From positions 62,001 to 126,000 of the forward strand of contig NZ_JFBL01000006.1 in NCBI RefSeq assembly GCF_000597725.1: a DNA stretch of 64,000 nucleotides. Reading direction: 5' to 3'. Position 1 is the first letter of the stretch. The number at the start of each line of letters is the position of its first letter. Source of the stretch: Sulfurospirillum arcachonense DSM 9755. Its GTDB lineage: Bacteria > Campylobacterota > Campylobacteria > Campylobacterales > Sulfurospirillaceae. Both the position numbers and the translations under genes were made by a program. Shown here in pieces: positions 1 to 64,000 of this stretch. Under the pieces are notes generated by a model. It was not told the origin of the DNA, made no database searches, and was given only the letters and a program-made list of their open reading frames with translations.

Positions 1-1370
1 AAAGGGAAAAAGTACCGTTTATCCCAATTAAAGAGAATCAAGTAAAAATATATGTTTGTGGACCAACTGTTTATGATGATGCCCATTTAGGACATGCAAG
101 AAGTGCTTTAGCATTTGATTTGCTTAGACGTACTTTTATTGGCTTAAATTATGATGTAACTTTTGTAAAAAACTTCACTGATATTGATGATAAAATCATT
201 AAAAAGATGAATGAAAGTGGAAAAAGTCTTGAAGAAATAACTTCTTTTTATATTCAAAGATACAAAGATGAGATGCGTACACTTGGGGTAAGTGATGCTG
301 ATATCGAGCCTAAAGCAACTGAGAGTATTGAAGAAATTGTTAGTTTTATTGAAGCTCTTTTAAAAGAAGATAAAGCATATATTACAAGTGATAGTATCTA
401 TTTTGATACAACAAAAGATAGTAAATATCTTGGTCTTTCTCATATGAAAATGGATGATACAAGAGCAAGAGTTGAAGCAAATAGTGAAAAAAGAGATCAA
501 AAAGATTTTGCATTATGGAAGTTTTCAAAACAGGGTGAACCTACCTATCCTGCTCCATTTGGAGATGGTCGTCCTGGTTGGCATATAGAGTGTTCTTGTA
601 TGATTGAAAAGCATATGAGTTATGATGGAGATTTTCAAATAGATATTCATGCAGGTGGAGCAGATTTACTCTTTCCTCACCATGAAAATGAAGCAAGTCA
701 AACAAGATGCAAAAGTGGACAAGAGTTGTCAAAATACTGGATGCACAATGGTTTTGTAACTATCAATGGCGAAAAAATGAGTAAGTCTTTGGGAAATAGT
801 TTTTTCCTCAAAGATGCATTAAAAGTTTATGATGGAGAAATCCTTCGTTTTTATCTTCTCTCAAGCCACTATAGAGCAAATTTTAACTTTTCTGAAGAAG
901 ATTTACTTGTGAGTAAAAAGCGTTTAGATAAACTCTATCGTCTTAAAAAAAGAGTTTATGAAGGTAAAAAATCTGCTGTAAATAAAGAGTTTAAAAAAGC
1001 TGTTTTAGATTCATTGAGTGAAGATTTAAATATCTCAAAAACTCTTTCACTAGTTGATGAAATGGTTGCAAATGCAAATGAAAAACTTGATTTAAATCCT
1101 AAGGACAAACCTACAAAATTTGAAACAAATTCTAATTTAGTATGGATTGAAGGGATACTTGGCATAGGATATAAAGACCCTTATGAGTATTTTCAAATAG
1201 GCATTAGTGAAAATGAAAAAGAAGAGATAAATGACTTAATAAATCAAAGAGCTGAAGCTAAAAAAACAAAAGATTTTGCCAAAGCAGATGAACTACGAGA
1301 TATCCTTACATGTAAAGGAATTCAACTCATGGACACAGTAAGTGGAACTCAATGGGAAAAGGTTCAATAG
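1..1370 (+). CDS. cysS: Cysteinyl-tRNA synthetase, 5'-truncated by the window edge
   Basis: Class I aminoacyl-tRNA synthetase that charges tRNA-Cys in the cytoplasm. The reading frame is already open at base 3, so the N-terminus lies outside the window; the first visible residues include the CGPTVYD zinc/ATP region and the HIGH-type motif HLGHAR. Further on are GWHIECS and FPHHENE, which supply the remaining zinc ligands, and the KMSKS loop (GEKMSKSLGN) near base 775. The C-terminal half is the usual DALR-type helical domain. A TTACATGTAA palindrome sits inside the coding sequence at 1306-1315. The msbA start follows one base after the stop, so the two are probably co-transcribed. Identity is secure; only the start is missing. 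Confidence 0.97.
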   Translation, partial: REKVPFIPIKENQVKIYVCGPTVYDDAHLGHARSALAFDLLRRTFIGLNYDVTFVKNFTDIDDKIIKKMNESGKSLEEITSFYIQRYKDEMRTLGVSDADIEPKATESIEEIVSFIEALLKEDKAYITSDSIYFDTTKDSKYLGLSHMKMDDTRARVEANSEKRDQKDFALWKFSKQGEPTYPAPFGDGRPGWHIECSCMIEKHMSYDGDFQIDIHAGGADLLFPHHENEASQTRCKSGQELSKYWMHNGFVTINGEKMSKSLGNSFFLKDALKVYDGEILRFYLLSSHYRANFNFSEEDLLVSKKRLDKLYRLKKRVYEGKKSAVNKEFKKAVLDSLSEDLNISKTLSLVDEMVANANEKLDLNPKDKPTKFETNSNLVWIEGILGIGYKDPYEYFQIGISENEKEEINDLINQRAEAKKTKDFAKADELRDILTCKGIQLMDTVSGTQWEKVQ

Positions 1371-1371
1371 T

Positions 1372-3087
1372 ATGGAAGGTCTTAAATTAGTACTTAAACG
1401 ATTTTCTCCTTATTTTAAAGATTATATTTCATACTTTATCCTGGCAATTATAGGTATGATTTTAGCTTCAAGTGGAACTGCTGCTTCTGCATATCTCGTC
1501 AAACCTCTTTTAGACGATATTTTTGTTGCTAAAGATATGGATATGTTAAATCTCCTTCCTTATGCGATTATAGCTGTTTATGTTGCAAAGGAATCTGGTA
1601 GATACATGCAATCTTATTGTACTAGCTATATTGGGCATGATATTATTAGAAGATTTAGAAATAAAATTTTAAATAATTTACTTATTCAAGATATATCTTT
1701 TTTCCACAAATATAGAACAGGTGAGCTTATAAGTAGAAATACAAATGATGTAGAAAGAGTAAGAACTGTTGTTTCAAATATAATTCCTGAGTTTTTTCGA
1801 GATACATTTACCATTGTAGGCCTTGTCTCTGTAGTAATTTATCAAAACTCTACCTTAGCTTTTTATGCACTTGTCGTTTTGCCATTGGCTATTCTTCCTC
1901 TTGGTAAACTAGCAAAAAAAATGAAAAATATTTCAAAAAAATCGCAAGAAAAAATTTCTGATATAACAGCAAAATTAAGTGAAATATTTAATAATATAGA
2001 AGTTATTCAAGCAAACTCAGCTATGAAATATGAAACTGATATTTTTGCAAATGAAAATAAAAATTATTTTAATTTAACTATGAAATCAGTGAAAGTTTCT
2101 CAACTAGTGAGCCCTATGATGGAAATTTTTGGTTCTATTGGTGTTGCTACTGTTATTATAATTGGTGGAAGACAAGTTATCAATGATACTATGACGATGG
2201 GAGCTTTTTTCTCATTTTTAACGGCTCTTTTTATGCTTTATACTCCAATTAAAAAACTCTCAACACTCTATAATAAACTCCAAGAAGCAATTGCAGCTAG
2301 TGAAAGAATTTTCTTTTTACTTGATTATAAACCTACTATAACTGGTGGTGAAAAAGAAATTCCTCAATATATAAAAAATCTAGAATTTACAAATGTTAAA
2401 CTTCAATATGGTGAGAAGAAAGCACTTAACGGGATAAGTTTCAAAGCAAACCATGGTGAATTTATGGCTTTAGTAGGAGATAGTGGTGGTGGAAAAAGTT
2501 CTTTAGTAAATATGATAATAAGATTTTTTGATCCAAATGAAGGAACTATTAGTATAAATGGTACTAATATAAATGAATTTTCACTTAAAAGTCTTCGAGA
2601 TTCTATTGCTATTGTTACCCAAAGAGTCTATATTTTTAATGAAAGTGTAGCTGCGAATGTTGCTTATGGAAAAGAAATTGATGAAGAAAAAGTAATCGAT
2701 GCACTAAAAAGAGCCAATGCTTATGAGTTTATAAAAGAATTACCAGAAGGTATTTATACTAAACTTGATGAGTCTGGAACAAATCTCTCAGGGGGACAAA
2801 GACAACGTATTGCAATAGCAAGAGCTATATATATAAATCCTAAAATTCTCATAATGGATGAAGCAACAAGTGCTTTAGATAGTAAAAGTGAGAAAAAAAT
2901 TACAGAAGCTATGGAAAACTTAATTAAAGACAAAATCACTTTTGTGATAGCTCATCGTTTAAGTACTGTAAAAAAAGCAGATAAAATTATAGTATTAAAA
3001 CACGGAAAAGTTTCAGCTATTGGAACAGATGAAGAACTTAAAATTAGTAGTGAAGAGTATCTCAAACTAAAAGGTTTACAAGCCTAA
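1372..3087 (+). CDS. msbA: MsbA-type lipid exporter ABC transporter (TM-NBD fusion)
   Basis: A 571-residue half-transporter. About 300 residues of six-helix ABC exporter domain precede a nucleotide-binding domain with Walker A GDSGGGKS (about 369-376), signature LSGGQRQR (about 472), Walker B LIMDEATSALD (about 492) and H-loop IAHRLS (about 527). Length and architecture match MsbA, the inner-membrane flippase for lipid A core. I place the start at 1372, one base after cysS, with GGAAAAGG upstream; an in-frame ATG at 1342 lies inside cysS and is less likely. It follows cysS as I recall in C. jejuni. Without a substrate test it could be another lipid or drug exporter of the same fold. Confidence 0.88.
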   Translation: MEGLKLVLKRFSPYFKDYISYFILAIIGMILASSGTAASAYLVKPLLDDIFVAKDMDMLNLLPYAIIAVYVAKESGRYMQSYCTSYIGHDIIRRFRNKILNNLLIQDISFFHKYRTGELISRNTNDVERVRTVVSNIIPEFFRDTFTIVGLVSVVIYQNSTLAFYALVVLPLAILPLGKLAKKMKNISKKSQEKISDITAKLSEIFNNIEVIQANSAMKYETDIFANENKNYFNLTMKSVKVSQLVSPMMEIFGSIGVATVIIIGGRQVINDTMTMGAFFSFLTALFMLYTPIKKLSTLYNKLQEAIAASERIFFLLDYKPTITGGEKEIPQYIKNLEFTNVKLQYGEKKALNGISFKANHGEFMALVGDSGGGKSSLVNMIIRFFDPNEGTISINGTNINEFSLKSLRDSIAIVTQRVYIFNESVAANVAYGKEIDEEKVIDALKRANAYEFIKELPEGIYTKLDESGTNLSGGQRQRIAIARAIYINPKILIMDEATSALDSKSEKKITEAMENLIKDKITFVIAHRLSTVKKADKIIVLKHGKVSAIGTDEELKISSEEYLKLKGLQA

Positions 3088-3093
3088 AAAGAT

Positions 3094-3124
3094 TTACATG
3101 TAAAGATATTTTCTTTACATGTAA
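3094..3124. terminator. Bidirectional terminator from two TTACATGTAA palindromes
   Basis: Left arm TTACATGTAAAGA (3094-3106) pairs perfectly with right arm TCTTTACATGTAA (3112-3124): a 13-bp stem and 5-base loop. It fills the gap between the convergent msbA and LysE genes and is T-rich on one side. Each arm contains one copy of the recurrent word TTACATGTAA. Confidence 0.8.
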
Positions 3125-3127
3125 CTT

Positions 3128-3763
3128 TTATCCAAATGCTAACCAAATACCAACTCCTATCATAAGAGTTCCAGCTACTTTATTCATTAATTTAACATTA
3201 TCTTTTTTTTGCAAAAACTTTCGTAGAGTACTACCACCACTTGCATAAATAACCAAACAAATAAATTCTAAAAATAAAATTATAAAAAGTAAAACAGATA
3301 TTTGAGGAATAAGAGGTTGTGATTGATTTATAAATGGTGGTAACAATGCTATAAAAAATGCCCATCCCTTTGGATTTGCAATTGCCGTTATAAACCCTTG
3401 AAAAGCTAAAGAAAAATTTGAAACATTAAAAGCATTTGTATCACTTGAAGTAGAGACTGCCATTTTTCCACGACTTAACCACATTTGTACCCCAAGATAA
3501 CCCAAATATGCTCCTCCTATATATTTAAATATAGCAAATATTTCTGGATGCTTTAGCATAATTGTAGCTACACCAACTACTGAAGCACATGCAACAAGAC
3601 CAACACCAATAAGTTCTCCAGCCATCATATTAAAAGTTCTTTTCAAACCAATACTCATACCTAAACTCATAGCAAGAGTCATACACATACCTGGAGTCAA
3701 AGATACAAAAAAGAAAGTAGGAACGAAAACTACTAAAACTGATATATTTAAAACTATTTCCAA
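3128..3763 (-). CDS. LysE/RhtB-family amino-acid exporter
   Basis: An inner-membrane protein of about 211 residues and roughly six membrane segments. The N-terminal stretch FVSLTPGMCMTLAMSLGMSIG has the conserved TPGP-like turn of the LysE/RhtB translocator family, which exports amino acids such as lysine, homoserine or threonine. I choose the TTG at 3763: AAGGAG lies six bases upstream, while an upstream in-frame TTG at 3793 would fall ahead of the transcript predicted from the -10 at 3785-3790. It is convergent with msbA, shares its terminator, and is divergent from pyrD. The substrate cannot be read from the sequence. Confidence 0.82.
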   Translation of the reverse strand: MEIVLNISVLVVFVPTFFFVSLTPGMCMTLAMSLGMSIGLKRTFNMMAGELIGVGLVACASVVGVATIMLKHPEIFAIFKYIGGAYLGYLGVQMWLSRGKMAVSTSSDTNAFNVSNFSLAFQGFITAIANPKGWAFFIALLPPFINQSQPLIPQISVLLFIILFLEFICLVIYASGGSTLRKFLQKKDNVKLMNKVAGTLMIGVGIWLAFG

Positions 3764-3784
3764 AAAATCTCCTTGATTAACTCG

Positions 3785-3818
3785 ATTATACAAATATTTA
3801 TCAAACTTTTAGTATAAT
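3785..3818. promoter_or_regulatory. Divergent -10 elements for the LysE gene and pyrD
   Basis: TATAAT reads on the minus strand at 3785-3790 (toward the exporter) and on the plus strand at 3813-3818 (toward pyrD). No good -35 is visible on either side, as is common for Campylobacterota sigma-70 promoters. Both spacings give short leaders that include the Shine-Dalgarno sequences. Confidence 0.6.
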
Positions 3819-3852
3819 CGCGAATACAAAATATAAAAGGACATTATACACC

Positions 3853-4914
3853 ATGTTGAAATATGATCATATTAAAAAAATATTTTTTCTATTAAGCCCT
3901 GAAAATGCGCATAAAGTATCTGAATTTTCATTTAAATATGGAGCAAAGTTTTTTCCTTTTATTGCATCTGAACTTGCTAAGAGATATTTTGTAACCGATA
4001 AAAGATTAGAACAAAATCTCTTTGGTGCAAAATTTTTAAACCCTGTTGGACTTGCTGCTGGTTTTGATAAAAATGCAACTATGATTGAAACGCTTACTGC
4101 ACTTGGATTTGGTCATATAGAATTTGGAACAATTACTCCAAAAGCACAACCAGGAAATCCTAAACCAAGACTTTTTCGTTATCCTGAATTTGAAAGTATT
4201 CAAAACGCTATGGGGTTTAACAATGACGGTATGGAAAAAGTTCAAAAAAGAGTTAGTAGACTTTATCCATTTGCTACACCTCTTGGGGCAAATATTGGCA
4301 AAAATAAAACAACAAGTGTTGAAGATGCACTGAGTGACTATGAAAAACTTATTGATACTTTTAAAGATATTAGTGATTATCTTGTTATAAACATTTCTTC
4401 TCCAAATACTCCAGGACTAAGAGATTTACAAAATGAAGAGTTTATAAAAGAACTTTTTACTATGGCTAAAAGTAAAACAAATAAAGCTGTTATTTTAAAA
4501 ATTGCACCTGATTTAGAAGTCAAAGATGCTATCAACATTTGTAATGTTGCTTTAGAAAATGGTGCTGATGGTATCATGGCTACTAATACAACTATAGATT
4601 ATTCTCTTCTTCCTAACCCTCAAAATTTTGGTGGTATAAGTGGCAAAGTATTAGAACCAAAAAGTTCAGCACTTTTCGAAGAGCTTGCACGTGAATTTTA
4701 TGGAAAAACTATACTTATAAGTGAAGGTGGAATTGATAGTGCTGAGATAGCCTACAAAAGAATTCGTGCAGGTGCTAGTTTAATTCAGATTTATAGTGCT
4801 TTTATATTTAAAGGACCAGGATTAAACGCAGATATATCAAAAGGTATATTGAAATTAATGGATGCTGATGGTTTTCACCATATCAGTGAAGCAATCGGTG
4901 CGGATAGAAAATAA
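3853..4914 (+). CDS. pyrD: Dihydroorotate dehydrogenase, class 2 (quinone-linked)
   Basis: A 353-residue FMN enzyme that oxidises dihydroorotate to orotate in pyrimidine synthesis and passes electrons to membrane quinones. The N-terminal helical extension (about residues 1-45) is the membrane-binding part of class 2 enzymes. The TIM barrel contains GLAAGFDKNA, the catalytic-serine region NISSPNTPGLRDLQ and the phosphate-binding SEGGIDS. It is the first gene of a tight run: the M16 peptidase starts one base after its stop. Order pyrD, M16 peptidase, dapA is as I remember for C. jejuni. Confidence 0.96.
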   Translation: MLKYDHIKKIFFLLSPENAHKVSEFSFKYGAKFFPFIASELAKRYFVTDKRLEQNLFGAKFLNPVGLAAGFDKNATMIETLTALGFGHIEFGTITPKAQPGNPKPRLFRYPEFESIQNAMGFNNDGMEKVQKRVSRLYPFATPLGANIGKNKTTSVEDALSDYEKLIDTFKDISDYLVINISSPNTPGLRDLQNEEFIKELFTMAKSKTNKAVILKIAPDLEVKDAINICNVALENGADGIMATNTTIDYSLLPNPQNFGGISGKVLEPKSSALFEELAREFYGKTILISEGGIDSAEIAYKRIRAGASLIQIYSAFIFKGPGLNADISKGILKLMDADGFHHISEAIGADRK

Positions 4915-4915
4915 T

Positions 4916-6220
4916 ATGAAATGTTTAATAATTATATGTATATTTTTAGGAGGCCTTATGGCAAACTCACTACCTGAGTATAAAACAAAAACGCTAGAAA
5001 ATGGACTACAAATTGTTGTTATCCCTATGGATAATAAAAGCAATGTTATATCTACAGATATCTACTATAAAGTAGGTAGTGGTAATGAAGTTATGGGTAA
5101 AAGTGGAATAGCTCATATGTTAGAGCACCTTAACTTTAAATCAACTAAAAACCTAAAAAGTGGGGAATTTGATGAAATAGTAAAAGGGTTTGGTGGCGTA
5201 AATAATGCTTCTACTGGATTTGATTTCACTCATTATTTTATAAAAAGTTCATCTAAAAATTTATCAAAATCATTAGAACTTTTTGCAGAACTTATGCAAA
5301 ATCTAAAACTCACTGATAAAGAATTTCAACCTGAACGTAATGTAGTTCTTGAAGAGAGACGCTGGAGAACAGACAACTCTCCTATTGGTTATCTCTATTT
5401 TAGATTATTTAACAATGCCTTTACATATCATCCTTATCACTGGACACCAATTGGTTTTATAGATGATATAAAAAACTGGTCAATAAAAGATATAAAAAGG
5501 TTTCATGCAAACTATTATCAACCATCTAATGCTATAGTGGTAGTTGCTGGTGACATAAGCGCTGATGAAGTTTTCCAAAAAACAGAAAAATATTTTGGAA
5601 AAATTAAAGGTAAAAAAGTAAAATACCCAAGTGCACATCAGGTTGAACCAATTCAAGATGGAGCAAAAAGAATTTATATTAAAAAAGAAAGTGAAGTAGA
5701 AATGGTTGCAATAGCTTATAAAATACCTAATTTTTTGCATATTGACCAAACTGCACTTTCTGGACTTAGTGAACTATTAAGTAGTGGAAAAAGTTCTAAA
5801 CTGCAAAAAGTACTTGTAGATGATAAAAAAATGGTAAACCAGATTTATGGCTACAATATGGAAAACCGTGACCCTTCTATTTTTATGTTTTTAGCAGTTG
5901 GAAATCCTGGTATAAAAGCAGAAGCAATAGAAAAAGAACTTCTTAAAATCATTAAAAGTATTCAAAATGGTGATGTAAGTGACGAAGATGTTGAAAAAAT
6001 AAAAACCAATACAAAAACTGATTTTATTTTTTCCTTAGAGAGTGCATCAAGCTTAACTAATCTTTTTGGAAGTTATTATGCAAAAGGTGATATCACTCCT
6101 TTATTACATTATGAAGACAATATTAATAAATTAAAAAAAGAAGATATAATAAGCGTTGCAAAAAAATATTTGGTTGCAGAACATTCAACTACAGTTATAC
6201 TAAGAAAGGACTACAAATGA
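4916..6220 (+). CDS. M16-family zinc peptidase, probably periplasmic
   Basis: A 434-residue insulinase-type (pitrilysin, M16) peptidase. The inverted zinc motif HxxEH is present as H67-MLE-H71 with a downstream glutamate near residue 146 (NVVLEER), so it looks catalytically competent. The start at 4916 is one base after the pyrD stop and gives a hydrophobic N-terminus ([12 protein letters not shown]) resembling a signal peptide; the longer frame from 4862 would overlap pyrD. One M16 N-terminal unit and one C-terminal unit fit in this length. Its stop overlaps the dapA start (ATGA). The natural substrate is unknown. Confidence 0.88.
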
Positions 6221-7110
6221 GTGCAGATTTAAAAGGAGCAATGACCGCTCTTATAACACCATTTAAAAATGGAAAATTAGATGAAGAAACTTTTTCAAAA
6301 CTAGTAAAAAGACAAATAGATAATAAAATAGATGTTGTAGTACCTGTTGGTACAACTGGAGAGAGTGCAACGCTGAGTCATGAAGAACATAGACGTTGTA
6401 TAGAAATAGCTGTTGATGTTTGTAAAGGTACTAATGCAAAAGTTATGGCTGGAGCAGGAAGTAATGCAACATGGGAAGCTGTGGGTATTGCAGAATTTGC
6501 TCAATCACATGGAGCTGATGGTATTCTCTCAGTAACTCCGTATTACAACAAACCAATGCAAGAAGGATTATATCAACACTATAAAGCAATAGCTAATGCT
6601 GTTGAAATTCCTGTTCTTTTATATAACGTACCAGGTCGTACAGCATGTGATTTGCTTCCTGAAACAATTTATAGATTATTCAATGATTGTTCAAATATAT
6701 TTGGTGTAAAAGAAGCAACTGGTTCTATAGAGAGATGCGTTGATTTACTAGCACATGAACCAAAACTTAGCGTAATTAGTGGAGAAGATGCTATAAATTA
6801 CCCTATTCTTTCTAATGGAGGAAGTGGTGTAATTTCAGTTACTTCGAATATATTACCAAATAAAACAGCAGATTTAACACATGCTGCACTTAATGGTGAT
6901 TACCATGAAGCAAAAAGAATTAATGATGAACTTTATACTATAAATAAAATTCTCTTTTGTGAGAGTAATCCAATACCAATAAAAGCTGCTATGTATATAG
7001 CTGGCCTACTTGAAACGCTAGAGTACAGACTTCCTCTAACTGAACCAAGTAAAGAAAATATGAAAAAAATTGAAAACGTTATTAATCAATACAACATAAA
7101 GGGATTTTAA
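6217..7110 (+). CDS. dapA: 4-hydroxy-tetrahydrodipicolinate synthase
   Basis: A 297-residue aldolase that condenses pyruvate with aspartate semialdehyde, the first committed step to lysine and meso-diaminopimelate. Hallmarks are GTTGESATL near the N-terminus, the tyrosine region LLYNVPGRT, and the Schiff-base lysine K165 in GVKEATGS. Its start overlaps the M16 peptidase stop by four bases, and the next gene begins two bases after its end, so it is translated within an operon. Confidence 0.97.
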
Positions 7111-7112
7111 GA

Positions 7113-7895
7113 ATGGGCTATAGTGAAATGAAAGGTAAAACACTTGTTATAAGTGGAGGAACTAGAGGAATTGGAAAAGCAATTGTTTATGATTTTGCAA
7201 AACAAGGTGTTAATATTGCTTTTACATATAATTCAAATGAAGAGATGGCAAAAGAACAGGTTAAAGATTTAGAAAAAAATTATAACATTAAAGCAAAAGC
7301 ATATCCACTCAACATTCTAGAACCAGAAACATATAAAGATTTATTCAAATTAATTGATGAAGATTTTGATAGAATCGATTATTTTATTTCAAATGCAATC
7401 ATTTCAGGTCGTCCTGTTGTTGGTGGCTATACAAAATTTATGAAATTAAAACCAAGAGGAATCAACAATATTTTTACAGCAACTGTAAATGCATTTGTTG
7501 TAGGAGCTCAAGAAGCTGCAAAACGTATGGAAAAAGTTGGTGGTGGGAGTATCGTTTCTTTATCATCAACTGGTAACTTAAAATATATAGAACATTATTC
7601 AGGACATGGTACTGCAAAAGCTGCTGTTGAAGCGATGGCTAGATATGCTGCAACTGAACTTGGTGAAAAAGGTATTAGAGTAAATGTTGTAAGTGGTGGT
7701 CCAATTGAAACTGATGCATTAAGAGCTTTTACAAACTATGAAGAAGTCAGAGATACAACAGCGCAACTTTCTCCACTCAATCGTATGGGTCAACCAACGG
7801 ATATTGCTGGAGCATGTTTATTTGTTTGTTCAGCAAAGGCAAGTTGGATGACAGGACATACTCTTCTAATTGATGGCGGAACTACTTTTAGATGA
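7113..7895 (+). CDS. Short-chain reductase, likely FabL-type enoyl-ACP reductase
   Basis: A 260-residue Rossmann-fold SDR protein with the nucleotide motif GGTRGIGKA near the N-terminus. The catalytic pair is Y162-x6-K169 (YSGHGTAK), not the classical YxxxK; the x6 spacing is typical of enoyl-ACP reductases. The stretch VSGGPIETDALRAF closely resembles the Bacillus subtilis FabL segment as I remember it. I infer NADPH-linked reduction of enoyl-ACP in fatty acid synthesis, in keeping with the neighbouring phospholipid gene pgsA. It sits between dapA and pgsA, overlapping pgsA by four bases. It could instead be an SDR with another substrate. Confidence 0.72.
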   Translation: MGYSEMKGKTLVISGGTRGIGKAIVYDFAKQGVNIAFTYNSNEEMAKEQVKDLEKNYNIKAKAYPLNILEPETYKDLFKLIDEDFDRIDYFISNAIISGRPVVGGYTKFMKLKPRGINNIFTATVNAFVVGAQEAAKRMEKVGGGSIVSLSSTGNLKYIEHYSGHGTAKAAVEAMARYAATELGEKGIRVNVVSGGPIETDALRAFTNYEEVRDTTAQLSPLNRMGQPTDIAGACLFVCSAKASWMTGHTLLIDGGTTFR

Positions 7896-8437
7896 TACTA
7901 AATGTACCAAATCTTTTGGCGCTTTTAAGGATACTACTAGCTCCTTTAATGTTATGGTTACTTGTAGATAGAAGTAATTCCTTATTTGAAGGTATACATG
8001 TAAGCTGGCTAGACTATAGTGCTGCTTTAGTATTTGTTATTGCTAGTCTTACTGATGGATTTGATGGTTTCATAGCTCGTGCTTGGAAACAACAAACAAC
8101 TCTTGGAGCGATACTAGACCCCTTAGCTGATAAAATGTTAATGCTAAGTGCTTTTTTAGGTCTTATGATGTTAGACCGTGCTAATGTTTGGGCAATTTAT
8201 TTAATTTTAACAAGAGAATTTTTTATAACAGGGCTTAGAGTTGCTGCTATGAGTAAAGGCAAAGATATAGCTGCTTCTATTTGGGGAAAGATAAAAACTT
8301 TTCTTCAAATGATAGCAATTGGTTTTTTAACTATGGATTGGCCTTATGCCACTCTTCTTTTATGGTTAGCTGTAGGTATGACACTTTACTCAGGATTTGA
8401 ATATATTATTGGTTATACAAAAAAGGAAGATAAATAA
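7892..8437 (+). CDS. pgsA: Phosphatidylglycerophosphate synthase
   Basis: A 181-residue inner-membrane CDP-alcohol phosphatidyltransferase. It makes phosphatidylglycerol phosphate from CDP-diacylglycerol and glycerol-3-phosphate. The family signature D-G-x2-A-R-x8-G-x3-D-x3-D is visible as DGFDGFIARAW followed by LGAILDPLADK, with several hydrophobic segments around it. The start overlaps the upstream reductase by four bases and the stop shares one base with rseP, so it is embedded in a translationally coupled run. Confidence 0.93.
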   Translation: MILNVPNLLALLRILLAPLMLWLLVDRSNSLFEGIHVSWLDYSAALVFVIASLTDGFDGFIARAWKQQTTLGAILDPLADKMLMLSAFLGLMMLDRANVWAIYLILTREFFITGLRVAAMSKGKDIAASIWGKIKTFLQMIAIGFLTMDWPYATLLLWLAVGMTLYSGFEYIIGYTKKEDK

Positions 8438-9495
8438 TGGGGATTGTAACATCACTACTAGTTCTTTCATTTTTAATTTTTTTCCATGAACTTGGACATT
8501 TTTTAGCTGCACGTTTTTTTGGTGTACATGTAGAAGTATTTAGTATTGGATTTGGTAAAAAAGTATTTAGCAAAATTATTGGAAAAACAGAATATTGTTT
8601 TAGTATGATTCCACTTGGTGGTTATGTGCAAATGAAGGGTCAAGACGATAGTGATCCTACAAAAATAAGTTATGATGAAGATAGCTATACTACAAAAAAT
8701 CCTTGGCAAAGAGTTATTATACTTTTTGCAGGTCCTTTTGCTAACTTTCTTTTAGCATTTATACTCTATTTTTTCATTGCTAATATAGGTGTAACAAAAC
8801 TTTCTCCTATTATAGGTAATGTCAGTGAAAACTCTCCTGCTCAAAAAATAGGTCTTATGAAAAAAGACAAAGTTATTCAAATAAATGAAACCGCTGTACA
8901 AACATGGAACGATTTAAGTATTCTTATAAAAAAAAGTGAAGGCCCTCTTCTTTTACGTATACAAAGAGATAGAAGTATAAAAAAATTTAGAGTTACTCCC
9001 GATATAAAAGAATTAAAAAATATGTTTGGTGAGCCTACTAAAAAAAGAATTTTAGGTATCTCTCCTCTTGGAGAAACCATGGTTGTTCATTATACACCTT
9101 TGGATTCTTTGGTATTTGCCTACGAAGAAACACTACAAGCAACTACACTTATACTAACCAGTCTAAAAAAATTAGTCCAAGGTGTAATTCCTGCAAAAGA
9201 TTTAGGTGGCGTAGTTTCTATAGTACAAGTAACAGCGCAAGCAAGTGAAGCTGGTATTATTGCTCTTTTTGCACTTACTGCTCTTATTTCAGTGAATTTA
9301 GGTGTTTTAAACTTACTCCCTATTCCTGCACTTGATGGTGGTCATATTATGTTTAATATATATGAAATAATAACGAAAAAAAGACCTAGTGAAAAAGTGC
9401 TCTATCGTTTAACTTTAGCTGGATGGGTATTGTTACTTTCACTAATGGCTTTTACCATTTTTAATGATTTATATAGAATTGCTGGAGGATACTAA
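8437..9495 (+). CDS. rseP: RseP-type site-2 intramembrane metalloprotease
   Basis: A 352-residue membrane zinc protease. The active site HELGH lies at residues 17-21 in the first membrane helix, and the third zinc ligand is D300 in PIPALDGGH near the C-terminus. Between them is a PDZ domain (about residues 120-200, beginning VSENSPAQKIGL). This family cuts anti-sigma factors and leftover signal peptides in the membrane. Only one PDZ domain is evident, where the E. coli protein has two. The operon position between pgsA and yggS, with one-base overlaps on both sides, suggests a housekeeping role. Confidence 0.92.
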   Translation: MGIVTSLLVLSFLIFFHELGHFLAARFFGVHVEVFSIGFGKKVFSKIIGKTEYCFSMIPLGGYVQMKGQDDSDPTKISYDEDSYTTKNPWQRVIILFAGPFANFLLAFILYFFIANIGVTKLSPIIGNVSENSPAQKIGLMKKDKVIQINETAVQTWNDLSILIKKSEGPLLLRIQRDRSIKKFRVTPDIKELKNMFGEPTKKRILGISPLGETMVVHYTPLDSLVFAYEETLQATTLILTSLKKLVQGVIPAKDLGGVVSIVQVTAQASEAGIIALFALTALISVNLGVLNLLPIPALDGGHIMFNIYEIITKKRPSEKVLYRLTLAGWVLLLSLMAFTIFNDLYRIAGGY

Positions 9496-10172
9496 TGAGT
9501 ATATCTTTATACGAATGTAAATTTGATGAAGTTTTAACAAATATAGAAAAAGTTAGATTAAGAGTAAACCAACATCAGATTATTAAAATAATTGCTGTGA
9601 GTAAAAGTGTTGGCTCTAGTGAAATATCCAATATGTATGATATTGGGCAGCGAGCTTTTGGTGAAAATAGAATCCAAGATTTAAAATCAAAAGTAGAAAC
9701 ACTCAATAAACTTCCAATTGAATGGCACTTTATAGGAAGACTTCAAACAAATAAAATCAATGCTCTTATAGATTTAAACCCTAGCCTTATGCACAGTTGT
9801 AGTTCTTTAAAAATGGCTCAAGAGATAGATAAACGTTTGGAAGTAAAAGGCAAAACTATGAGTGTTCTTTTACAAATAAATAGTGCATATGAAGATCAAA
9901 AAGCTGGTGTACTTCCTGAAGATGCCATTAAAGTTTATGATGAAATACTATCTACATGTAAAAATATTAAACTAAAAGGTGTCATGAGTATTGGCGCTCA
10001 CTCAGATGATAAAGCACTTATAAGAAAAAGTTTTAAAATAACTCATAATATATTTACTCAACTACAAACTCAAGGGGCAAAATATTGTTCCATGGGAATG
10101 AGTAGTGATTATGAGCTTGCAGTTGAATGTGGCTCAAATATGCTCCGTATTGGTAGTACTTTTTTTAAATAA
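9495..10172 (+). CDS. yggS: YggS/PLPBP pyridoxal-phosphate homeostasis protein
   Basis: A 225-residue single-domain protein of the alanine-racemase-like barrel fold that binds PLP without known catalytic activity and buffers vitamin B6. The PLP lysine is K37 in IIAVSKSVG. Other family blocks are FGENRIQDL, WHFIGRLQTNK, MSIGAHSDD and the C-terminal MGMSSDYELAVECGSNMLRIG. It is the last gene of the tight run starting at pyrD, overlapping rseP by one base. About 310 bases without a gene follow. Confidence 0.93.
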   Translation: MSISLYECKFDEVLTNIEKVRLRVNQHQIIKIIAVSKSVGSSEISNMYDIGQRAFGENRIQDLKSKVETLNKLPIEWHFIGRLQTNKINALIDLNPSLMHSCSSLKMAQEIDKRLEVKGKTMSVLLQINSAYEDQKAGVLPEDAIKVYDEILSTCKNIKLKGVMSIGAHSDDKALIRKSFKITHNIFTQLQTQGAKYCSMGMSSDYELAVECGSNMLRIGSTFFK

Positions 10173-10483
10173 GTACTGCTTTTCTTTTTTATTTTTTAAG
10201 AATTTTTCTTTGATTAGTTCTCTTCTTATTTTAAGATTTAATAGTATATATTTAAATACTATTAAACAATAATTTACTACAATTTTATCGGCTTAATATA
10301 TCGACACTTGTGATTAAAAAATATACAGTAACTTTAAAAATATGAACTAAGTTAAGGGTATAATATTTTAAATTTTTACAGGATTGTGTATTTCTGCTAA
10401 AAACATAGACTATAATGCAATGATTAATAAGTCTAACTAGTTAATTATTAGGTAGTTTATACAAAATAATGTGAGGTGAAAGA
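10173..10483. other. Gene-free stretch upstream of gabT
   Basis: The first 40 bases after yggS are strongly T-rich on the plus strand but without a strong hairpin. A long inverted repeat follows (10237-10266). Two TATAAT elements face gabT, at 10359-10364 and 10411-10416; the second lies 68 bases before the gabT start. GAGGTGAAAG just before 10484 is the ribosome-binding site. No small gene or RNA was recognised. It looks like a regulated promoter region for the catabolic cassette. Confidence 0.55.
10237..10266. repeat. Inverted repeat TTTAATAGTAT-N8-ATACTATTAAA
   Basis: A perfect 11-bp inverted repeat with an 8-base AT-only spacer. There is no T-tract next to it on the plus strand, so it reads better as a dimer operator than as a terminator. 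It lies 93 bases upstream of the first TATAAT of the gabT promoter region. Confidence 0.5.
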
Positions 10484-11767
10484 ATGAAAAATAAAGATTT
10501 GCAAGACCGTAAGGACAAAGTATTTGCTAGAGGTCAAGGCAATGTTTACCCTGCTTTCGTAAAAGAAGCAAAAAATTCTGAAGTATGGGATGTTGAAGGC
10601 AACAGGTATATAGATTTTGGTATGGGAATTGCCGTATGTAATACAGGACATAGTCATCCTAAAATTGTTGAAACTGTAAAAGCACAAGTAGAAAAATTTA
10701 GCCATACATGTGTAATGGTTAACCCATATGAAGTTGCTGTTGAATTAGCTGAAAAATTAACCAAATTAGCTCCAGGTGATAGTGATAAAAAAGCTATTTT
10801 TGTATCTACTGGTGCAGAAGCTGTAGAAAATTGTGTAAAGATTGCTAGAGCTTATACTGGTAAACGTGGTGTAATTGCATTTAATGGTGGTTTTCATGGA
10901 CGTACTAACTTAACAATGGGACTTACAGGAAAAATTGCTCCGTATAAGGTTGCATTTGGACCATTCCCAGGTGAAATATATCATGTTCCTTTTCCTGGTG
11001 TTTCTTACGGATACACAGTTGAAGATTCATTAAAAGCAATAAATAATTTATTCAAATATGATATTGCACCGGAAGATGTTGCCGCAATTATCATTGAACC
11101 TGTTCAAGGTGAAGGTGGATTTTATTCTGCTCCAGTAGAATTATTAAAAGAATTACGTAGACTTTGTGATAAACATAAAATTGTATTGATTGTAGATGAA
11201 ATTCAAACAGGATTTGGTAGAACTGGGAAAATGTTCAATATCGAATATTCAGGAATTGAGCCAGATTTAATGACTATGGCAAAAGGTATTGCTGGAGGAT
11301 ATCCACTTTCTGGAGTTGTAGGTAAGCAAGAAATTATGGATGCTCCTGTCCCTGGAGGCTTAGGTGGAACTTATGGAGGTTCACCGGTTGCTTGTGCTGC
11401 TGCTTTAACAGTCTTAGATATTATTGAAGACGAAGATTTACTTAATCGTGCCAATAAAATTGGTGAAATATTTAATACAAGACTTACTAAACTCCAATCA
11501 CAATTTCCAACTTTAATTAGTGATGTTAGAAACAAGGGAGCTATGATTGCAATTGAGTTAATGTGTGATGGTGATTCAGAAAAACCAAATCCAGTATTAA
11601 CTAAAAGTATTATTGCAAATGCAGCTCAATATGGATTAATACTATTATCTTGTGGGTTTAACAGTAATGTTATTAGATTTTTACCAGCTTTAACAATCAG
11701 TGATGAATTAGCTAATGAAGGTCTAGATAAATTTAGTAAACTATTTGAAAGTGTAGTAAAAAATTAA
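10484..11767 (+). CDS. gabT: 4-aminobutyrate-type aminotransferase (class III, GabT-like)
   Basis: A 427-residue PLP-dependent class III aminotransferase. It aligns with E. coli GabT along its whole length: VWDVEGNRYIDF, GIAVCNTGHSHP, STGAEAVENCVKIARA, IIEPVQGEGGF, DEIQTGFGRTG, and PLP lysine K267 in MAKGIAGGYP, the same residue number as in GabT. The family moves the terminal amino group of GABA or relatives (5-aminovalerate, beta-alanine, taurine) to 2-oxoglutarate. A TRAP transporter, UspA protein and aldehyde dehydrogenase follow on the same strand, consistent with uptake, deamination and oxidation of an omega-amino acid. The exact substrate is open, so the symbol names the family. Confidence 0.85.
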   Translation: MKNKDLQDRKDKVFARGQGNVYPAFVKEAKNSEVWDVEGNRYIDFGMGIAVCNTGHSHPKIVETVKAQVEKFSHTCVMVNPYEVAVELAEKLTKLAPGDSDKKAIFVSTGAEAVENCVKIARAYTGKRGVIAFNGGFHGRTNLTMGLTGKIAPYKVAFGPFPGEIYHVPFPGVSYGYTVEDSLKAINNLFKYDIAPEDVAAIIIEPVQGEGGFYSAPVELLKELRRLCDKHKIVLIVDEIQTGFGRTGKMFNIEYSGIEPDLMTMAKGIAGGYPLSGVVGKQEIMDAPVPGGLGGTYGGSPVACAAALTVLDIIEDEDLLNRANKIGEIFNTRLTKLQSQFPTLISDVRNKGAMIAIELMCDGDSEKPNPVLTKSIIANAAQYGLILLSCGFNSNVIRFLPALTISDELANEGLDKFSKLFESVVKN

Positions 11768-11804
11768 ATTATTAAAGGAGATACTTGTTAATAAGATTAG
11801 GTCT

Positions 11805-11840
11805 AAAGTAATTAATTTTTGATATAAATTATTTTACTTT
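11805..11840 (+). terminator. Possible weak attenuator hairpin between gabT and dctP
   Basis: AAAGTAATTAATTT (11805-11818) is nearly complementary to AAATTATTTTACTTT (11826-11840), with one bulge, and TT follows. The stem is almost all A-T, so it would be a leaky terminator at best. It could let gabT and the transporter be expressed at different levels. Confidence 0.35.
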
Positions 11841-11909
11841 TTAAGTAATTTATTTGATCAAAATTTTAATTAGAATGAAACAAAAATCAAAAATAAACAA
11901 AGGAAAAAA

Positions 11910-12923
11910 ATGTTTAATATGAAGAAAAATATGATAGCAACAGCTATAATTGCATTGCTAGGCGTTATGACAATGGTAGAAACTGCTTCGGCAGCTGATT
12001 ACAATTTGAGATTTGCAAATCTTTATGGAAGAGGAACTGCATTTGGAGCAGTATATGAGAATCTTGCAAAAGGTATAGAAAAAAGAAGTAATGGTAAAAT
12101 AAAAGTTCAAGTACTATTCTCTGGTGAAGGTGTTGGATCAGGAGGTTTATTTGGAGCTGCAAAATCAGGATTAATTGACATGATAGCACCTTTTCAAGCA
12201 ATGAATGCTGGTGAAATGCCTGCTGGAATTGTTGAAATTGGACTACCTGGTGGAACTAATGACCCAGTTAAATTAGAAAAACTTTTTCATGAACAAGGTT
12301 GGGGTGATATTCTTAAAAAAGCTTATGCAGCACAAGGTTTAACATGGTTAGAGCCATATATTCAACCAGCTGTTTATATTATCACTAAAAAACCAATTAA
12401 ATCTATTAAAGATTTTCAAGGACTTAAAATTAGAGCTCCTGGTGCTTATGGTAAATTCTTAAGAAACTTAGGTGCATCTCCAGTATCTTTAGCTTGGAGT
12501 GAAATTTATACAAGTTTAGCGACAGGTGTTATTGATGGCTCAATTGGTAGTAACATGATTGATCATAGAGATGGTAATCATGTTGAAGTTGCAAAATATA
12601 TGTATAAATTACCACTAGCTGGTGCACAAGTATTACCAATTCTTTTTAATACTAACTCATGGAATAAATTACCAGATGATCTAAAAAAAGCAGTTTATGC
12701 AGCTACTGTAGATCATGCAAAAGAGCAACTAGAAAAATCTAGAAAATGGGAACAAGAAGCTATTGATGAAATGGTAAAAAAAGGTTTAAAATGGAGTCCA
12801 GAACCATCAGAAGCTGATAAAAAAGCTTGGAAAAAAGCAGGTGCAGGACTATGGGATGAATACTCATCAAAAGATAAATACTCTAAACAACTAATTGATA
12901 TTCTTAGAAAAACAGCTGAGTAA
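11910..12923 (+). CDS. dctP: TRAP transporter solute-binding protein (DctP family)
   Basis: A 337-residue periplasmic binding protein. The signal peptide ends at ASA-AD (cleavage after about residue 28). The DctP-family substrate arginine is R175 in LKIRAPG, which normally clamps the ligand's carboxylate (or sulfonate) group; a second family block is ATGVIDGSIGSN. The start at 11910 has AAAGGA seven bases upstream; ATG at 11919 is a possible alternative. It is followed by the two membrane subunits. The neighbouring aminotransferase and aldehyde dehydrogenase suggest the ligand is an omega-amino acid or aminosulfonate rather than a C4-dicarboxylate. Symbol used in the family sense. Confidence 0.88.
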   Translation: MFNMKKNMIATAIIALLGVMTMVETASAADYNLRFANLYGRGTAFGAVYENLAKGIEKRSNGKIKVQVLFSGEGVGSGGLFGAAKSGLIDMIAPFQAMNAGEMPAGIVEIGLPGGTNDPVKLEKLFHEQGWGDILKKAYAAQGLTWLEPYIQPAVYIITKKPIKSIKDFQGLKIRAPGAYGKFLRNLGASPVSLAWSEIYTSLATGVIDGSIGSNMIDHRDGNHVEVAKYMYKLPLAGAQVLPILFNTNSWNKLPDDLKKAVYAATVDHAKEQLEKSRKWEQEAIDEMVKKGLKWSPEPSEADKKAWKKAGAGLWDEYSSKDKYSKQLIDILRKTAE

Positions 12924-12949
12924 GGAATGTTGTAAATTAAGGATTAATC

Positions 12950-13492
12950 ATGTTTAAAAAAGTTTTACAATTATATTGTATATTTATAGATAAGATTGTT
13001 ATCTGGTTAGGAAAAGGGGCATCTGTATTGGTGCCTCTTCTTGCAGCAGTAGTTTTTTTTGGAACTGTAGCTAGATATATATTTAATGCCCCTCCTATTT
13101 GGACTTATGATACTTCCTTGTTTTTATTTGGTTATATCGCAGCACTAGGAGGCGCATACGCCCAAAAAAGAAGAGCTCATATAAGTGTTGATATCTTTTA
13201 TATAAGAGTATCACCTAAAGTTAAAATTATTTTTGATCTTATTTCTTACGCATTAGGTATTTTCTTTCTTATTCTTGTTGTTTATTTAAGCGTTACTAAA
13301 TTTCGTGAAGCTTTAAATTTAAATTATCGTCGTCAAAGTGAATGGGCTCCACCTATGTGGCATTTTTGGCTTATGTTTAGCATCTCGGGTGTATTTTTTA
13401 CGCTTCAATTAATTAGAGATGAGATTATGGAACTTTATACTTTGATTACAGGCCATGATCTAATTGAAAGTGAGAATGAAAATGGGAATTGA
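12950..13492 (+). CDS. dctQ: TRAP transporter small permease (DctQ family)
   Basis: A 180-residue inner-membrane protein with four hydrophobic segments. It carries family-typical features: FFGTVARYIFNAPPIWTYD, the AYAQKRRAHISVD block, and WAPPMWHFWLMF near the C-terminus. It forms the small subunit that couples the binding protein to the large permease in sodium-driven TRAP uptake. Its 3' end overlaps dctM by 11 bases. Confidence 0.9.
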   Translation: MFKKVLQLYCIFIDKIVIWLGKGASVLVPLLAAVVFFGTVARYIFNAPPIWTYDTSLFLFGYIAALGGAYAQKRRAHISVDIFYIRVSPKVKIIFDLISYALGIFFLILVVYLSVTKFREALNLNYRRQSEWAPPMWHFWLMFSISGVFFTLQLIRDEIMELYTLITGHDLIESENENGN

Positions 13493-14804
13493 AGTACTCT
13501 CTATTGTTTTATTAATTTGTCTTTTATCGTTTTTTATCATCGGCTCTCCTGTTGGATTAGCCCTCGGTGGAATTGCCATGTTAGTTGGCTATTTTAGCTG
13601 GGGCACTGGAATCTACAATGTTATTCCAACTACTATTGAAGGAACATTTTTTAATTATATTTTACTTGCTATTCCTTTATACATATATATGGGGCAGCTT
13701 CTCTCTCACACTGGTATTGGTGATGCTATGTTTAAAGCTAGCCAACTGATGATTGGGAGAGTTCGTGGTTCGTTAGCAATTAGTGTTGTTTTTATTTGTT
13801 CTATGATTGGTGCTATGGTTGGAATTATTGGCGCTGGTATTATGAGCTCTGGAAGTATTGCTTTAAAACCAATGTTAGAAGCAGGATATGATCGTAAACT
13901 AGCTTTAGGGACTATTATGGCTGGTGGTGCCTTAGGTATTTTAATTCCTCCAAGTATTCCTATGGTAATGTTTGCAGCTTCAACACATAATTCTGTTGGT
14001 CGTATGTTTATAGGTGCTCTCATGCCAGCTTTATTAACTATATCTCTTATTATTTTATATGTAATAATAAGTACTAAGTTAAATCCTAAACGAGCTCCTT
14101 TATTAAGTGAAACTATAGGGTTACCAGTTCTTACAAAAAAGGAAAAATTTAAAATAGGTAGAGATGGTTTTTTATCTATAGGTTTAATTTTTGTTGTTTT
14201 AGGAAGTATTATCGCAGGTATTGCTACTCCAACTGAATCTGGTGCTTTAGGTGTTGCTGGTGCTATGCTCCTTGCTATGCTCTTTAAACGCTTTAAATTT
14301 GAAATATTTAAACTAGCAGGTTTTCAAGCAGCTTCATTAATCAGTGTTGCTATGTGGATTATTTTAGGTGCTTCATTATTTAGTAATTTTCAGTTACTTA
14401 TGGGAATCCAAAGTATGATTGCGGGTTTTATACACAATTTAGATTTACCTCCACTTGCAATTATTTTAATGTTTCAATTTATTATGTTGTTATTAGGTTT
14501 TATACTTGATGATTATGTAATTGTATTGATGTGTGCACCACTGTTTACTCCAATAGCAGTTACATTAGGTTATGATCCAATTTGGTTTGGAGTATTGATG
14601 ATTATTAATATTTTGATTGCTGTGCAAACACCTCCCTATGGTTTTGCCCTATTTTATCTAAAAGGTATTACTCCTCCGGATGTAGGAATGGGAGAAATTT
14701 ATAAATCAGTTACACCTTTTATATTGATCAACTTAGTAGTTCTCATTACTTGTATGGTTTTTCCTAACATTGTGCTTTGGCTACCAAACTTACTAATGGG
14801 ATAA
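13482..14804 (+). CDS. dctM: TRAP transporter large permease (DctM family)
   Basis: A 440-residue inner-membrane protein with about twelve hydrophobic segments, the transport subunit of the TRAP system. Family blocks include GIIGAGIMSSGSIALKPMLEAGYDRK, GGALGILIPPSIPMVMFA and GIATPTESGALGVAGA. I place the start at 13482 because AAAGTGAG lies seven bases upstream; earlier ATGs at 13464 and 13476 have no ribosome-binding sequence at proper distance. It overlaps the dctQ end and is 12 bases ahead of the UspA gene. Confidence 0.9.
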   Translation: MGIEVLSIVLLICLLSFFIIGSPVGLALGGIAMLVGYFSWGTGIYNVIPTTIEGTFFNYILLAIPLYIYMGQLLSHTGIGDAMFKASQLMIGRVRGSLAISVVFICSMIGAMVGIIGAGIMSSGSIALKPMLEAGYDRKLALGTIMAGGALGILIPPSIPMVMFAASTHNSVGRMFIGALMPALLTISLIILYVIISTKLNPKRAPLLSETIGLPVLTKKEKFKIGRDGFLSIGLIFVVLGSIIAGIATPTESGALGVAGAMLLAMLFKRFKFEIFKLAGFQAASLISVAMWIILGASLFSNFQLLMGIQSMIAGFIHNLDLPPLAIILMFQFIMLLLGFILDDYVIVLMCAPLFTPIAVTLGYDPIWFGVLMIINILIAVQTPPYGFALFYLKGITPPDVGMGEIYKSVTPFILINLVVLITCMVFPNIVLWLPNLLMG

Positions 14805-14816
14805 AAGGGATATATA

Positions 14817-15254
14817 ATGTTTAAAAATATTTTAGTACCTATTCACTTAGAATACAAAAAAAATCATGAGAAACTCTTTGAAGGTGCATTAAAAGTATTA
14901 GAAAAAGAAAATGGAAAAATTTCTTTGTTCAATGTAGATGAAAATAGTGCTCATCCAGGAATATATCCTACAATAGATGAGAATAATCAACATGAATATA
15001 AACATGGTGCATTAGAAAAGTTAAAAGAAATTTCTGATAAATATTTAGTGCCAATGGACAAAGTATCATTTATAATAAAATATGGTGCTGTTCATCAAGA
15101 AATTCTAAAACAAGCAGAAAAAATGAAAGCTGATGCAATTGTTATGATGGCAACAAAACCTGGCATGGGTAGCTATTTTATTAGTAGCACTGCTGAGAGA
15201 GTAATTCGTCATGCTGAATGTTCAGTATTTGTTATACGTTTGGATGAAGATTAA
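14817..15254 (+). CDS. UspA-family universal stress protein tied to the TRAP operon
   Basis: A 145-residue cytoplasmic single Usp domain: FKNILVPIHL at the N-terminus, DAIVMMATKPGMG in the middle and STAERVIRHAECSVFVIR at the end. The ATP loop reads G-M-G-SYFIS-STAE, shorter and less glycine-rich than the usual G-x2-G-x9-G-S/T, so nucleotide binding is uncertain. Usp proteins encoded beside TRAP transporters are known: TeaD regulates the ectoine transporter TeaABC. I infer a similar uptake-control role. It lies 12 bases after dctM. Confidence 0.85.
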   Translation: MFKNILVPIHLEYKKNHEKLFEGALKVLEKENGKISLFNVDENSAHPGIYPTIDENNQHEYKHGALEKLKEISDKYLVPMDKVSFIIKYGAVHQEILKQAEKMKADAIVMMATKPGMGSYFISSTAERVIRHAECSVFVIRLDED

Positions 15255-15287
15255 TTTTTATATATAAATAGAGACACAAGGAAAAAA

Positions 15288-16679
15288 ATGAGTACAATAG
15301 AAGTCACATCACCGTTTGATGGAAAAGTAGTTGGTAAAGTTCCATTTAGCTCAACAGAGCAAGTTCAAAAAGCAATTGACTTAGCACAAGCTACTTTTTT
15401 AGATCACGCAAATGCACTTCCAAAATACAAGCGTATTGAAATTTTAGAAAAAGTTATGGAAATTATGAGTTCACAAGTAGAAGAATTAACTCTTCTTTGT
15501 GCAAGTGAAGGTGGAAAACCATATATTGATTCAAAAGTAGAAGTTAATAGAGCTATCAATGGTGTTAAATTAGCAATTGAGCATTTAGGTGCTTTTGAAG
15601 GTAAAGAGATTGCTATGGGGCACACTACAACAAGTGCAAATAGAATGGCATATACTTTTAAAGAACCTATTGGTGTTGTTGCTGCGATTTCTGCATTTAA
15701 CCATCCATTTAATCTTGCAATTCATCAGGTTATTCCTGCAATTGCTGTTGGCTGTCCTGTTATAATTAAACCAGCTACTCAAACTCCAATGTCAGCTATT
15801 AAATTAGTTGAGATTTTAGCTGAGGCTGGTCTTCCTCATGGTTGGGCACAAGCAGTTGTATGTGATAGAAAAGGTGGTGAATTACTTGCTACATCTCCAA
15901 AAATCAACTTCTTAACTTTTATTGGTTCGGGTGCTGTAGGTTGGTACTTAAACTCTAAAGTAGCAGATGGAACTAGGGTTGCATTAGAACATGGTGGTGT
16001 TGCTCCAGTGATTGTAGAAGCTGACGCAGATATTGATACAATGATCCCCGACTTAGGAAAAGGTGGATTTTACCATGCTGGTCAAGTTTGTGTATCGGTT
16101 CAAAGAGTTTATGTTCATGAGTCAATTTGTGATGAAGTAGCATCAAAGCTTTCTAAATATGCATCAAAATTGGTAGTTGGTGATCAAATGGATCCAAAAA
16201 CTGAAGTTGGTCCACTTATTAACAATGCTGAAGTAGATAGAGTTGAAGAGTGGGTAAATGAAGCTGTAACCAAAGGTGGAAAAATTTTAACTGGTGGTAA
16301 AAGAATCTCAAATTCTTGTTATGAACCAACAGTTATTTTAAACCCTTCTGATGATGCTTTAGTATCTACTAAAGAGGTTTTTGGACCAGTAGTAATCATT
16401 TATTCATATAGTGATATTGAAGAAGCATTTGATAGAGCTAATGCTTTAGAAGTCTCTTTTCAAGCAGCTGTATTTACAAAAAATCTAAATACAGCGTTAA
16501 GAGCAGTGAAGAGACTTAACGGTACTGCTGTTATGGTAAACGATCATACTGCATTTAGAGTTGATTGGATGCCATTTGGTGGAGCGAATGCTTCAGGTCT
16601 TGGCATGGGTGGAATTCATAATGGCATGGAAGAGATGTCAAAAGAAAAAATGATGGTTATTAAATCAAGCGTTTTATAA
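15288..16679 (+). CDS. NAD(P)-dependent aldehyde dehydrogenase
   Basis: A 463-residue enzyme of the aldehyde dehydrogenase superfamily with catalytic C268 (AGQVCVSVQRV) and general base E234 (ALEHGGVAPV), 34 residues apart as in the family. The N-terminal ITSPFDG-like opening and the VCVSVQRVYVH block recall sulfoacetaldehyde, phosphonoacetaldehyde and lactaldehyde dehydrogenases more than classical succinate-semialdehyde dehydrogenase (recollection of sequences, not a search). With the upstream aminotransferase it would oxidise the semialdehyde produced from the imported amino compound. It is the last gene of the cassette and ends at a strong hairpin terminator. Confidence 0.87.
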   Translation: MSTIEVTSPFDGKVVGKVPFSSTEQVQKAIDLAQATFLDHANALPKYKRIEILEKVMEIMSSQVEELTLLCASEGGKPYIDSKVEVNRAINGVKLAIEHLGAFEGKEIAMGHTTTSANRMAYTFKEPIGVVAAISAFNHPFNLAIHQVIPAIAVGCPVIIKPATQTPMSAIKLVEILAEAGLPHGWAQAVVCDRKGGELLATSPKINFLTFIGSGAVGWYLNSKVADGTRVALEHGGVAPVIVEADADIDTMIPDLGKGGFYHAGQVCVSVQRVYVHESICDEVASKLSKYASKLVVGDQMDPKTEVGPLINNAEVDRVEEWVNEAVTKGGKILTGGKRISNSCYEPTVILNPSDDALVSTKEVFGPVVIIYSYSDIEEAFDRANALEVSFQAAVFTKNLNTALRAVKRLNGTAVMVNDHTAFRVDWMPFGGANASGLGMGGIHNGMEEMSKEKMMVIKSSVL

Positions 16680-16683
16680 TATC

Positions 16684-16715
16684 TTTACATGTAAGGATTT
16701 TTCCTTACATGTAAA
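16684..16715. terminator. Bidirectional terminator from two TTACATGTAA palindromes
   Basis: TTTACATGTAAGGA (16684-16697) pairs perfectly with TCCTTACATGTAAA (16702-16715): a 14-bp stem with a TTTT loop. It separates the convergent aldehyde dehydrogenase and AlkC-like genes. The right arm is also the last codons of the minus-strand gene (Tyr-Met-stop). Confidence 0.82.
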
Positions 16716-17778
16716 AGAACTCCTCCTCTAAAATATACTCTCCATTTACGATAATTTCTAACTTATGTTTTCCCCTATAATACTTTCTTGTACTAATAGG
16801 TCTAAAAGAGTATTTTTTACTAACTTGTTTTCTCTTACTATTGCAATTACCTTCTGAAATCTTAAAAACTTTTTTTGATAACTTATTGTTTTGCCTTACA
16901 AAAGTTATAGCATATTCTATTCTAAGTTTTCCTAGATTCTCTTGTGCACAAATACAAAAAGAAAATTCTAACGATCTGTCTTTTTCTACGTTTTCAGTTA
17001 TTTTAAAATTATCAATTGTAATATTTTTGACTCTGCTAAAACCAAACAGTTCTAAAACCTTGCTATCACTCTTTTTAAGTAAAGTTCTACACCCATGCTT
17101 CAAAAGTTTATCTCTTTTTTCATTTTGGCCTAGCCATTCTTTTGTTATCTCTTTTACAAGTTCAGGGTTATCTTTTGAAATGTCATTGAGATTATTTGCA
17201 ACACTTTTTCGTACATACTCACTTTCATCATCTTTTAATGTGTCTAATATTTCTAAAACTTTTTGAGGATTCTTTTTAAACTGAGGTATAGCCACTGCCC
17301 AAGGTAAACGAGGTCTACACCCCTCACTTGCTAATCTTCTTACATGTAAATCATTAGAGGTTGCCCAAAGCTGCATCTGTTCCATACTTTTTTGTGGATA
17401 CTTTATGATAAATCTACGTACGGCAAACTCTGAACTAGAACTTTTTGTAAAATACTCTAAAGCTTCCATGGATTTTTCAAAATACTCAAGTCCATGTACT
17501 TCTACAAAATCTTGAAATATCATATTTTCCAATCCCATACTTGAAGGCATTTTTGAAAAAACACTTTTTAGTATATCTATAGCTTTTTCATACTCTTTGG
17601 GTAAGAATTCCCCTAAAATAGTAGAAATATGTCTCATCCTCGATTTGAGTTCTAATTGACTCCAAGACTCATTAAAAACTTTACATGTAAACTCTTTTTC
17701 ATTTACATATAAAGATAATTCTTTACAGAGTAACTCTATGTAAGTTTTATTGTATAAATCCTTGAATAATTCAGCCAA
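16705..17778 (-). CDS. AlkC-like DNA alkylation repair glycosylase with C-terminal beta domain
   Basis: A 357-residue protein. Residues about 1-245 form repeated HEAT-like helices with RRLASEGCRPRLPWA, a block I associate with AlkC/AlkD glycosylases, which remove N3-alkyl purines from DNA without base flipping. The C-terminal 110 residues are predicted beta-rich, like the Ig-like domain reported on some AlkC proteins. The start is TTG at 17778 with GGAG seven bases upstream. It ends Tyr-Met-TAA inside the terminator palindrome, and another TTACATGTAA copy lies in the gene at 17681-17690 and one at 17340-17349. It stands alone between two unrelated genes. Confidence 0.72.
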   Translation of the reverse strand: MAELFKDLYNKTYIELLCKELSLYVNEKEFTCKVFNESWSQLELKSRMRHISTILGEFLPKEYEKAIDILKSVFSKMPSSMGLENMIFQDFVEVHGLEYFEKSMEALEYFTKSSSSEFAVRRFIIKYPQKSMEQMQLWATSNDLHVRRLASEGCRPRLPWAVAIPQFKKNPQKVLEILDTLKDDESEYVRKSVANNLNDISKDNPELVKEITKEWLGQNEKRDKLLKHGCRTLLKKSDSKVLELFGFSRVKNITIDNFKITENVEKDRSLEFSFCICAQENLGKLRIEYAITFVRQNNKLSKKVFKISEGNCNSKRKQVSKKYSFRPISTRKYYRGKHKLEIIVNGEYILEEEFFYM

Positions 17779-17830
17779 TTCAATACTCCAAAAATATTTT
17801 ATATAATTAAATTGTAACTAAACCTAATTT

Positions 17831-17856
17831 TTGAAAAATCAAAATTGAGGTATAAT
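17831..17856 (+). promoter_or_regulatory. Likely promoter for the solute-binding protein gene
   Basis: TATAAT at 17851-17856 lies 33 bases before the ATG at 17889. TTGAAA at 17831-17836 is a possible but closely spaced (14 bp) -35 element. Confidence 0.5.
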
Positions 17857-17888
17857 ACATTAACTAGCCTAATAAAAAGGTGTATTTA

Positions 17889-18617
17889 ATGAAAAAAATA
17901 AATTTACTCATCAAAATAGTTTTCTTTCTATTTATAACTTTTAATATATCATATACTAAAGAGGTACAAATTACAACTCTTGATACACAAACTATAATCC
18001 TAGAAAAAACAGAAAAAATTATGAGTGAAGCCTATAAACAACTTGAATTAACTATGAAAATAAAAAAATTTCCAGCAAGAAGATCTTTAAAAATTGCAAA
18101 TAGTGGTCAAGTTGATGGAGAATTATATAGAGTAAAAGATATTGACAAGTCTTATCCAAATCTTATCATTGTTCCTGTAAGTATCATATCATTGGAGTTT
18201 GTGGCTTTTAGTAAAAATGAAAAAATTGATATCAAAGGCTGGGAAAGCCTTTTACCTTATCATGTTGTATATATGCGTGGTGTTAAAGCTATTGAAGACC
18301 GTATGCCTGATAATATATTTTCTGATGCAGTAAAAACAACAAAACAAGCATTTTTAATGCTTAATTTAGGACGTAGTGATATATTAATAGCTCCTCGACA
18401 AAGAGCTTTAGTAACGCTTAAAGAATTAGGTCTCAAAGACATTAAACTTCTTGAGCCCCCACTTATGACTCTTCCATTATTTCATTATCTTCACAAAAAA
18501 AATAGACACTTAGTAGAACCCCTTACGCAAATATTGCTAAAGATGAAAGATAATGGGACAATAGAATCAATTATTAAACAAATAGATCAAAAATGGTTTG
18601 GAAAAAGCAAACTCTAA
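17889..18617 (+). CDS. Periplasmic solute-binding-like protein (family 3 type)
   Basis: A 242-residue protein with a clear signal peptide (KKINLLIKIVFFLFITFNIS). The rest resembles small type 2 periplasmic binding domains (SBP family 3): MKIKKFPARRSLKIANSGQVDGELYR and a C-terminal LLKMKDNGTIESIIKQIDQKWFG. No transporter subunits lie nearby, so it may act alone as a sensor or belong to a system encoded elsewhere. I start it at 17889, eight bases after AAAAAGG; a GTG nine bases upstream is in frame but overlaps that ribosome-binding sequence. Ligand unknown. Confidence 0.7.
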   Translation: MKKINLLIKIVFFLFITFNISYTKEVQITTLDTQTIILEKTEKIMSEAYKQLELTMKIKKFPARRSLKIANSGQVDGELYRVKDIDKSYPNLIIVPVSIISLEFVAFSKNEKIDIKGWESLLPYHVVYMRGVKAIEDRMPDNIFSDAVKTTKQAFLMLNLGRSDILIAPRQRALVTLKELGLKDIKLLEPPLMTLPLFHYLHKKNRHLVEPLTQILLKMKDNGTIESIIKQIDQKWFGKSKL

Positions 18618-18690
18618 ATATTTTATAGATTTATAGGACAAATAAGAGTAAAATAGTCTCTAATTATAAATTTAATAAAATAGGAACATT

Positions 18691-19173
18691 ATGAGTAAAT
18701 ATACGGATGAAGAAATAATAGAAAAGTTTAAAACATTTGATTTAGATAAATATAGTATGATTGTAGGAACTACAAACCAGCAAAATGATCCCCTTACAAA
18801 TTACTCTCCTTTTGTAAAACTTGAAGAAGATTATTATATATGTGTTAGCTCTAACATGCCTCATTTTCATAATATAATGGAGACAAAAAAAGCTCACGTC
18901 ATGATAATAGAAGATGAAAGCAAAGCCTCTCATATCTATGCTAGACAAAGATTATATTTTAGTGCAAGTTGTGAACTCCAAAATGATGAAGAGAAAATTT
19001 TTAAACTTTATGATAAAAGATATGGCGATGCACTTTCGTTTTTAAGAACCATGAAAGATTTTAAAATTATCAAACTAATACCAGGTGAAAAAAGTCTTGT
19101 TTTAGGTTTTGGAGCTGCTTACAAAATAGATAGCAAAGGAAACCTTGGACATAAGAAAATAAACCACAAATAA
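18691..19173 (+). CDS. HugZ-like split-barrel protein (heme oxygenase/PNPOx fold)
   Basis: A 160-residue protein of the pyridoxamine-phosphate-oxidase-like split-barrel fold. NYSPFVKLEEDYYICVSSNMPHFHNI, IIEDESKA and ARQRLYFSASCEL match the pattern of HugZ from Helicobacter and Campylobacter, a heme-degrading enzyme for iron acquisition. The C-terminus has GFGAAYKID and a histidine-rich tail (GHKKINHK) similar to the heme-contacting tail of HugZ. It is shorter than the roughly 250-residue H. pylori protein as I recall it, so function could differ. The start has AGGAAC upstream. Confidence 0.72.
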   Translation: MSKYTDEEIIEKFKTFDLDKYSMIVGTTNQQNDPLTNYSPFVKLEEDYYICVSSNMPHFHNIMETKKAHVMIIEDESKASHIYARQRLYFSASCELQNDEEKIFKLYDKRYGDALSFLRTMKDFKIIKLIPGEKSLVLGFGAAYKIDSKGNLGHKKINHK

Positions 19174-19228
19174 ATATTTAAAAACAAATTTGTTACAATA
19201 ATAGAAATTTCAATATAAGGGAATCATT

Positions 19229-20062
19229 ATAGAATTTAAAATTTTAGTAGATAATAACACTATTATTGATCGTTATTACATAGGTGAGCCTGCTGTTTCA
19301 TATCTAATTTGTGATGAAGATACTAAGGTTTTATTTGATGTTGGATATTCAGATGTATTTATAAAAAATGCATTAAAAATGAATGAATCACTTATGGATA
19401 TTAATTACATTGTTATATCACACGGACACAATGATCATACTGGAGGGTTCATTCCTCTTACGAAATTTTATACTGAAGCAAAAACAGAAAATATAAATTA
19501 TATTCGTCCAACTATTATTGCCCATCCTGATGCTTTTTCCTATAAAGAGTATAATGGTGATGAAATTGGATCTACTTTAGATTCTAAAAAAATCAATCGG
19601 TATTTTAATACTAAATTAACTGATACTCCATTATGGTTAACAAAAAATTTAGTCTTTTTAGGTGAGATAGAAAGAATCAATGATTTTGAAAATATTGACC
19701 CTGTTGGTCAATGTGAAAAATCAGAGAAAATGATAGATGATTATCTTAAAGATGACTCTGCTCTCGTATATAAGTCTTCAAAAGGTTTAGTTATAATCAC
19801 TGGATGTTCTCATGCGGGAATTTGTAATATTATAGAGTATGCAAAAAAAGTTTGTAAGGATGATAGGATCTTAGATGTCATTGGTGGTTTTCATCTTATC
19901 AATCCAAGTGAGCTCCAATCTAAAGGTACTCTTCATTATTTTACTCAAAACCCTATAAAAAACATTCATCCATGTCATTGTACAAGTTTAGAATATAAAA
20001 TCAAATTATCAAAATTTTCAAATATCATAGATATAGGTGTTGGTTTATCACTTAGTTATTAA
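19229..20062 (+). CDS. MBL-fold metallo-hydrolase with apparent ATA start
   Basis: A 277-residue metallo-beta-lactamase-fold hydrolase with the metal motif H65-G-H67-N-D69-H70, GCSHAGICN, and late histidines (GGFHL; HPCHCTS). The family is a broad group with often unknown substrates; the pattern resembles the 7,8-dihydropterin synthase-like/RomA subgroup. The first ATG (19379) would remove the first beta strands. In-frame sequence upstream encodes a natural N-terminus (EFKILVDNNTIID, GEPAVSYLI, KVLFDVGYSD) but holds no ATG, GTG or TTG back to a stop at 19202. AAGGGA at 19217-19222 puts ATA at 19229 six bases downstream. Either an unusual start or a decayed ATG. Confidence 0.8.
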   Translation: MEFKILVDNNTIIDRYYIGEPAVSYLICDEDTKVLFDVGYSDVFIKNALKMNESLMDINYIVISHGHNDHTGGFIPLTKFYTEAKTENINYIRPTIIAHPDAFSYKEYNGDEIGSTLDSKKINRYFNTKLTDTPLWLTKNLVFLGEIERINDFENIDPVGQCEKSEKMIDDYLKDDSALVYKSSKGLVIITGCSHAGICNIIEYAKKVCKDDRILDVIGGFHLINPSELQSKGTLHYFTQNPIKNIHPCHCTSLEYKIKLSKFSNIIDIGVGLSLSY

Positions 20063-20112
20063 TATAAAATCATCTAGTATAAAGTTGTACAGTTTTAAAT
20101 TAAAGGTACTAG

Positions 20113-21339
20113 CTATGGATAAATTTTTAAAAGTCCTGCTAAATATCCACTTGAAAATGACCATTGGAGATTGTAACCTCCACAAGGTCCATCAAGGTCA
20201 ACTACTTCACCACAAAAATAGAGTCCTTTTACCAACTTACTTTGCATAGTTTTGGGGTTTATCTCTTTAAGATTTACTCCACCTCTTGTTATCATTGCCA
20301 TTTTAAAACCATCATGTCCGATTACAGTTAAAGGTGTTTTCACCATCATTTTAATCAGCGCATCGCGTTTAATTCCATCTATCTCTTTGTATTTACATGT
20401 GGGCTCTATTTTACACTCATTTAAAAAAGAAGTAACAATCGATTCAGGGAGTAAAATAGCCATAATTTCTAAGATATTTTTATCATTATTATTTTTTACA
20501 TGTAAACGAATATCTTCTTCATTTTTACCATTTATGAGATTTACATATAAAGGTACTTCACCATACTTTTTTAAAAGTGGTGTAAGTTCTCTAGCAAAAT
20601 CTAAAACCACTGGTCCTCTAATACCATTTTTGGTAAATATCAAATCTCCACTAGCTTTTAGTTTTTTATGTTTTGGTATATTAACTGTTATTTGAGCTTT
20701 AGGGATTGTATCGGCCCTACAATTTGCTACCCAACTCTCCTTTACATGTAAAGGCATCATAGCAGGACTTAACTCTTTTATACTATGCCCTACTGAGCTT
20801 GCAAACTTATAGCCATCCCCTGTAGCCCCAAGTGTTGGATAACCTAATCCTCCTGTTGCAATGATGATGTTAGGTGCAATATATCTATTTTCTTTGGTAC
20901 TTATACTTTTTATACTCTCTTTAGTGCAATCAATCTCTTCTACATTTTCTGAACATCTTACATCTACACCTAAACTATGCATTTTTTCTTCAAGTGCTGT
21001 TATGATTGTAGTGGATTGATGAGAGATTGGAAAAACTCTATATCCATCAGGAGCATGAGTTTTTACTCCAATATCTTCAAAAAATTGCATTAGATTTTTA
21101 TAATCAAAAAGATGTAAAGCATCTCTCATAAAACGTCCATCTCTGCCAAAACGTTCCACAAAATCTTCATTGGACAAGGTATTAGTAAGGTTACAACGCC
21201 CTCCACCAGTCGCTTTGAGCTTTGAACCTACTTTTGAGAGTTTTTCTAAAAGAAGAACTTTGTTACCATTCATTGAAGCAGTTATAGCACTCATCATACC
21301 AGCAGCGCCTGAGCCTATAACTATAACATCATAATTCAT
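20113..21339 (-). CDS. BaiN/HI0933-family flavoprotein (FAD-dependent oxidoreductase)
   Basis: A 408-residue FAD protein. The N-terminus is a dinucleotide-binding fold (VIVIGSGAAGMMSA), followed by LEKLSKVGSKLKATGGGRCNLTN, and the C-terminus carries LYFCGEVVDLDGPCGGYNLQWSFSSG, all typical of the HI0933/YhiN family. The biochemical role of this family is mostly undefined. Three TACATGT-type words, two of them full TTACATGTAA (20496-20505 and 20742-20751), lie within the gene. The start at 21339 uses an AAAGG from the palindrome that also ends the upstream gene. Confidence 0.85.
   Translation of the reverse strand: MNYDVIVIGSGAAGMMSAITASMNGNKVLLLEKLSKVGSKLKATGGGRCNLTNTLSNEDFVERFGRDGRFMRDALHLFDYKNLMQFFEDIGVKTHAPDGYRVFPISHQSTTIITALEEKMHSLGVDVRCSENVEEIDCTKESIKSISTKENRYIAPNIIIATGGLGYPTLGATGDGYKFASSVGHSIKELSPAMMPLHVKESWVANCRADTIPKAQITVNIPKHKKLKASGDLIFTKNGIRGPVVLDFARELTPLLKKYGEVPLYVNLINGKNEEDIRLHVKNNNDKNILEIMAILLPESIVTSFLNECKIEPTCKYKEIDGIKRDALIKMMVKTPLTVIGHDGFKMAMITRGGVNLKEINPKTMQSKLVKGLYFCGEVVDLDGPCGGYNLQWSFSSGYLAGLLKIYP
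20739..20754. repeat. 16-bp perfect palindrome CCTTTACATGTAAAGG inside BaiN-type gene
   Basis: The longest perfect version of the recurrent word, embedded in coding sequence where it encodes Leu-His-Val-Lys. It shows that the word is not confined to gene ends. Confidence 0.7.
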
Positions 21340-21345
21340 TAAAAC

Positions 21346-21359
21346 CTTTACATGTAAAG
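21346..21359. repeat. Palindrome CTTTACATGTAAAG providing a stop codon and ribosome-binding site
   Basis: On the minus strand the palindrome gives the last codons TAC ATG TAA of the gene at 21348-21914, and its AAAGG lies six bases before the ATG of the flavoprotein gene at 21339. One word therefore terminates one gene and feeds initiation of the next. Confidence 0.7.
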
Positions 21360-21914
21360 ATATCTAGCATACACTGAAAGATAAACACTCATAATCTCTT
21401 TTAACTTATCTGCTAATAATGCTTTTTCTTCTTTATTAAAAATCATTTCAATAAGTTCTGCATGGATTTTATTTGAAAACTCTATATATACTTCAGGTTC
21501 TTTTACATCATTTTTTGTGTACATGTAAAAGATCTCTAATGCTCTTGTAAGTCCTGCTATATAAGCAATAAGCGTTTTATAAATACTTGTCTCTACTTTA
21601 TCGAAGTGCTCTTTTTTCTTTTTGAAGTTTGAGCTAACAATAGTATCTAAAAGCTGTTTTTTTGCCTCTATTATTTCATTATTCGTATTTGATTCAAGAA
21701 GTTTATCTAACTTAGTGAGTGCATCTTCAAAACTTTCAGGAAATATAATTCCACCTTTAATCGCTAGAACTTTGAGTGTTTTAATTTCATATTTTGAACT
21801 ACTATAAATCAAGTGATCTTGAAAAAAACTTAAGATTGATTTATAAAAATCTGAATTCTCATGTTCATTGGATTTTGCTAAATATTCTATTAGGTAATTA
21901 ATCTCTTTATTCAT
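21348..21914 (-). CDS. Hypothetical all-helical protein
   Basis: A 188-residue protein I do not recognise. It is charged and predicted almost entirely helical (for example KQLLDTIVSSNFKKKKEHFDKVETSIYKTLIAY), with no signal peptide and no clear membrane segment. I start it at the ATG at 21914; a TTG five codons upstream is possible, and neither has an obvious Shine-Dalgarno sequence. It ends Tyr-Met-TAA inside a TTACATGTAA palindrome and is eight bases ahead of the BaiN-type flavoprotein gene, so the two probably form an operon divergent from marC. No function is proposed. Confidence 0.75.
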   Translation of the reverse strand: MNKEINYLIEYLAKSNEHENSDFYKSILSFFQDHLIYSSSKYEIKTLKVLAIKGGIIFPESFEDALTKLDKLLESNTNNEIIEAKKQLLDTIVSSNFKKKKEHFDKVETSIYKTLIAYIAGLTRALEIFYMYTKNDVKEPEVYIEFSNKIHAELIEMIFNKEEKALLADKLKEIMSVYLSVYARYLYM

Positions 21915-21938
21915 ATAGCTATTGTACAAAAAAAGTGA

Positions 21939-21944
21939 TATAAT
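21939..21944 (+). promoter_or_regulatory. -10 element of the MarC-family gene
   Basis: TATAAT lies 21 bases before the ATG at 21966. The predicted transcript would begin just ahead of the AAGGAG ribosome-binding site, giving a very short leader. Confidence 0.55.
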
Positions 21945-21965
21945 TTCGCTTTTTAAGGAGTGTTC

Positions 21966-22565
21966 ATGTCATTTTTTCTTGCAGTTTTTATAAAATTCTT
22001 TTTTATAATGACCCCATTTTTTGTACTATCAATGTTTTTATCAATGACAAAAGATCTAGATGATAAAGAAACAAAAAATATAGCAATCAAAGTTACAGTA
22101 GCTATTATAGTTTCATGTATGATTATTTTACACTTTGGTAAATACATATTTGATTTATTTGGTATCACTTTAGATGCTTTTAGAATAGGTGCTGGAGCAC
22201 TTCTGTTCTTAACAGCAGTTGATTTAATAAAAAAAGATGTTAATGAAAAAATTAGTTGTCCTGTTGATATATCAAAAAATGCAGTAGTTCCTCTTGCTAT
22301 TCCAATAACAGTAGGACCAGGAACTATAGGAACACTCATGGTCATGGGTGCAGACATGAAAAGCTTTTCTTCACTGGCTATAGGTTCTTTTGCACTTATA
22401 TGCTCAATTTTATGTGTAGGGATTTTACTCTACATGTCTGGACATATGAAAAAACTTGTTGGAGGGACTGGACTTATTGTCCTTATGAAGATAACAGGGC
22501 TAATCGTAGCAGCTCTTTCAGCACAAATAATGTTTACAGGAATTAAAAACTTTTTAGGATTATAG
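21966..22565 (+). CDS. MarC-family integral membrane protein
   Basis: A 199-residue inner-membrane protein with about six hydrophobic segments. FRIGAGALLFLTAVDLI and PLAIPITVGPGTIGTLMVMG are MarC/YhgN family blocks. The family has no settled function; despite the name, multiple antibiotic resistance is not established for it. AAGGAG lies five bases before the ATG at 21966, which I prefer to the GTG at 21960 that overlaps it. The TAG stop lies in the left arm of the terminator at 22561-22586. Confidence 0.85.
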   Translation: MSFFLAVFIKFFFIMTPFFVLSMFLSMTKDLDDKETKNIAIKVTVAIIVSCMIILHFGKYIFDLFGITLDAFRIGAGALLFLTAVDLIKKDVNEKISCPVDISKNAVVPLAIPITVGPGTIGTLMVMGADMKSFSSLAIGSFALICSILCVGILLYMSGHMKKLVGGTGLIVLMKITGLIVAALSAQIMFTGIKNFLGL

Positions 22566-22586
22566 AGAGGAGTTACCCTCTCTATA
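22561..22586. terminator. Bidirectional hairpin terminator between marC-like gene and oorC
   Basis: TATAGAGAGG (22561-22570) pairs with CCTCTCTATA (22577-22586) around a 6-base loop, followed by GATTTTTA on the plus strand. It is placed between convergent genes and has no TTACATGTAA word, unlike the other three convergent junctions. Confidence 0.75.
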
Positions 22587-22591
22587 GATTT

Positions 22592-23143
22592 TTAAGCTAA
22601 CGCTTCTTTGGCATATTTTGCACCAAGTTCATATGCAAGTTTATTTGCACTATGTACCTTTGGTGGCACTTTTGAAAGCATCACTTCTTCTACTAAATCA
22701 GCAGCAAGAACTTTCGTCATCTCTACTGTAATTGATAAAGCAACAACAGATTGAGTAATTACATTTCCTACTTCTTCTTTAGCAATAGTAATAATAGGAA
22801 TTTCAATAATTCTCCATTTTTTTCTATCTTCATCACTAGCAGTAACAAGATTTGGTTCAACTACTATAATTGCACCTGGTTTTACACCATCTTTAAACTG
22901 GTCAAAACTAATTTGAGCCGTTGCAATCATAAATTCTATTTCACCTTCATTTGCATAAGGATATAAAATTTCATTCTCATCAAGTAAAATATCAACTTTC
23001 GTTGCTCCACCTCTTACTTGGGATGTATATGTTGAAGCTTTAACTCCATAACCACCTTCTTTTATCTTTGCAGCTGCTAGAATTTCACCTGCTAAGATAA
23101 CACCCTGACCGCCAACTCCAACAAATCTTAATTGATTTCTCAC
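22592..23143 (-). CDS. oorC: 2-oxoglutarate:acceptor oxidoreductase, gamma subunit
   Basis: A 183-residue gamma subunit of the ferredoxin/flavodoxin-linked 2-oxoglutarate oxidoreductase, which makes succinyl-CoA and replaces 2-oxoglutarate dehydrogenase in Campylobacterota. The FVGVGGQGVILAGEIL opening and YTSQVRGGATKVDILL are typical gamma blocks. It starts with GTG at 23143; AAGGAG overlaps the oorB stop ten bases upstream. It is the last gene of the block sucC-sucD-oorD-oorA-oorB-oorC and is followed by a terminator. Confidence 0.92.
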   Translation of the reverse strand: MRNQLRFVGVGGQGVILAGEILAAAKIKEGGYGVKASTYTSQVRGGATKVDILLDENEILYPYANEGEIEFMIATAQISFDQFKDGVKPGAIIVVEPNLVTASDEDRKKWRIIEIPIITIAKEEVGNVITQSVVALSITVEMTKVLAADLVEEVMLSKVPPKVHSANKLAYELGAKYAKEALA

Positions 23144-23153
23144 CGGCCACTCC

Positions 23154-23984
23154 TTACATTTTTACTGTTGTATTATTTTGTGCAGCTTCGATAACTTTAT
23201 CGTAACTTTCACAATACTCAGGGTTCTCATACTGTTTCAAAATTCCTGTTGGTAAAAGTGCATGTTTTTCTTCATCAGGAAGAGCATCATACTTTTTCAA
23301 TGGCATTGTTATATCTTCAATCCATTTTAGATTTTGAACAGCTTCACCCATTTTATTTTTTCTACCAAGGTTAATATGACAATTTGAGAGTGTTTCCATA
23401 AAAGAGTAACCTTTATGTTTAAACCCTGCCACAAATACTTTTTCCATTTTTTGTGGATCAAGTACACTTTCACGAGAAACAAATGTAGCACCAGCACCAA
23501 ATGCAAGTTTAGCTGCATTAAATGTCGGATCAATATTTCCAAACTGAGCTGTAACAGTCCACATACCTTGAGGTGTTGTAGGACTTGTTTGAGAATTAGT
23601 CAAACCATAAATAAAGTTATTAATTAAAATATGATTTAAATCAATATTTCTTCTACAACCGTGAATTGTGTGATTTCCACCAATAGCAAGACCATCACCA
23701 TCACCAGTTACAACAATGACATGTTTATCAGGATTTGCTAGTTTAATACCAGTAGCATATGCAACTGCACGTCCATGCGTAGTATGAACAGTATTACAAT
23801 TAATGTATGAACTAAAACGTCCACTACAACCAATACCAGAAACAACACAAACATCTTTCATATCCCATCCCATTTTATCAATAGCACGGATAACTGCTTT
23901 TAGTATAACACCATCTCCACATCCCCAACACCATAGTGTTGGCATCTTATCAACTCTAAGATATTTATCGTAATCAAAAGCCAT
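23154..23984 (-). CDS. oorB: 2-oxoglutarate:acceptor oxidoreductase, beta subunit
   Basis: A 276-residue thiamine-diphosphate-binding beta subunit. The cofactor/cluster-linked N-terminus PTLWCWGCGDG and the TPP motif VVTGDGDGLAIGGNH with the downstream NN pair (ILINNFIYGLT) are visible. It forms the catalytic core with OorA. The start follows the oorA stop by one base, so translation is coupled. Confidence 0.94.
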   Translation of the reverse strand: MAFDYDKYLRVDKMPTLWCWGCGDGVILKAVIRAIDKMGWDMKDVCVVSGIGCSGRFSSYINCNTVHTTHGRAVAYATGIKLANPDKHVIVVTGDGDGLAIGGNHTIHGCRRNIDLNHILINNFIYGLTNSQTSPTTPQGMWTVTAQFGNIDPTFNAAKLAFGAGATFVSRESVLDPQKMEKVFVAGFKHKGYSFMETLSNCHINLGRKNKMGEAVQNLKWIEDITMPLKKYDALPDEEKHALLPTGILKQYENPEYCESYDKVIEAAQNNTTVKM

Positions 23985-23985
23985 T

Positions 23986-25119
23986 TTATAACATCTCCTT
24001 AACTTTTGCTACCATTTCTAGTGGTGCGATTGGTCTACCGTTCGCTTTATGAAGTGTAGCAAAATCATCTCTCTTCATAACTCTTTGAATCTCTTCAAGG
24101 TATTGACCCATATTTAATTCTGTAACAAAAATTTTATCGAATTTTTTACCTATTTCTTTCAGTTTAGCTTCTGGGCTTGGCCACAATGTAATAGGTCTAA
24201 ATAATCCTGCTTTAATACCTTCACTTCTTAGTTTTGAAACAGCTTCTTTAGCTCCACGAGATATACTACCATAAGCTATAAGGCAAACTTCAGCATCATC
24301 TAACATAAACTCTTCATAATCAACCATATCTTCTTTATTGTTATTGATTTTACCCATCAATCTTTCTATATTAAATTGACACAGATCTTCATCTTCTGTA
24401 GGATGACCTTTTGGTCCATGATGTAAACCAGTAACATGATAATTATATCCTTCAAAGAAAGGATTTAATACTGCTGGTTCATCCATAGCAACACCATAAG
24501 GTTCATAATCTTTTGCATCACCCTCAAATTTTTTACGATTAACAATAATTTTTTGAATTTCTTCTAAATCAGGTAAAATTGCCTTACCGTGCATATGACC
24601 TAAAGTTTCATCTAAAAGTAAAAATACTGGTGTCATATATTTTTCAGCAAGATTAAATGCTCTAATAGTTTCAGTATAAGCCTCTTCTAACGACCCCGGA
24701 CATAAAGTAATAGATGCAAAATCTCCATGTGTTGGATACTTTGCTTGTCCAATATCAGCTTGAGATACACGAGTAGGAAGACCAGTTGATGGACCACCAC
24801 GCATAACATTTACTATAACCAATGGAACTTCAGCAATAAAACTCAGTCCAATTTGCTCTGATTTAAGTGATATCCCAGGACCACTTGTTGCAGTCATAGC
24901 TTTTTTACCACTCATAGATGCACCTAAAGCGACACAGATACCTGCTATTTCATCTTCCATCTGAATAAATTTTCCACCAACTTTTGGTAGACTTACACTT
25001 AAATCATGTGCTATTTCAGATGATGGAGTAATAGGATATCCACCAAAAAATTCACAGCCACAATCTATAGCTGCTTTTGCTGCAAGTGCATTACCACTTG
25101 AAATTACTTCTCTTGACAT
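23986..25119 (-). CDS. oorA: 2-oxoglutarate:acceptor oxidoreductase, alpha subunit
   Basis: A 377-residue alpha subunit containing the pyrimidine-binding and transketolase C-terminal-like domains. Seen motifs include GYPITPSSEIAH, QMEDEIAGICVALGASMSGKKAMTATSGPG and VMRGGPSTGLPT, standard for 2-oxoacid:ferredoxin oxidoreductases. In C. jejuni the OorDABC complex is essential, and electrons go to flavodoxin or ferredoxin. It lies ten bases after oorD. Confidence 0.94.
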   Translation of the reverse strand: MSREVISSGNALAAKAAIDCGCEFFGGYPITPSSEIAHDLSVSLPKVGGKFIQMEDEIAGICVALGASMSGKKAMTATSGPGISLKSEQIGLSFIAEVPLVIVNVMRGGPSTGLPTRVSQADIGQAKYPTHGDFASITLCPGSLEEAYTETIRAFNLAEKYMTPVFLLLDETLGHMHGKAILPDLEEIQKIIVNRKKFEGDAKDYEPYGVAMDEPAVLNPFFEGYNYHVTGLHHGPKGHPTEDEDLCQFNIERLMGKINNNKEDMVDYEEFMLDDAEVCLIAYGSISRGAKEAVSKLRSEGIKAGLFRPITLWPSPEAKLKEIGKKFDKIFVTELNMGQYLEEIQRVMKRDDFATLHKANGRPIAPLEMVAKVKEML

Positions 25120-25129
25120 TCATAGCTCC

Positions 25130-25447
25130 CTATGCACTTAATTTTCTAAATTTATTATTTTTAACTGCTTCAGCACGTTCTTTTGCCTGATCAGTAAGCT
25201 TTGAAAATTTATACTCTTTTCTGTCTGCTACGTATATAGCAAAATCTGGACAGTGTAATTCACAGTCTCTACATCCAATACATGCGTCTGGTTCAACTAC
25301 TTCAATCATTGATCCAAGTGTTGAACTTGGAGCTGCTACCATAGCTAATACGCCAGCAGGACACATACTCACACAAACATCACAAGCTTTACATCTGCTT
25401 ATATTCACCCAAACAGGAGTATCTTGCGGGGCTTTAACTAAACTCAT
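25130..25447 (-). CDS. oorD: 2-oxoglutarate:acceptor oxidoreductase, delta (ferredoxin) subunit
   Basis: A 105-residue ferredoxin-like subunit with two 4Fe-4S motifs, CKACDVCVSMCP and CIGCRDCELHCPD. It collects electrons from the OorABC core for an external carrier. Order D-A-B-C is the Campylobacter arrangement. A 38-base gap separates it from sucD, leaving space for a ribosome-binding site but little else. Confidence 0.94.
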   Translation of the reverse strand: MSLVKAPQDTPVWVNISRCKACDVCVSMCPAGVLAMVAAPSSTLGSMIEVVEPDACIGCRDCELHCPDFAIYVADRKEYKFSKLTDQAKERAEAVKNNKFRKLSA

Positions 25448-25485
25448 ATGGTTCTCCTTTATCTAATTTAATTACAATATAATAT

Positions 25486-26358
25486 TTATTTCTTTAAAAC
25501 TTCTGATACTTTTTTACCAATATCAGCTGGTGATTTTACTACTGAAACACCTGCTGCTTCTAGTGCAGCCATTTTTTCCGCTGCTGTTCCAGCACTTCCA
25601 CTAATAATAGCACCTGCATGTCCCATTCTTTTACCAGCTGGAGCTGTTTGACCAGCAATAAAAGCAACAACAGGTTTCGTAATATTTTCTTTAATATATG
25701 CTGCAGCTTGGATTTCCAAATCACCACCAATTTCACCTATCATAACTATAGCTTCCGTTTCAGGATCAGCTTCAAATAGAGGAAGAAGTTGTTTATAACT
25801 TAAACCAATAATAGGATCACCACCAATGCCAACAGCTGTTGTTATACCAAATCCCTCATTACAAACTTGATTTGCTCCTTCATAAGTTAATGTTCCTGAT
25901 TTTGAAATAAGGCCAATATTACCTTTTTTAAACACTGATCCAGGCATAATTCCTATCTTACACTCTTCCGCTGTTATAATACCTGGACAATTTGGTCCAA
26001 TAGTTAACATATTTTTCTTAATGGCATAAGCTTTTGCTTCTTGCATATCACGGACAGGAGCACCTTCTGTAATAATTACAGCAAGTTCAATTCCAGCATC
26101 AGCTGCTTCTAAAACAGCATCACTTACAAATGCAGGTGGAACAAAAATCATACTTACAGTTGCACCTGTACTAAGTACTGCTTCTTTTACTGTATTAAAA
26201 ACTGGTTGTCCTAAATGAGTTGTACCACCTTTATTTGGTGTAACACCACCAACAATTTTAGTACCATAATCTAAACATTGCTCAGCATGGAAAGTTCCTT
26301 CCTTACCAGTAAAACCTTGTACTATTACTTTTGTATCTTTATTTACTAATATACTCAT
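25486..26358 (-). CDS. sucD: Succinyl-CoA synthetase, alpha subunit
   Basis: A 290-residue subunit that binds CoA and carries the phosphohistidine. [13 protein letters not shown] is the CoA-binding N-terminus, and [18 protein letters not shown] holds the active-site histidine. It converts succinyl-CoA to succinate with ATP or GTP formation, directly downstream of the Oor product. It shares one base with the sucC stop. Confidence 0.96.
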
Positions 26359-27530
26359 TATAACTCTCCTTTCGCAGCAGCAACTGCTTTTTTAGCGCCG
26401 TCACCTAAGTCAGTTGCTGCTATAACATTTGCAATTCCTGCATTTTTTAATATTTGGGCTGCTTCTGGTGCATTTGTTCCATCAAGTCTTACCACAACTG
26501 GAACATGTACATCTACAAGTTTTGTAGCTTCTAAAATACCATTGGCAATTCTATCACATCTTACAATACCACCAAAGATATTTACAAAAATAGCTTTTAC
26601 ATTTTTATTCTTTAAGATTATTTCAAAACCTTTTGCTACGGTTTCTGCATTTGCTTTTCCACCAACATCAAGAAAGTTTGCAGGAGTTCCACCCATATAA
26701 TTAATCGTATCCATAGTGCCCATAGCAAGTCCAGCACCATTTACCATACAACCAATTTCACCGTCAAGTGCAATATAGCTTAATCCATATTCACCAGCTT
26801 CTCTCTCATCTGCATCTTCTTCACTCAAATCTCTCATTGCTTCTATATCAGGATGACGGCCTAATGCACTATCATCAAATCCCATTTTTCCATCAAGTGC
26901 AACAAAATCGCCTGCACCTGTTTTTACAAGTGGATTTATCTCTATCATTTCTGCATCATTTTCCATATATACTTGATATAAAGCTGAAGCAAATTTAACA
27001 AATTTACCAATTTGCTCTTTTGGAAGACCTAAACCAAAAGCAAGTTCACGTCCATGATAACCTTTAAAACCTATAGCAGGATCAACAGCAACTTTTATAA
27101 TTTTTTCTGGAGTAGCAGCAGCAACATCTTCAATCGCCATACCACCTTCAGTAGAAGCCATGATAACAGGCATCTCTTGAGCACGATCTAGAACAACGCC
27201 TAAATATAACTCATCAGCTATATCTGCACCCTCTTCTATATAAACTTTTTGTACTAATTTACCTTCAGGTCCTGTTTGATGAGTAACCAATGTCATACCA
27301 AGAATTTCATTGGCTAACTCTTTGACTTCATCTAAACTTTTTGCAAGTTTTACACCACCACCTAATCCACGTCCACCTGCGTGAATTTGAGCTTTTACCA
27401 CCCAAATCTTTCCACCTAGCTTCTTTGCATTTTCAACTGCTTCTTCAACCGTTGTCGCTACATAACCGCGAGGAACCGGCACACCATACTTAGCAAAAAT
27501 TTCTTTTGCTTGATACTCATGAACGTTCAT
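26358..27530 (-). CDS. sucC: Succinyl-CoA synthetase, beta subunit
   Basis: A 390-residue ATP-grasp subunit: [44 protein letters not shown] and the C-terminal [15 protein letters not shown] block are all present. It is the first gene of the sucCD-oorDABC block; AGGAG precedes the ATG. A 185-base region with an inverted repeat lies upstream and probably contains its promoter. Confidence 0.96.
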
Positions 27531-27715
27531 AGATTCTCCTACTTTTTTAATTCTAAAATAAATTTAATAAAAACTCTATAGTATTATTTCTATCAAATTG
27601 ATAAAATTGCCAACTATATATATTTCTTACTTATAATTTAAGTTTCATATAAATCAAAAACTAATATGTGTTACTTTATTACGTAACTTCTCTAAATTTC
27701 CTTCATTTTTATTTA
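27531..27715 (-). promoter_or_regulatory. Promoter region of sucCD-oorDABC with inverted repeat
   Basis: The inverted repeat TATCAA-A-TTGATA occupies 27591-27603, about 60 bases upstream of the sucC start, a plausible operator position. Several TATA-rich elements surround it, but no single promoter stands out. GTTAC-N8-GTAAC (27669-27686), after the mdh stop, is a weak hairpin. Nothing coding was seen. Confidence 0.5.
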
Positions 27716-28663
27716 TTATTTAAAAAAATTATTTTCTCTTAACGTACCTAAAAGCCTATTGACAGACTCAACACTTTTGGCGAATAATTGTTGTTCTGCT
27801 AAATTTAGTGGCAATTCCACTATCTTTTCTACTCCATTTGCACCTAAAATTACAGGGACACCATTAACAGTATCTTCATAACCATATTCACCATTTAAAA
27901 GTGTAGCGCACGGAAAAATTGCTTGTTTATCTCCTAGAATTGCTTCTATCATTTTTACTGTACCATTAGCAGGTGCATAATAAGCAGAAGTATTCATATA
28001 ACTTACTATTTCAGCACCACCATGTCGTGTTTTTTCTATAATATCTTCTATTTCTAAATCCGTTAAAAGATCATGCAAAGCAACTCCATTTACAGAAGAA
28101 TATCTAGGTAGTGGTACCATATCATCACCATGACCTCCCATAACACTTGCCGTTACTTGTCCATAACCAAAACCAAGTTTCCCTGATATTAAAGTTTCCA
28201 TTCTAGAACTATCTAATATTCCAGCCATACCAACTACTTGATTGCTTGGATAACCTCCAGCTTTTAATGCTGTATAAGTGGTTGCATCTAAAGGATTAGT
28301 AACTGTAATAATAATAGCATCTGGAGCATTTTTTTTCACTTCTTCTACTATTTGTACAATTATTTTTGCATTTATTAAAAGTAAGTCATCTCTACTCATA
28401 CCAGGTTTACGTGGAATCCCAGCAGTGATTACAACTACATCACTCTTTTTAATAGCTTCATAATTACTTGAAGCAGATATTTGTGTATGACTTCCTTCTG
28501 GACTAGTAGCTTGAGAAATATCTAAAGCTTTACCTTTAGCTAATCCTTCCACTAAATCTATCATCACTATTTCCCGACAACTTTTTCTCATTGCTAACCA
28601 ATAACAAACAGTAGCCCCAACATTTCCAGCTCCAATTATTGAAACTTTTTTTGCTTGTAACAA
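27716..28663 (-). CDS. mdh: Malate dehydrogenase
   Basis: A 315-residue NAD-dependent malate dehydrogenase of the LDH-like (MDH type 3) branch. The nucleotide motif IIGAGNVGATV, substrate loop ITAGIPRKPGMSRDDLL, VTNPLD and catalytic histidine in MGGHGDDMVP are visible. It starts with TTG at 28663, five bases after a strong AAGGAGG. It follows icd on the same strand, so two TCA enzymes may be co-expressed. Confidence 0.93.
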   Translation of the reverse strand: MLQAKKVSIIGAGNVGATVCYWLAMRKSCREIVMIDLVEGLAKGKALDISQATSPEGSHTQISASSNYEAIKKSDVVVITAGIPRKPGMSRDDLLLINAKIIVQIVEEVKKNAPDAIIITVTNPLDATTYTALKAGGYPSNQVVGMAGILDSSRMETLISGKLGFGYGQVTASVMGGHGDDMVPLPRYSSVNGVALHDLLTDLEIEDIIEKTRHGGAEIVSYMNTSAYYAPANGTVKMIEAILGDKQAIFPCATLLNGEYGYEDTVNGVPVILGANGVEKIVELPLNLAEQQLFAKSVESVNRLLGTLRENNFFK

Positions 28664-28678
28664 AAAGGCCTCCTTATT

Positions 28679-28699
28679 ATAGGGAGAAAATCTCCCTAT
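28679..28699. terminator. Hairpin between icd and mdh with the T-tract on the wrong side
   Basis: ATAGGGAGA (28679-28687) pairs with TCTCCCTAT (28691-28699), a 9-bp stem with three-base loop. The T-rich tail (TTTATTTTA) follows on the plus strand, while the genes on both sides run minus. On the minus strand the stem is followed by AATAAGG. It may act as an RNA stabilising or processing hairpin between icd and mdh rather than as a full terminator. Confidence 0.5.
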
Positions 28700-28705
28700 T
28701 TTATT

Positions 28706-30916
<2,211 letters not shown>

Positions 30917-31011
30917 TCAATCTCCTTAAAATTTATATTTTTTTTGATACTATCAAGTTTTTAATTAAATAATTTCAAATGTGCAAAATTATACTTATTT
31001 GTTAAGAATAT

Positions 31012-31956
31012 TTACCTTAATCTTTTTATATTTTTTATATGTTCTTTATATGTCCTCGAAAAGGTATGTCCTCCATGAGGGGATTTAACAAAGTATAAAT
31101 ACTCTGTTTTTTTAGGAAAAATTGCTGCAAATATTGCTTCATTAGATACACTACTTACAGGATAAGGTGGTAAACCTACATACTTATAAGTATTATACTT
31201 ACTATTATCCTCTTTTATTCTTTTAGGAGTAACTCTTATATGAGAATATTTGCCATAATTTAAAGTACCATCCATTTGAAGTTTCATACGCTTTTTAAGT
31301 CTATTATATATAACTGAAGAAATTGTAGGCATTTCATCTGCATTGGCTGCTTCTTTTTGAATAATAGAAGCAATATTAAGATATCTGTACCAACTATTTT
31401 TATTAAATTCACCAAAAATCTTCATTGAAATTTTTTTATGTTCTTTCCAAGCATAATTTATAAGATATAGTATAAGATGTCTTTCTCCAATTCCCATAGG
31501 AATATTATATGTTTCAGGTATTATTAAACCATCTCGTATTGGTGTTGTTTTAAGATAATATTTCATTAATTTATTATATGAAAGAGAGTATTTTTTTGAT
31601 ATTTTATATAAAAATACATCTATTGTTTCCCCAGGAACTAAAATAATAGAATTCATAGCAGCTTTAGAATGTGATAGTTTATATAAAAAATCTCCTCTAG
31701 TTAAATGCGTTTCTCCTATATCTATCCAACCAGATTGAGGAAGACCTATAAAATAAAGTAAATATTTATCTATAACAGGAGATAAAGAGAAGTTTTTTTG
31801 TTCTAAATATGTTATAATTTGGGAAATTGAACCTTGTGGAACATAAGTTACTTTTGTTGAACTCATAGGCTTTGATAAGTGAAAAATAAGTGAATACATG
31901 ATAATCAACGCAACATCACATGCTATGAAAAACATTTGGAAATTTTTTTTAGTCAT
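31012..31956 (-). CDS. mltG: Endolytic murein transglycosylase MltG (YceG-like)
   Basis: A protein of about 314 residues with one N-terminal membrane helix (CDVALIIMYSLIFHL) and a periplasmic YceG domain that cleaves nascent peptidoglycan strands. The catalytic glutamate block IASIIQKEA and YNRLKKRMKLQMDGTLNYG, VSSVSNEAI and FVKSPHGGHTFSRT are visible. I start it at the ATG at 31956 by comparison with the usual N-terminal length; ATG at 32001, 31935 or 31899 is also in frame, and none has a clear ribosome-binding site. Its 5' end overlaps the divergent AsmA-like gene. Confidence 0.85.
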   Translation of the reverse strand: MTKKNFQMFFIACDVALIIMYSLIFHLSKPMSSTKVTYVPQGSISQIITYLEQKNFSLSPVIDKYLLYFIGLPQSGWIDIGETHLTRGDFLYKLSHSKAAMNSIILVPGETIDVFLYKISKKYSLSYNKLMKYYLKTTPIRDGLIIPETYNIPMGIGERHLILYLINYAWKEHKKISMKIFGEFNKNSWYRYLNIASIIQKEAANADEMPTISSVIYNRLKKRMKLQMDGTLNYGKYSHIRVTPKRIKEDNSKYNTYKYVGLPPYPVSSVSNEAIFAAIFPKKTEYLYFVKSPHGGHTFSRTYKEHIKNIKRLR

Positions 31957-34453
31957 ATTTCTTTTTATTACTCTTTTATTTGTTGTTTTAAAAAATGGCA
32001 TTAGAATAGATAGTCTAGAACTACCAAAGATTAAAATTTCTCAATTGTACATAAAATTAGATAAAAAACTTATTGTATATGCACACACGCTAAATATAGA
32101 AAAAGAGAGTAAAAAAACTACTTCACTTGCAGAAGTACAAGACATATTCAATAAACTGCCTTTCTTCTACGCTTTTTTTGACACTATCTCTATACAAAAC
32201 CTAATTTTGGATAACAAAACTATACACTTTTTATTTAAAAATGAGATTTTTTATATTGATAGTGATTTTCTCACGCTTGACACTAAGATTAGGACATGGG
32301 GTGAAAGTATAGAATTCCAAATCAATCAAATGGAATTAAAAGATTATAAAATCAAGTTAAAAGGTAACTTGCAAGCAAATTTAGGAAAAAATTTATTTAA
32401 TTTTAGAGGAACTTTTCATACTTTTAATATCAATGGTGGAGCTGAGTTTAAAGTAGAAAAAAATAAATTATATTATAGACTTAACACTAAAAAATTAAAT
32501 TCACTCAAACCTTTTATGGATTTTTTCTCTGCTAAAATTGATTTAGACCCAATTATAAGCGGTTGGATATATAAAAGAATTGTCGCAAATGAATATCAAA
32601 TTCATACGTTAGAAGGCTTATTTGATTTAAAAACATATGAATTTTATCCTAAACTTATGAAAGGCTCAGCAAGTGCAAAAAATGTAACTGTAAAATTTCA
32701 TAAAAATGCTCCACAAGTTTTGGTCAAAGATTTAGATGTTATACTCAAAGATAATAAATTAATATTTAATATAAAACAAGCAAATTATGAAGGTAAAGAT
32801 GTAAGTGACTCTGAAGTTTATATCTACAATCTCATGACTAAAGGTCCGGGAATTATATTAGATATAAAAACTCATGCTTTACTTGATGAATCTATCCATA
32901 AAACTCTTAAAGTTTTTCATATACATGTACCCATAGTACAAACATCTGGTAAAACAAAAGCAAATGTTCTTTTAGATATTGAATTTGACCCCTTAGATGT
33001 TGCAAGCTACACAGGTCTTTTTGAAGTTGAAGATGCTAATTTGTCAGTATCTGGTCTTCCTATGTTCTCAAAAAAAGCAACGGTAAAACTAGACAATGAT
33101 ATAGTACATATATATAATTCAAACTTGCAATATAAAAAAATATTTGATATTAATACCAGTGGGACATTTGATATAAAAAAAGGTATTTATGAAAGTACTA
33201 ATATCTTAGAATCTGTACATGTAACCTTTGGAAATGCCGACCTTTTACATGTAAAGGATATAAATAGTTCTGCCACTTTAAATATCAACGATAATAATAC
33301 GACAATCAATATAAATAAACTCAACGCAATTTTAACTTTTACAGAGAAAAACAACATTATAGAAATTAAAAAATTATCTAATATATATGATGATTCAAAA
33401 TTAATGCAACAATTAAAATTAAAAGATGGTCAAATCAAAATAAATACTGAAAATTTTAAGCAATATTCGGTTAATGCTGCCATTAAAGATATTGATTTAC
33501 CATTAAGAAAAAATAACCAACCAATAAAATCACTCAATGTAAATGTTATGGTTGATGACAATGCATTTGAAGTCGTAAGTGTAGATAACAATATAAAAGC
33601 TCACTATAAAAATGGGCTAGATATAAAGATAAATAATATAGATATAGAATTTGATTCATCAAAACTTGATGAGAAAATTGCTATTGAAGATATCAAAGTA
33701 GAAGGAATACACTCCAATTTAATTGACAAAAATTCTACTCTTAAAATCCCGAGTGATTACTTTTCATATGAACTTCATGGAAATAATATGTTAATGCATA
33801 CAAATTTAGACACTCAGCATATATATATAAAACAAACAAAGAAAACTTTTCAACTCTTAACTCAAAACTTACAAAACACCTATATAAATAATATAATAGG
33901 CAAAGAGTTATTTAAAAATGGCTCATTTATAGTTTATCTTGACGGTCATGATAGTAAAAATTATAAAGGTTATTTTTCAGCAGAAAAAACTACTCTTAAA
34001 GGTATGGCATTTTATAACAATTTGATGGCATTTATAAATACTATTCCTTCATTAATGACACTTAAAAACCCTGGTTTTAATGATGATGGATATGAAATAA
34101 ACCAAGCCTATATAGATTTTTCTAGAAATGGTAATATATTAAAAATTGAGAAACTTACTATCGATGGAAAAAGTGCTGATATAATAGGTCAAGGAAGTAT
34201 TAATTTAGAAACAAAAAAAATAGATATGACCTTACAAATTGCTATGTTAAAAAGTCTCAGTAATGCAGTTAATCAAATCCCTTTAGTAAATTTTATCTTC
34301 TTAGGAAAAGATGGAAAAATATATACGAAAGTGAAAGTAGAAGGAACACTAGATAAACCTGATATATCAACTCAAGTTATCACAGATACCGTTCTATCTC
34401 CAATTAATATTATAAAAAGAACTATACAAGCTCCATTTAAATTATTTGAATAG
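31925..34453 (+). CDS. Large AsmA-like/DUF3971-type membrane-anchored protein
   Basis: An 842-residue protein with a single N-terminal membrane helix (FLVIFLFITLLFVVL) and a long beta-rich body of repeated short amphipathic strands (about 40-720). The C-terminal 150 residues (LMTLKNPGF, ADIIGQGSINLETKKIDMTLQIA, KVKVEGTLDKPDIS) match AsmA/DUF3971 C-terminal regions of the TamB/YhdP/AsmA superfamily, which are proposed to move phospholipids to the outer membrane. The 31925 ATG precedes the helix directly. The gene overlaps mltG head-to-head. It contains TTACATGTAA at 33245-33254. Confidence 0.78.
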   Translation: MKNIWKFFLVIFLFITLLFVVLKNGIRIDSLELPKIKISQLYIKLDKKLIVYAHTLNIEKESKKTTSLAEVQDIFNKLPFFYAFFDTISIQNLILDNKTIHFLFKNEIFYIDSDFLTLDTKIRTWGESIEFQINQMELKDYKIKLKGNLQANLGKNLFNFRGTFHTFNINGGAEFKVEKNKLYYRLNTKKLNSLKPFMDFFSAKIDLDPIISGWIYKRIVANEYQIHTLEGLFDLKTYEFYPKLMKGSASAKNVTVKFHKNAPQVLVKDLDVILKDNKLIFNIKQANYEGKDVSDSEVYIYNLMTKGPGIILDIKTHALLDESIHKTLKVFHIHVPIVQTSGKTKANVLLDIEFDPLDVASYTGLFEVEDANLSVSGLPMFSKKATVKLDNDIVHIYNSNLQYKKIFDINTSGTFDIKKGIYESTNILESVHVTFGNADLLHVKDINSSATLNINDNNTTININKLNAILTFTEKNNIIEIKKLSNIYDDSKLMQQLKLKDGQIKINTENFKQYSVNAAIKDIDLPLRKNNQPIKSLNVNVMVDDNAFEVVSVDNNIKAHYKNGLDIKINNIDIEFDSSKLDEKIAIEDIKVEGIHSNLIDKNSTLKIPSDYFSYELHGNNMLMHTNLDTQHIYIKQTKKTFQLLTQNLQNTYINNIIGKELFKNGSFIVYLDGHDSKNYKGYFSAEKTTLKGMAFYNNLMAFINTIPSLMTLKNPGFNDDGYEINQAYIDFSRNGNILKIEKLTIDGKSADIIGQGSINLETKKIDMTLQIAMLKSLSNAVNQIPLVNFIFLGKDGKIYTKVKVEGTLDKPDISTQVITDTVLSPINIIKRTIQAPFKLFE

Positions 34454-34526
34454 AACAAGATCCAAAGAACTCGAAGATATCCTTTAATTAATTCTAAAGC
34501 CTTTCGAATTCTTTTTTGATTTAAAA

Positions 34527-34547
34527 TATTAGTTAGTTTATCTAATA
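34527..34547. terminator. Weak hairpin between the AsmA-like and EamA genes
   Basis: TATTAG (34527-34532) pairs with CTAATA (34542-34547) around 9 bases, followed by CTCTTTATTTTTTT on the plus strand. The stem is short and A-T rich, but the T-tract and convergent position suit a terminator for the AsmA-like gene. Confidence 0.4.
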
Positions 34548-34551
34548 CTCT

Positions 34552-35442
34552 TTATTTTTTTAATACAACTTGAACTTGCTGTTTTTTATTTATCAAGTTC
34601 ATAGCAATAAGAACAATTCCAATCCCAATAAATACATTTAACTCTATATCCTTATTTAAAATAAAATACGCTATTACAGCTGAAGCAACAGGCAAAAGAT
34701 AAAATAAAGAAGATACTTTTGATACTTCCCCATGTCTAATCATGTAGTATAACAAAGACATTACTCCTATACTAGCAACCACAGACATATAAGATAAAGC
34801 AACTATAAATTCACTATTAAAAGAAACCCTCACATCTTCAAAATATAATAAAGGCAATACAACAATTGCAGAAGCAAAAATCTGAATAACTCCTCCTGTA
34901 ATCAAATTCATGTTTGAGCAATATTTCTTTTGATATAAATTTCCAAAACTCATACTAAACAACCCCAACATTGCAAATAAAAAGCCTATTAACTCATTGT
35001 TATTGATTTCACCATTAAGTCCTAATACAAGCCCTACTCCAACTAAGCCAAGTATTAAACCAAACCATGCTTTCAAACTTACAGATTCATCTAAAAACTT
35101 CATAGCAAAAAATGAAATAATAATAGGTTGCAAAGAAACAATCAACGAACAAAGTGCAGGTGATAAGCCATACTCTATTGCATTAAAACAACCTATAGAA
35201 AAAAGTCCTACAGATAAAATTCCAGCAACACTTATATGAAATATCTCATTTAAACTTTTTGGAAACTTTACTCTAAATATTAATGCAACTAATAGTAAAA
35301 CTACAAACGCAAGTACATATCTCAACTCTAAAAAAGCCATACTGCTAGAATAAGCTAACCCCATTTTTATAAATACAAAACCAGCACCAGAAAGCACAAT
35401 AAAAACAAATGGCACAGCATAAGATTTTAATTTTAACATCAT
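34552..35442 (-). CDS. EamA/DMT-family transporter
   Basis: A 296-residue inner-membrane protein with ten predicted helices arranged as two EamA repeats: first repeat VLSGAGFVFIKMGLAYSS to FLDESVSLKAWFGLILGLVGVGLVLG, second repeat LFAMLGLFSMSFGNLYQKK to YFILNKDIELNVFIGIGIVLIAMNL. The family exports metabolites, amino acids or drugs. It has AAGGAG seven bases upstream, and its promoter is flanked by two TetR-type palindromes, so expression is likely de-repressed by an unknown ligand. Confidence 0.85.
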   Translation of the reverse strand: MMLKLKSYAVPFVFIVLSGAGFVFIKMGLAYSSSMAFLELRYVLAFVVLLLVALIFRVKFPKSLNEIFHISVAGILSVGLFSIGCFNAIEYGLSPALCSLIVSLQPIIISFFAMKFLDESVSLKAWFGLILGLVGVGLVLGLNGEINNNELIGFLFAMLGLFSMSFGNLYQKKYCSNMNLITGGVIQIFASAIVVLPLLYFEDVRVSFNSEFIVALSYMSVVASIGVMSLLYYMIRHGEVSKVSSLFYLLPVASAVIAYFILNKDIELNVFIGIGIVLIAMNLINKKQQVQVVLKK

Positions 35443-35451
35443 TTATTCTCC

Positions 35452-35467
35452 TTGACTAATCAGTCAA
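35452..35467. promoter_or_regulatory. Operator-like palindrome 1 (TTGACT-N4-AGTCAA)
   Basis: TTGACTAATCAGTCAA is a perfect 6-bp inverted repeat with 4-base spacer, of the kind bound by TetR/AcrR-family repressors. On the minus strand it directly precedes and partly contains the AAGGAG ribosome-binding site of the EamA gene. Confidence 0.65.
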
Positions 35468-35486
35468 GTAAAAGTATAACAAACCA

Positions 35487-35502
35487 TTGACCAAATAGTC
35501 AA
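35487..35502. promoter_or_regulatory. Operator-like palindrome 2 overlapping the -35 (TTGACC-N4-AGTCAA)
   Basis: TTGACCAAATAGTCAA, one mismatch from the first site and 35 bp away centre to centre. Read on the minus strand it contains the -35 TTGACT (35502-35497), which is followed after 18 bp by the -10 TATACT. The two operators thus bracket a good sigma-70 promoter for the EamA gene. Confidence 0.65.
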
Positions 35503-35542
35503 TAGTTTTAAATAATATTTATTTAATGAGTATTTTGAAGAT

Positions 35543-35920
35543 TTATATTTTTTTGATACTAAAAACTAATAAAATCCAAGCTACTATAAAAGATACTCCA
35601 CCTATAGGTGTAATAGCTCCAAGTATTTTTATACCACTTAATGTTATAGCATATAAACTTCCTGAAAATATAACTATACCTGCTATCATAAAATAACCAG
35701 CTCTTTTTACCAATGTACTTTCTTGAAAACTAGCTATAAATGAGACAGCAAAAAGTCCAAGGGCATGATAAAACTGATACTCAACTCCGGTATGATAAAT
35801 AACCAACATTTCTTTACTCACAATAGCTTTTAAACCATGAGCACCAAATGCTCCTAAACTAACAGCCAAAGCCATAAATACTGCCCCATATATTGCAAAT
35901 TGTTTACTTGTATTATTCAT
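35543..35920 (-). CDS. DUF423 small membrane protein
   Basis: A 125-residue protein with four membrane segments. AVFMALAVSLGAFGAHGLK and VEYQFYHALGLFAVSF are hallmarks of DUF423 (YgdD-like) proteins, whose role is unknown. It lies 11 bases after the HTH regulator gene on the same strand and may be co-transcribed with it. Confidence 0.85.
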   Translation of the reverse strand: MNNTSKQFAIYGAVFMALAVSLGAFGAHGLKAIVSKEMLVIYHTGVEYQFYHALGLFAVSFIASFQESTLVKRAGYFMIAGIVIFSGSLYAITLSGIKILGAITPIGGVSFIVAWILLVFSIKKI

Positions 35921-35931
35921 ATTATTCCTAC

Positions 35932-36906
35932 TTAATTTGTTTTTTGACCATCTCTTGGATGAGAGAGTTTCTCTTGTAGAGAAACACTAATATTGTTTTT
36001 AAAAAGTTCTCCATAAAAAGTCTTTCTATTTAACTCTTCATAAGCACCACTTAGTCCTAATTCTAGTTCAACACAATTTTTTAAAATTTTTAATATATAT
36101 GTTGCATCATTTGGATTTACATGTGTTGGAGCTTCACTTCCAAAAGTGAAGTGTCTATGAATACGTTCAATAAGTTTTTTATTTCGTACTTCTATAAAAA
36201 CTGATTCTAAAGGAGCTTTAAAAAACATAACTCCATTTTTTATATTAATAGACGTATACGCAGTATCAAGACCATAAATTTTTCTTGAAAATGAATCAAA
36301 AAAATAGAGTCTTTTGTTATAATTTTCATGAAAATTATCATATATAAGATCTAATATTTGAATTTTTTGTACTTTGGTATAAAAATTTCCAATAGGAGAA
36401 AAACAAAAATTCAATAATGATTTTATACTATACCATTCAGTTGTTTCAAAAGAGTATGATAACATCTTAGATATTCTTTGTTTTTTAAAACCTTCTATTT
36501 CTAAACTACTTTTTGTTCTGTATACTCTAGGAACTGTTGTGTCTCTGTACATTGGTCCAGGAAATTGAGGATGAATGACAAATCTTTCTTTATCTTCATG
36601 TTCTAATATATATTTTAAACCACCTAAATATCCTTCATCAATAATTTTAATTTCTTCTTTTGGAATTTGAGTCAATAATGCCATAAAGTCATCATTTTGA
36701 CAATCATCTTCCCATATAGAATCTGGATACCTAAAAAATGTTGAAATTTTTTTCAAAACTTCTTCACTTGGGTTTTTTATTACCGTTTTATCTATCCAAG
36801 AAGTCACTGTTCTTCTATCTTTTCCAATAATACTAGCAAACTTAGAAATACTAAGTTCTGAACGTTTATAGATTTCTATAATTTTTTCGATACTACTTTT
36901 ATACAT
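35932..36906 (-). CDS. HTH regulator, probable controller of the propionate operon
   Basis: A 324-residue protein. The N-terminal 60 residues form a Cro/CI-like helix-turn-helix (SISKFASIIGKDRRTVTSWID). The remaining 260 residues I do not recognise: they mix alpha and beta (KERFVIHPQFPGPMYRDTT, SFSRKIYGLDTAYTSI, MFFKAPLESVFIEV) and could be a ligand or effector domain. It is divergent from prpE, and TTGTAC repeats fill the gap between them. I infer that it senses a propionate-pathway metabolite and controls both directions. It shows no resemblance to the sigma-54-dependent PrpR of enterobacteria. Confidence 0.65.
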   Translation of the reverse strand: MYKSSIEKIIEIYKRSELSISKFASIIGKDRRTVTSWIDKTVIKNPSEEVLKKISTFFRYPDSIWEDDCQNDDFMALLTQIPKEEIKIIDEGYLGGLKYILEHEDKERFVIHPQFPGPMYRDTTVPRVYRTKSSLEIEGFKKQRISKMLSYSFETTEWYSIKSLLNFCFSPIGNFYTKVQKIQILDLIYDNFHENYNKRLYFFDSFSRKIYGLDTAYTSINIKNGVMFFKAPLESVFIEVRNKKLIERIHRHFTFGSEAPTHVNPNDATYILKILKNCVELELGLSGAYEELNRKTFYGELFKNNISVSLQEKLSHPRDGQKTN

Positions 36907-36932
36907 ATTAAACTCTCACAAAAAGGTTATCA

Positions 36933-37023
36933 TTATTGTACAGTTATTGTACAAAAAATACAAATTATGACATTTTTTATACTCTTGTACATAAATTGTT
37001 TTTAAAAACTAACTTTAGTACAA
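36933..37023. promoter_or_regulatory. Cluster of TTGTAC operator-like repeats upstream of prpE
   Basis: TTATTGTACA occurs at 36933-36942 and again at 36944-36953, exactly one helical turn (11 bp) apart; the second extends to the palindrome TTGTACAA. Further half-sites are TTGTACA at 36985-36991 and AGTACAA (inverse orientation) at 37017-37023. They cover the space between the divergent regulator gene and prpE. Confidence 0.65.
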
Positions 37024-37044
37024 CCACATTTTTTGTCCATAAAG

Positions 37045-37070
37045 TATAATTAAGTAATTAACTAAAGGAG
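37045..37070 (+). promoter_or_regulatory. prpE -10 element and ribosome-binding site
   Basis: TATAAT at 37045-37050 and AAAGGAG at 37064-37070, seven bases before the ATG. No TTGACA-like -35 is seen; the nearest TTGTAC-type half-site ends 21 bases upstream. Confidence 0.65.
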
Positions 37071-37076
37071 AATTCA

Positions 37077-38975
37077 ATGGGAGCAATCTATGATAAAGTT
37101 TATGCCGAATCTATAAAAGATCCTGAAAAATTTTGGGCAGAAGCTGCTACAAAAGTTCACTGGTATCATCAATGGGATAAAGTTTTAGATGTCGTTGATG
37201 GTCATTATAGATGGTTTGTCGGTGGATGTATGAATACTTGTTACAACGCACTAGATTTACATGTAGACCATGGTCGAGGAAGTCAAGCTGCACTCATATA
37301 TGATTCCCCTGTAACAGATACTAAAAAAACTTACTCATATGTAGAATTACGTGATCGTGTTGCAAAAACAGCTGGAATGCTCGTAAATAAGGGTGTTGTA
37401 AAAGGTGACCGTGTTGTTATTTATATGCCTATGATTCCTGAAGCTGTAATTGCAATGCTTGCATGTGCTAGGATTGGTGCAGTTCACTCTGTCGTTTTTG
37501 GAGGTTTTGCAGCACATGAACTTGCTACTAGGATAGAAGATGCTAAACCAAGAGTTATTATGAGTGCAAGTTGTGGTATTGAAGTAAACCGTGTTATACA
37601 CTATAAGCCTCTTTTAGATGAAGCTATTAAAAAATCATCTCATAAACCAACTACTTGTTTTATTTACCAACGAGCACAAAAAAGAGCTGATATGCTTCCT
37701 TGGAGAGATGTTGATTGGGCTTTAGAAGAAGAAAAAACAAATGGTGTTGATTGTGTTCCTGTAGATGCAATTGACCCTCTTTATATACTTTATACTTCTG
37801 GAACTACAGGGAAACCAAAAGGTGTTATTAGAAGTAATGGTGGACATTCTGTAGCTATGAAATGGTCTATGGATAATGTTTACAATGCAAAACCAGGCAG
37901 TGTATTTTGGGCAGCTAGTGATGTTGGTTGGGTTGTTGGACACTCTTATATAGTATACGCTCCACTCATGAATGGTTGTACTACTGTTGTATATGAAGGA
38001 AAACCTGTTCGCACACCAAATCCTGGTGCTTTTTGGAGAGTTTGTGAAGAATATAAAGTAAATATACTTTTTTCAGCTCCAACTGCATTTAGAGCAATTA
38101 GAAAAGAAGATCCTGATGGGAAATGGGCTAAAAAATATGATTTGAGTAATCTAAAAAATATTTTTATGGCAGGTGAACGTTGTGATTCTCCTACTTTAGA
38201 ATGGACACAAAAAGTAACAGGTAAAGATGTAATTGATCACTGGTGGCAAACAGAAACTGGTTGGGCAATTGCTTCAAATCCAATGGGTCTTGATCCTATG
38301 AAAGTAAAACCTGGAAGTCCTACTAAACCGATGCCAGGATTTAATCTTCAAGTTCTTGATGAAAATGGTAAACAGTGTAAAGCTGATAAACTTGGAAACT
38401 TAGTTATCAAACTCCCTCTTCCCCCTAGTTGTTTGATGGGAATTTGGGAGGATGATGCAAGATATAAACGCTCTTATTTAAACTTTTACGATGGATACTA
38501 CTTAACTGGAGATTCTGGATATATTGATAAAGATGGTTATGTTTGGGTGATGGGACGTATGGATGGTGTTATAAATGTTGCAGGTCATAGACTATCAACT
38601 GGAGAGATGGAAGAAGTAGTAGCAAAACATCCTGATGTTGCTGAGTGTGCAGTAATTGGTGTTGATGATGAACTTAAAGGTGAAGTTCCAATGGGGTTTG
38701 TTGTTTTAAAAGAAGGTATAGAAAGAGATCCACGCTCTCTTGCTGAGGGAGTTATTCAACTTGTTCGAGATGAAATTGGGCCAGTGGCAAGTTTTAGAAT
38801 TGCTACAGTGGTTCAAAGACTCCCTAAAACAAGAAGTGGAAAAATCTTACGTGGAACTATGAGAAGTATGGCAGATGGAAAAGAATGGAATATGCCTTCA
38901 ACAATAGAAGATGCTACTGTTCTTCCAGAAATACAAGAGTCAATTAAAGCTCTTGGTTACCCAAAAACAAAATAA
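37077..38975 (+). CDS. prpE: Propionyl-CoA synthetase (AMP-forming)
   Basis: A 632-residue ANL-superfamily acyl-CoA synthetase that activates propionate (and perhaps acetate). The AMP-binding loop YTSGTTGKPKGV, ASDVGWVVGHSYIVYAPL, WWQTETGW and the C-terminal catalytic lysine K589 in TRSGKILR are present. Length and the FWAEAA, RWFVGGCMNTCYNALD opening match PrpE better than the roughly 650-residue Acs. It is the first gene of the methylcitrate operon, which supports the propionate role. K589 is the residue usually acetylated or propionylated in this family. Confidence 0.87.
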   Translation: MGAIYDKVYAESIKDPEKFWAEAATKVHWYHQWDKVLDVVDGHYRWFVGGCMNTCYNALDLHVDHGRGSQAALIYDSPVTDTKKTYSYVELRDRVAKTAGMLVNKGVVKGDRVVIYMPMIPEAVIAMLACARIGAVHSVVFGGFAAHELATRIEDAKPRVIMSASCGIEVNRVIHYKPLLDEAIKKSSHKPTTCFIYQRAQKRADMLPWRDVDWALEEEKTNGVDCVPVDAIDPLYILYTSGTTGKPKGVIRSNGGHSVAMKWSMDNVYNAKPGSVFWAASDVGWVVGHSYIVYAPLMNGCTTVVYEGKPVRTPNPGAFWRVCEEYKVNILFSAPTAFRAIRKEDPDGKWAKKYDLSNLKNIFMAGERCDSPTLEWTQKVTGKDVIDHWWQTETGWAIASNPMGLDPMKVKPGSPTKPMPGFNLQVLDENGKQCKADKLGNLVIKLPLPPSCLMGIWEDDARYKRSYLNFYDGYYLTGDSGYIDKDGYVWVMGRMDGVINVAGHRLSTGEMEEVVAKHPDVAECAVIGVDDELKGEVPMGFVVLKEGIERDPRSLAEGVIQLVRDEIGPVASFRIATVVQRLPKTRSGKILRGTMRSMADGKEWNMPSTIEDATVLPEIQESIKALGYPKTK

Positions 38976-38988
38976 TAAAGGATAATAT

Positions 38989-39861
38989 ATGAGCGCAGGA
39001 AAAAAATTTAGAGAAGCATTACAAAAGCAAAGTCCTTTACAAATATTGGGTGTTATTAATGCATATAGTGCTATTCAAGCTAAACGTGCTGGAGCAAAAG
39101 CACTTTACCTATCAGGTGCAGGTGTTGCAAATGCAAGTTATGGATTACCAGACCTTGGTATGACAATGTTAGAAGATGTTTGTATTGATATAAGAAGAAT
39201 TACTGGACGTTGTGACTTGCCTCTTTTAGTTGATGCAGATACTGGTTGGGGAGGAGCTTTTAATATCGCTCGTACTGTTAGAGAAATGACGAAAGCTGGA
39301 GCAGCAGGATGTCATATAGAAGACCAAGTAGCTCAAAAAAGATGTGGGCATAGACCTAATAAAGAATTAGTCAGTATTGAAGAAATGTGTGATCGAATAA
39401 AGGCAGCAGTAGATGCCAAAACTGATCTTGATTTTGTAATTATGGCTAGAACTGATGCTCACGCAAGTGAAGGACAAGCAGCTGCACTTAAACGTGCCCA
39501 GGCTTATGTTGACGCAGGAGCTGATATGATATTTGCTGAAGCTATTCATACACTAAAAGAATACGAAGACTTCACAAATGTCATCAAAGTACCTGTATTA
39601 GCAAATATTACCGAATTTGGCGCAACTCCCATGTTTACAGTAGAAGAGTTAGCAAGTGTAGGAATAAGCATGGTGCTTTATCCTTTATCAGGTTTTCGTG
39701 CTATGAACAAAGCTGCGCTAAGTGTTTTTGATGCAATCATAAACAAAGGAACACAAAGTAGTACATTGGACATAATGCAAACAAGAATGGAACTATATGA
39801 CATGTTAGATTATCATTCGTATGAAGATAAACTAGATGCACTTTTTTCTAAAAACAAATAA
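38989..39861 (+). CDS. prpB: 2-methylisocitrate lyase
   Basis: A 290-residue phosphoenolpyruvate-mutase/isocitrate-lyase-fold enzyme that splits 2-methylisocitrate to pyruvate and succinate, the last step of the methylcitrate cycle. The metal/substrate block [12 protein letters not shown] and the catalytic C119 in KRCGH are present, with [15 protein letters not shown] near the N-terminus. It lies 13 bases after prpE. Confidence 0.94.
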
Positions 39862-39873
39862 AAGGAGTAGATT

Positions 39874-41025
39874 ATGAGTACTGAAAAAACAGGATTTAAA
39901 CCTAAAAAATCTGTTGCCCTATCAGGTACAGCTGCAGGAAATACAGCTATTTGTACAGTAGGTCTTACTGGAAATGATTTACACTATAGAGGATATGATA
40001 TATTAGAATTTGCTACAGAAGCAGAATTTGAAGAAATCGCGTATTTAATTGTCCATGAAAAGCTACCAAATAAAACAGAACTTACAGCCTATAAAACAAA
40101 ACTAAAGTCATATCGTAATCTTCCAGATACAGTTAAAATTGTATTAGAACAATTACCAAAATCTACACATCCTATGGATGTCATGAGAACTGGTTGTTCA
40201 GCACTAGGATGTATTGAGCCTGAAGACTTAAAACATCAAAAAGACAAAGCACAAGATATTGTTGATAGACTTATGGCATCATTTGGTTCAATGCTATTAT
40301 ATTGGTACCACTATACTCATAACAACAAAAAAATTGATTTACAAACAGATGATGATACTATTGCCGCTCATTTTTTACATTTACTTCATGGAGAAAAACC
40401 TAAAGAATCATGGGTAAGAGCTATGCATATATCTCTTATTCTTTATGCTGAACACGAATTTAATGCTTCTACATTTACCTCACGTGTGATTGCTGGAACT
40501 AATTCAGATATGTACTCAGCTATCACTGGTGGAATTGGTGCTTTAAGAGGACCAAAACATGGTGGGGCTAATGAAGAAGCTTTCAAAATTCAACAAAGAT
40601 ACTCTTCACCAGATGAAGCCCAAATTGATATAAAAGAGAGAATGGCAAAAAAAGAGATTATTATTGGTTTTGGTCATCCTGTTTATACGCTAAGTGATCC
40701 TAGAAATGTTGTCATTAAAAAAGTGGCAAAACAATTATCGCAAGAAAATAACAATATGCTTATGTACGATGTAGCTTCACGTATAGAATCTATTATGTGG
40801 GATACTAAAAAAATGTTTCCTAATCTAGATTGGTTTTCAGCCGTTTCTTACAATCAAATGGGAGTTCCTACAGATATGTTTACTCCATTATTTGTAATTG
40901 CTCGTACATCAGGCTGGGGAGCTCATGTCATTGAACAACGTGAAGATGGTAAGATTATTCGCCCTTCTGCACAATATATTGGTCCTAATAACTTAGAATT
41001 TATTCCTTTAGATAAAAGAGAATAA
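39874..41025 (+). CDS. prpC: 2-methylcitrate synthase
   Basis: A 383-residue citrate-synthase-fold enzyme joining propionyl-CoA to oxaloacetate. [23 protein letters not shown] is the PrpC-type N-terminus. Active-site histidines lie at H229 (GPKHGGANE) and H268 (GFGHPVY), with the late arginine and aspartate region ASRIE and [10 protein letters not shown]. Oxaloacetate can come from the mdh reaction encoded elsewhere in this window. It starts 12 bases after prpB. Confidence 0.94.
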
Positions 41026-41026
41026 T

Positions 41027-43618
41027 ATGAAAAAAGATAAATATCTCAAAAAGTTAGAAGGTTTTAATACAAGCTATTATGATGTAAAAATGGCTGTTGA
41101 GGAAATTCAAAAAAATTCTTTTGAAAAACTTAACTATACTTCTCGTGTACTAGCTGAAAACTTAATCAGAAAATGTCCAGAGGAAGATTTAAAAAACTCA
41201 CTTATTCAGCTTATTGAACAAAGAGATGACAGAGATTTTCCTTGGTTTCCTAGTCGAGTTGTTACTCATGATATACTTGGGCTTACTGCTTTAGTTGATC
41301 TTGCAGGTCTTAGAGAAGCAATTGCAGCACAAGGTGGTGACCCTGAAAAAGTCAATCCTGTAGTGCCAACACAACTCATAGTAGATCACTCTTTAGCTGT
41401 TGAATGTGGAGGATTTGATCCTGATGCATTTTCTAAAAATAGAGCTATAGAAGACAGAAGAAACGCTGATAGATTTCATTTTATTAACTGGACAAAAGAA
41501 GCATTTGATAATGTAGATGTTATTCCTCCAGGCAATGGAATTATGCATCAAATAAACTTAGAAAAAATGTCTCCTGTTATCCATAATGTTGATGGTGTAG
41601 CATTTCCTGATACACTAGTTGGAACAGATAGTCATACTCCTCATGTTGATTCACTTGGTATTATTGCTATTGGTGTAGGTGGGTTAGAAGCTGAAAATGT
41701 AATGCTTGGGAATCCTTCTTATATGAGAGTTCCTGAGATTATTGGTGTCAATATAATTGGAAAAAGAAAAGAAGGTATTACAGCTACTGATATTGCCTTA
41801 TCTTTAACCAGTTTTTTAAGACAAAACAATGTTATTTCTTCTTTTTTAGAATTTTATGGAGAAGGATTATCCTATTTGACTTTAGGTGATCGTGCTACTA
41901 TTTCAAATATGACACCTGAATATGGGGCAAGTGCTGCTATGTTTGGAATTGATGAGCAAACATTGGAATACCTAACATTAACAGGAAGAGAATCAAAACA
42001 AGTAAATCTTGTTGAAACGTATGCAAAAGCAAATGGTTTGTGGGCTAACTCTTTAGCAAATGCAAGCTATGCAAGAAAGTTAACATTTGATTTATCAACA
42101 GTAAGCAGAAGTTTAGCAGGCCCTTCAAAACCACATAAATTAGTTCCAACTTCAACTCTAAAAGATGAAGGCATTACAAAAGAGTATATGATAGATGGAG
42201 ATAAAATGCCAGATGGTGCTGTTTTAATAGCAGCGATTACCTCGTGTACCAATACCTCAAATCCTAGAAATGTCGTAGCTGCTGGTTTATTGGCAAAAAA
42301 AGCCAATGAATTGGGTTTAAAAAGAAAACCATGGGTAAAATCTTCACTCGCACCTGGATCAAAAGTAGTTGAAGCATATCTAAAAGACTCAAACTTACTT
42401 CATGAGCTTGAAAAACTTGGATTTGGGATTGTTGGATTTGCATGTACTACATGTAATGGTATGAGTGGTGCACTAGATCCTGCAATACAAACAGAAGCTG
42501 TTGATAATGATATCTATACAACTGCCGTATTATCAGGTAATCGAAACTTTGATGGAAGAATACATCCTTATGTAAAAGAGGCATTTTTAGCTTCACCTCC
42601 ATTAGTAGTGGCTTATGCACTGGCTGGATCTATTAGGTTTGATATTGAAAAAGATATATTAGGCACTGACAACAATGGAAATCCTATTACCTTAAAAGAT
42701 TTATGGCCAAGTGATAATGAAATTGATGCTGTAGTAGCTCAATCTGTAAAACCTGAAATGTTTGGTGAAATTTATGACCCTATGTTTGCTAAAAATGCTC
42801 TAAGTGGTATTAAAATATCTCCATTTTATAATTGGAACCCAAAAAGTACCTATATTCAAAAACCACCTTATTGGGAAGATGAATATATGGGAAAACCTGC
42901 CCTTAAAGGGATGAGAGCATTAGGGGTATTTCCTGATAATATAACGACTGATCACCTCTCTCCTTCAAATGCTATTTTGCCAACAAGTGCATCAGGAGAG
43001 TATTGTCTGAAAATGAGTCTTCCCGTTGAGGATTTAAACTCGTATGCAACACATCGTGGTGATCATAATACTGCAGTTCGTGCCACACTAGCAAATCCAA
43101 AACTTTTTAATGAAATGGTTATCAATGAAAATGGATCTGTAAAACAAGGTTCACTTGCACGTATTGAGCCTGAAGGTAGAGTTACAAGAATGTGGGAAGC
43201 GATTGAAGCTTATCAAAAAAGAAAACAGCCTCTTATTATTATTGCTGGTACAAATTATGGGCAAGGAAGTTCACGTGACTGGGCTGCAAAAGGTGTAAGG
43301 CTTGCTGGTGTTGAAGTACTTGTAGCTGAAAGTATTGAGAGAATTCACAGAACTAATTTAGTGGGTATGGGTGTTTTACCACTACAATTCAAAGATGGTG
43401 AAACTAGGCATACTTATAAAATTGATGGAAGTGAAACTTATGATATACAAGGGCAAATTAGTCCAAGGACTACACTCAATGTTATTATGACTAGAAAAAA
43501 TAGCGAAATTGTGAATATACCTGTTACATGTAGACTAGATACAACTGCAGAAGTTGAAGTATATAATGCTGGTGGAATTTTACAAAAGTTTGCTAAAGAC
43601 TTTGTAGCTGGAGCATAA
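41027..43618 (+). CDS. acnD: Fe-S 2-methylcitrate dehydratase (AcnD)
   Basis: An 863-residue aconitase-superfamily enzyme. The 4Fe-4S ligands are C407 (SCTNTSN), C473 and C476 (ACTTCNG), spaced 66 and 3 as in aconitases. The C-terminal swivel domain carries NYGQGSSRDWAAKG. AcnD dehydrates 2-methylcitrate to trans-2-methylaconitate, which requires PrpF, encoded immediately downstream. Together they replace PrpD, which is absent here. It starts one base after the prpC stop. Confidence 0.92.
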   Translation: MKKDKYLKKLEGFNTSYYDVKMAVEEIQKNSFEKLNYTSRVLAENLIRKCPEEDLKNSLIQLIEQRDDRDFPWFPSRVVTHDILGLTALVDLAGLREAIAAQGGDPEKVNPVVPTQLIVDHSLAVECGGFDPDAFSKNRAIEDRRNADRFHFINWTKEAFDNVDVIPPGNGIMHQINLEKMSPVIHNVDGVAFPDTLVGTDSHTPHVDSLGIIAIGVGGLEAENVMLGNPSYMRVPEIIGVNIIGKRKEGITATDIALSLTSFLRQNNVISSFLEFYGEGLSYLTLGDRATISNMTPEYGASAAMFGIDEQTLEYLTLTGRESKQVNLVETYAKANGLWANSLANASYARKLTFDLSTVSRSLAGPSKPHKLVPTSTLKDEGITKEYMIDGDKMPDGAVLIAAITSCTNTSNPRNVVAAGLLAKKANELGLKRKPWVKSSLAPGSKVVEAYLKDSNLLHELEKLGFGIVGFACTTCNGMSGALDPAIQTEAVDNDIYTTAVLSGNRNFDGRIHPYVKEAFLASPPLVVAYALAGSIRFDIEKDILGTDNNGNPITLKDLWPSDNEIDAVVAQSVKPEMFGEIYDPMFAKNALSGIKISPFYNWNPKSTYIQKPPYWEDEYMGKPALKGMRALGVFPDNITTDHLSPSNAILPTSASGEYCLKMSLPVEDLNSYATHRGDHNTAVRATLANPKLFNEMVINENGSVKQGSLARIEPEGRVTRMWEAIEAYQKRKQPLIIIAGTNYGQGSSRDWAAKGVRLAGVEVLVAESIERIHRTNLVGMGVLPLQFKDGETRHTYKIDGSETYDIQGQISPRTTLNVIMTRKNSEIVNIPVTCRLDTTAEVEVYNAGGILQKFAKDFVAGA

Positions 43619-43619
43619 G

Positions 43620-44786
43620 ATGAGTTATAAAACACAAATGAAAGTACCTGCTACATATATGCGTGGGGGGACTAGTAAGGGAACTTTTTTTAGAATTGAA
43701 GATTTGCCTAAAGAAGCGCAAATTCCTGGAGATGCTAGAGATAAATTACTTTTAAGAGTGGTTGGAAGTCCTGATCCTTATGGAAAGCAAATTGATGGTA
43801 TGGGTGGTGCAACTTCAAGCACAAGTAAAACTGTTTTAATTGAAAAAAGTTCACAACCAAATCATGATGTAGATTACTATTTTGGTCAAGTTGCAATTGA
43901 CAAAGCCTTTATGGATTGGAGTGGAAATTGTGGTAACTTATCTTCCGCAGTTGGTCCATTTGCAATAAAAAGTGGTTATGTTGACAATCTTGTCACAGAC
44001 GGTATCCAATGCGTAAAAATCTGGCAAGCAAATATCCAAAAAACTATACTATGTTATGTTCCTATGAAAAATGGATGTATTCAAGAAATAGGCGATTATG
44101 AGATAGATGGTATAGCTTTTCCTGCTGCAGAGTTAAAATTAGAATTTGTTGCTCCAGTAGACCCAAGTGAAGCTCTGTTTCCAACTGGAAATTTAGTAGA
44201 TGACTTAGAAGTTCCAGGAATTGGTACATTTAAAACAACCATGATTATGGCTGGAATTCCTACTATATTTTTAAATGCTGATGCGCTTGGATATAAAGGT
44301 ACAGAGTTACAATCAGATATTAATTCTGATACTGAAGCTCTTAAAAAATTTGAAGCTATTCGTGCTTATGGAGCTATTAAAATGGGTCTCATTACAGATA
44401 TTAATGAGGCTAAAACAAGGGCACATACTCCTAAAATTGCTTTTATTTCAAAAGCACAGAACTACACCACTTCAAGTGGTAAAAAAATCACGACAAATGA
44501 CATAGATTTAAATGTAAGAGCTCTTTCTATGGGACAACTTCATCATGCTATGATGGGAACTGCTTCAGTCGCTATTGGTTGTGCTGCTTGTATCCCTGGA
44601 ACTCTAGTAAATATTGCTAGCGGTGGTGGTGAAAAAGACACTGTTACTTTTGGTCATCCATCTGGAACTTTAAAAGTTGGTGCTGTTATTGGTAAAAACA
44701 ATATAGTTGAAAAAGCTAGCATGAGTAGAAGTGCTAGAATCATTATGGATGGCGTAGTTCATGTTCCAAGCGAAACTATGAAATAA
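43620..44786 (+). CDS. prpF: 2-methylaconitate isomerase PrpF
   Basis: A 388-residue protein of the diaminopimelate-epimerase-like fold. The PrpF signature MRGGTSKGTFF opens the protein, and GNCGNLSSAVGPFAI and SMGQLHHAMMGT follow. PrpF isomerises trans-2-methylaconitate made by AcnD to the cis form that an aconitase can hydrate. It starts one base after the acnD stop and ends the operon at a run of TTACATGTAA-type hairpins. Confidence 0.94.
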   Translation: MSYKTQMKVPATYMRGGTSKGTFFRIEDLPKEAQIPGDARDKLLLRVVGSPDPYGKQIDGMGGATSSTSKTVLIEKSSQPNHDVDYYFGQVAIDKAFMDWSGNCGNLSSAVGPFAIKSGYVDNLVTDGIQCVKIWQANIQKTILCYVPMKNGCIQEIGDYEIDGIAFPAAELKLEFVAPVDPSEALFPTGNLVDDLEVPGIGTFKTTMIMAGIPTIFLNADALGYKGTELQSDINSDTEALKKFEAIRAYGAIKMGLITDINEAKTRAHTPKIAFISKAQNYTTSSGKKITTNDIDLNVRALSMGQLHHAMMGTASVAIGCAACIPGTLVNIASGGGEKDTVTFGHPSGTLKVGAVIGKNNIVEKASMSRSARIIMDGVVHVPSETMK

Positions 44787-44792
44787 TAGCAC

Positions 44793-44808
44793 TCTTTACA
44801 TGTAAAGA
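44793..44808. repeat. 16-bp perfect palindrome TCTTTACATGTAAAGA after prpF
   Basis: A single extended copy of the recurrent word, seven bases past the prpF stop. Alone it makes only a very tight stem. It sits 37 bases before the paired copy that forms a proper hairpin. Confidence 0.7.
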
Positions 44809-44844
44809 ATATGCAAAAATTAGGCAATGACATTTGACTTATTA

Positions 44845-44874
44845 TTACATGTAAGCCCAAAGGCTTACATGTAA
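44845..44874. terminator. Bidirectional terminator from two TTACATGTAA palindromes
   Basis: TTACATGTAAGCC (44845-44857) pairs perfectly with GGCTTACATGTAA (44862-44874), loop CAAA. It separates the convergent propionate operon and adhesin gene. With 44793-44808, the word occurs three times within about 80 bases. Confidence 0.82.
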
Positions 44875-44880
44875 AGAGAT

Positions 44881-47800
44881 TTAAATAATTAAATCAGTAT
44901 CAACTTGTAGTGTTACTGCATAATCAGTTCCATTTGAATTATACATAGAAGAGTATACTGTTACATCTCCATCAACTGTACCCGTTCCCCATTCAATATC
45001 TACAGTAACCTCTCCTTCTCCTGTTATTACTAATTCATTGTCTTCATCTGTTGCAGAAAATACATCTGAGATTTTAATATCATCTGATAAAGTAGCCCCC
45101 TTAAGCTCAACAATCTCAAGATTTTCAATATTTTCAAGATTAAGCATTGTAGCTCCAGAATCTAATATCAGTGTGTCTTCGCCAAATCCAAAGTCTACAT
45201 GTGCACCTGATTCAATACGACCATTTGTATCACTTGAGTCATCTTCTCCGGTAAACTCAACAATATCATTTCCTGCTCCCATATCAACAGTTGCATGACC
45301 TTGAATATCATCACCTACTATCAATTGATCATTCCCTGCACCCATATCAACACTTGCATGACCTTCGATATCATCGCCAACTATCAATTGATCGTTACCT
45401 AAACCCATAACTACCTCAGTATCACCATCAAGATCATTGTTAACAACTGTTGTAATAGCACTATCATCTGCTACATCATTTGGTGTACCAATATTATATT
45501 GTTCTGTTGAAGTAACACTAGTAACAATACTACTTAAATCAATATCACTTTCACTACGTACTTCTATAGTATCATTTTGGCTTACTGTATAAACACCATC
45601 TACTGCCGTAGCTTCAACTCCATTTACATATAAAATAGCACTATCAGGCATATTTTCAATGCTAATATCTGAAAGTAGTTCATTACTATCTGTTAGTTGA
45701 GCACTTAAAGCTAAAGCATAAGTATAATAACCAGCCTCTGCAACACCATTTTCAACAGTTACATTTTTAATGTTGAATCCATATTTTCCACTACCACTTT
45801 TACAAGTAGCATAAATTGTAATATATTGAAATTCAACATCACCTATAGGATCAATTGTATATTCAAAAATTGAATCATTACTAGAGTATTTAGGTGTCAC
45901 ACCTGAAGCAACTAATTTATTATCAGAATTATATGCTTTCCAACCGATTACATCATCTAATGCATGTTTAAAACTAACCTCAGCAGAAGTTGTAGAAACA
46001 CTCAAGTCAATCAATACGCCTTCACCTTCGTCAATTACCTTAGCTCCCTGATTTGTACTTTCATAAGATGGTCCAAAAAACCAGTATTTACTTGTAACTC
46101 CAATACCATTTCCACCATTTTCATATATCACTGCTTTGTTATCATTTAAAGCATCATTTTCTAAATATATGCCTTTATCTGGGCCATGTGCAATTCTATA
46201 ATCTGCATCATCTATATCTTTATATGCATATATATTAAAATCAGATAAACCCAATTCATTCATAACTGCTTCAGTATAAACTCCCTCGCTTATACTTATA
46301 CTTAATTCTGGAGCATCTGCTACTGGATCAACATTTATATTTGCTACAGCTGGTGTTGTATCTGTACTACCAGTATTATCAGTTGCAGTATAGTTAAATG
46401 ATGTATCACCACTCCAATTTTCATTTGGAACAAATATCACTGTAGCATTATCAGCAGAAGCATCAACTGTATCTCCTGTATAAAGTTGCGTTGTGCCTAA
46501 CCATAGAGTTCCATTAGCTGGTTCTGAACTAATAGTAAAAAAATCAATATATCCATCAACATCACTTCCACTTAACACAACTTCAATTCCAGTACTATCT
46601 TCAAGTCCAGTAGCGGATGTTCCAACAACTTCTGGAGCATCATTAGTTCCCTCAATCGTAATTGCAACATCTTGAGTGTCAGTTCCACCATGTCCATCGT
46701 CTACTTCTATAGTATATGTTTGTGTTAAAGTCTGACCTTCTGCCAAGTAATCAACATCAGCATCATTTACTTCAAAACTCCACTGTATTTCACCTACTGC
46801 AGAACCAGTTGCTGCTTCAGATATAATAGGAATAAATGTTCCCAAATATCCTGAAACATCAGAAGAAACTCTTATAGTATGGCTGTCAGACAAATCAACA
46901 TCATCGAAAGTTAACGAACCTGTAGTTTTTAATATTGCTACATTTTCATATTCATCCCCATCTGGCAATTCTTTTACATATCCTTCTGTACTATCTCCAA
47001 CAAGTTTAACAACCAAATCAACTCTATCGTTATCACCTAAGTCAAGATCTTCCATACTAATTGTAAAAGTTCCATCACCATTGTCAGTTACATCAAAGTG
47101 ATCATTTCCACCAACATTAAATTCATTTATATCATAGTAAACATTTGCAGTTGAAGTAGATCCATTTACTTGTAGTACTGGGTAAGCTCCACTGTTATCA
47201 AATGCTAAACTCGTTATAGTTTCATAAACATTATGACCTTGTGCTATGATTGCAAAATGTACATCATCTATAGATGCATCAAGTTCAGCCATCAAGTCAC
47301 CATTACTATGTCCACCTTTTGAGGATGCCACAACTACAACTGGATTTTCTGGTTCTCCATTTGAATTTAAAGTATAAGCTATAAGCGTATTATCAAAACC
47401 TGCACTTTCACTTGTAAAAAACACATCTGTTCCACTATCTGTTGTAATGACTGGTGCATCATTTGTTCCTGTAATAGTTAATGTAACTGTTTCTGGTTCA
47501 GAGATATTTGGTTCACCATTTAGCTGAGTTGTACTACTATCTACTGCATAATACTCAAATGTAACAACAGCCTCTTCTCCAAATGCTAAATTATTAAAAT
47601 CTCCAACTACAGAATATGTTCCATCAGTATTTACAACTATATTTGTAATGCTCACCGGTACAGGTGAATCAACTTCATAATCAATACCAGAATTATCTCC
47701 TTCAACACCGAAGTACTCATGTGTATCATTTACATCATTATCTACTGCATCTGGAAGTGTGTTTTCAAAAGTATTTAAACCATTATGTTCTTCATAAACT

Positions 47801-50800
47801 ATAGATTCCCCATTAGCGTTCACAGCAGTCACAACTGGCTGGTCATTAGTTCCTTCAATATGAACTGTTACTACTTTTGTTTCACTCTCTATTGATTCAC
47901 CATTTGTACTATTTGATTCATCTGTGATTTTTACATAGAATGTAACATCTAATGACTCTCCTTCTCCAAGATCATTAAACTTATCACTTATTAGCGTAAA
48001 GTTCCCGTCTTCATCAAGATCAATATTGATATCAGATGCATTTATATTAAGATTTGACCCATTATAGATTTCATTTACTACTTGTAGATTTACACTTGCA
48101 TTTAACTCATCATTATCTGCTGCATTAAATACACCATCATCTATACTTACATAATGTAAATTTGGTATGTCATTAGTATCATCATCTAAAAAATCTTGAG
48201 TTAAACTACCTGTTATTTCTCGTGCATCTTCACTATCACTTGGAACACCCATCGCTTCATAGTAATTATCTTGTGTTGTTGCAACACTTTGTATTACTGG
48301 TTGATCATTTGTCCCCATGATAGTAACAGTTATACTTTGAGGCTCACTATGCGTTAATTCATGTGGATTTTCTGAAGTATCATGTGCTTCACCTACATCA
48401 TTATCTGACATATCATCTATATAATAATCAAACGTTACTGTTACACTTTCCCCATATGCTAAATTATCAAAAGTAGGGTTTTCAATACTAAAAGTTCCAT
48501 TTTCATTTACATGTACTGTTGTTTGTATTGTATCGACTACATGGTCATATCTTCCTTCAGCAGGTTGTACGGTAAGAACCTCCGCTTCTCCTTGAAAATA
48601 TTTCATTGTAGCAATGTCTAGTAAATCTTCATCCATCTCTCCAAACAATCTTCCCATTAGAGGATAAAAATCATGTGGACCTTCTTGTCCTCCAGCTAAA
48701 GTTCCTTCAAATCTAACGTCTTCATTATCCCCTATATCGATTAATGAACTTTCATTTAAAGTTGTTGTAAATGGCTGTGCCACTGGTTGATCATTTGTAC
48801 CATCAATTGTTAGTGTGAGCGTTGCCCATTCACTTACTGAGTCTTCATTATATCCATCTGTTCCATTTTGACCTCTTGTATCATCAGCTCTGTAATCAAA
48901 AGAGATAGAAATACTATCATTTGCTCCTAGCAAATTAAATAGTAGACTTGAAACACTAAATTGTCCATCTTCTTGTACATCTATGTTTAAAAATCCACTC
49001 TCTAAAAGATAACCAATAAGCTCTGGTGATAAATCAACTGTACTCAAAGTTGCTGATTCCATAACCCCATCTGTAGGATTATTATCTTCATAACTGAAAT
49101 CTATAAAACCTTCTGTCATATTTTCTATAAATTCCTCAACATTTTCTGGGCTAACATCATGTTCTGCTATCAAGTTTAAAATTATTGCATTTGATGTACT
49201 TAAAGAGAGGCTAAATGATTCTGGATTCCATTCAAATGTATGTAGTCCCATATCATTTACATCATCATCACTTACTAGAAGCTGTCCTGTATAACTATAA
49301 TCTTCCATGCTAATCATATCTTGGTCAGTAAAATTATCATATTCTCCTTCAGATGGTGGCATAATATCGTCAAGAGATGCTTCTGTAACATTAATTTGCA
49401 CATCTGAAACTACTGGTTGATCATTTGTTCCTAAAACAGTCATTGTTACAGTCATTGGTTCACTTATAGAAGGCTCATTTGGTAACTCTCCTTCACCAAA
49501 TCCATGCATATCATCTGCAACAAATTGAAAAGTTATAGTGGCACTTTCTCCAACACCAAGAGCTCCAAAATCACCTTTTATTTCAAAATCACTAACCCTA
49601 TCTTCTTGATCATTTGTAAATAGTGTTATGCTTTGTATATCAAGTGCTTCCGTATCAATATCAGTAGAGCTAACTTCCATTTGAATTTGACTATTTTCAT
49701 TTGTCTCATCATTACCACTATCATAAGCAACTAATACTGTATTTTCTGCATCCATATCAATCAATCTAAAAATATGAGTATCACTTGCATCTAAATCATT
49801 TGCTAAAAGACTTCCTGAAAGTACATTTATATCTTCATCATTAGCTACTATATTATCTTCGCTTGTATCCACTTCATCTAAATCACTAGTTTCATAAATA
49901 TCACCTGTTGTTTCTACAACACCTATAGAATCTTCACCAACAATTGTACCTCCAGATGTATGAACAACTTGTAAAGCTGGACTTACCGCTGTATCATCTT
50001 CATTCATAACACCAAAAACAATTTCATGATTTCCTGCATCTGCAAAAGTATGACTAAATACTCCATTGTTAATAGCTCCTGCATCAAAAGCACTTGCTAA
50101 AAGTTGTATCTCTTGACCATCAATTACTACAAAAGAAAAATCACTGTACTCATTTTGTCCTTCTTCTTCTGCATCATAAAATGTCCAATTAAAGTTTACT
50201 GTTTCTCCAGCTTCCACTAAAACTGTTAATTTTAATGCGGAACCATTTGTCGGATCTTCTGAAGGGTCTATTGCATCTTGTGCACCTACACTTCCTCCAA
50301 TAAAATTATTTATTTCACTTAAATCTACACTATTTTCTACAGCTAATACTGAAAGTGTTGATGGTCCATCATTATCACCAGAACCTTCTTCATCTCCACC
50401 AACTACACTTAGTAACCATCCAGTATCTAAAAGTGTATCTGCTTCTGGTTGGTCATTAGTTCCATTAAGAGTTATTTCTAATGTTGCTGTATCTGTCAAC
50501 TGTCCATCAGTTACAACGTATTCAAAAGTTTCTATAACGTTTTCACCATATGCTAAAGGATCATAGTTGCTTATATACTCATAATCACCAGTATCTACAT
50601 TTACACTAAGCTCACCAAATTCTGTTGTTATAACTATAAATCCATCTCCATTAGTGTCACCTATACCATTTACAGAAAATACATCTAATCCACCTGGAGG
50701 ATTTGGTAATCCATCATCAAAATCATTATCTAGTAAATTACCTGTATATAAAACATTTTCAAATGCTTCTGCAAAATCATCTGTTGCTTCAGGTGGTTGA

Positions 50801-51252
50801 TTAGCACCAATATCATCACTTTGTATTGGTGGAGTGACTGGTCCATCTGTACCTAAATTATATGTACTTACATCCCCTCTTGCATCGCTTCTATCAGCTG
50901 TATATGCTTCTGTAAAACCACCTTCTCCTTGTGCACCACCATCTCCAGCTGCTGTTGCCTCATCTGGTAACTCTCCTCCAGCTAAAATGGCTTGTTGTGC
51001 AGCTTGAATATCTGGATCTGAAACTGTTTCGCTCGAAATGACTGATTGGTCTAAAAGAGCTCTTTCATCCCCACTAAGAATTAATTCTTTACCATTGTCA
51101 AAACTCAACTTAACGCTACTTGTACTACCAACAGTTGATACAACATCACCTTCATTAATAGAATCACCTACAACTAAAACTCTAGTAGTACCATCTGTTG
51201 ATACTGCTTTAGCTACCCCTGATAACTCTTTTATTGTTCCGACCTTTGCCAT
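44881..51252 (-). CDS. LapA-like giant RTX adhesin with retention module
   Basis: A 2123-residue type I secreted adhesin. Residues 1-75 (MAKVGTIKELSGVAKAVS, VVGDSINEGDVVST, ELILSGDERALLD) are the retention module that plugs the outer-membrane TolC pore. Residues 100-103 are TAAG, the LapG-type cleavage motif, in the context ELPDEATAAGDGG. Seven VCBS-like repeats of about 100-200 residues end in GTND(Q/A)P. A cadherin-like domain (ENWSGDTSFNYTATDN) and RTX nonapeptides (GAGNDQLIVG; about 1944-2017) precede the C-terminal secretion signal. Start 51252 has AAAGGAT seven bases upstream; an ATG 11 codons earlier is less likely. Expected on the cell surface, mediating biofilm attachment. Confidence 0.88.
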   Translation of the reverse strand: MAKVGTIKELSGVAKAVSTDGTTRVLVVGDSINEGDVVSTVGSTSSVKLSFDNGKELILSGDERALLDQSVISSETVSDPDIQAAQQAILAGGELPDEATAAGDGGAQGEGGFTEAYTADRSDARGDVSTYNLGTDGPVTPPIQSDDIGANQPPEATDDFAEAFENVLYTGNLLDNDFDDGLPNPPGGLDVFSVNGIGDTNGDGFIVITTEFGELSVNVDTGDYEYISNYDPLAYGENVIETFEYVVTDGQLTDTATLEITLNGTNDQPEADTLLDTGWLLSVVGGDEEGSGDNDGPSTLSVLAVENSVDLSEINNFIGGSVGAQDAIDPSEDPTNGSALKLTVLVEAGETVNFNWTFYDAEEEGQNEYSDFSFVVIDGQEIQLLASAFDAGAINNGVFSHTFADAGNHEIVFGVMNEDDTAVSPALQVVHTSGGTIVGEDSIGVVETTGDIYETSDLDEVDTSEDNIVANDEDINVLSGSLLANDLDASDTHIFRLIDMDAENTVLVAYDSGNDETNENSQIQMEVSSTDIDTEALDIQSITLFTNDQEDRVSDFEIKGDFGALGVGESATITFQFVADDMHGFGEGELPNEPSISEPMTVTMTVLGTNDQPVVSDVQINVTEASLDDIMPPSEGEYDNFTDQDMISMEDYSYTGQLLVSDDDVNDMGLHTFEWNPESFSLSLSTSNAIILNLIAEHDVSPENVEEFIENMTEGFIDFSYEDNNPTDGVMESATLSTVDLSPELIGYLLESGFLNIDVQEDGQFSVSSLLFNLLGANDSISISFDYRADDTRGQNGTDGYNEDSVSEWATLTLTIDGTNDQPVAQPFTTTLNESSLIDIGDNEDVRFEGTLAGGQEGPHDFYPLMGRLFGEMDEDLLDIATMKYFQGEAEVLTVQPAEGRYDHVVDTIQTTVHVNENGTFSIENPTFDNLAYGESVTVTFDYYIDDMSDNDVGEAHDTSENPHELTHSEPQSITVTIMGTNDQPVIQSVATTQDNYYEAMGVPSDSEDAREITGSLTQDFLDDDTNDIPNLHYVSIDDGVFNAADNDELNASVNLQVVNEIYNGSNLNINASDINIDLDEDGNFTLISDKFNDLGEGESLDVTFYVKITDESNSTNGESIESETKVVTVHIEGTNDQPVVTAVNANGESIVYEEHNGLNTFENTLPDAVDNDVNDTHEYFGVEGDNSGIDYEVDSPVPVSITNIVVNTDGTYSVVGDFNNLAFGEEAVVTFEYYAVDSSTTQLNGEPNISEPETVTLTITGTNDAPVITTDSGTDVFFTSESAGFDNTLIAYTLNSNGEPENPVVVVASSKGGHSNGDLMAELDASIDDVHFAIIAQGHNVYETITSLAFDNSGAYPVLQVNGSTSTANVYYDINEFNVGGNDHFDVTDNGDGTFTISMEDLDLGDNDRVDLVVKLVGDSTEGYVKELPDGDEYENVAILKTTGSLTFDDVDLSDSHTIRVSSDVSGYLGTFIPIISEAATGSAVGEIQWSFEVNDADVDYLAEGQTLTQTYTIEVDDGHGGTDTQDVAITIEGTNDAPEVVGTSATGLEDSTGIEVVLSGSDVDGYIDFFTISSEPANGTLWLGTTQLYTGDTVDASADNATVIFVPNENWSGDTSFNYTATDNTGSTDTTPAVANINVDPVADAPELSISISEGVYTEAVMNELGLSDFNIYAYKDIDDADYRIAHGPDKGIYLENDALNDNKAVIYENGGNGIGVTSKYWFFGPSYESTNQGAKVIDEGEGVLIDLSVSTTSAEVSFKHALDDVIGWKAYNSDNKLVASGVTPKYSSNDSIFEYTIDPIGDVEFQYITIYATCKSGSGKYGFNIKNVTVENGVAEAGYYTYALALSAQLTDSNELLSDISIENMPDSAILYVNGVEATAVDGVYTVSQNDTIEVRSESDIDLSSIVTSVTSTEQYNIGTPNDVADDSAITTVVNNDLDGDTEVVMGLGNDQLIVGDDIEGHASVDMGAGNDQLIVGDDIQGHATVDMGAGNDIVEFTGEDDSSDTNGRIESGAHVDFGFGEDTLILDSGATMLNLENIENLEIVELKGATLSDDIKISDVFSATDEDNELVITGEGEVTVDIEWGTGTVDGDVTVYSSMYNSNGTDYAVTLQVDTDLII
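45272..45406 (-). repeat. 63-bp tandem repeat encoding 21-residue RTX units
   Basis: Starts of matching units fall at 45272, 45335 and 45398, an exact 63-bp period. Encoded units read VDMGAGNDQLIVGDDIQGHAT and near-identical versions. DNA identity is high enough for slippage or recombination to change copy number without shifting frame. Confidence 0.75.
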
Positions 51253-51334
51253 AAGATATCCTTTATTTTTAATCATTACTGCCATAATATCAAGAGAATA
51301 TCTTTATTTATATACAACTTTAGGAGTAGAAATA

Positions 51335-51412
51335 ATAGTAAAAATTTAGATAAATCACGTTTTAGTCACGTATGAAATTTATGCGTTAATTAAAAGCTAT
51401 ATATGCGTTATT
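51335..51412 (-). promoter_or_regulatory. Adhesin promoter region with CACGT and ATGCGTTA repeats
   Basis: Read toward the adhesin: ATGCGTTA copies at 51403-51410 and 51381-51388 (22 bp apart), then two CACGT boxes at 51367-51371 and 51356-51360 (11 bp apart; minus-strand reading ACGTGACTAAAACGTGATT), then a -10-like TACTAT at 51340-51335. The start codon is a further 82 bases on. The CACGT pair is shared with the tolC/histidine-kinase promoter. Confidence 0.65.
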
Positions 51413-51431
51413 TGGAGGATTACTTCTTTAG

Positions 51432-51460
51432 TATAGTATAAAATAAAATTTCATACTATA
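51432..51460. repeat. Inverted repeat TATAGTAT-N13-ATACTATA
   Basis: An 8-bp inverted repeat just downstream of the CsgD-like gene. It could be a weak terminator for that gene or an operator for the adhesin promoter. No T-tract marks it as a strong terminator. Confidence 0.4.
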
Positions 51461-51468
51461 TTAATCTA

Positions 51469-52083
51469 TTAATTAAAGATGAGAGCTAAAGATAATCTAT
51501 CTGTTAAATTTAACTTTCTAAAAATTGAGCGTAAATGTACTTTAATAGTAGCCTCAGTAACATTACATTTTATTGCAATAATTTTATTACTATATCCTTT
51601 AGCTACAAGTTTTGAAATCTCTTTTTCTTTTGAAGTCAAAATTGCTAACTCTTTTTTCTCTTTAGATTCTTTTGCAAAGGAAACATCTTTAATAAGTTGT
51701 TGAATAAACTCTGGATATAACCATACACTATTATCATTTATGACATCTATTGCTTGAGTAAGATGTATCGACGAGAGTCTACTATTGGCATAACCTTTTA
51801 TACCAAAAGGAAGTAACTCTTTACCTACTTTAAAAGAAGGACAATCATCCATATAAAGGATTTTTACACTAGAATAAGAGTCTAAAATAGAACGTATATA
51901 ATCTTTGCTATTTATAAAAAAATTACTATCTAACAAAAGTGTAACATCAACGTTATTATCTAAACATTTAAGAAGCCCTTTTTCAGAATCAATTTGTATA
52001 AAATTTGCATATGTATTGATTAATGATTCTCTCCAATGTTCTAAAAGAGTTTTTGATTTTGTACAAAAGAGTATTGTTCTCAT
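51469..52083 (-). CDS. CsgD/VpsT-like LuxR-type regulator
   Basis: A 204-residue regulator. Residues about 1-130 look like a degenerate receiver: the usual N-terminal acidic pair is absent (RTILFCTKSKTLLEHW), though VTLLLDSN offers an aspartate near residue 52. Residues 145-204 are a LuxR/NarL helix-turn-helix (LTSKEKEISKLVAKGYSNKIIAIKCNVTEATIKVHLRSI). The layout and opening recall CsgD and VpsT, biofilm-matrix regulators; the WLYP turn before the DNA-binding half lies where VpsT binds c-di-GMP, but does not match its motif exactly. It shares one base with hlyD (TAATG) and is followed by the adhesin gene. Confidence 0.75.
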   Translation of the reverse strand: MRTILFCTKSKTLLEHWRESLINTYANFIQIDSEKGLLKCLDNNVDVTLLLDSNFFINSKDYIRSILDSYSSVKILYMDDCPSFKVGKELLPFGIKGYANSRLSSIHLTQAIDVINDNSVWLYPEFIQQLIKDVSFAKESKEKKELAILTSKEKEISKLVAKGYSNKIIAIKCNVTEATIKVHLRSIFRKLNLTDRLSLALIFN

Positions 52084-53459
52084 TATCTCTCCCTCAAAGC
52101 TCTATTTTTAGCTTTTAATATTGGTTTTAAAATATAATCCAAAACTGTCTTTTTTCCAGTAATAATATCTACACTAGTTACCATACCAACTTTGACATAA
52201 AGTTTTTCATCTTGATAATTTAAGTAATCTTTATTAGCCTTTACATGTACAAGATAAAAAGTATTATCTTCTTCATCTGTAATAGTATCTGCACTTATAT
52301 GATTTACTTCTCCATCTAATCCACCATAAATTGAAAAATCATATGCTGTAAATTTTATAATAGCTTTTTGTCCTACATGTAAAAAAGCAATATCTGAAGG
52401 TTTAATCTTTGCTTCTATTATGAGATTATCTTTCATTGGAATTATCTCTACAATATCCATCCCTGGTTTAATAACCCCTCCTCTCGTATTTATAAACAAT
52501 TGCTGTATTGTTCCAGCTACTGGAGAGCGAACAACTGTTCTATATACTCTATCACTTAAAGCTGTTATAGATTCTTTTATCCTAGAATATTCTGCTTTTA
52601 CATCATTAAATTCTTTTTTTGCTTTATTTTGAAAAATTTGTTTTACTTCCGTATATTTTTTTCTTGCTTCATTAATTGTTGATTTTATTCTAGGTATTGA
52701 GAGAGTTACTGCTTCAAGATTACCTTCAATATCATTTTTTTCTCTTTTAAGTGTAATAAAGTCTATTTCAGGGACAACACCTCTTTTAACAAGAGGTTTT
52801 TTCATAGTGATTTCTTCTTCAATAAGATTTAAACTTCTTTGTAATTGAGCTTTTTTAGCATTGGCTTCAAGTAATTCGCTTTTTCTTTGATTTAACTGAG
52901 ATGAAATGACATCTAAAGAGCTTTCTAACTGTTTCATGTCAGAGTAATATAAACTCTCTTCATCTTTTAAAAGAGCCATAAATCTTTTATCAGATTTTTC
53001 TGGAAGAATAAAATTTTTATTTTGTGCTTCAGCACTTAGTCTAACCATTTTGGCTTGTAATTCATTTATTTTTATTTGATTTTCTTCAAAAGAGCTTGAA
53101 AAACGAATATCTTGTAATTTAAGTAAAGGCTGATCAACTTTTACAATATCACCTTCTTTCACAAAAACTTTTGAAACTATACCACCCTCAAGATTTTGAA
53201 CAACTTGTGTTTTATGTGTTGGTATAACTTTACCATTACCTCTTGCTAATTCATCTATTTGTGCATTATTAGCCCAAAGCAATAACCAAGCAATTGAAAG
53301 TATAATGACCCAGAGTATTAACCTTGAGCCAATTGTAGATTTTTCTAAAACTGCAGAACTTAGAGATTTCATATACTCTAAATCAGTCTGTTTATAATAT
53401 TTTACTTTTTGTATATCTTTTAAAGGCACTGCTTTAAACTTTTTATTACTTTTCAACAT
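52083..53459 (-). CDS. Type I secretion membrane-fusion protein (HlyD/LapC family)
   Basis: A 458-residue periplasmic adaptor with one membrane helix (LILWVIILSIAWLLLWANNA), a biotinyl-lipoyl-like half (GNGKVIPTHKTQVVQNLEGGIVSKVFVKEGD), a long coiled coil (about 100-290) and the C-terminal HlyD beta domain (YRTVVRSPVAGTIQQL). It links the ABC transporter to TolC. I choose ATG 53459, with GAGAAG just upstream, over an ATG ten codons earlier that lies deeper inside the ABC gene. It overlaps that gene by 14 bases. Confidence 0.9.
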   Translation of the reverse strand: MLKSNKKFKAVPLKDIQKVKYYKQTDLEYMKSLSSAVLEKSTIGSRLILWVIILSIAWLLLWANNAQIDELARGNGKVIPTHKTQVVQNLEGGIVSKVFVKEGDIVKVDQPLLKLQDIRFSSSFEENQIKINELQAKMVRLSAEAQNKNFILPEKSDKRFMALLKDEESLYYSDMKQLESSLDVISSQLNQRKSELLEANAKKAQLQRSLNLIEEEITMKKPLVKRGVVPEIDFITLKREKNDIEGNLEAVTLSIPRIKSTINEARKKYTEVKQIFQNKAKKEFNDVKAEYSRIKESITALSDRVYRTVVRSPVAGTIQQLFINTRGGVIKPGMDIVEIIPMKDNLIIEAKIKPSDIAFLHVGQKAIIKFTAYDFSIYGGLDGEVNHISADTITDEEDNTFYLVHVKANKDYLNYQDEKLYVKVGMVTSVDIITGKKTVLDYILKPILKAKNRALRER

Positions 53460-55617
53460 TTTCTTCTCTTGGCATTTTTTTAGGTGCATTTAACTTTTGT
53501 AACACTTCATCTCTTTTACCATCAACAATAAGTTTTCCATTATCTAAAATAATCAATCTATCAACAAGTTCTAAAATTGAATTTTTATGAGTAATAAGTA
53601 TTGTCGTTTTGCCAACAATATTTTTTGCTAAATTGACTCGTATTTTAGATTCCATTACGTTATCAACTGAATTTGTGGGCTCATCTAAAAGCATTATAGG
53701 AGCATCAAGTAAAAATGCTCTTGCTATCGCTATACCCTGCTTTTGACCACCACTAAGACCATCTCCACGCTCACCTACGGGCATGTCATAACCTTTTGGG
53801 TGCAATTTTACAAAATCATCAACTCCCGCTAACTTTGAAGCAACTAACATCTGTTTATCATTTATATATGGAGCTTTATAGATAATATTGTTTTTTACAC
53901 TTCCTCTAAAAAGATTTACTTCTTGAGGAACATATCCAATATTTTTTCTTAAATCTGCTGGGTCAATTTGATTTATGTCTATTCCATCTATTAGTATTGT
54001 TCCACTCTCTGGTTTATACAAACCAAGGATAAGCTTTTCAAGGGTTGTTTTTCCAGAACCAATTTTTCCAGCAATACCAACTCGTTCTCCTGCAAAAACT
54101 TTAAAAGAAACATTATCAAGTGCTTTTTTATCTTCATCTGGATATGAAAAAGAAACATTTTGAAACTCAATAAATCCATTAAATTTCACTCTATGTACAA
54201 ACTCTTTTCCTTCAGGCCTATCCACAGGCATTTTCATAATATCACTCAAATTTTTATATGCTGTTTTTGTATGTTCATAATTTGCAACCAAAGATGCGAC
54301 TTGACCAAGTGGTGAGATTGCACGAGATGAGAGTATAACTGTAGCGATAAGTCCACCCATAGTAAGCTCCATCTCTTGAATAAGATATACACCATATACT
54401 ATTACTGCAACTGTATTTAATTGAATAAAAAGAGCAGTCATCGTTGAAACAGAATTCGATAAAATTCTAGTAGTCAAACCTTTATTTGCTATTTCTCCTG
54501 AAGCTTCTTCCCATTGATACTGAGCATTTCCACTAGCACCCATAGTTTTTATTGTTTCTATATTATTTAAAGACTCTATAAGTACAGAATTTTTATGAGC
54601 TGCTGCTTCATAAGAGCTTTCAATACTTTTATGAAGTGGTCCTTTTATAAAAAGTGTATAAATCAAAATTGCCAACATAATAGAAATAGGTGCCCAAACA
54701 ATAGAACCGGCTATAAGATGAATTACAAATAAAAATATTAATACAAAAGGAAGGTCAATAAGAGTTGCAACAGTAGTAGAAGTAAAAAATCCTCTAATAC
54801 TTTCAAATTCTTTCAGATTATTTGCAAAAGAACCAACTGATTTTGGACGTACTGCCATATTTAAACCCATTACTTTTTCAAAGATAATAGAGGACATAAT
54901 TATATCACTCTTTTTACCCGCAACTTCTAAAAAATAAGCCCTAATAAATTTTAAAACTGTATCAAGACCATAAACAACAACAACACCAATAGCCAGTACC
55001 CAAAGTGTTTCTATCGCATTATTTGGAACAACTCTATCATATACATTCATTACAAAAAGAGGACTTGCTAAAACAAAAATATTGATAACTAATGAAGCGA
55101 AAACAACATCTGTGTATATCTTTTTTGATTTCCATAAAGTTCCCCAAAACCAATGTGTTTTATTGTTATTTAAAACAAAATCTTCTTTTTCGTCGTTTCT
55201 ATACTCTTTTTTTATATAAAAAGCATATCCTAAATACTCTTCATTCAGTTCATCTATATTAACCCATATTTCAGCTTCTTCATAATCAGGTAAAATTATC
55301 TTTGCATATTTTTTCTCCATATCAAACTCATCAAGAATACATGCTTTATTATCTTTTAGTATTAAAATACAAGGAAGAACTAAAGAAGAAATTTCTTTTA
55401 AATCTCTTTGAACTAATTTTGAAGAAAATCCAGCTCTTTTTGCAGCTCTTGAAAAACCTGATTTAGGTTTATCTAATGAAAACAACTCTGGAGAAGCTTC
55501 TCCTTTTGCAGTAGGGAGTCCATCTATAAGGGACTCCGCTGTAAAAGGTTGATTATTTAACCTTGTAATTATTACAAGACATTGCAATAATGGATCAACA
55601 TAAAAATTATCTTTCAT
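53446..55617 (-). CDS. LapB-type type I secretion ABC transporter
   Basis: A 723-residue inner-membrane exporter. The N-terminal 140 residues are a C39-like domain without a usable catalytic cysteine motif (DPLLQCLVIITRL), as in LapB/HlyB-type transporters that export adhesins without leader cleavage. Then come six membrane helices (about 170-440) and a nucleotide-binding domain with Walker A GKIGSGKTT (about 514), signature LSGGQKQG (about 620) and Walker B MLLDEPTNSVD. Note LSGGQKQG: a glycine replaces the common arginine after GGQKQ. Two bases separate its start from the tolC stop. Confidence 0.9.
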   Translation of the reverse strand: MKDNFYVDPLLQCLVIITRLNNQPFTAESLIDGLPTAKGEASPELFSLDKPKSGFSRAAKRAGFSSKLVQRDLKEISSLVLPCILILKDNKACILDEFDMEKKYAKIILPDYEEAEIWVNIDELNEEYLGYAFYIKKEYRNDEKEDFVLNNNKTHWFWGTLWKSKKIYTDVVFASLVINIFVLASPLFVMNVYDRVVPNNAIETLWVLAIGVVVVYGLDTVLKFIRAYFLEVAGKKSDIIMSSIIFEKVMGLNMAVRPKSVGSFANNLKEFESIRGFFTSTTVATLIDLPFVLIFLFVIHLIAGSIVWAPISIMLAILIYTLFIKGPLHKSIESSYEAAAHKNSVLIESLNNIETIKTMGASGNAQYQWEEASGEIANKGLTTRILSNSVSTMTALFIQLNTVAVIVYGVYLIQEMELTMGGLIATVILSSRAISPLGQVASLVANYEHTKTAYKNLSDIMKMPVDRPEGKEFVHRVKFNGFIEFQNVSFSYPDEDKKALDNVSFKVFAGERVGIAGKIGSGKTTLEKLILGLYKPESGTILIDGIDINQIDPADLRKNIGYVPQEVNLFRGSVKNNIIYKAPYINDKQMLVASKLAGVDDFVKLHPKGYDMPVGERGDGLSGGQKQGIAIARAFLLDAPIMLLDEPTNSVDNVMESKIRVNLAKNIVGKTTILITHKNSILELVDRLIILDNGKLIVDGKRDEVLQKLNAPKKMPREENVEK

Positions 55618-55619
55618 TT

Positions 55620-56984
55620 TTATAATTGTTCTTCTTCTGTTTGGGGTAACTCATCTACTACATCTGATTGTGAATTACTTTCTTCTCCTAAACCAACTTG
55701 ATTTGCGAAGCTTTTATCGATATATGATGTAAGAGTGCCTATGCTCTCTATAATTCTATATTGAGCAAGAATATAATCATATTTTGCTACAACTAATTCT
55801 CTATCTGCAGAATACAATTCTTCTTCTGTATCTAAAATATCCAATAAAGTTCTTCTACCTAAATCAAACTCTTCGACATATGAGGTGAGTGTTTTTTGAC
55901 TTAAATCTTTATGCGTTATAAGATAACTCATTTGCTTTTCTAATGAAGTATAAGCTACCCAAGATAATCTTATACTCTCTTCTACCCTTCTTTTTAAATC
56001 ATCAAAAACTTTCATTTCTTGATGAAGTTCACTAATACTTTTTTGTTTACTTGAAGTATCTGCATTTCCGTTAAATAAGTTGTATCTAAACCTTAACATA
56101 ATTGAAGAAGAATCATCATCTCCCTCAACACCACCAACATCTCTATTCCAATCTTGTCTAGCTTCTAAATCTAATTGTGGATAAAAAGCTTTTTTAGTAA
56201 TATTAAAATTACTTCTAGCAACTTTTATATTTGCTCTTTGAACCTTTAAAGATGGATTGAGTTTATTTGCTTCTGCAATAGCTTGATCTTTTGAAGTAGG
56301 AAGTGTTTTAACAGCCATAGGTTCATCTAAATCATCAGGATGAACGAAAGATCCATATACTTTTATAAAATTACTTACTGCATCTTCATAATTATTCATT
56401 TGCACAATGTAATTTGACTCAGCTAATGCCATACGACTTGAACTTTGTTCTAACTCAGAATTTGCTCCAACACCTGAATCTATTCTCTCTTTAATTTTAG
56501 AATTTATTTTTTTATGTGTTTCAACATTTGCTTCAGCAAAACTCAATAACTCTTTTTGCTTAAATAATTCAGTATAAGCCTCAACCATAGATAATGATAG
56601 TTGATTTGCTTTCTCAATTGTACTGTAAGCAGCAGAATTGACCCTATAATTTTGCTTTTCTACATTTTTTTGTGTACCAAAACCTTCAAAAATATTTTGA
56701 GTTAATACAATAGCAGCTTCTTGCCTATCCAACGTTTTATTTTCATAACCTGTATTATTGTTTTTTGTTCTTTCCTTACCTATTCCAGCTACTAAATCTA
56801 ACTTTGGATAATAACCAGATTCTGCAATACTAACATCTTGTTTAACTGAACGAAAATAATTAATTCTCTCTTGTACTAATGGATTAGTATTTAATACATT
56901 CTTAACAGTCTCATCAAGAGTTACCGCAACGCCAACTAAAGGTAATGCAACAATAGATGCTACCAACATAAGTTTTGTTTTCAT
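55620..56984 (-). CDS. TolC-family outer-membrane channel (LapE-like)
   Basis: A 454-residue outer-membrane efflux protein with signal peptide (KTKLMLVASIVALPLVGVAV) and two OEP repeats rich in helical coiled coil (for example LKVQRANIKVARSNFNITKKAFYPQLDL). It is the outer channel of the type I system and, by analogy with LapE, the pore plugged by the adhesin's retention module. AAGGGG precedes the ATG. It is the first gene of tolC-lapB-hlyD-regulator, with the adhesin as a separate downstream unit. Confidence 0.9.
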   Translation of the reverse strand: MKTKLMLVASIVALPLVGVAVTLDETVKNVLNTNPLVQERINYFRSVKQDVSIAESGYYPKLDLVAGIGKERTKNNNTGYENKTLDRQEAAIVLTQNIFEGFGTQKNVEKQNYRVNSAAYSTIEKANQLSLSMVEAYTELFKQKELLSFAEANVETHKKINSKIKERIDSGVGANSELEQSSSRMALAESNYIVQMNNYEDAVSNFIKVYGSFVHPDDLDEPMAVKTLPTSKDQAIAEANKLNPSLKVQRANIKVARSNFNITKKAFYPQLDLEARQDWNRDVGGVEGDDDSSSIMLRFRYNLFNGNADTSSKQKSISELHQEMKVFDDLKRRVEESIRLSWVAYTSLEKQMSYLITHKDLSQKTLTSYVEEFDLGRRTLLDILDTEEELYSADRELVVAKYDYILAQYRIIESIGTLTSYIDKSFANQVGLGEESNSQSDVVDELPQTEEEQL

Positions 56985-57043
56985 AATAAACCCCTTAAAA
57001 GTTATATGATTGCTTGCTTCAAATATTCACAAGATCATGATTT

Positions 57044-57096
57044 ATTATACAAATACAAAACCACGTTTTGCTCACGTAATATTAAAATGTTATAAT
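57044..57096. promoter_or_regulatory. Divergent tolC/histidine-kinase promoters around a CACGT repeat
   Basis: The minus-strand -10 TATAAT for tolC is at 57049-57044, and the plus-strand -10 TATAAT for the kinase at 57091-57096. Between them are two CACGT boxes, 57062-57066 and 57073-57077 (11 bp apart). Read toward tolC this is ACGTGAGCAAAACGTGG, almost the same as upstream of the adhesin gene. The boxes end 12 to 13 bases from either -10, a position where a bound factor could act on both promoters. Confidence 0.7.
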
Positions 57097-57129
57097 TTAA
57101 TTATTATAAATTATTCTGAAAGTAAAATT

Positions 57130-58311
57130 TTGAAATCATTTAATACTGATTATAACCAAGAAATTAGAAGTGTTATAAAAACAAGAAGAAAAAAAGTTCT
57201 TTTAGCAATGTATATATTATGTATGATACTTTTTTTTACTTTAATTTTAAAAGATATGTATATAGGAAATTACATGTATACTTTTCCTAAAGTAATTGGC
57301 ATCTTTTTTATTTTTATCTCATTTTTTACTTTATACAAAAAAATGAGATATAACTATGCTTCTTATGCTATCTTATTCATTGTAGGTATTACTACCATTT
57401 TAACTATTTTTATCAATCAATTTCATGATTTTACACCAGTTTTTATAATTCCATTTTCAATAAGTACATTTTTTTTATTTAGTTGGAAAAAGGGTATATT
57501 TATTAACTTAGTATTTTTTATAACATTTTCTTTTATTATCATATTTAACGAAAATCACTTTAACTATACCGATTTAATGAGATATGAAGCTTCTTTAGTA
57601 AATTTCATCATTATTATTTTGGTTATTTTTATATTTACATATATTTATGAAATAACAAGAGTTGAATCCTATAAAATGCTTTTATCTTCTAATACTAAAA
57701 AAGATTTACTTTATAATGAAATCCATCACCGTGTAAAAAATAATTTAAATATTGTATCTTCTATGCTAGCAATGCAAGCGCAACAAGAAAATAAACAAGT
57801 ACAAAAAATCCTTTCTACTAGTAAAGCTAGAATTGACTCGATGGCTCTAGTTCATTCTATGTTGTATGTAAGCCATGATTTAGAAAAAGTTAATGCAAAA
57901 GAATTTATTGAAAAATTAACCCTAAATTTAATTAACTCTTCAACAACTAATATTCAAATTGAACATAAAATAAAAAATATAGCATTACCTTTAAATGAAA
58001 TTATGCCTATTGGTCTTATTATAAATGAATTACTAACAAATAGTATTAAATATGCTTTTATAAATCAACCTGATCCGAAAATTTTGATAGTTTTAAAAAT
58101 CGTCGGGAAAAAAGTTCTGTTAATTTATCATGATAATGGATTAGGGATTAATAATGAAAAAGAAAACCTAGGTCTAAAATTGGTCAAATTAAATGTAAAA
58201 CAATTAAAAGGTTCATTAGAAACTAAACAAAATGGTGGACTTATGTATAAAATCAAATTTACAAAAACTATAAAAACAAAGGAACTATATGTACAAAATT
58301 TTGATAGTTGA
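57130..58311 (+). CDS. Membrane histidine kinase (HisKA_2 type)
   Basis: A protein of about 393 residues with roughly five to six membrane helices in its first 175 residues and no evident periplasmic sensor, then a HisKA_2 phosphoacceptor (EIHHRVKNNLNIVSS; histidines 199-200) and an ATPase domain (NELLTNSIKYAF; DNGLGIN). I put the start at the TTG at 57130: the promoter -10 (57091-57096) and the CACGT boxes lie upstream of it, whereas the ATG-like extension to 57010 would make those sites coding. The response regulator overlaps its end by 23 bases, so the two are partners. Confidence 0.8.
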   Translation: MKSFNTDYNQEIRSVIKTRRKKVLLAMYILCMILFFTLILKDMYIGNYMYTFPKVIGIFFIFISFFTLYKKMRYNYASYAILFIVGITTILTIFINQFHDFTPVFIIPFSISTFFLFSWKKGIFINLVFFITFSFIIIFNENHFNYTDLMRYEASLVNFIIIILVIFIFTYIYEITRVESYKMLLSSNTKKDLLYNEIHHRVKNNLNIVSSMLAMQAQQENKQVQKILSTSKARIDSMALVHSMLYVSHDLEKVNAKEFIEKLTLNLINSSTTNIQIEHKIKNIALPLNEIMPIGLIINELLTNSIKYAFINQPDPKILIVLKIVGKKVLLIYHDNGLGINNEKENLGLKLVKLNVKQLKGSLETKQNGGLMYKIKFTKTIKTKELYVQNFDS

Positions 58312-58972
58312 AGATGAATTAATACCAGCAGAATATCTTAAAAGTATTTTAGAAACTAGAGGTTGGGAAGTAGTTGCTATAGTAGATAACTGTAAAGATA
58401 CAATAAAAAGTGTAAAAAAATATAAACCAAATTTGATTTTGATGGATATAATGATAAATGGTTCCAAAAGTGGATGTGAGACAGCAATAGAAATTAGAAA
58501 GACTAGTAATTGTGCCATTATATTTACCACCTCTTATGCGAATGAGGAGATGATTAGTTATGCTATGGAAATACAGGCTGAAGGCTATATGATTAAGCCC
58601 TATAACGAAAAAGAAATTATAGCTACAATATCCCTACTAAGTGCTAAACAAAATGGAAATAACAATCATTTTAAAATTACAAGATTAATTGGAGGGTTTT
58701 CTTATATACATGAGTCCAATTTATTATATAAAGATGCACAAATAGTAAAACTCGGTCCAAAAGCTATTAAGCTTATCCAAATTTTATGCTCCCATAGAGA
58801 TAAATTTGTCTCTTATAAAAAACTCTACGAATATATATGGGAAGGAGAAATCAACTTAAAAAAACTTCAAATGGTTGTATATCGTATTAGAGAAGTTTGT
58901 GAAGTTGACTTTTTAGAAAATATCAATGGAGTAGGTTATCAGATTAAGATAGACCACTCCTTTCATGATTAA
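58289..58972 (+). CDS. OmpR-family response regulator
   Basis: A 227-residue regulator. The receiver (1-120) has acidic pair ED in ILIVEDE, phospho-acceptor D53 (LILMDIM) and lysine in YMIKPY. The C-terminal 100 residues form a winged helix (LGPKAIKLIQIL, LKKLQMVVYRIREV, GVGYQIK). It has AAAGGAA before the ATG and overlaps the kinase. OmpR-type factors usually bind direct repeats about 11 bp apart, as found in the promoter ahead of the kinase and ahead of the adhesin gene. The stop overlaps the convergent ftsK stop (TTAA). Confidence 0.87.
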   Translation: MYKILIVEDELIPAEYLKSILETRGWEVVAIVDNCKDTIKSVKKYKPNLILMDIMINGSKSGCETAIEIRKTSNCAIIFTTSYANEEMISYAMEIQAEGYMIKPYNEKEIIATISLLSAKQNGNNNHFKITRLIGGFSYIHESNLLYKDAQIVKLGPKAIKLIQILCSHRDKFVSYKKLYEYIWEGEINLKKLQMVVYRIREVCEVDFLENINGVGYQIKIDHSFHD

Positions 58973-61125
58973 ATAATTTCTCTTTGACCTTTAGAGTTTT
59001 GAGCAGATAATATACCCATGGTTTCTAACTGTTCTACTATACGTGAAGCCCTATTATAACCTATTTGCAACCTTCTTTGAATGTAACTAATGGAACATTT
59101 TTTCTCATTTTGAACAATAGCTTTTGCTTCTTCAAAAAGCTCATCTATATCTCCACTCATAGTACTATCACTTGAAGTTGATACATCAGAATCACTCTGT
59201 TTTAAAAAACTTTCATCATAAGAGACTGGTCTTTGTTTTTTAAGATATTCTACTATCTCTTCTATTTCATCTTCACTTGCAAAAGGAGCATGAAGTCTAA
59301 TAAGCCCTGAACTTGAAGGTGGAGTAAAAAGCATATCACCTCGTCCTAAAAGAGAATCTGCTCCCGTCGCATCAAGAATAACTTTACTATCTATTTTAGA
59401 ACCAACTTTATAACTTATGCGACTTGGAAGATTGGCTTTAATAAGCCCTGTTACAACATCTACTGAAGGACGTTGCGTAGCAACTATAAGATGTATACCA
59501 CTCGCTCTTGCCATCTGAGCAAGACGTGCAATGTAAAATTCAACTTCTTTTCCACTATTCATCATCAAATCAGCTAACTCGTCTATAATAACAACAATAT
59601 AAGGAAAAGGATCAAGCCCAAGTTTTTTTGCTTTTTCATTATAATTTTCAATATTTTTTGTTTTTGATTGACTCATAATTTGATAACGTCTTTCCATCTC
59701 TGAAACCATATTTGCTAAAGCAATTATCGCTTGTTTTGGTTTTGTAATCACTGGAGTTAATAGATGAGGAATATCATTGTATATAGAAAACTCTAGCATC
59801 TTAGGATCAATCATAAGAAGTTTCAAAGTATCTGGAGAGTTTCTATAAAGTAGTGAAAGTAACATAGAGTTAATACCTACACTTTTTCCACTTCCTGTAG
59901 TTCCCGCAATTAAAAGATGTGGCAATTTTTTTAAATCTGTTATAAATGGATTTCCTACAATATCTTTACCAAGTGCAATAGTAAGAGGAGATGATGCTTT
60001 GATAAAAATATCACTCTCTAAAACTTCTTTTAAATATATAGTTTCAATTTTAGCATTTGGAACTTCGATTCCAACAACATCCTTCCCCGGAACTGGAGCT
60101 TGAATACGAATTGTTTTTGCTTTTAAAGCCATCGCTAAATCATCTTGTAAGGTCAATATTTTAGAAACTTTTACATGTGGTGCTGGTTTAAACTCAAATG
60201 TTGTAACAACAGGACCAGAGTATGTTCTTACAACATCACCATCAATTTTAAATCTTTTTAATTTTTCTAATAAATCAGATATTTTTCTATCTATTTCACT
60301 TTCATTTATATTCTTACTTTTTTTAGGAGGTGATGTCAGCATTTTTAGTGGTGGCAATCTATAATCTTTTGGTGCAGCGTGTTCACCCTTTTCAATCTCA
60401 TCTAAAAGTTTTTTATTCTCTTCAACTTCACTAATTATTTCAACGTGATGATGTTCTTCTTTATTTTCTATTTTTACTTCTACATCTTCACTTATAACAT
60501 TTTCTTTTTTTACTAATTTAACACTATCAGCATAATCTTCTGGATTGATATCATCTTGTGTTATCTCTTTCTCAACTATCTCTTTTTCTTCTTCATAACT
60601 ATTTACATACTTGTTGTCATCTTCAGTTTCTTCTTTAACTTCATCTTCAAAATCACTTTTATTCCCTTTTTTAGGTAATTTATGATTTACAAATGAAAGC
60701 ATATCATCTGCTGTTGTATTTAAAATAATACTAAAAGAAAGACTCGCAATAGCTATAATAAAAAGCCATACACCTAATATTCCTATGAAAGATTGCAATA
60801 TTTCAACTATTGAAAAACCTAAATAGCCTTGTAATGGAGACTTTACAACAACAGCTTGAAACATTAAAAAAGAAAACATCAAAAGAGTCATTGATAAAAT
60901 AATCTCTATTTTTCTTGCATTAAAATTACTATCTCTATAAAAAAACAGTGCAGGAAGTATCAATAAAAAAGGATAAATATAAGAAATATAACCAAACCAA
61001 GTTTGATTCCAATGACCTAAAATAGAACCAAAGCTTCCTACAAAACTAGCTTCAGGAAGAAGTGTCGCTACTCCAAAAAAAAGTAAAAAAGCAATAGATA
61101 TAATAAATAATGTCTCTTTTAAAAT
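58969..61125 (-). CDS. ftsK: FtsK DNA translocase with apparent ATT start
   Basis: A 718-residue septal DNA pump. N-terminal membrane helices (about 1-110), an acidic linker (about 120-240), RecA-like motor with Walker A GTTGSGKSVGIN (about 410) and Walker B IDELADLMM, then a C-terminal winged gamma domain (ISYIQRRLQIGYNRASRIVEQL). The first conventional start (TTG 60963) would remove the first membrane helices. Upstream in-frame sequence (LKETLFIISIAFLLFFGVATL and GYISYIYPFL) is typical FtsK, but has no ATG, GTG or TTG back to a TGA. AAAGGA at 61137-61132 is six bases before ATT at 61125, which I take as the start. Confidence 0.88.
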   Translation of the reverse strand: MLKETLFIISIAFLLFFGVATLLPEASFVGSFGSILGHWNQTWFGYISYIYPFLLILPALFFYRDSNFNARKIEIILSMTLLMFSFLMFQAVVVKSPLQGYLGFSIVEILQSFIGILGVWLFIIAIASLSFSIILNTTADDMLSFVNHKLPKKGNKSDFEDEVKEETEDDNKYVNSYEEEKEIVEKEITQDDINPEDYADSVKLVKKENVISEDVEVKIENKEEHHHVEIISEVEENKKLLDEIEKGEHAAPKDYRLPPLKMLTSPPKKSKNINESEIDRKISDLLEKLKRFKIDGDVVRTYSGPVVTTFEFKPAPHVKVSKILTLQDDLAMALKAKTIRIQAPVPGKDVVGIEVPNAKIETIYLKEVLESDIFIKASSPLTIALGKDIVGNPFITDLKKLPHLLIAGTTGSGKSVGINSMLLSLLYRNSPDTLKLLMIDPKMLEFSIYNDIPHLLTPVITKPKQAIIALANMVSEMERRYQIMSQSKTKNIENYNEKAKKLGLDPFPYIVVIIDELADLMMNSGKEVEFYIARLAQMARASGIHLIVATQRPSVDVVTGLIKANLPSRISYKVGSKIDSKVILDATGADSLLGRGDMLFTPPSSSGLIRLHAPFASEDEIEEIVEYLKKQRPVSYDESFLKQSDSDVSTSSDSTMSGDIDELFEEAKAIVQNEKKCSISYIQRRLQIGYNRASRIVEQLETMGILSAQNSKGQREII

Positions 61126-61131
61126 AGTAAA

Positions 61132-61158
61132 TCCTTTACATGTAATGGCGCGATTATA
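61132..61158 (-). promoter_or_regulatory. ftsK promoter -10 and ribosome-binding site containing TTACATGTAA
   Basis: TATAAT reads on the minus strand at 61158-61153, and AAAGGA at 61137-61132. The TTACATGTAA word at 61136-61145 lies in the short leader and supplies the AAA of the ribosome-binding site. The promoter fits in the 41 bases between flgL and ftsK. Confidence 0.6.
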
Positions 61159-61166
61159 TCAAATGT

Positions 61167-63572
61167 TTACATGTAGTTCAATAAAGACATAGAATTTATT
61201 TTTGTAACAGTCGATAACATAGCTTGATATGAATTAGCTAGTTGTTGAAATTTCATATAAGCTTCCCCAACATCTGTATCAATTACTTCTGAACGAATAG
61301 TTTGAACATTGACACTCAATAGTGTTGAGCGTTCATTAGCATATGTCAGTGCATTTGAATAGGAACCTATTTTCGTATGTTCATTAGTAACGTGTTCCAT
61401 TAAATGATCTATTTTTAATAAAGAATTTTGCATACCAATATTTCTAGGATCACCACTCTCACTATCCATTCTAAAAGTTCCACTTCTTACTGCTTCAATC
61501 ATTTCATCTAAATCTTTAAAAAAATCAATTGTTGGCTCTTCTATGCTAATCATATCATTTGCCATAAAACTAAGAGAAGATGAAGTTGTAGCATTATCTG
61601 AATTGTCATCATACATACTAAATTCTATAGGAGATTCAGAATTAAATTTATCATATATTTCTAATCTACCCTTATAATCCAAATTAACTTCAACTGCACC
61701 TGAAGCAGAGCTTATTGCACTCTCATAATCAGCTGGTGTATTAGTTGCAGCTGGTATGTTATTAGACGTTATCAGAGATACTACATCTGTTAATTGTTTG
61801 TATGTTACATCATCTGCCATTGTTCTGTTACCATCTGCATCATACACATTATAATAAGTAGCCCCACCATCTAACGTAAATCTAGCTCCAGTTAATGGAT
61901 CATTGGTTAATTCTATCTCTGCACTAAAAGCATTTCCTTGGTTATCAACTCCATTTAACTCAAATGTAGTCTCATCACCAGCCACAGAGATATCATCAAA
62001 AGTTTTTATTCCCGCAACGTCTATAAGTTTAGTATTTGAAGTGGCATATTCATTTGTACTTTTTACTACTTGAGAAATATTACTTGTAAGTTTATTACCA
62101 TCTTTTGTAAATCCACGTCTTTCGTAATTCATAGTATCTGGAACAGAAAACCCTCCCACTGCTGCAGGATTAGAAGCTGCATCTCTTGCAATTAAAGTTG
62201 CAGTTAAGTTGCCTGTTGCATCATCTACAATAATTTGCCCATTTTCTAATCTAGCTGAACCCGCTACTAGTGGTGGAACTTGTGTAGCTTCAATAGTACT
62301 TAATAAATCTTGAACTGTACCAGTTACTAGAATTATTGTACCATTTACATTAACATCAACTACCCCAGCAGGCATAAAACTATTTAAAGTGTCAGTGGCA
62401 ACTACATCACTTCCATCAGTATTTTTAAGAGGATACCCTACACGAAATAACCCAGGATTATAAGTATCTTCTCTTTGCACAATTGTATTTGCAGAATTTG
62501 TAGTTGTAAAATTACTTTTTGAAAACTCTATAATATCAACATTAGGATCAGCAAGTAAATCATCAATATCTCCAGCAGCACCTACATCTGCATTACCTGC
62601 AGTACCAGCTGCAGCATCCCTATCAACTGCACCAAATATATTCATTTCTAAAAGTGAATTTCCATCTTTTAAATCTTTTATTTCTATTTGCCCATGAGCA
62701 TTTAATGAAACATCAACAACAGTATTAGTAGTTGTGTTACCATACTCTTGTCCTATTTTTTCTAATAAATCACTTACTTTAGAAGTAGAAGATACTTCTA
62801 TTTGTGATGAAAATGTTGTTCCATCAGATTTTCTTCCGGAAACATAAAACACACTATTGGGATCATTCGTACTATCTGTATCAGTATCTCCCACCATATC
62901 TCTTATAGTGTCATTTTCAGTTAAATATTCTTCTAATGAAACATCACCGTTTCCAAGCATCTCATTTGGATGAAGTTTTGATTGATTTAACATTTTAACA
63001 TTAGTAGAAAGAGTTTTATTATAATCACCATCAGCACCAAGAAAAAGATCTTGACCACTTATATTATATGGTAGTGTCACTCCTGAACTAATCAAAGCTT
63101 CTACAGATCCATCATTTCCATTATAATTTCCATTGATATCTATTGGTTTAGTATCAACTGCTGATCCTGAAAATAAATACTGACCATTAATAGATGTATT
63201 TGATAAATTCATTAAATCACCTTTTAATGCTTGTAGTTCATTAGCAATAGCATTTAAACTAGAAGTTGACTGACCTCCATTAGAAGCTTGTATTAATTTA
63301 TTTTTAAATTGTGTTAATGATTCTGTAAATTCATTTAAAGTTTGATCAGTGTTTTTTGCATAAGATTGAGCTTTTGAACTACTTTCTTTCGTTTGTTCTA
63401 AAGTAGCTACTTCATAGTTTAAACGCATAGTATCAACATACACACTACTATCTTCAAAACTATTTTGAATCTTTTTTCCACTCATCTGTTGATTAACTTT
63501 ATATAACTCTTGCTGATTTTTTTGATAGTCATTAATAGAATTTGTATAAAAAAGTGAATTAGATATTCTCAT
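61167..63572 (-). CDS. flgL: Flagellar hook-filament junction protein FlgL
   Basis: An 801-residue hook-associated protein 3. The N-terminal flagellin-like helix region (MRISNSLFYTNSINDYQKNQQ, VNQQMSGKKIQNSFEDSS) and the C-terminal helical region (RSEVIDTDVGEAYMKFQQLANSYQAMLSTVTKINSMSLLNYM) flank a very long variable centre, giving more than twice the enterobacterial length, as is common in Campylobacterota. Start 63572 has GAGG seven bases upstream; an ATG 24 codons earlier would overlap its sigma-54 promoter. It ends Tyr-Met-TAA at an ACATGT word. Confidence 0.92.
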   Translation of the reverse strand: MRISNSLFYTNSINDYQKNQQELYKVNQQMSGKKIQNSFEDSSVYVDTMRLNYEVATLEQTKESSSKAQSYAKNTDQTLNEFTESLTQFKNKLIQASNGGQSTSSLNAIANELQALKGDLMNLSNTSINGQYLFSGSAVDTKPIDINGNYNGNDGSVEALISSGVTLPYNISGQDLFLGADGDYNKTLSTNVKMLNQSKLHPNEMLGNGDVSLEEYLTENDTIRDMVGDTDTDSTNDPNSVFYVSGRKSDGTTFSSQIEVSSTSKVSDLLEKIGQEYGNTTTNTVVDVSLNAHGQIEIKDLKDGNSLLEMNIFGAVDRDAAAGTAGNADVGAAGDIDDLLADPNVDIIEFSKSNFTTTNSANTIVQREDTYNPGLFRVGYPLKNTDGSDVVATDTLNSFMPAGVVDVNVNGTIILVTGTVQDLLSTIEATQVPPLVAGSARLENGQIIVDDATGNLTATLIARDAASNPAAVGGFSVPDTMNYERRGFTKDGNKLTSNISQVVKSTNEYATSNTKLIDVAGIKTFDDISVAGDETTFELNGVDNQGNAFSAEIELTNDPLTGARFTLDGGATYYNVYDADGNRTMADDVTYKQLTDVVSLITSNNIPAATNTPADYESAISSASGAVEVNLDYKGRLEIYDKFNSESPIEFSMYDDNSDNATTSSSLSFMANDMISIEEPTIDFFKDLDEMIEAVRSGTFRMDSESGDPRNIGMQNSLLKIDHLMEHVTNEHTKIGSYSNALTYANERSTLLSVNVQTIRSEVIDTDVGEAYMKFQQLANSYQAMLSTVTKINSMSLLNYM

Positions 63573-63619
63573 AGTGTACCTCATTGTTAATTTCTGTAGT
63601 TTCTTAGCTATTAAATAGC

Positions 63620-63636
63620 AAGCAAATACGGTTCCA
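63620..63636 (-). promoter_or_regulatory. Sigma-54 promoter of flgL
   Basis: Read on the minus strand: TGGAAC-CGTAT-TTGCTT. This has the -24 GG and -12 GC of RpoN promoters at the correct 10-bp distance and lies 48 bases before the flgL start. Late hook genes are RpoN-controlled in Campylobacter. Confidence 0.8.
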
Positions 63637-63690
63637 TATGACAAAAAATCGACTTTTTGACAAATTTCTTTAATTTATACATAAATAATA

Positions 63691-63719
63691 TTGTTTTTTA
63701 TAAAAAAAAAGTGTACAAT
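63691..63719 (+). promoter_or_regulatory. Promoter of the HU gene
   Basis: TTGTTT (63691-63696), 17-bp A-rich spacer, TACAAT (63714-63719), then AAAGGA ahead of the ATG at 63753. Confidence 0.6.
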
Positions 63720-63752
63720 GACCGCAACACAATACTTTTAAAGGATTTCGTA

Positions 63753-64000
63753 ATGAAAAAAGCAGACTTCATCCAAGCGGTAGCTGAAAAGGCAGGTCTT
63801 TCAAAGAAAGATTCTCAAAAAGCCGTAGATGCAGCATTAGAGACAATTAATGATGCTCTAGTAGCGGGCAAAAGCGTAAGTTTTATAGGTTTTGGTACAT
63901 TTTCAACAGCTCCAAGAGCAGCAAGAAAAGCTAGAGTACCTGGTACTGATAGAGTAGTTGATGTTCCTGCTACTACAGCAGTTAAATTTAAAGTGGGCAA
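63753..64000 (+). CDS. hup: HU-family DNA-binding protein, 3'-truncated by the window edge
   Basis: A small nucleoid protein open to the end of the window (82 codons visible of about 90-100). The sequence begins KKADFIQAVAEKAGLSKKDS and continues with ALETINDALVAGKSVSFIGFGTF and the DNA-binding arm region (RAARKARVPG, VDVPATTAVKFKVG), the standard HU/IHF pattern. It binds and bends DNA without strong sequence preference. ATG at 63753 is seven bases after AAAGGA. Homodimer HU is most likely; IHF subunits normally differ in the arm. Confidence 0.93.
   Translation, partial: MKKADFIQAVAEKAGLSKKDSQKAVDAALETINDALVAGKSVSFIGFGTFSTAPRAARKARVPGTDRVVDVPATTAVKFKVG

Follow-up and report, generated by a model that had tools for sequence, protein, structure and literature searches.

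Proposed AUA initiation of an MBL-fold metallo-hydrolase gene in Sulfurospirillum arcachonense and AUU, AUC or AUA start codons of ftsK across its order

The infC and pcnB genes of Escherichia coli start with AUU, a codon from which initiation is low, and there the AUU start is conserved and tied to control by IF3. Use of AUA and AUU start codons has also been demonstrated in Staphylococcus aureus, where infC, ccpN and citZ start with AUA, on the evidence of Ribo-Ret and, in the case of ccpN and citZ, of reporters in which AUA yielded about 10-30% of the AUG value; extended Shine-Dalgarno (SD) motifs have been reported for infC and ccpN, and the citZ AUA is limited to the NCTC 8325 lineage (PMC13009471). 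In Listeria monocytogenes, variants of the SigB antagonist gene rsbW with ATG changed to ATA or ATT arose under acid selection, the ATA variant showing increased SigB activity, i.e., decreased RsbW output, and fixed non-canonical starts were found in 6 of 2265 conserved Listeria genes (PMC13068326).

The window analysed in this study is a stretch of 64,000 nucleotides (G000:C6:62001-126000) from a genome of 2.66 Mb in 42 contigs that is 99.99% complete. The following features of its MBL gene are considered here:

19217-19222, + strand: Shine-Dalgarno sequence AAGGGA; counted from the second G of AAGG, the distance is 8 nt to ATA 19229 and 5 nt to ATT 19226.
19226-19228, + strand: ATT, an alternative, less likely AUH (ATT, ATC or ATA) start one codon 5', at a rare SD spacing and a non-homologous position.
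19229-19231, + strand: ATA, the proposed start codon, replaced by ATG, GTG or TTG at the same codon in 35 of 35 homologues.
19229-20062, + strand: MBL-fold metallo-hydrolase gene of 277 codons plus stop, identified by Pfam PF00753, solved relatives and an AlphaFold model.
19379-19381, + strand: ATG encoding Met51, the first in frame, taken as an internal methionine; a start here removes strands, a helix and invariant residues and has no SD.

Read base by base, the frame runs from TAG (19202) through the eight codons AAA TTT CAA TAT AAG GGA ATC ATT to ATA (19229), and continues with GAA TTT AAA ATT TTA GTA GAT AAT AAC. No ATG, GTG or TTG was encountered in a codon-by-codon reading between the stop at 19202 and ATG 19379, in agreement with the preliminary description, according to which the frame has no canonical start upstream of 19379. 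Two further statements of that description, namely that AAGGGA lies six bases 5' of ATA and that about 50 codons of natural MBL N-terminus precede ATG 19379, were likewise borne out, the gap being ATCATT and positions 19229-19378 aligning without gaps to homologues. Like the S. aureus citZ, ccpN and infC starts, the putative MBL start is thus an AUA in the homologous position behind an SD, and like those of E. coli infC and pcnB it is an AUH codon. Unlike the extended motifs of S. aureus infC and ccpN, its SD is a short AAGG, a weaker match than the AAAGGA of ftsK (see below), and the start is predicted from sequence.

The AAGG stands at a working distance of 8 nt from ATA 19229, a common spacing in this genome: among 638 canonical starts with an SD, spacings of 7, 8, 6 and 5 nt were counted 188, 111, 99 and 14 times, respectively. 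The leader is nearly unstructured (MFE about -2 kcal/mol). These spacings also bear on initiation one codon 5', at ATT 19226, which would yield M-I-E-F-K... ATT 19226 is an in-frame AUH codon, and both ftsK and a proV-like gene of this genome use ATT, but its 5-nt spacing is that of 14 rather than 111 of the 638 starts and the homologous start falls one codon 3', making this alternative very improbable.

The homologue set comprised 35 sequences from many phyla, 32 of them loci from other taxa and three from the same family. In all 35, the column of ATA 19229 holds a canonical codon (30 ATG, 4 GTG, 1 TTG), and in a 23-sequence alignment the first 70 columns are gap-free and M1 is nearly invariant, indicating that, as judged from the alignment, ATA 19229 is the homologous start position. 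ATA would most simply be derived from ATG by a G to A change at 19231. As none of the 35 homologues has an AUH codon at this position, the conservation among orthologues seen for infC and ccpN is lacking, and the MBL gene represents at most a lineage-specific case like that of citZ; just as the citZ codon is found in one strain lineage, the MBL change seems confined to one species.

Relatives with ATG at 19229 had been named in the preliminary description as evidence against an ATA start. Such relatives do exist, at 79% identity or less only, and they point to ATA being derived while giving no proof that it is unused. The gene is absent from the five other genomes of the genus, full-length copies in the family were limited to three further genomes (67-70% identity), and none above 70% identity was seen in the sample of the order that was searched; the closest homologue found anywhere (79% identity) belongs to a Psychromonas MAG. 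Its nearest relatives come from Psychromonas, Photobacterium and Desulforhopalus, and the tree intermixes Gammaproteobacteria, a Desulforhopalus and the family of the window genome, as expected for a horizontally moved gene. To judge from this distribution, the MBL gene is accessory. The single G to A difference from the family consensus could also reflect a sequencing or assembly error at 19231, the true codon being ATG. Nevertheless, the assembly is near complete, with the completeness and contig number given above, the rest of the frame is intact, and the codon can be explained without such an error, given that several other genes here carry AUH starts also seen in other species; an error is therefore considered improbable.

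The product scored 44 bits against PF00753 (cut-off 22.7), in line with an MBL-fold metallo-hydrolase, and the residues of its HxHxDH metal motif (H65, H67, D69 and H70) are invariant in 23 sequences. The AlphaFold model has a mean pLDDT of 91.6, and the closest solved structures are 3h3e (TM1679) and 2p4z, which belong to the same family by sequence and carry the active-site motif; their entry names give no function, and ordinary start codons are assumed for them. Identity as a class B3 beta-lactamase was rejected (26 bits versus a curated cut-off of 240).

The fold and the constraint on the gene both bear on ATG 19379, the first canonical codon in the frame. A start at Met51 would drop strands 2-7, 24-29 and 32-36 as well as helix 43-50 of the model, and would cost 11 invariant residues, including D8-N9-N10-T11 and D37/G39; moreover, no SD is present in the sequence ahead of 19379. 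In the comparison with the nearest homologue (L003), dN/dS was about 0.07 (0.08/1.15) for codons 2-50 and about 0.14 (0.14/0.97) for codons 51-277, so the segment that would be left untranslated is constrained as much as the remainder. An internal start at 19379 was consequently rejected, and its probability is regarded as negligible.

A pseudogene created by an inactivating lesion was also discarded, since the frame is intact to the C-terminus, the invariant residues are kept and only the start codon departs. In simulations of neutral mutation of the 828-bp frame, a median of 4-6 mutations was enough to reach the first stop or indel, indicating that the MBL frame has not been long adrift. The gene has been constrained until recently, or still is. 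A recent loss of the start, leaving a gene that is effectively silenced and in early decay, with AUA initiation too weak to matter, would be consistent with the canonical start of every homologue, with the accessory nature of the gene, which the five other members of the genus and most of the family lack, and with the greater number of private amino-acid changes on the window branch (22, compared with 6 in L003). By contrast, the frame has neither stop nor frameshift, all active-site residues and the SD are kept, dN/dS remains low, and of 57 columns that do not vary among the other 21 sequences only one is altered (V to I). This scenario is therefore held to be rather unlikely, although pairwise dN/dS gives no date for the start loss and the constraint data do not distinguish a functional AUA from a loss that is very young.

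The homologous position, the well-spaced SD and the intact, constrained frame with its predicted fold make AUA initiation at 19229 the best reading. We consider it probable that a lineage-specific ATG-to-ATA change occurred and that full-length protein is made by weak AUA initiation. The preliminary proposal of ATA as the start is thus supported as regards position, SD and integrity of the gene, whereas ATA proves to be derived and its use is inferred, with a yield that would be a fraction of that of AUG. According to this model, a G to A change at 19231 would have turned the start codon into ATA in this lineage, the AAGG at normal spacing would set the ribosome on the unstructured leader, and initiator tRNA would read AUA as formyl-methionine through its first- and second-position match, giving full-length M-EFKILVDNNT... 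at reduced level. The AUH starts in conserved genes of the lineage (ftsK and the proV-like gene) support the notion that ATA serves in the MBL gene, without proving it. Against AUA initiation stand the lack of ATA in every homologue, the nearest of which is at 79% identity, the weaker SD match, the MBL branch of the window, longer than that of its nearest neighbour though similar to that of another (0.14 versus 0.13 for L004), and the lack of genome-wide enrichment of AUH codons behind SDs. As in the Listeria rsbW variants, a single base of the start codon is changed, the frame is kept and output is lowered, the lowering being proposed for the MBL gene; rsbW, however, is a regulator gene with a known phenotype that was under laboratory selection, whereas the MBL gene is a natural accessory hydrolase gene.

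A second gene in the window lacks a canonical start:

58969-61125, - strand: ftsK (DNA translocase), starting with ATT at 61125-61123; Pfam FtsK_SpoIIIE, FtsK_alpha and FtsK_gamma.
61132-61137, - strand: ftsK Shine-Dalgarno sequence AAAGGA, six bases before ATT, read from the sequence.

The start context is AAAGGA-TTTACT-ATT, followed by LKETLFIISIAF. Taking the start as the codon ahead of the invariant (L/V)-K-E (loci L143-L172), the start of ftsK is AUH in every one of the 30 family genomes (17 ATC, 11 ATT and 2 ATA) and never canonical. Positions L1, K2 and E3 after the start codon are invariant in a 12-row alignment, an SD core of the AAGG/AGGA type lies within 16 bases upstream in all 30 genomes, and in 14 of them the next canonical codon is found beyond codon 20. 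An order-wide profile search provided ftsK starts for 40 further genomes (L203-L242), 28 of them with AUH, most often at a distance of 7 nt from the SD, and the remaining 12, which all belong to family f17, with TTG at the following codon. Altogether, 58 of the 70 genomes sampled in the order, from ten families, start ftsK with ATT, ATC or ATA and 12 with TTG, and none with ATG. In a few genomes (e.g., L205, L206 and L148) an upstream in-frame ATG or TTG overlaps or abuts the SD and is unlikely to act as the start.

The AUH start of ftsK is thus conserved among orthologues, and the view, expressed in the preliminary description, that AUA and AUU starts are known but rare needs to be qualified in this order, as ftsK has one in most families sampled. 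No report of it was found by title or abstract in the open-licence literature searched, and this conserved start seems to be undescribed. It is a stronger and more general lead than the MBL case. It appears fairly likely that, across the order, selection keeps AUU, AUC or AUA in ftsK as an ancient weak start capping FtsK synthesis, perhaps tuned by IF3, and that individual lineages employ this device in other genes too (proV-like gene, C2:95057 gene and MBL gene), with switching between AUG and AUH in both directions.

The genome-wide base rate was estimated by scanning 1.61 Mb (about 61% of the genome) for ORFs that look coding ahead of their first canonical codon, and the long start-less N-terminus of the MBL gene exceeds what chance would give. 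Only 10 of 1295 coding-scoring ORFs, some of them on the wrong strand or in the wrong frame, have at least 50 codons before the first canonical start; those that are also coding-like there are mostly wrong-strand or wrong-frame, the convincing ones being the MBL gene, ftsK and C2:95057-95461. A second scan, for AUH codons preceded by an SD, added a proV-like ATPase gene and an ABC substrate-binding protein gene:

G000:C3:160724-161554, - strand: proV-like ATPase gene (loci L243-L255).
G000:C2:95057-95461, - strand: small conserved gene (loci L173-L202), AAAGGA-TAGAAA-ATT.
G000:C3:77857-78837, + strand: gene for an ABC substrate-binding protein (PF04392), ATA behind AAGGA and then signal-like KKAILIFIIFLMACF (L256).

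The proV-like gene starts with ATT in the window genome and G042, ATA in G041 and ATC in G015, in each case preceded by AAAGGA or AAGGAG; the remaining nine genomes have ATG. The C2 gene, which has no Pfam match and a looser N-terminal alignment, has ATT or ATA, as judged by its SD, in the window genome, G002, G041 and G042 and ATG in others, so that the family seems to alternate between ATT/ATA and ATG at this start. Together, these two patterns indicate that AUG and AUH have been exchanged more than once in the family. For the ABC substrate-binding protein, no relative was detected at E 1e-40 among the 43 further genomes of the family.

Before the first canonical start of 1234 non-overlapping coding ORFs, AUH codons were not enriched behind SDs (16 of 922, compared with 118 of 7741 overall, p = 0.33). 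As AUH codons stand behind a strong SD no oftener than other codons, general use of AUH starts by the organism was rejected, and AUH initiation would be confined to a few genes. Three other candidates were dismissed. Unlike the AUU-started infC of E. coli, infC of this organism has an in-frame TTG as a plausible start; a permease-like ORF (C4:177984-179333) has a TTG with an SD; and the apparent lack of a start in a formate dehydrogenase-like ORF (C1:121876-123690, - strand) is explained by a UGA fitting selenocysteine. The in-frame TGA of the latter lies in the context CARV-TGA-HAPTV, as for selenocysteine.

A separate observation concerns the palindrome TACATGTA (often TTTACATGTAAA), the most over-represented 8-mer counted; it occurs 706 times in 1.61 Mb, which exceeds the zero-order expectation by a factor of 10.7. 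Copies are often paired about 20-30 bp apart in intergenic DNA, e.g., at 3096/3117, 16687/16707, 44847/44867 and 61138/61169 of the window, and the palindrome may act as a dispersed signal in the manner of HIP1 or uptake sequences. The copy at 61131-61145 (- strand) overlaps the ftsK SD and contains an ATG directly followed by TAA (start-stop), and upstream of ftsK in several relatives a TATAAT-like box is preceded by a second copy.

Because gene finders as a rule recognise no start codons other than ATG, GTG and TTG, they truncate or miss genes with AUH starts; the first canonical ORF of the MBL gene lacks 50 N-terminal residues, and that of ftsK about 54. The MBL gene offers a single natural case of ATG turned into ATA with the remainder of the gene intact, AUA and AUU starts being already known elsewhere. 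The wider point is ftsK: none of the 70 genomes sampled starts this conserved division gene with ATG, and most have AUH. In a Ribo-RET study of Campylobacter jejuni, ATG, TTG and GTG starts were analysed, including by metagene analysis, and the text names neither ftsK nor AUU or AUA starts (PMC11955535). The AUH start of ftsK would make non-canonical initiation testable in published Ribo-RET data from a member of the phylum.
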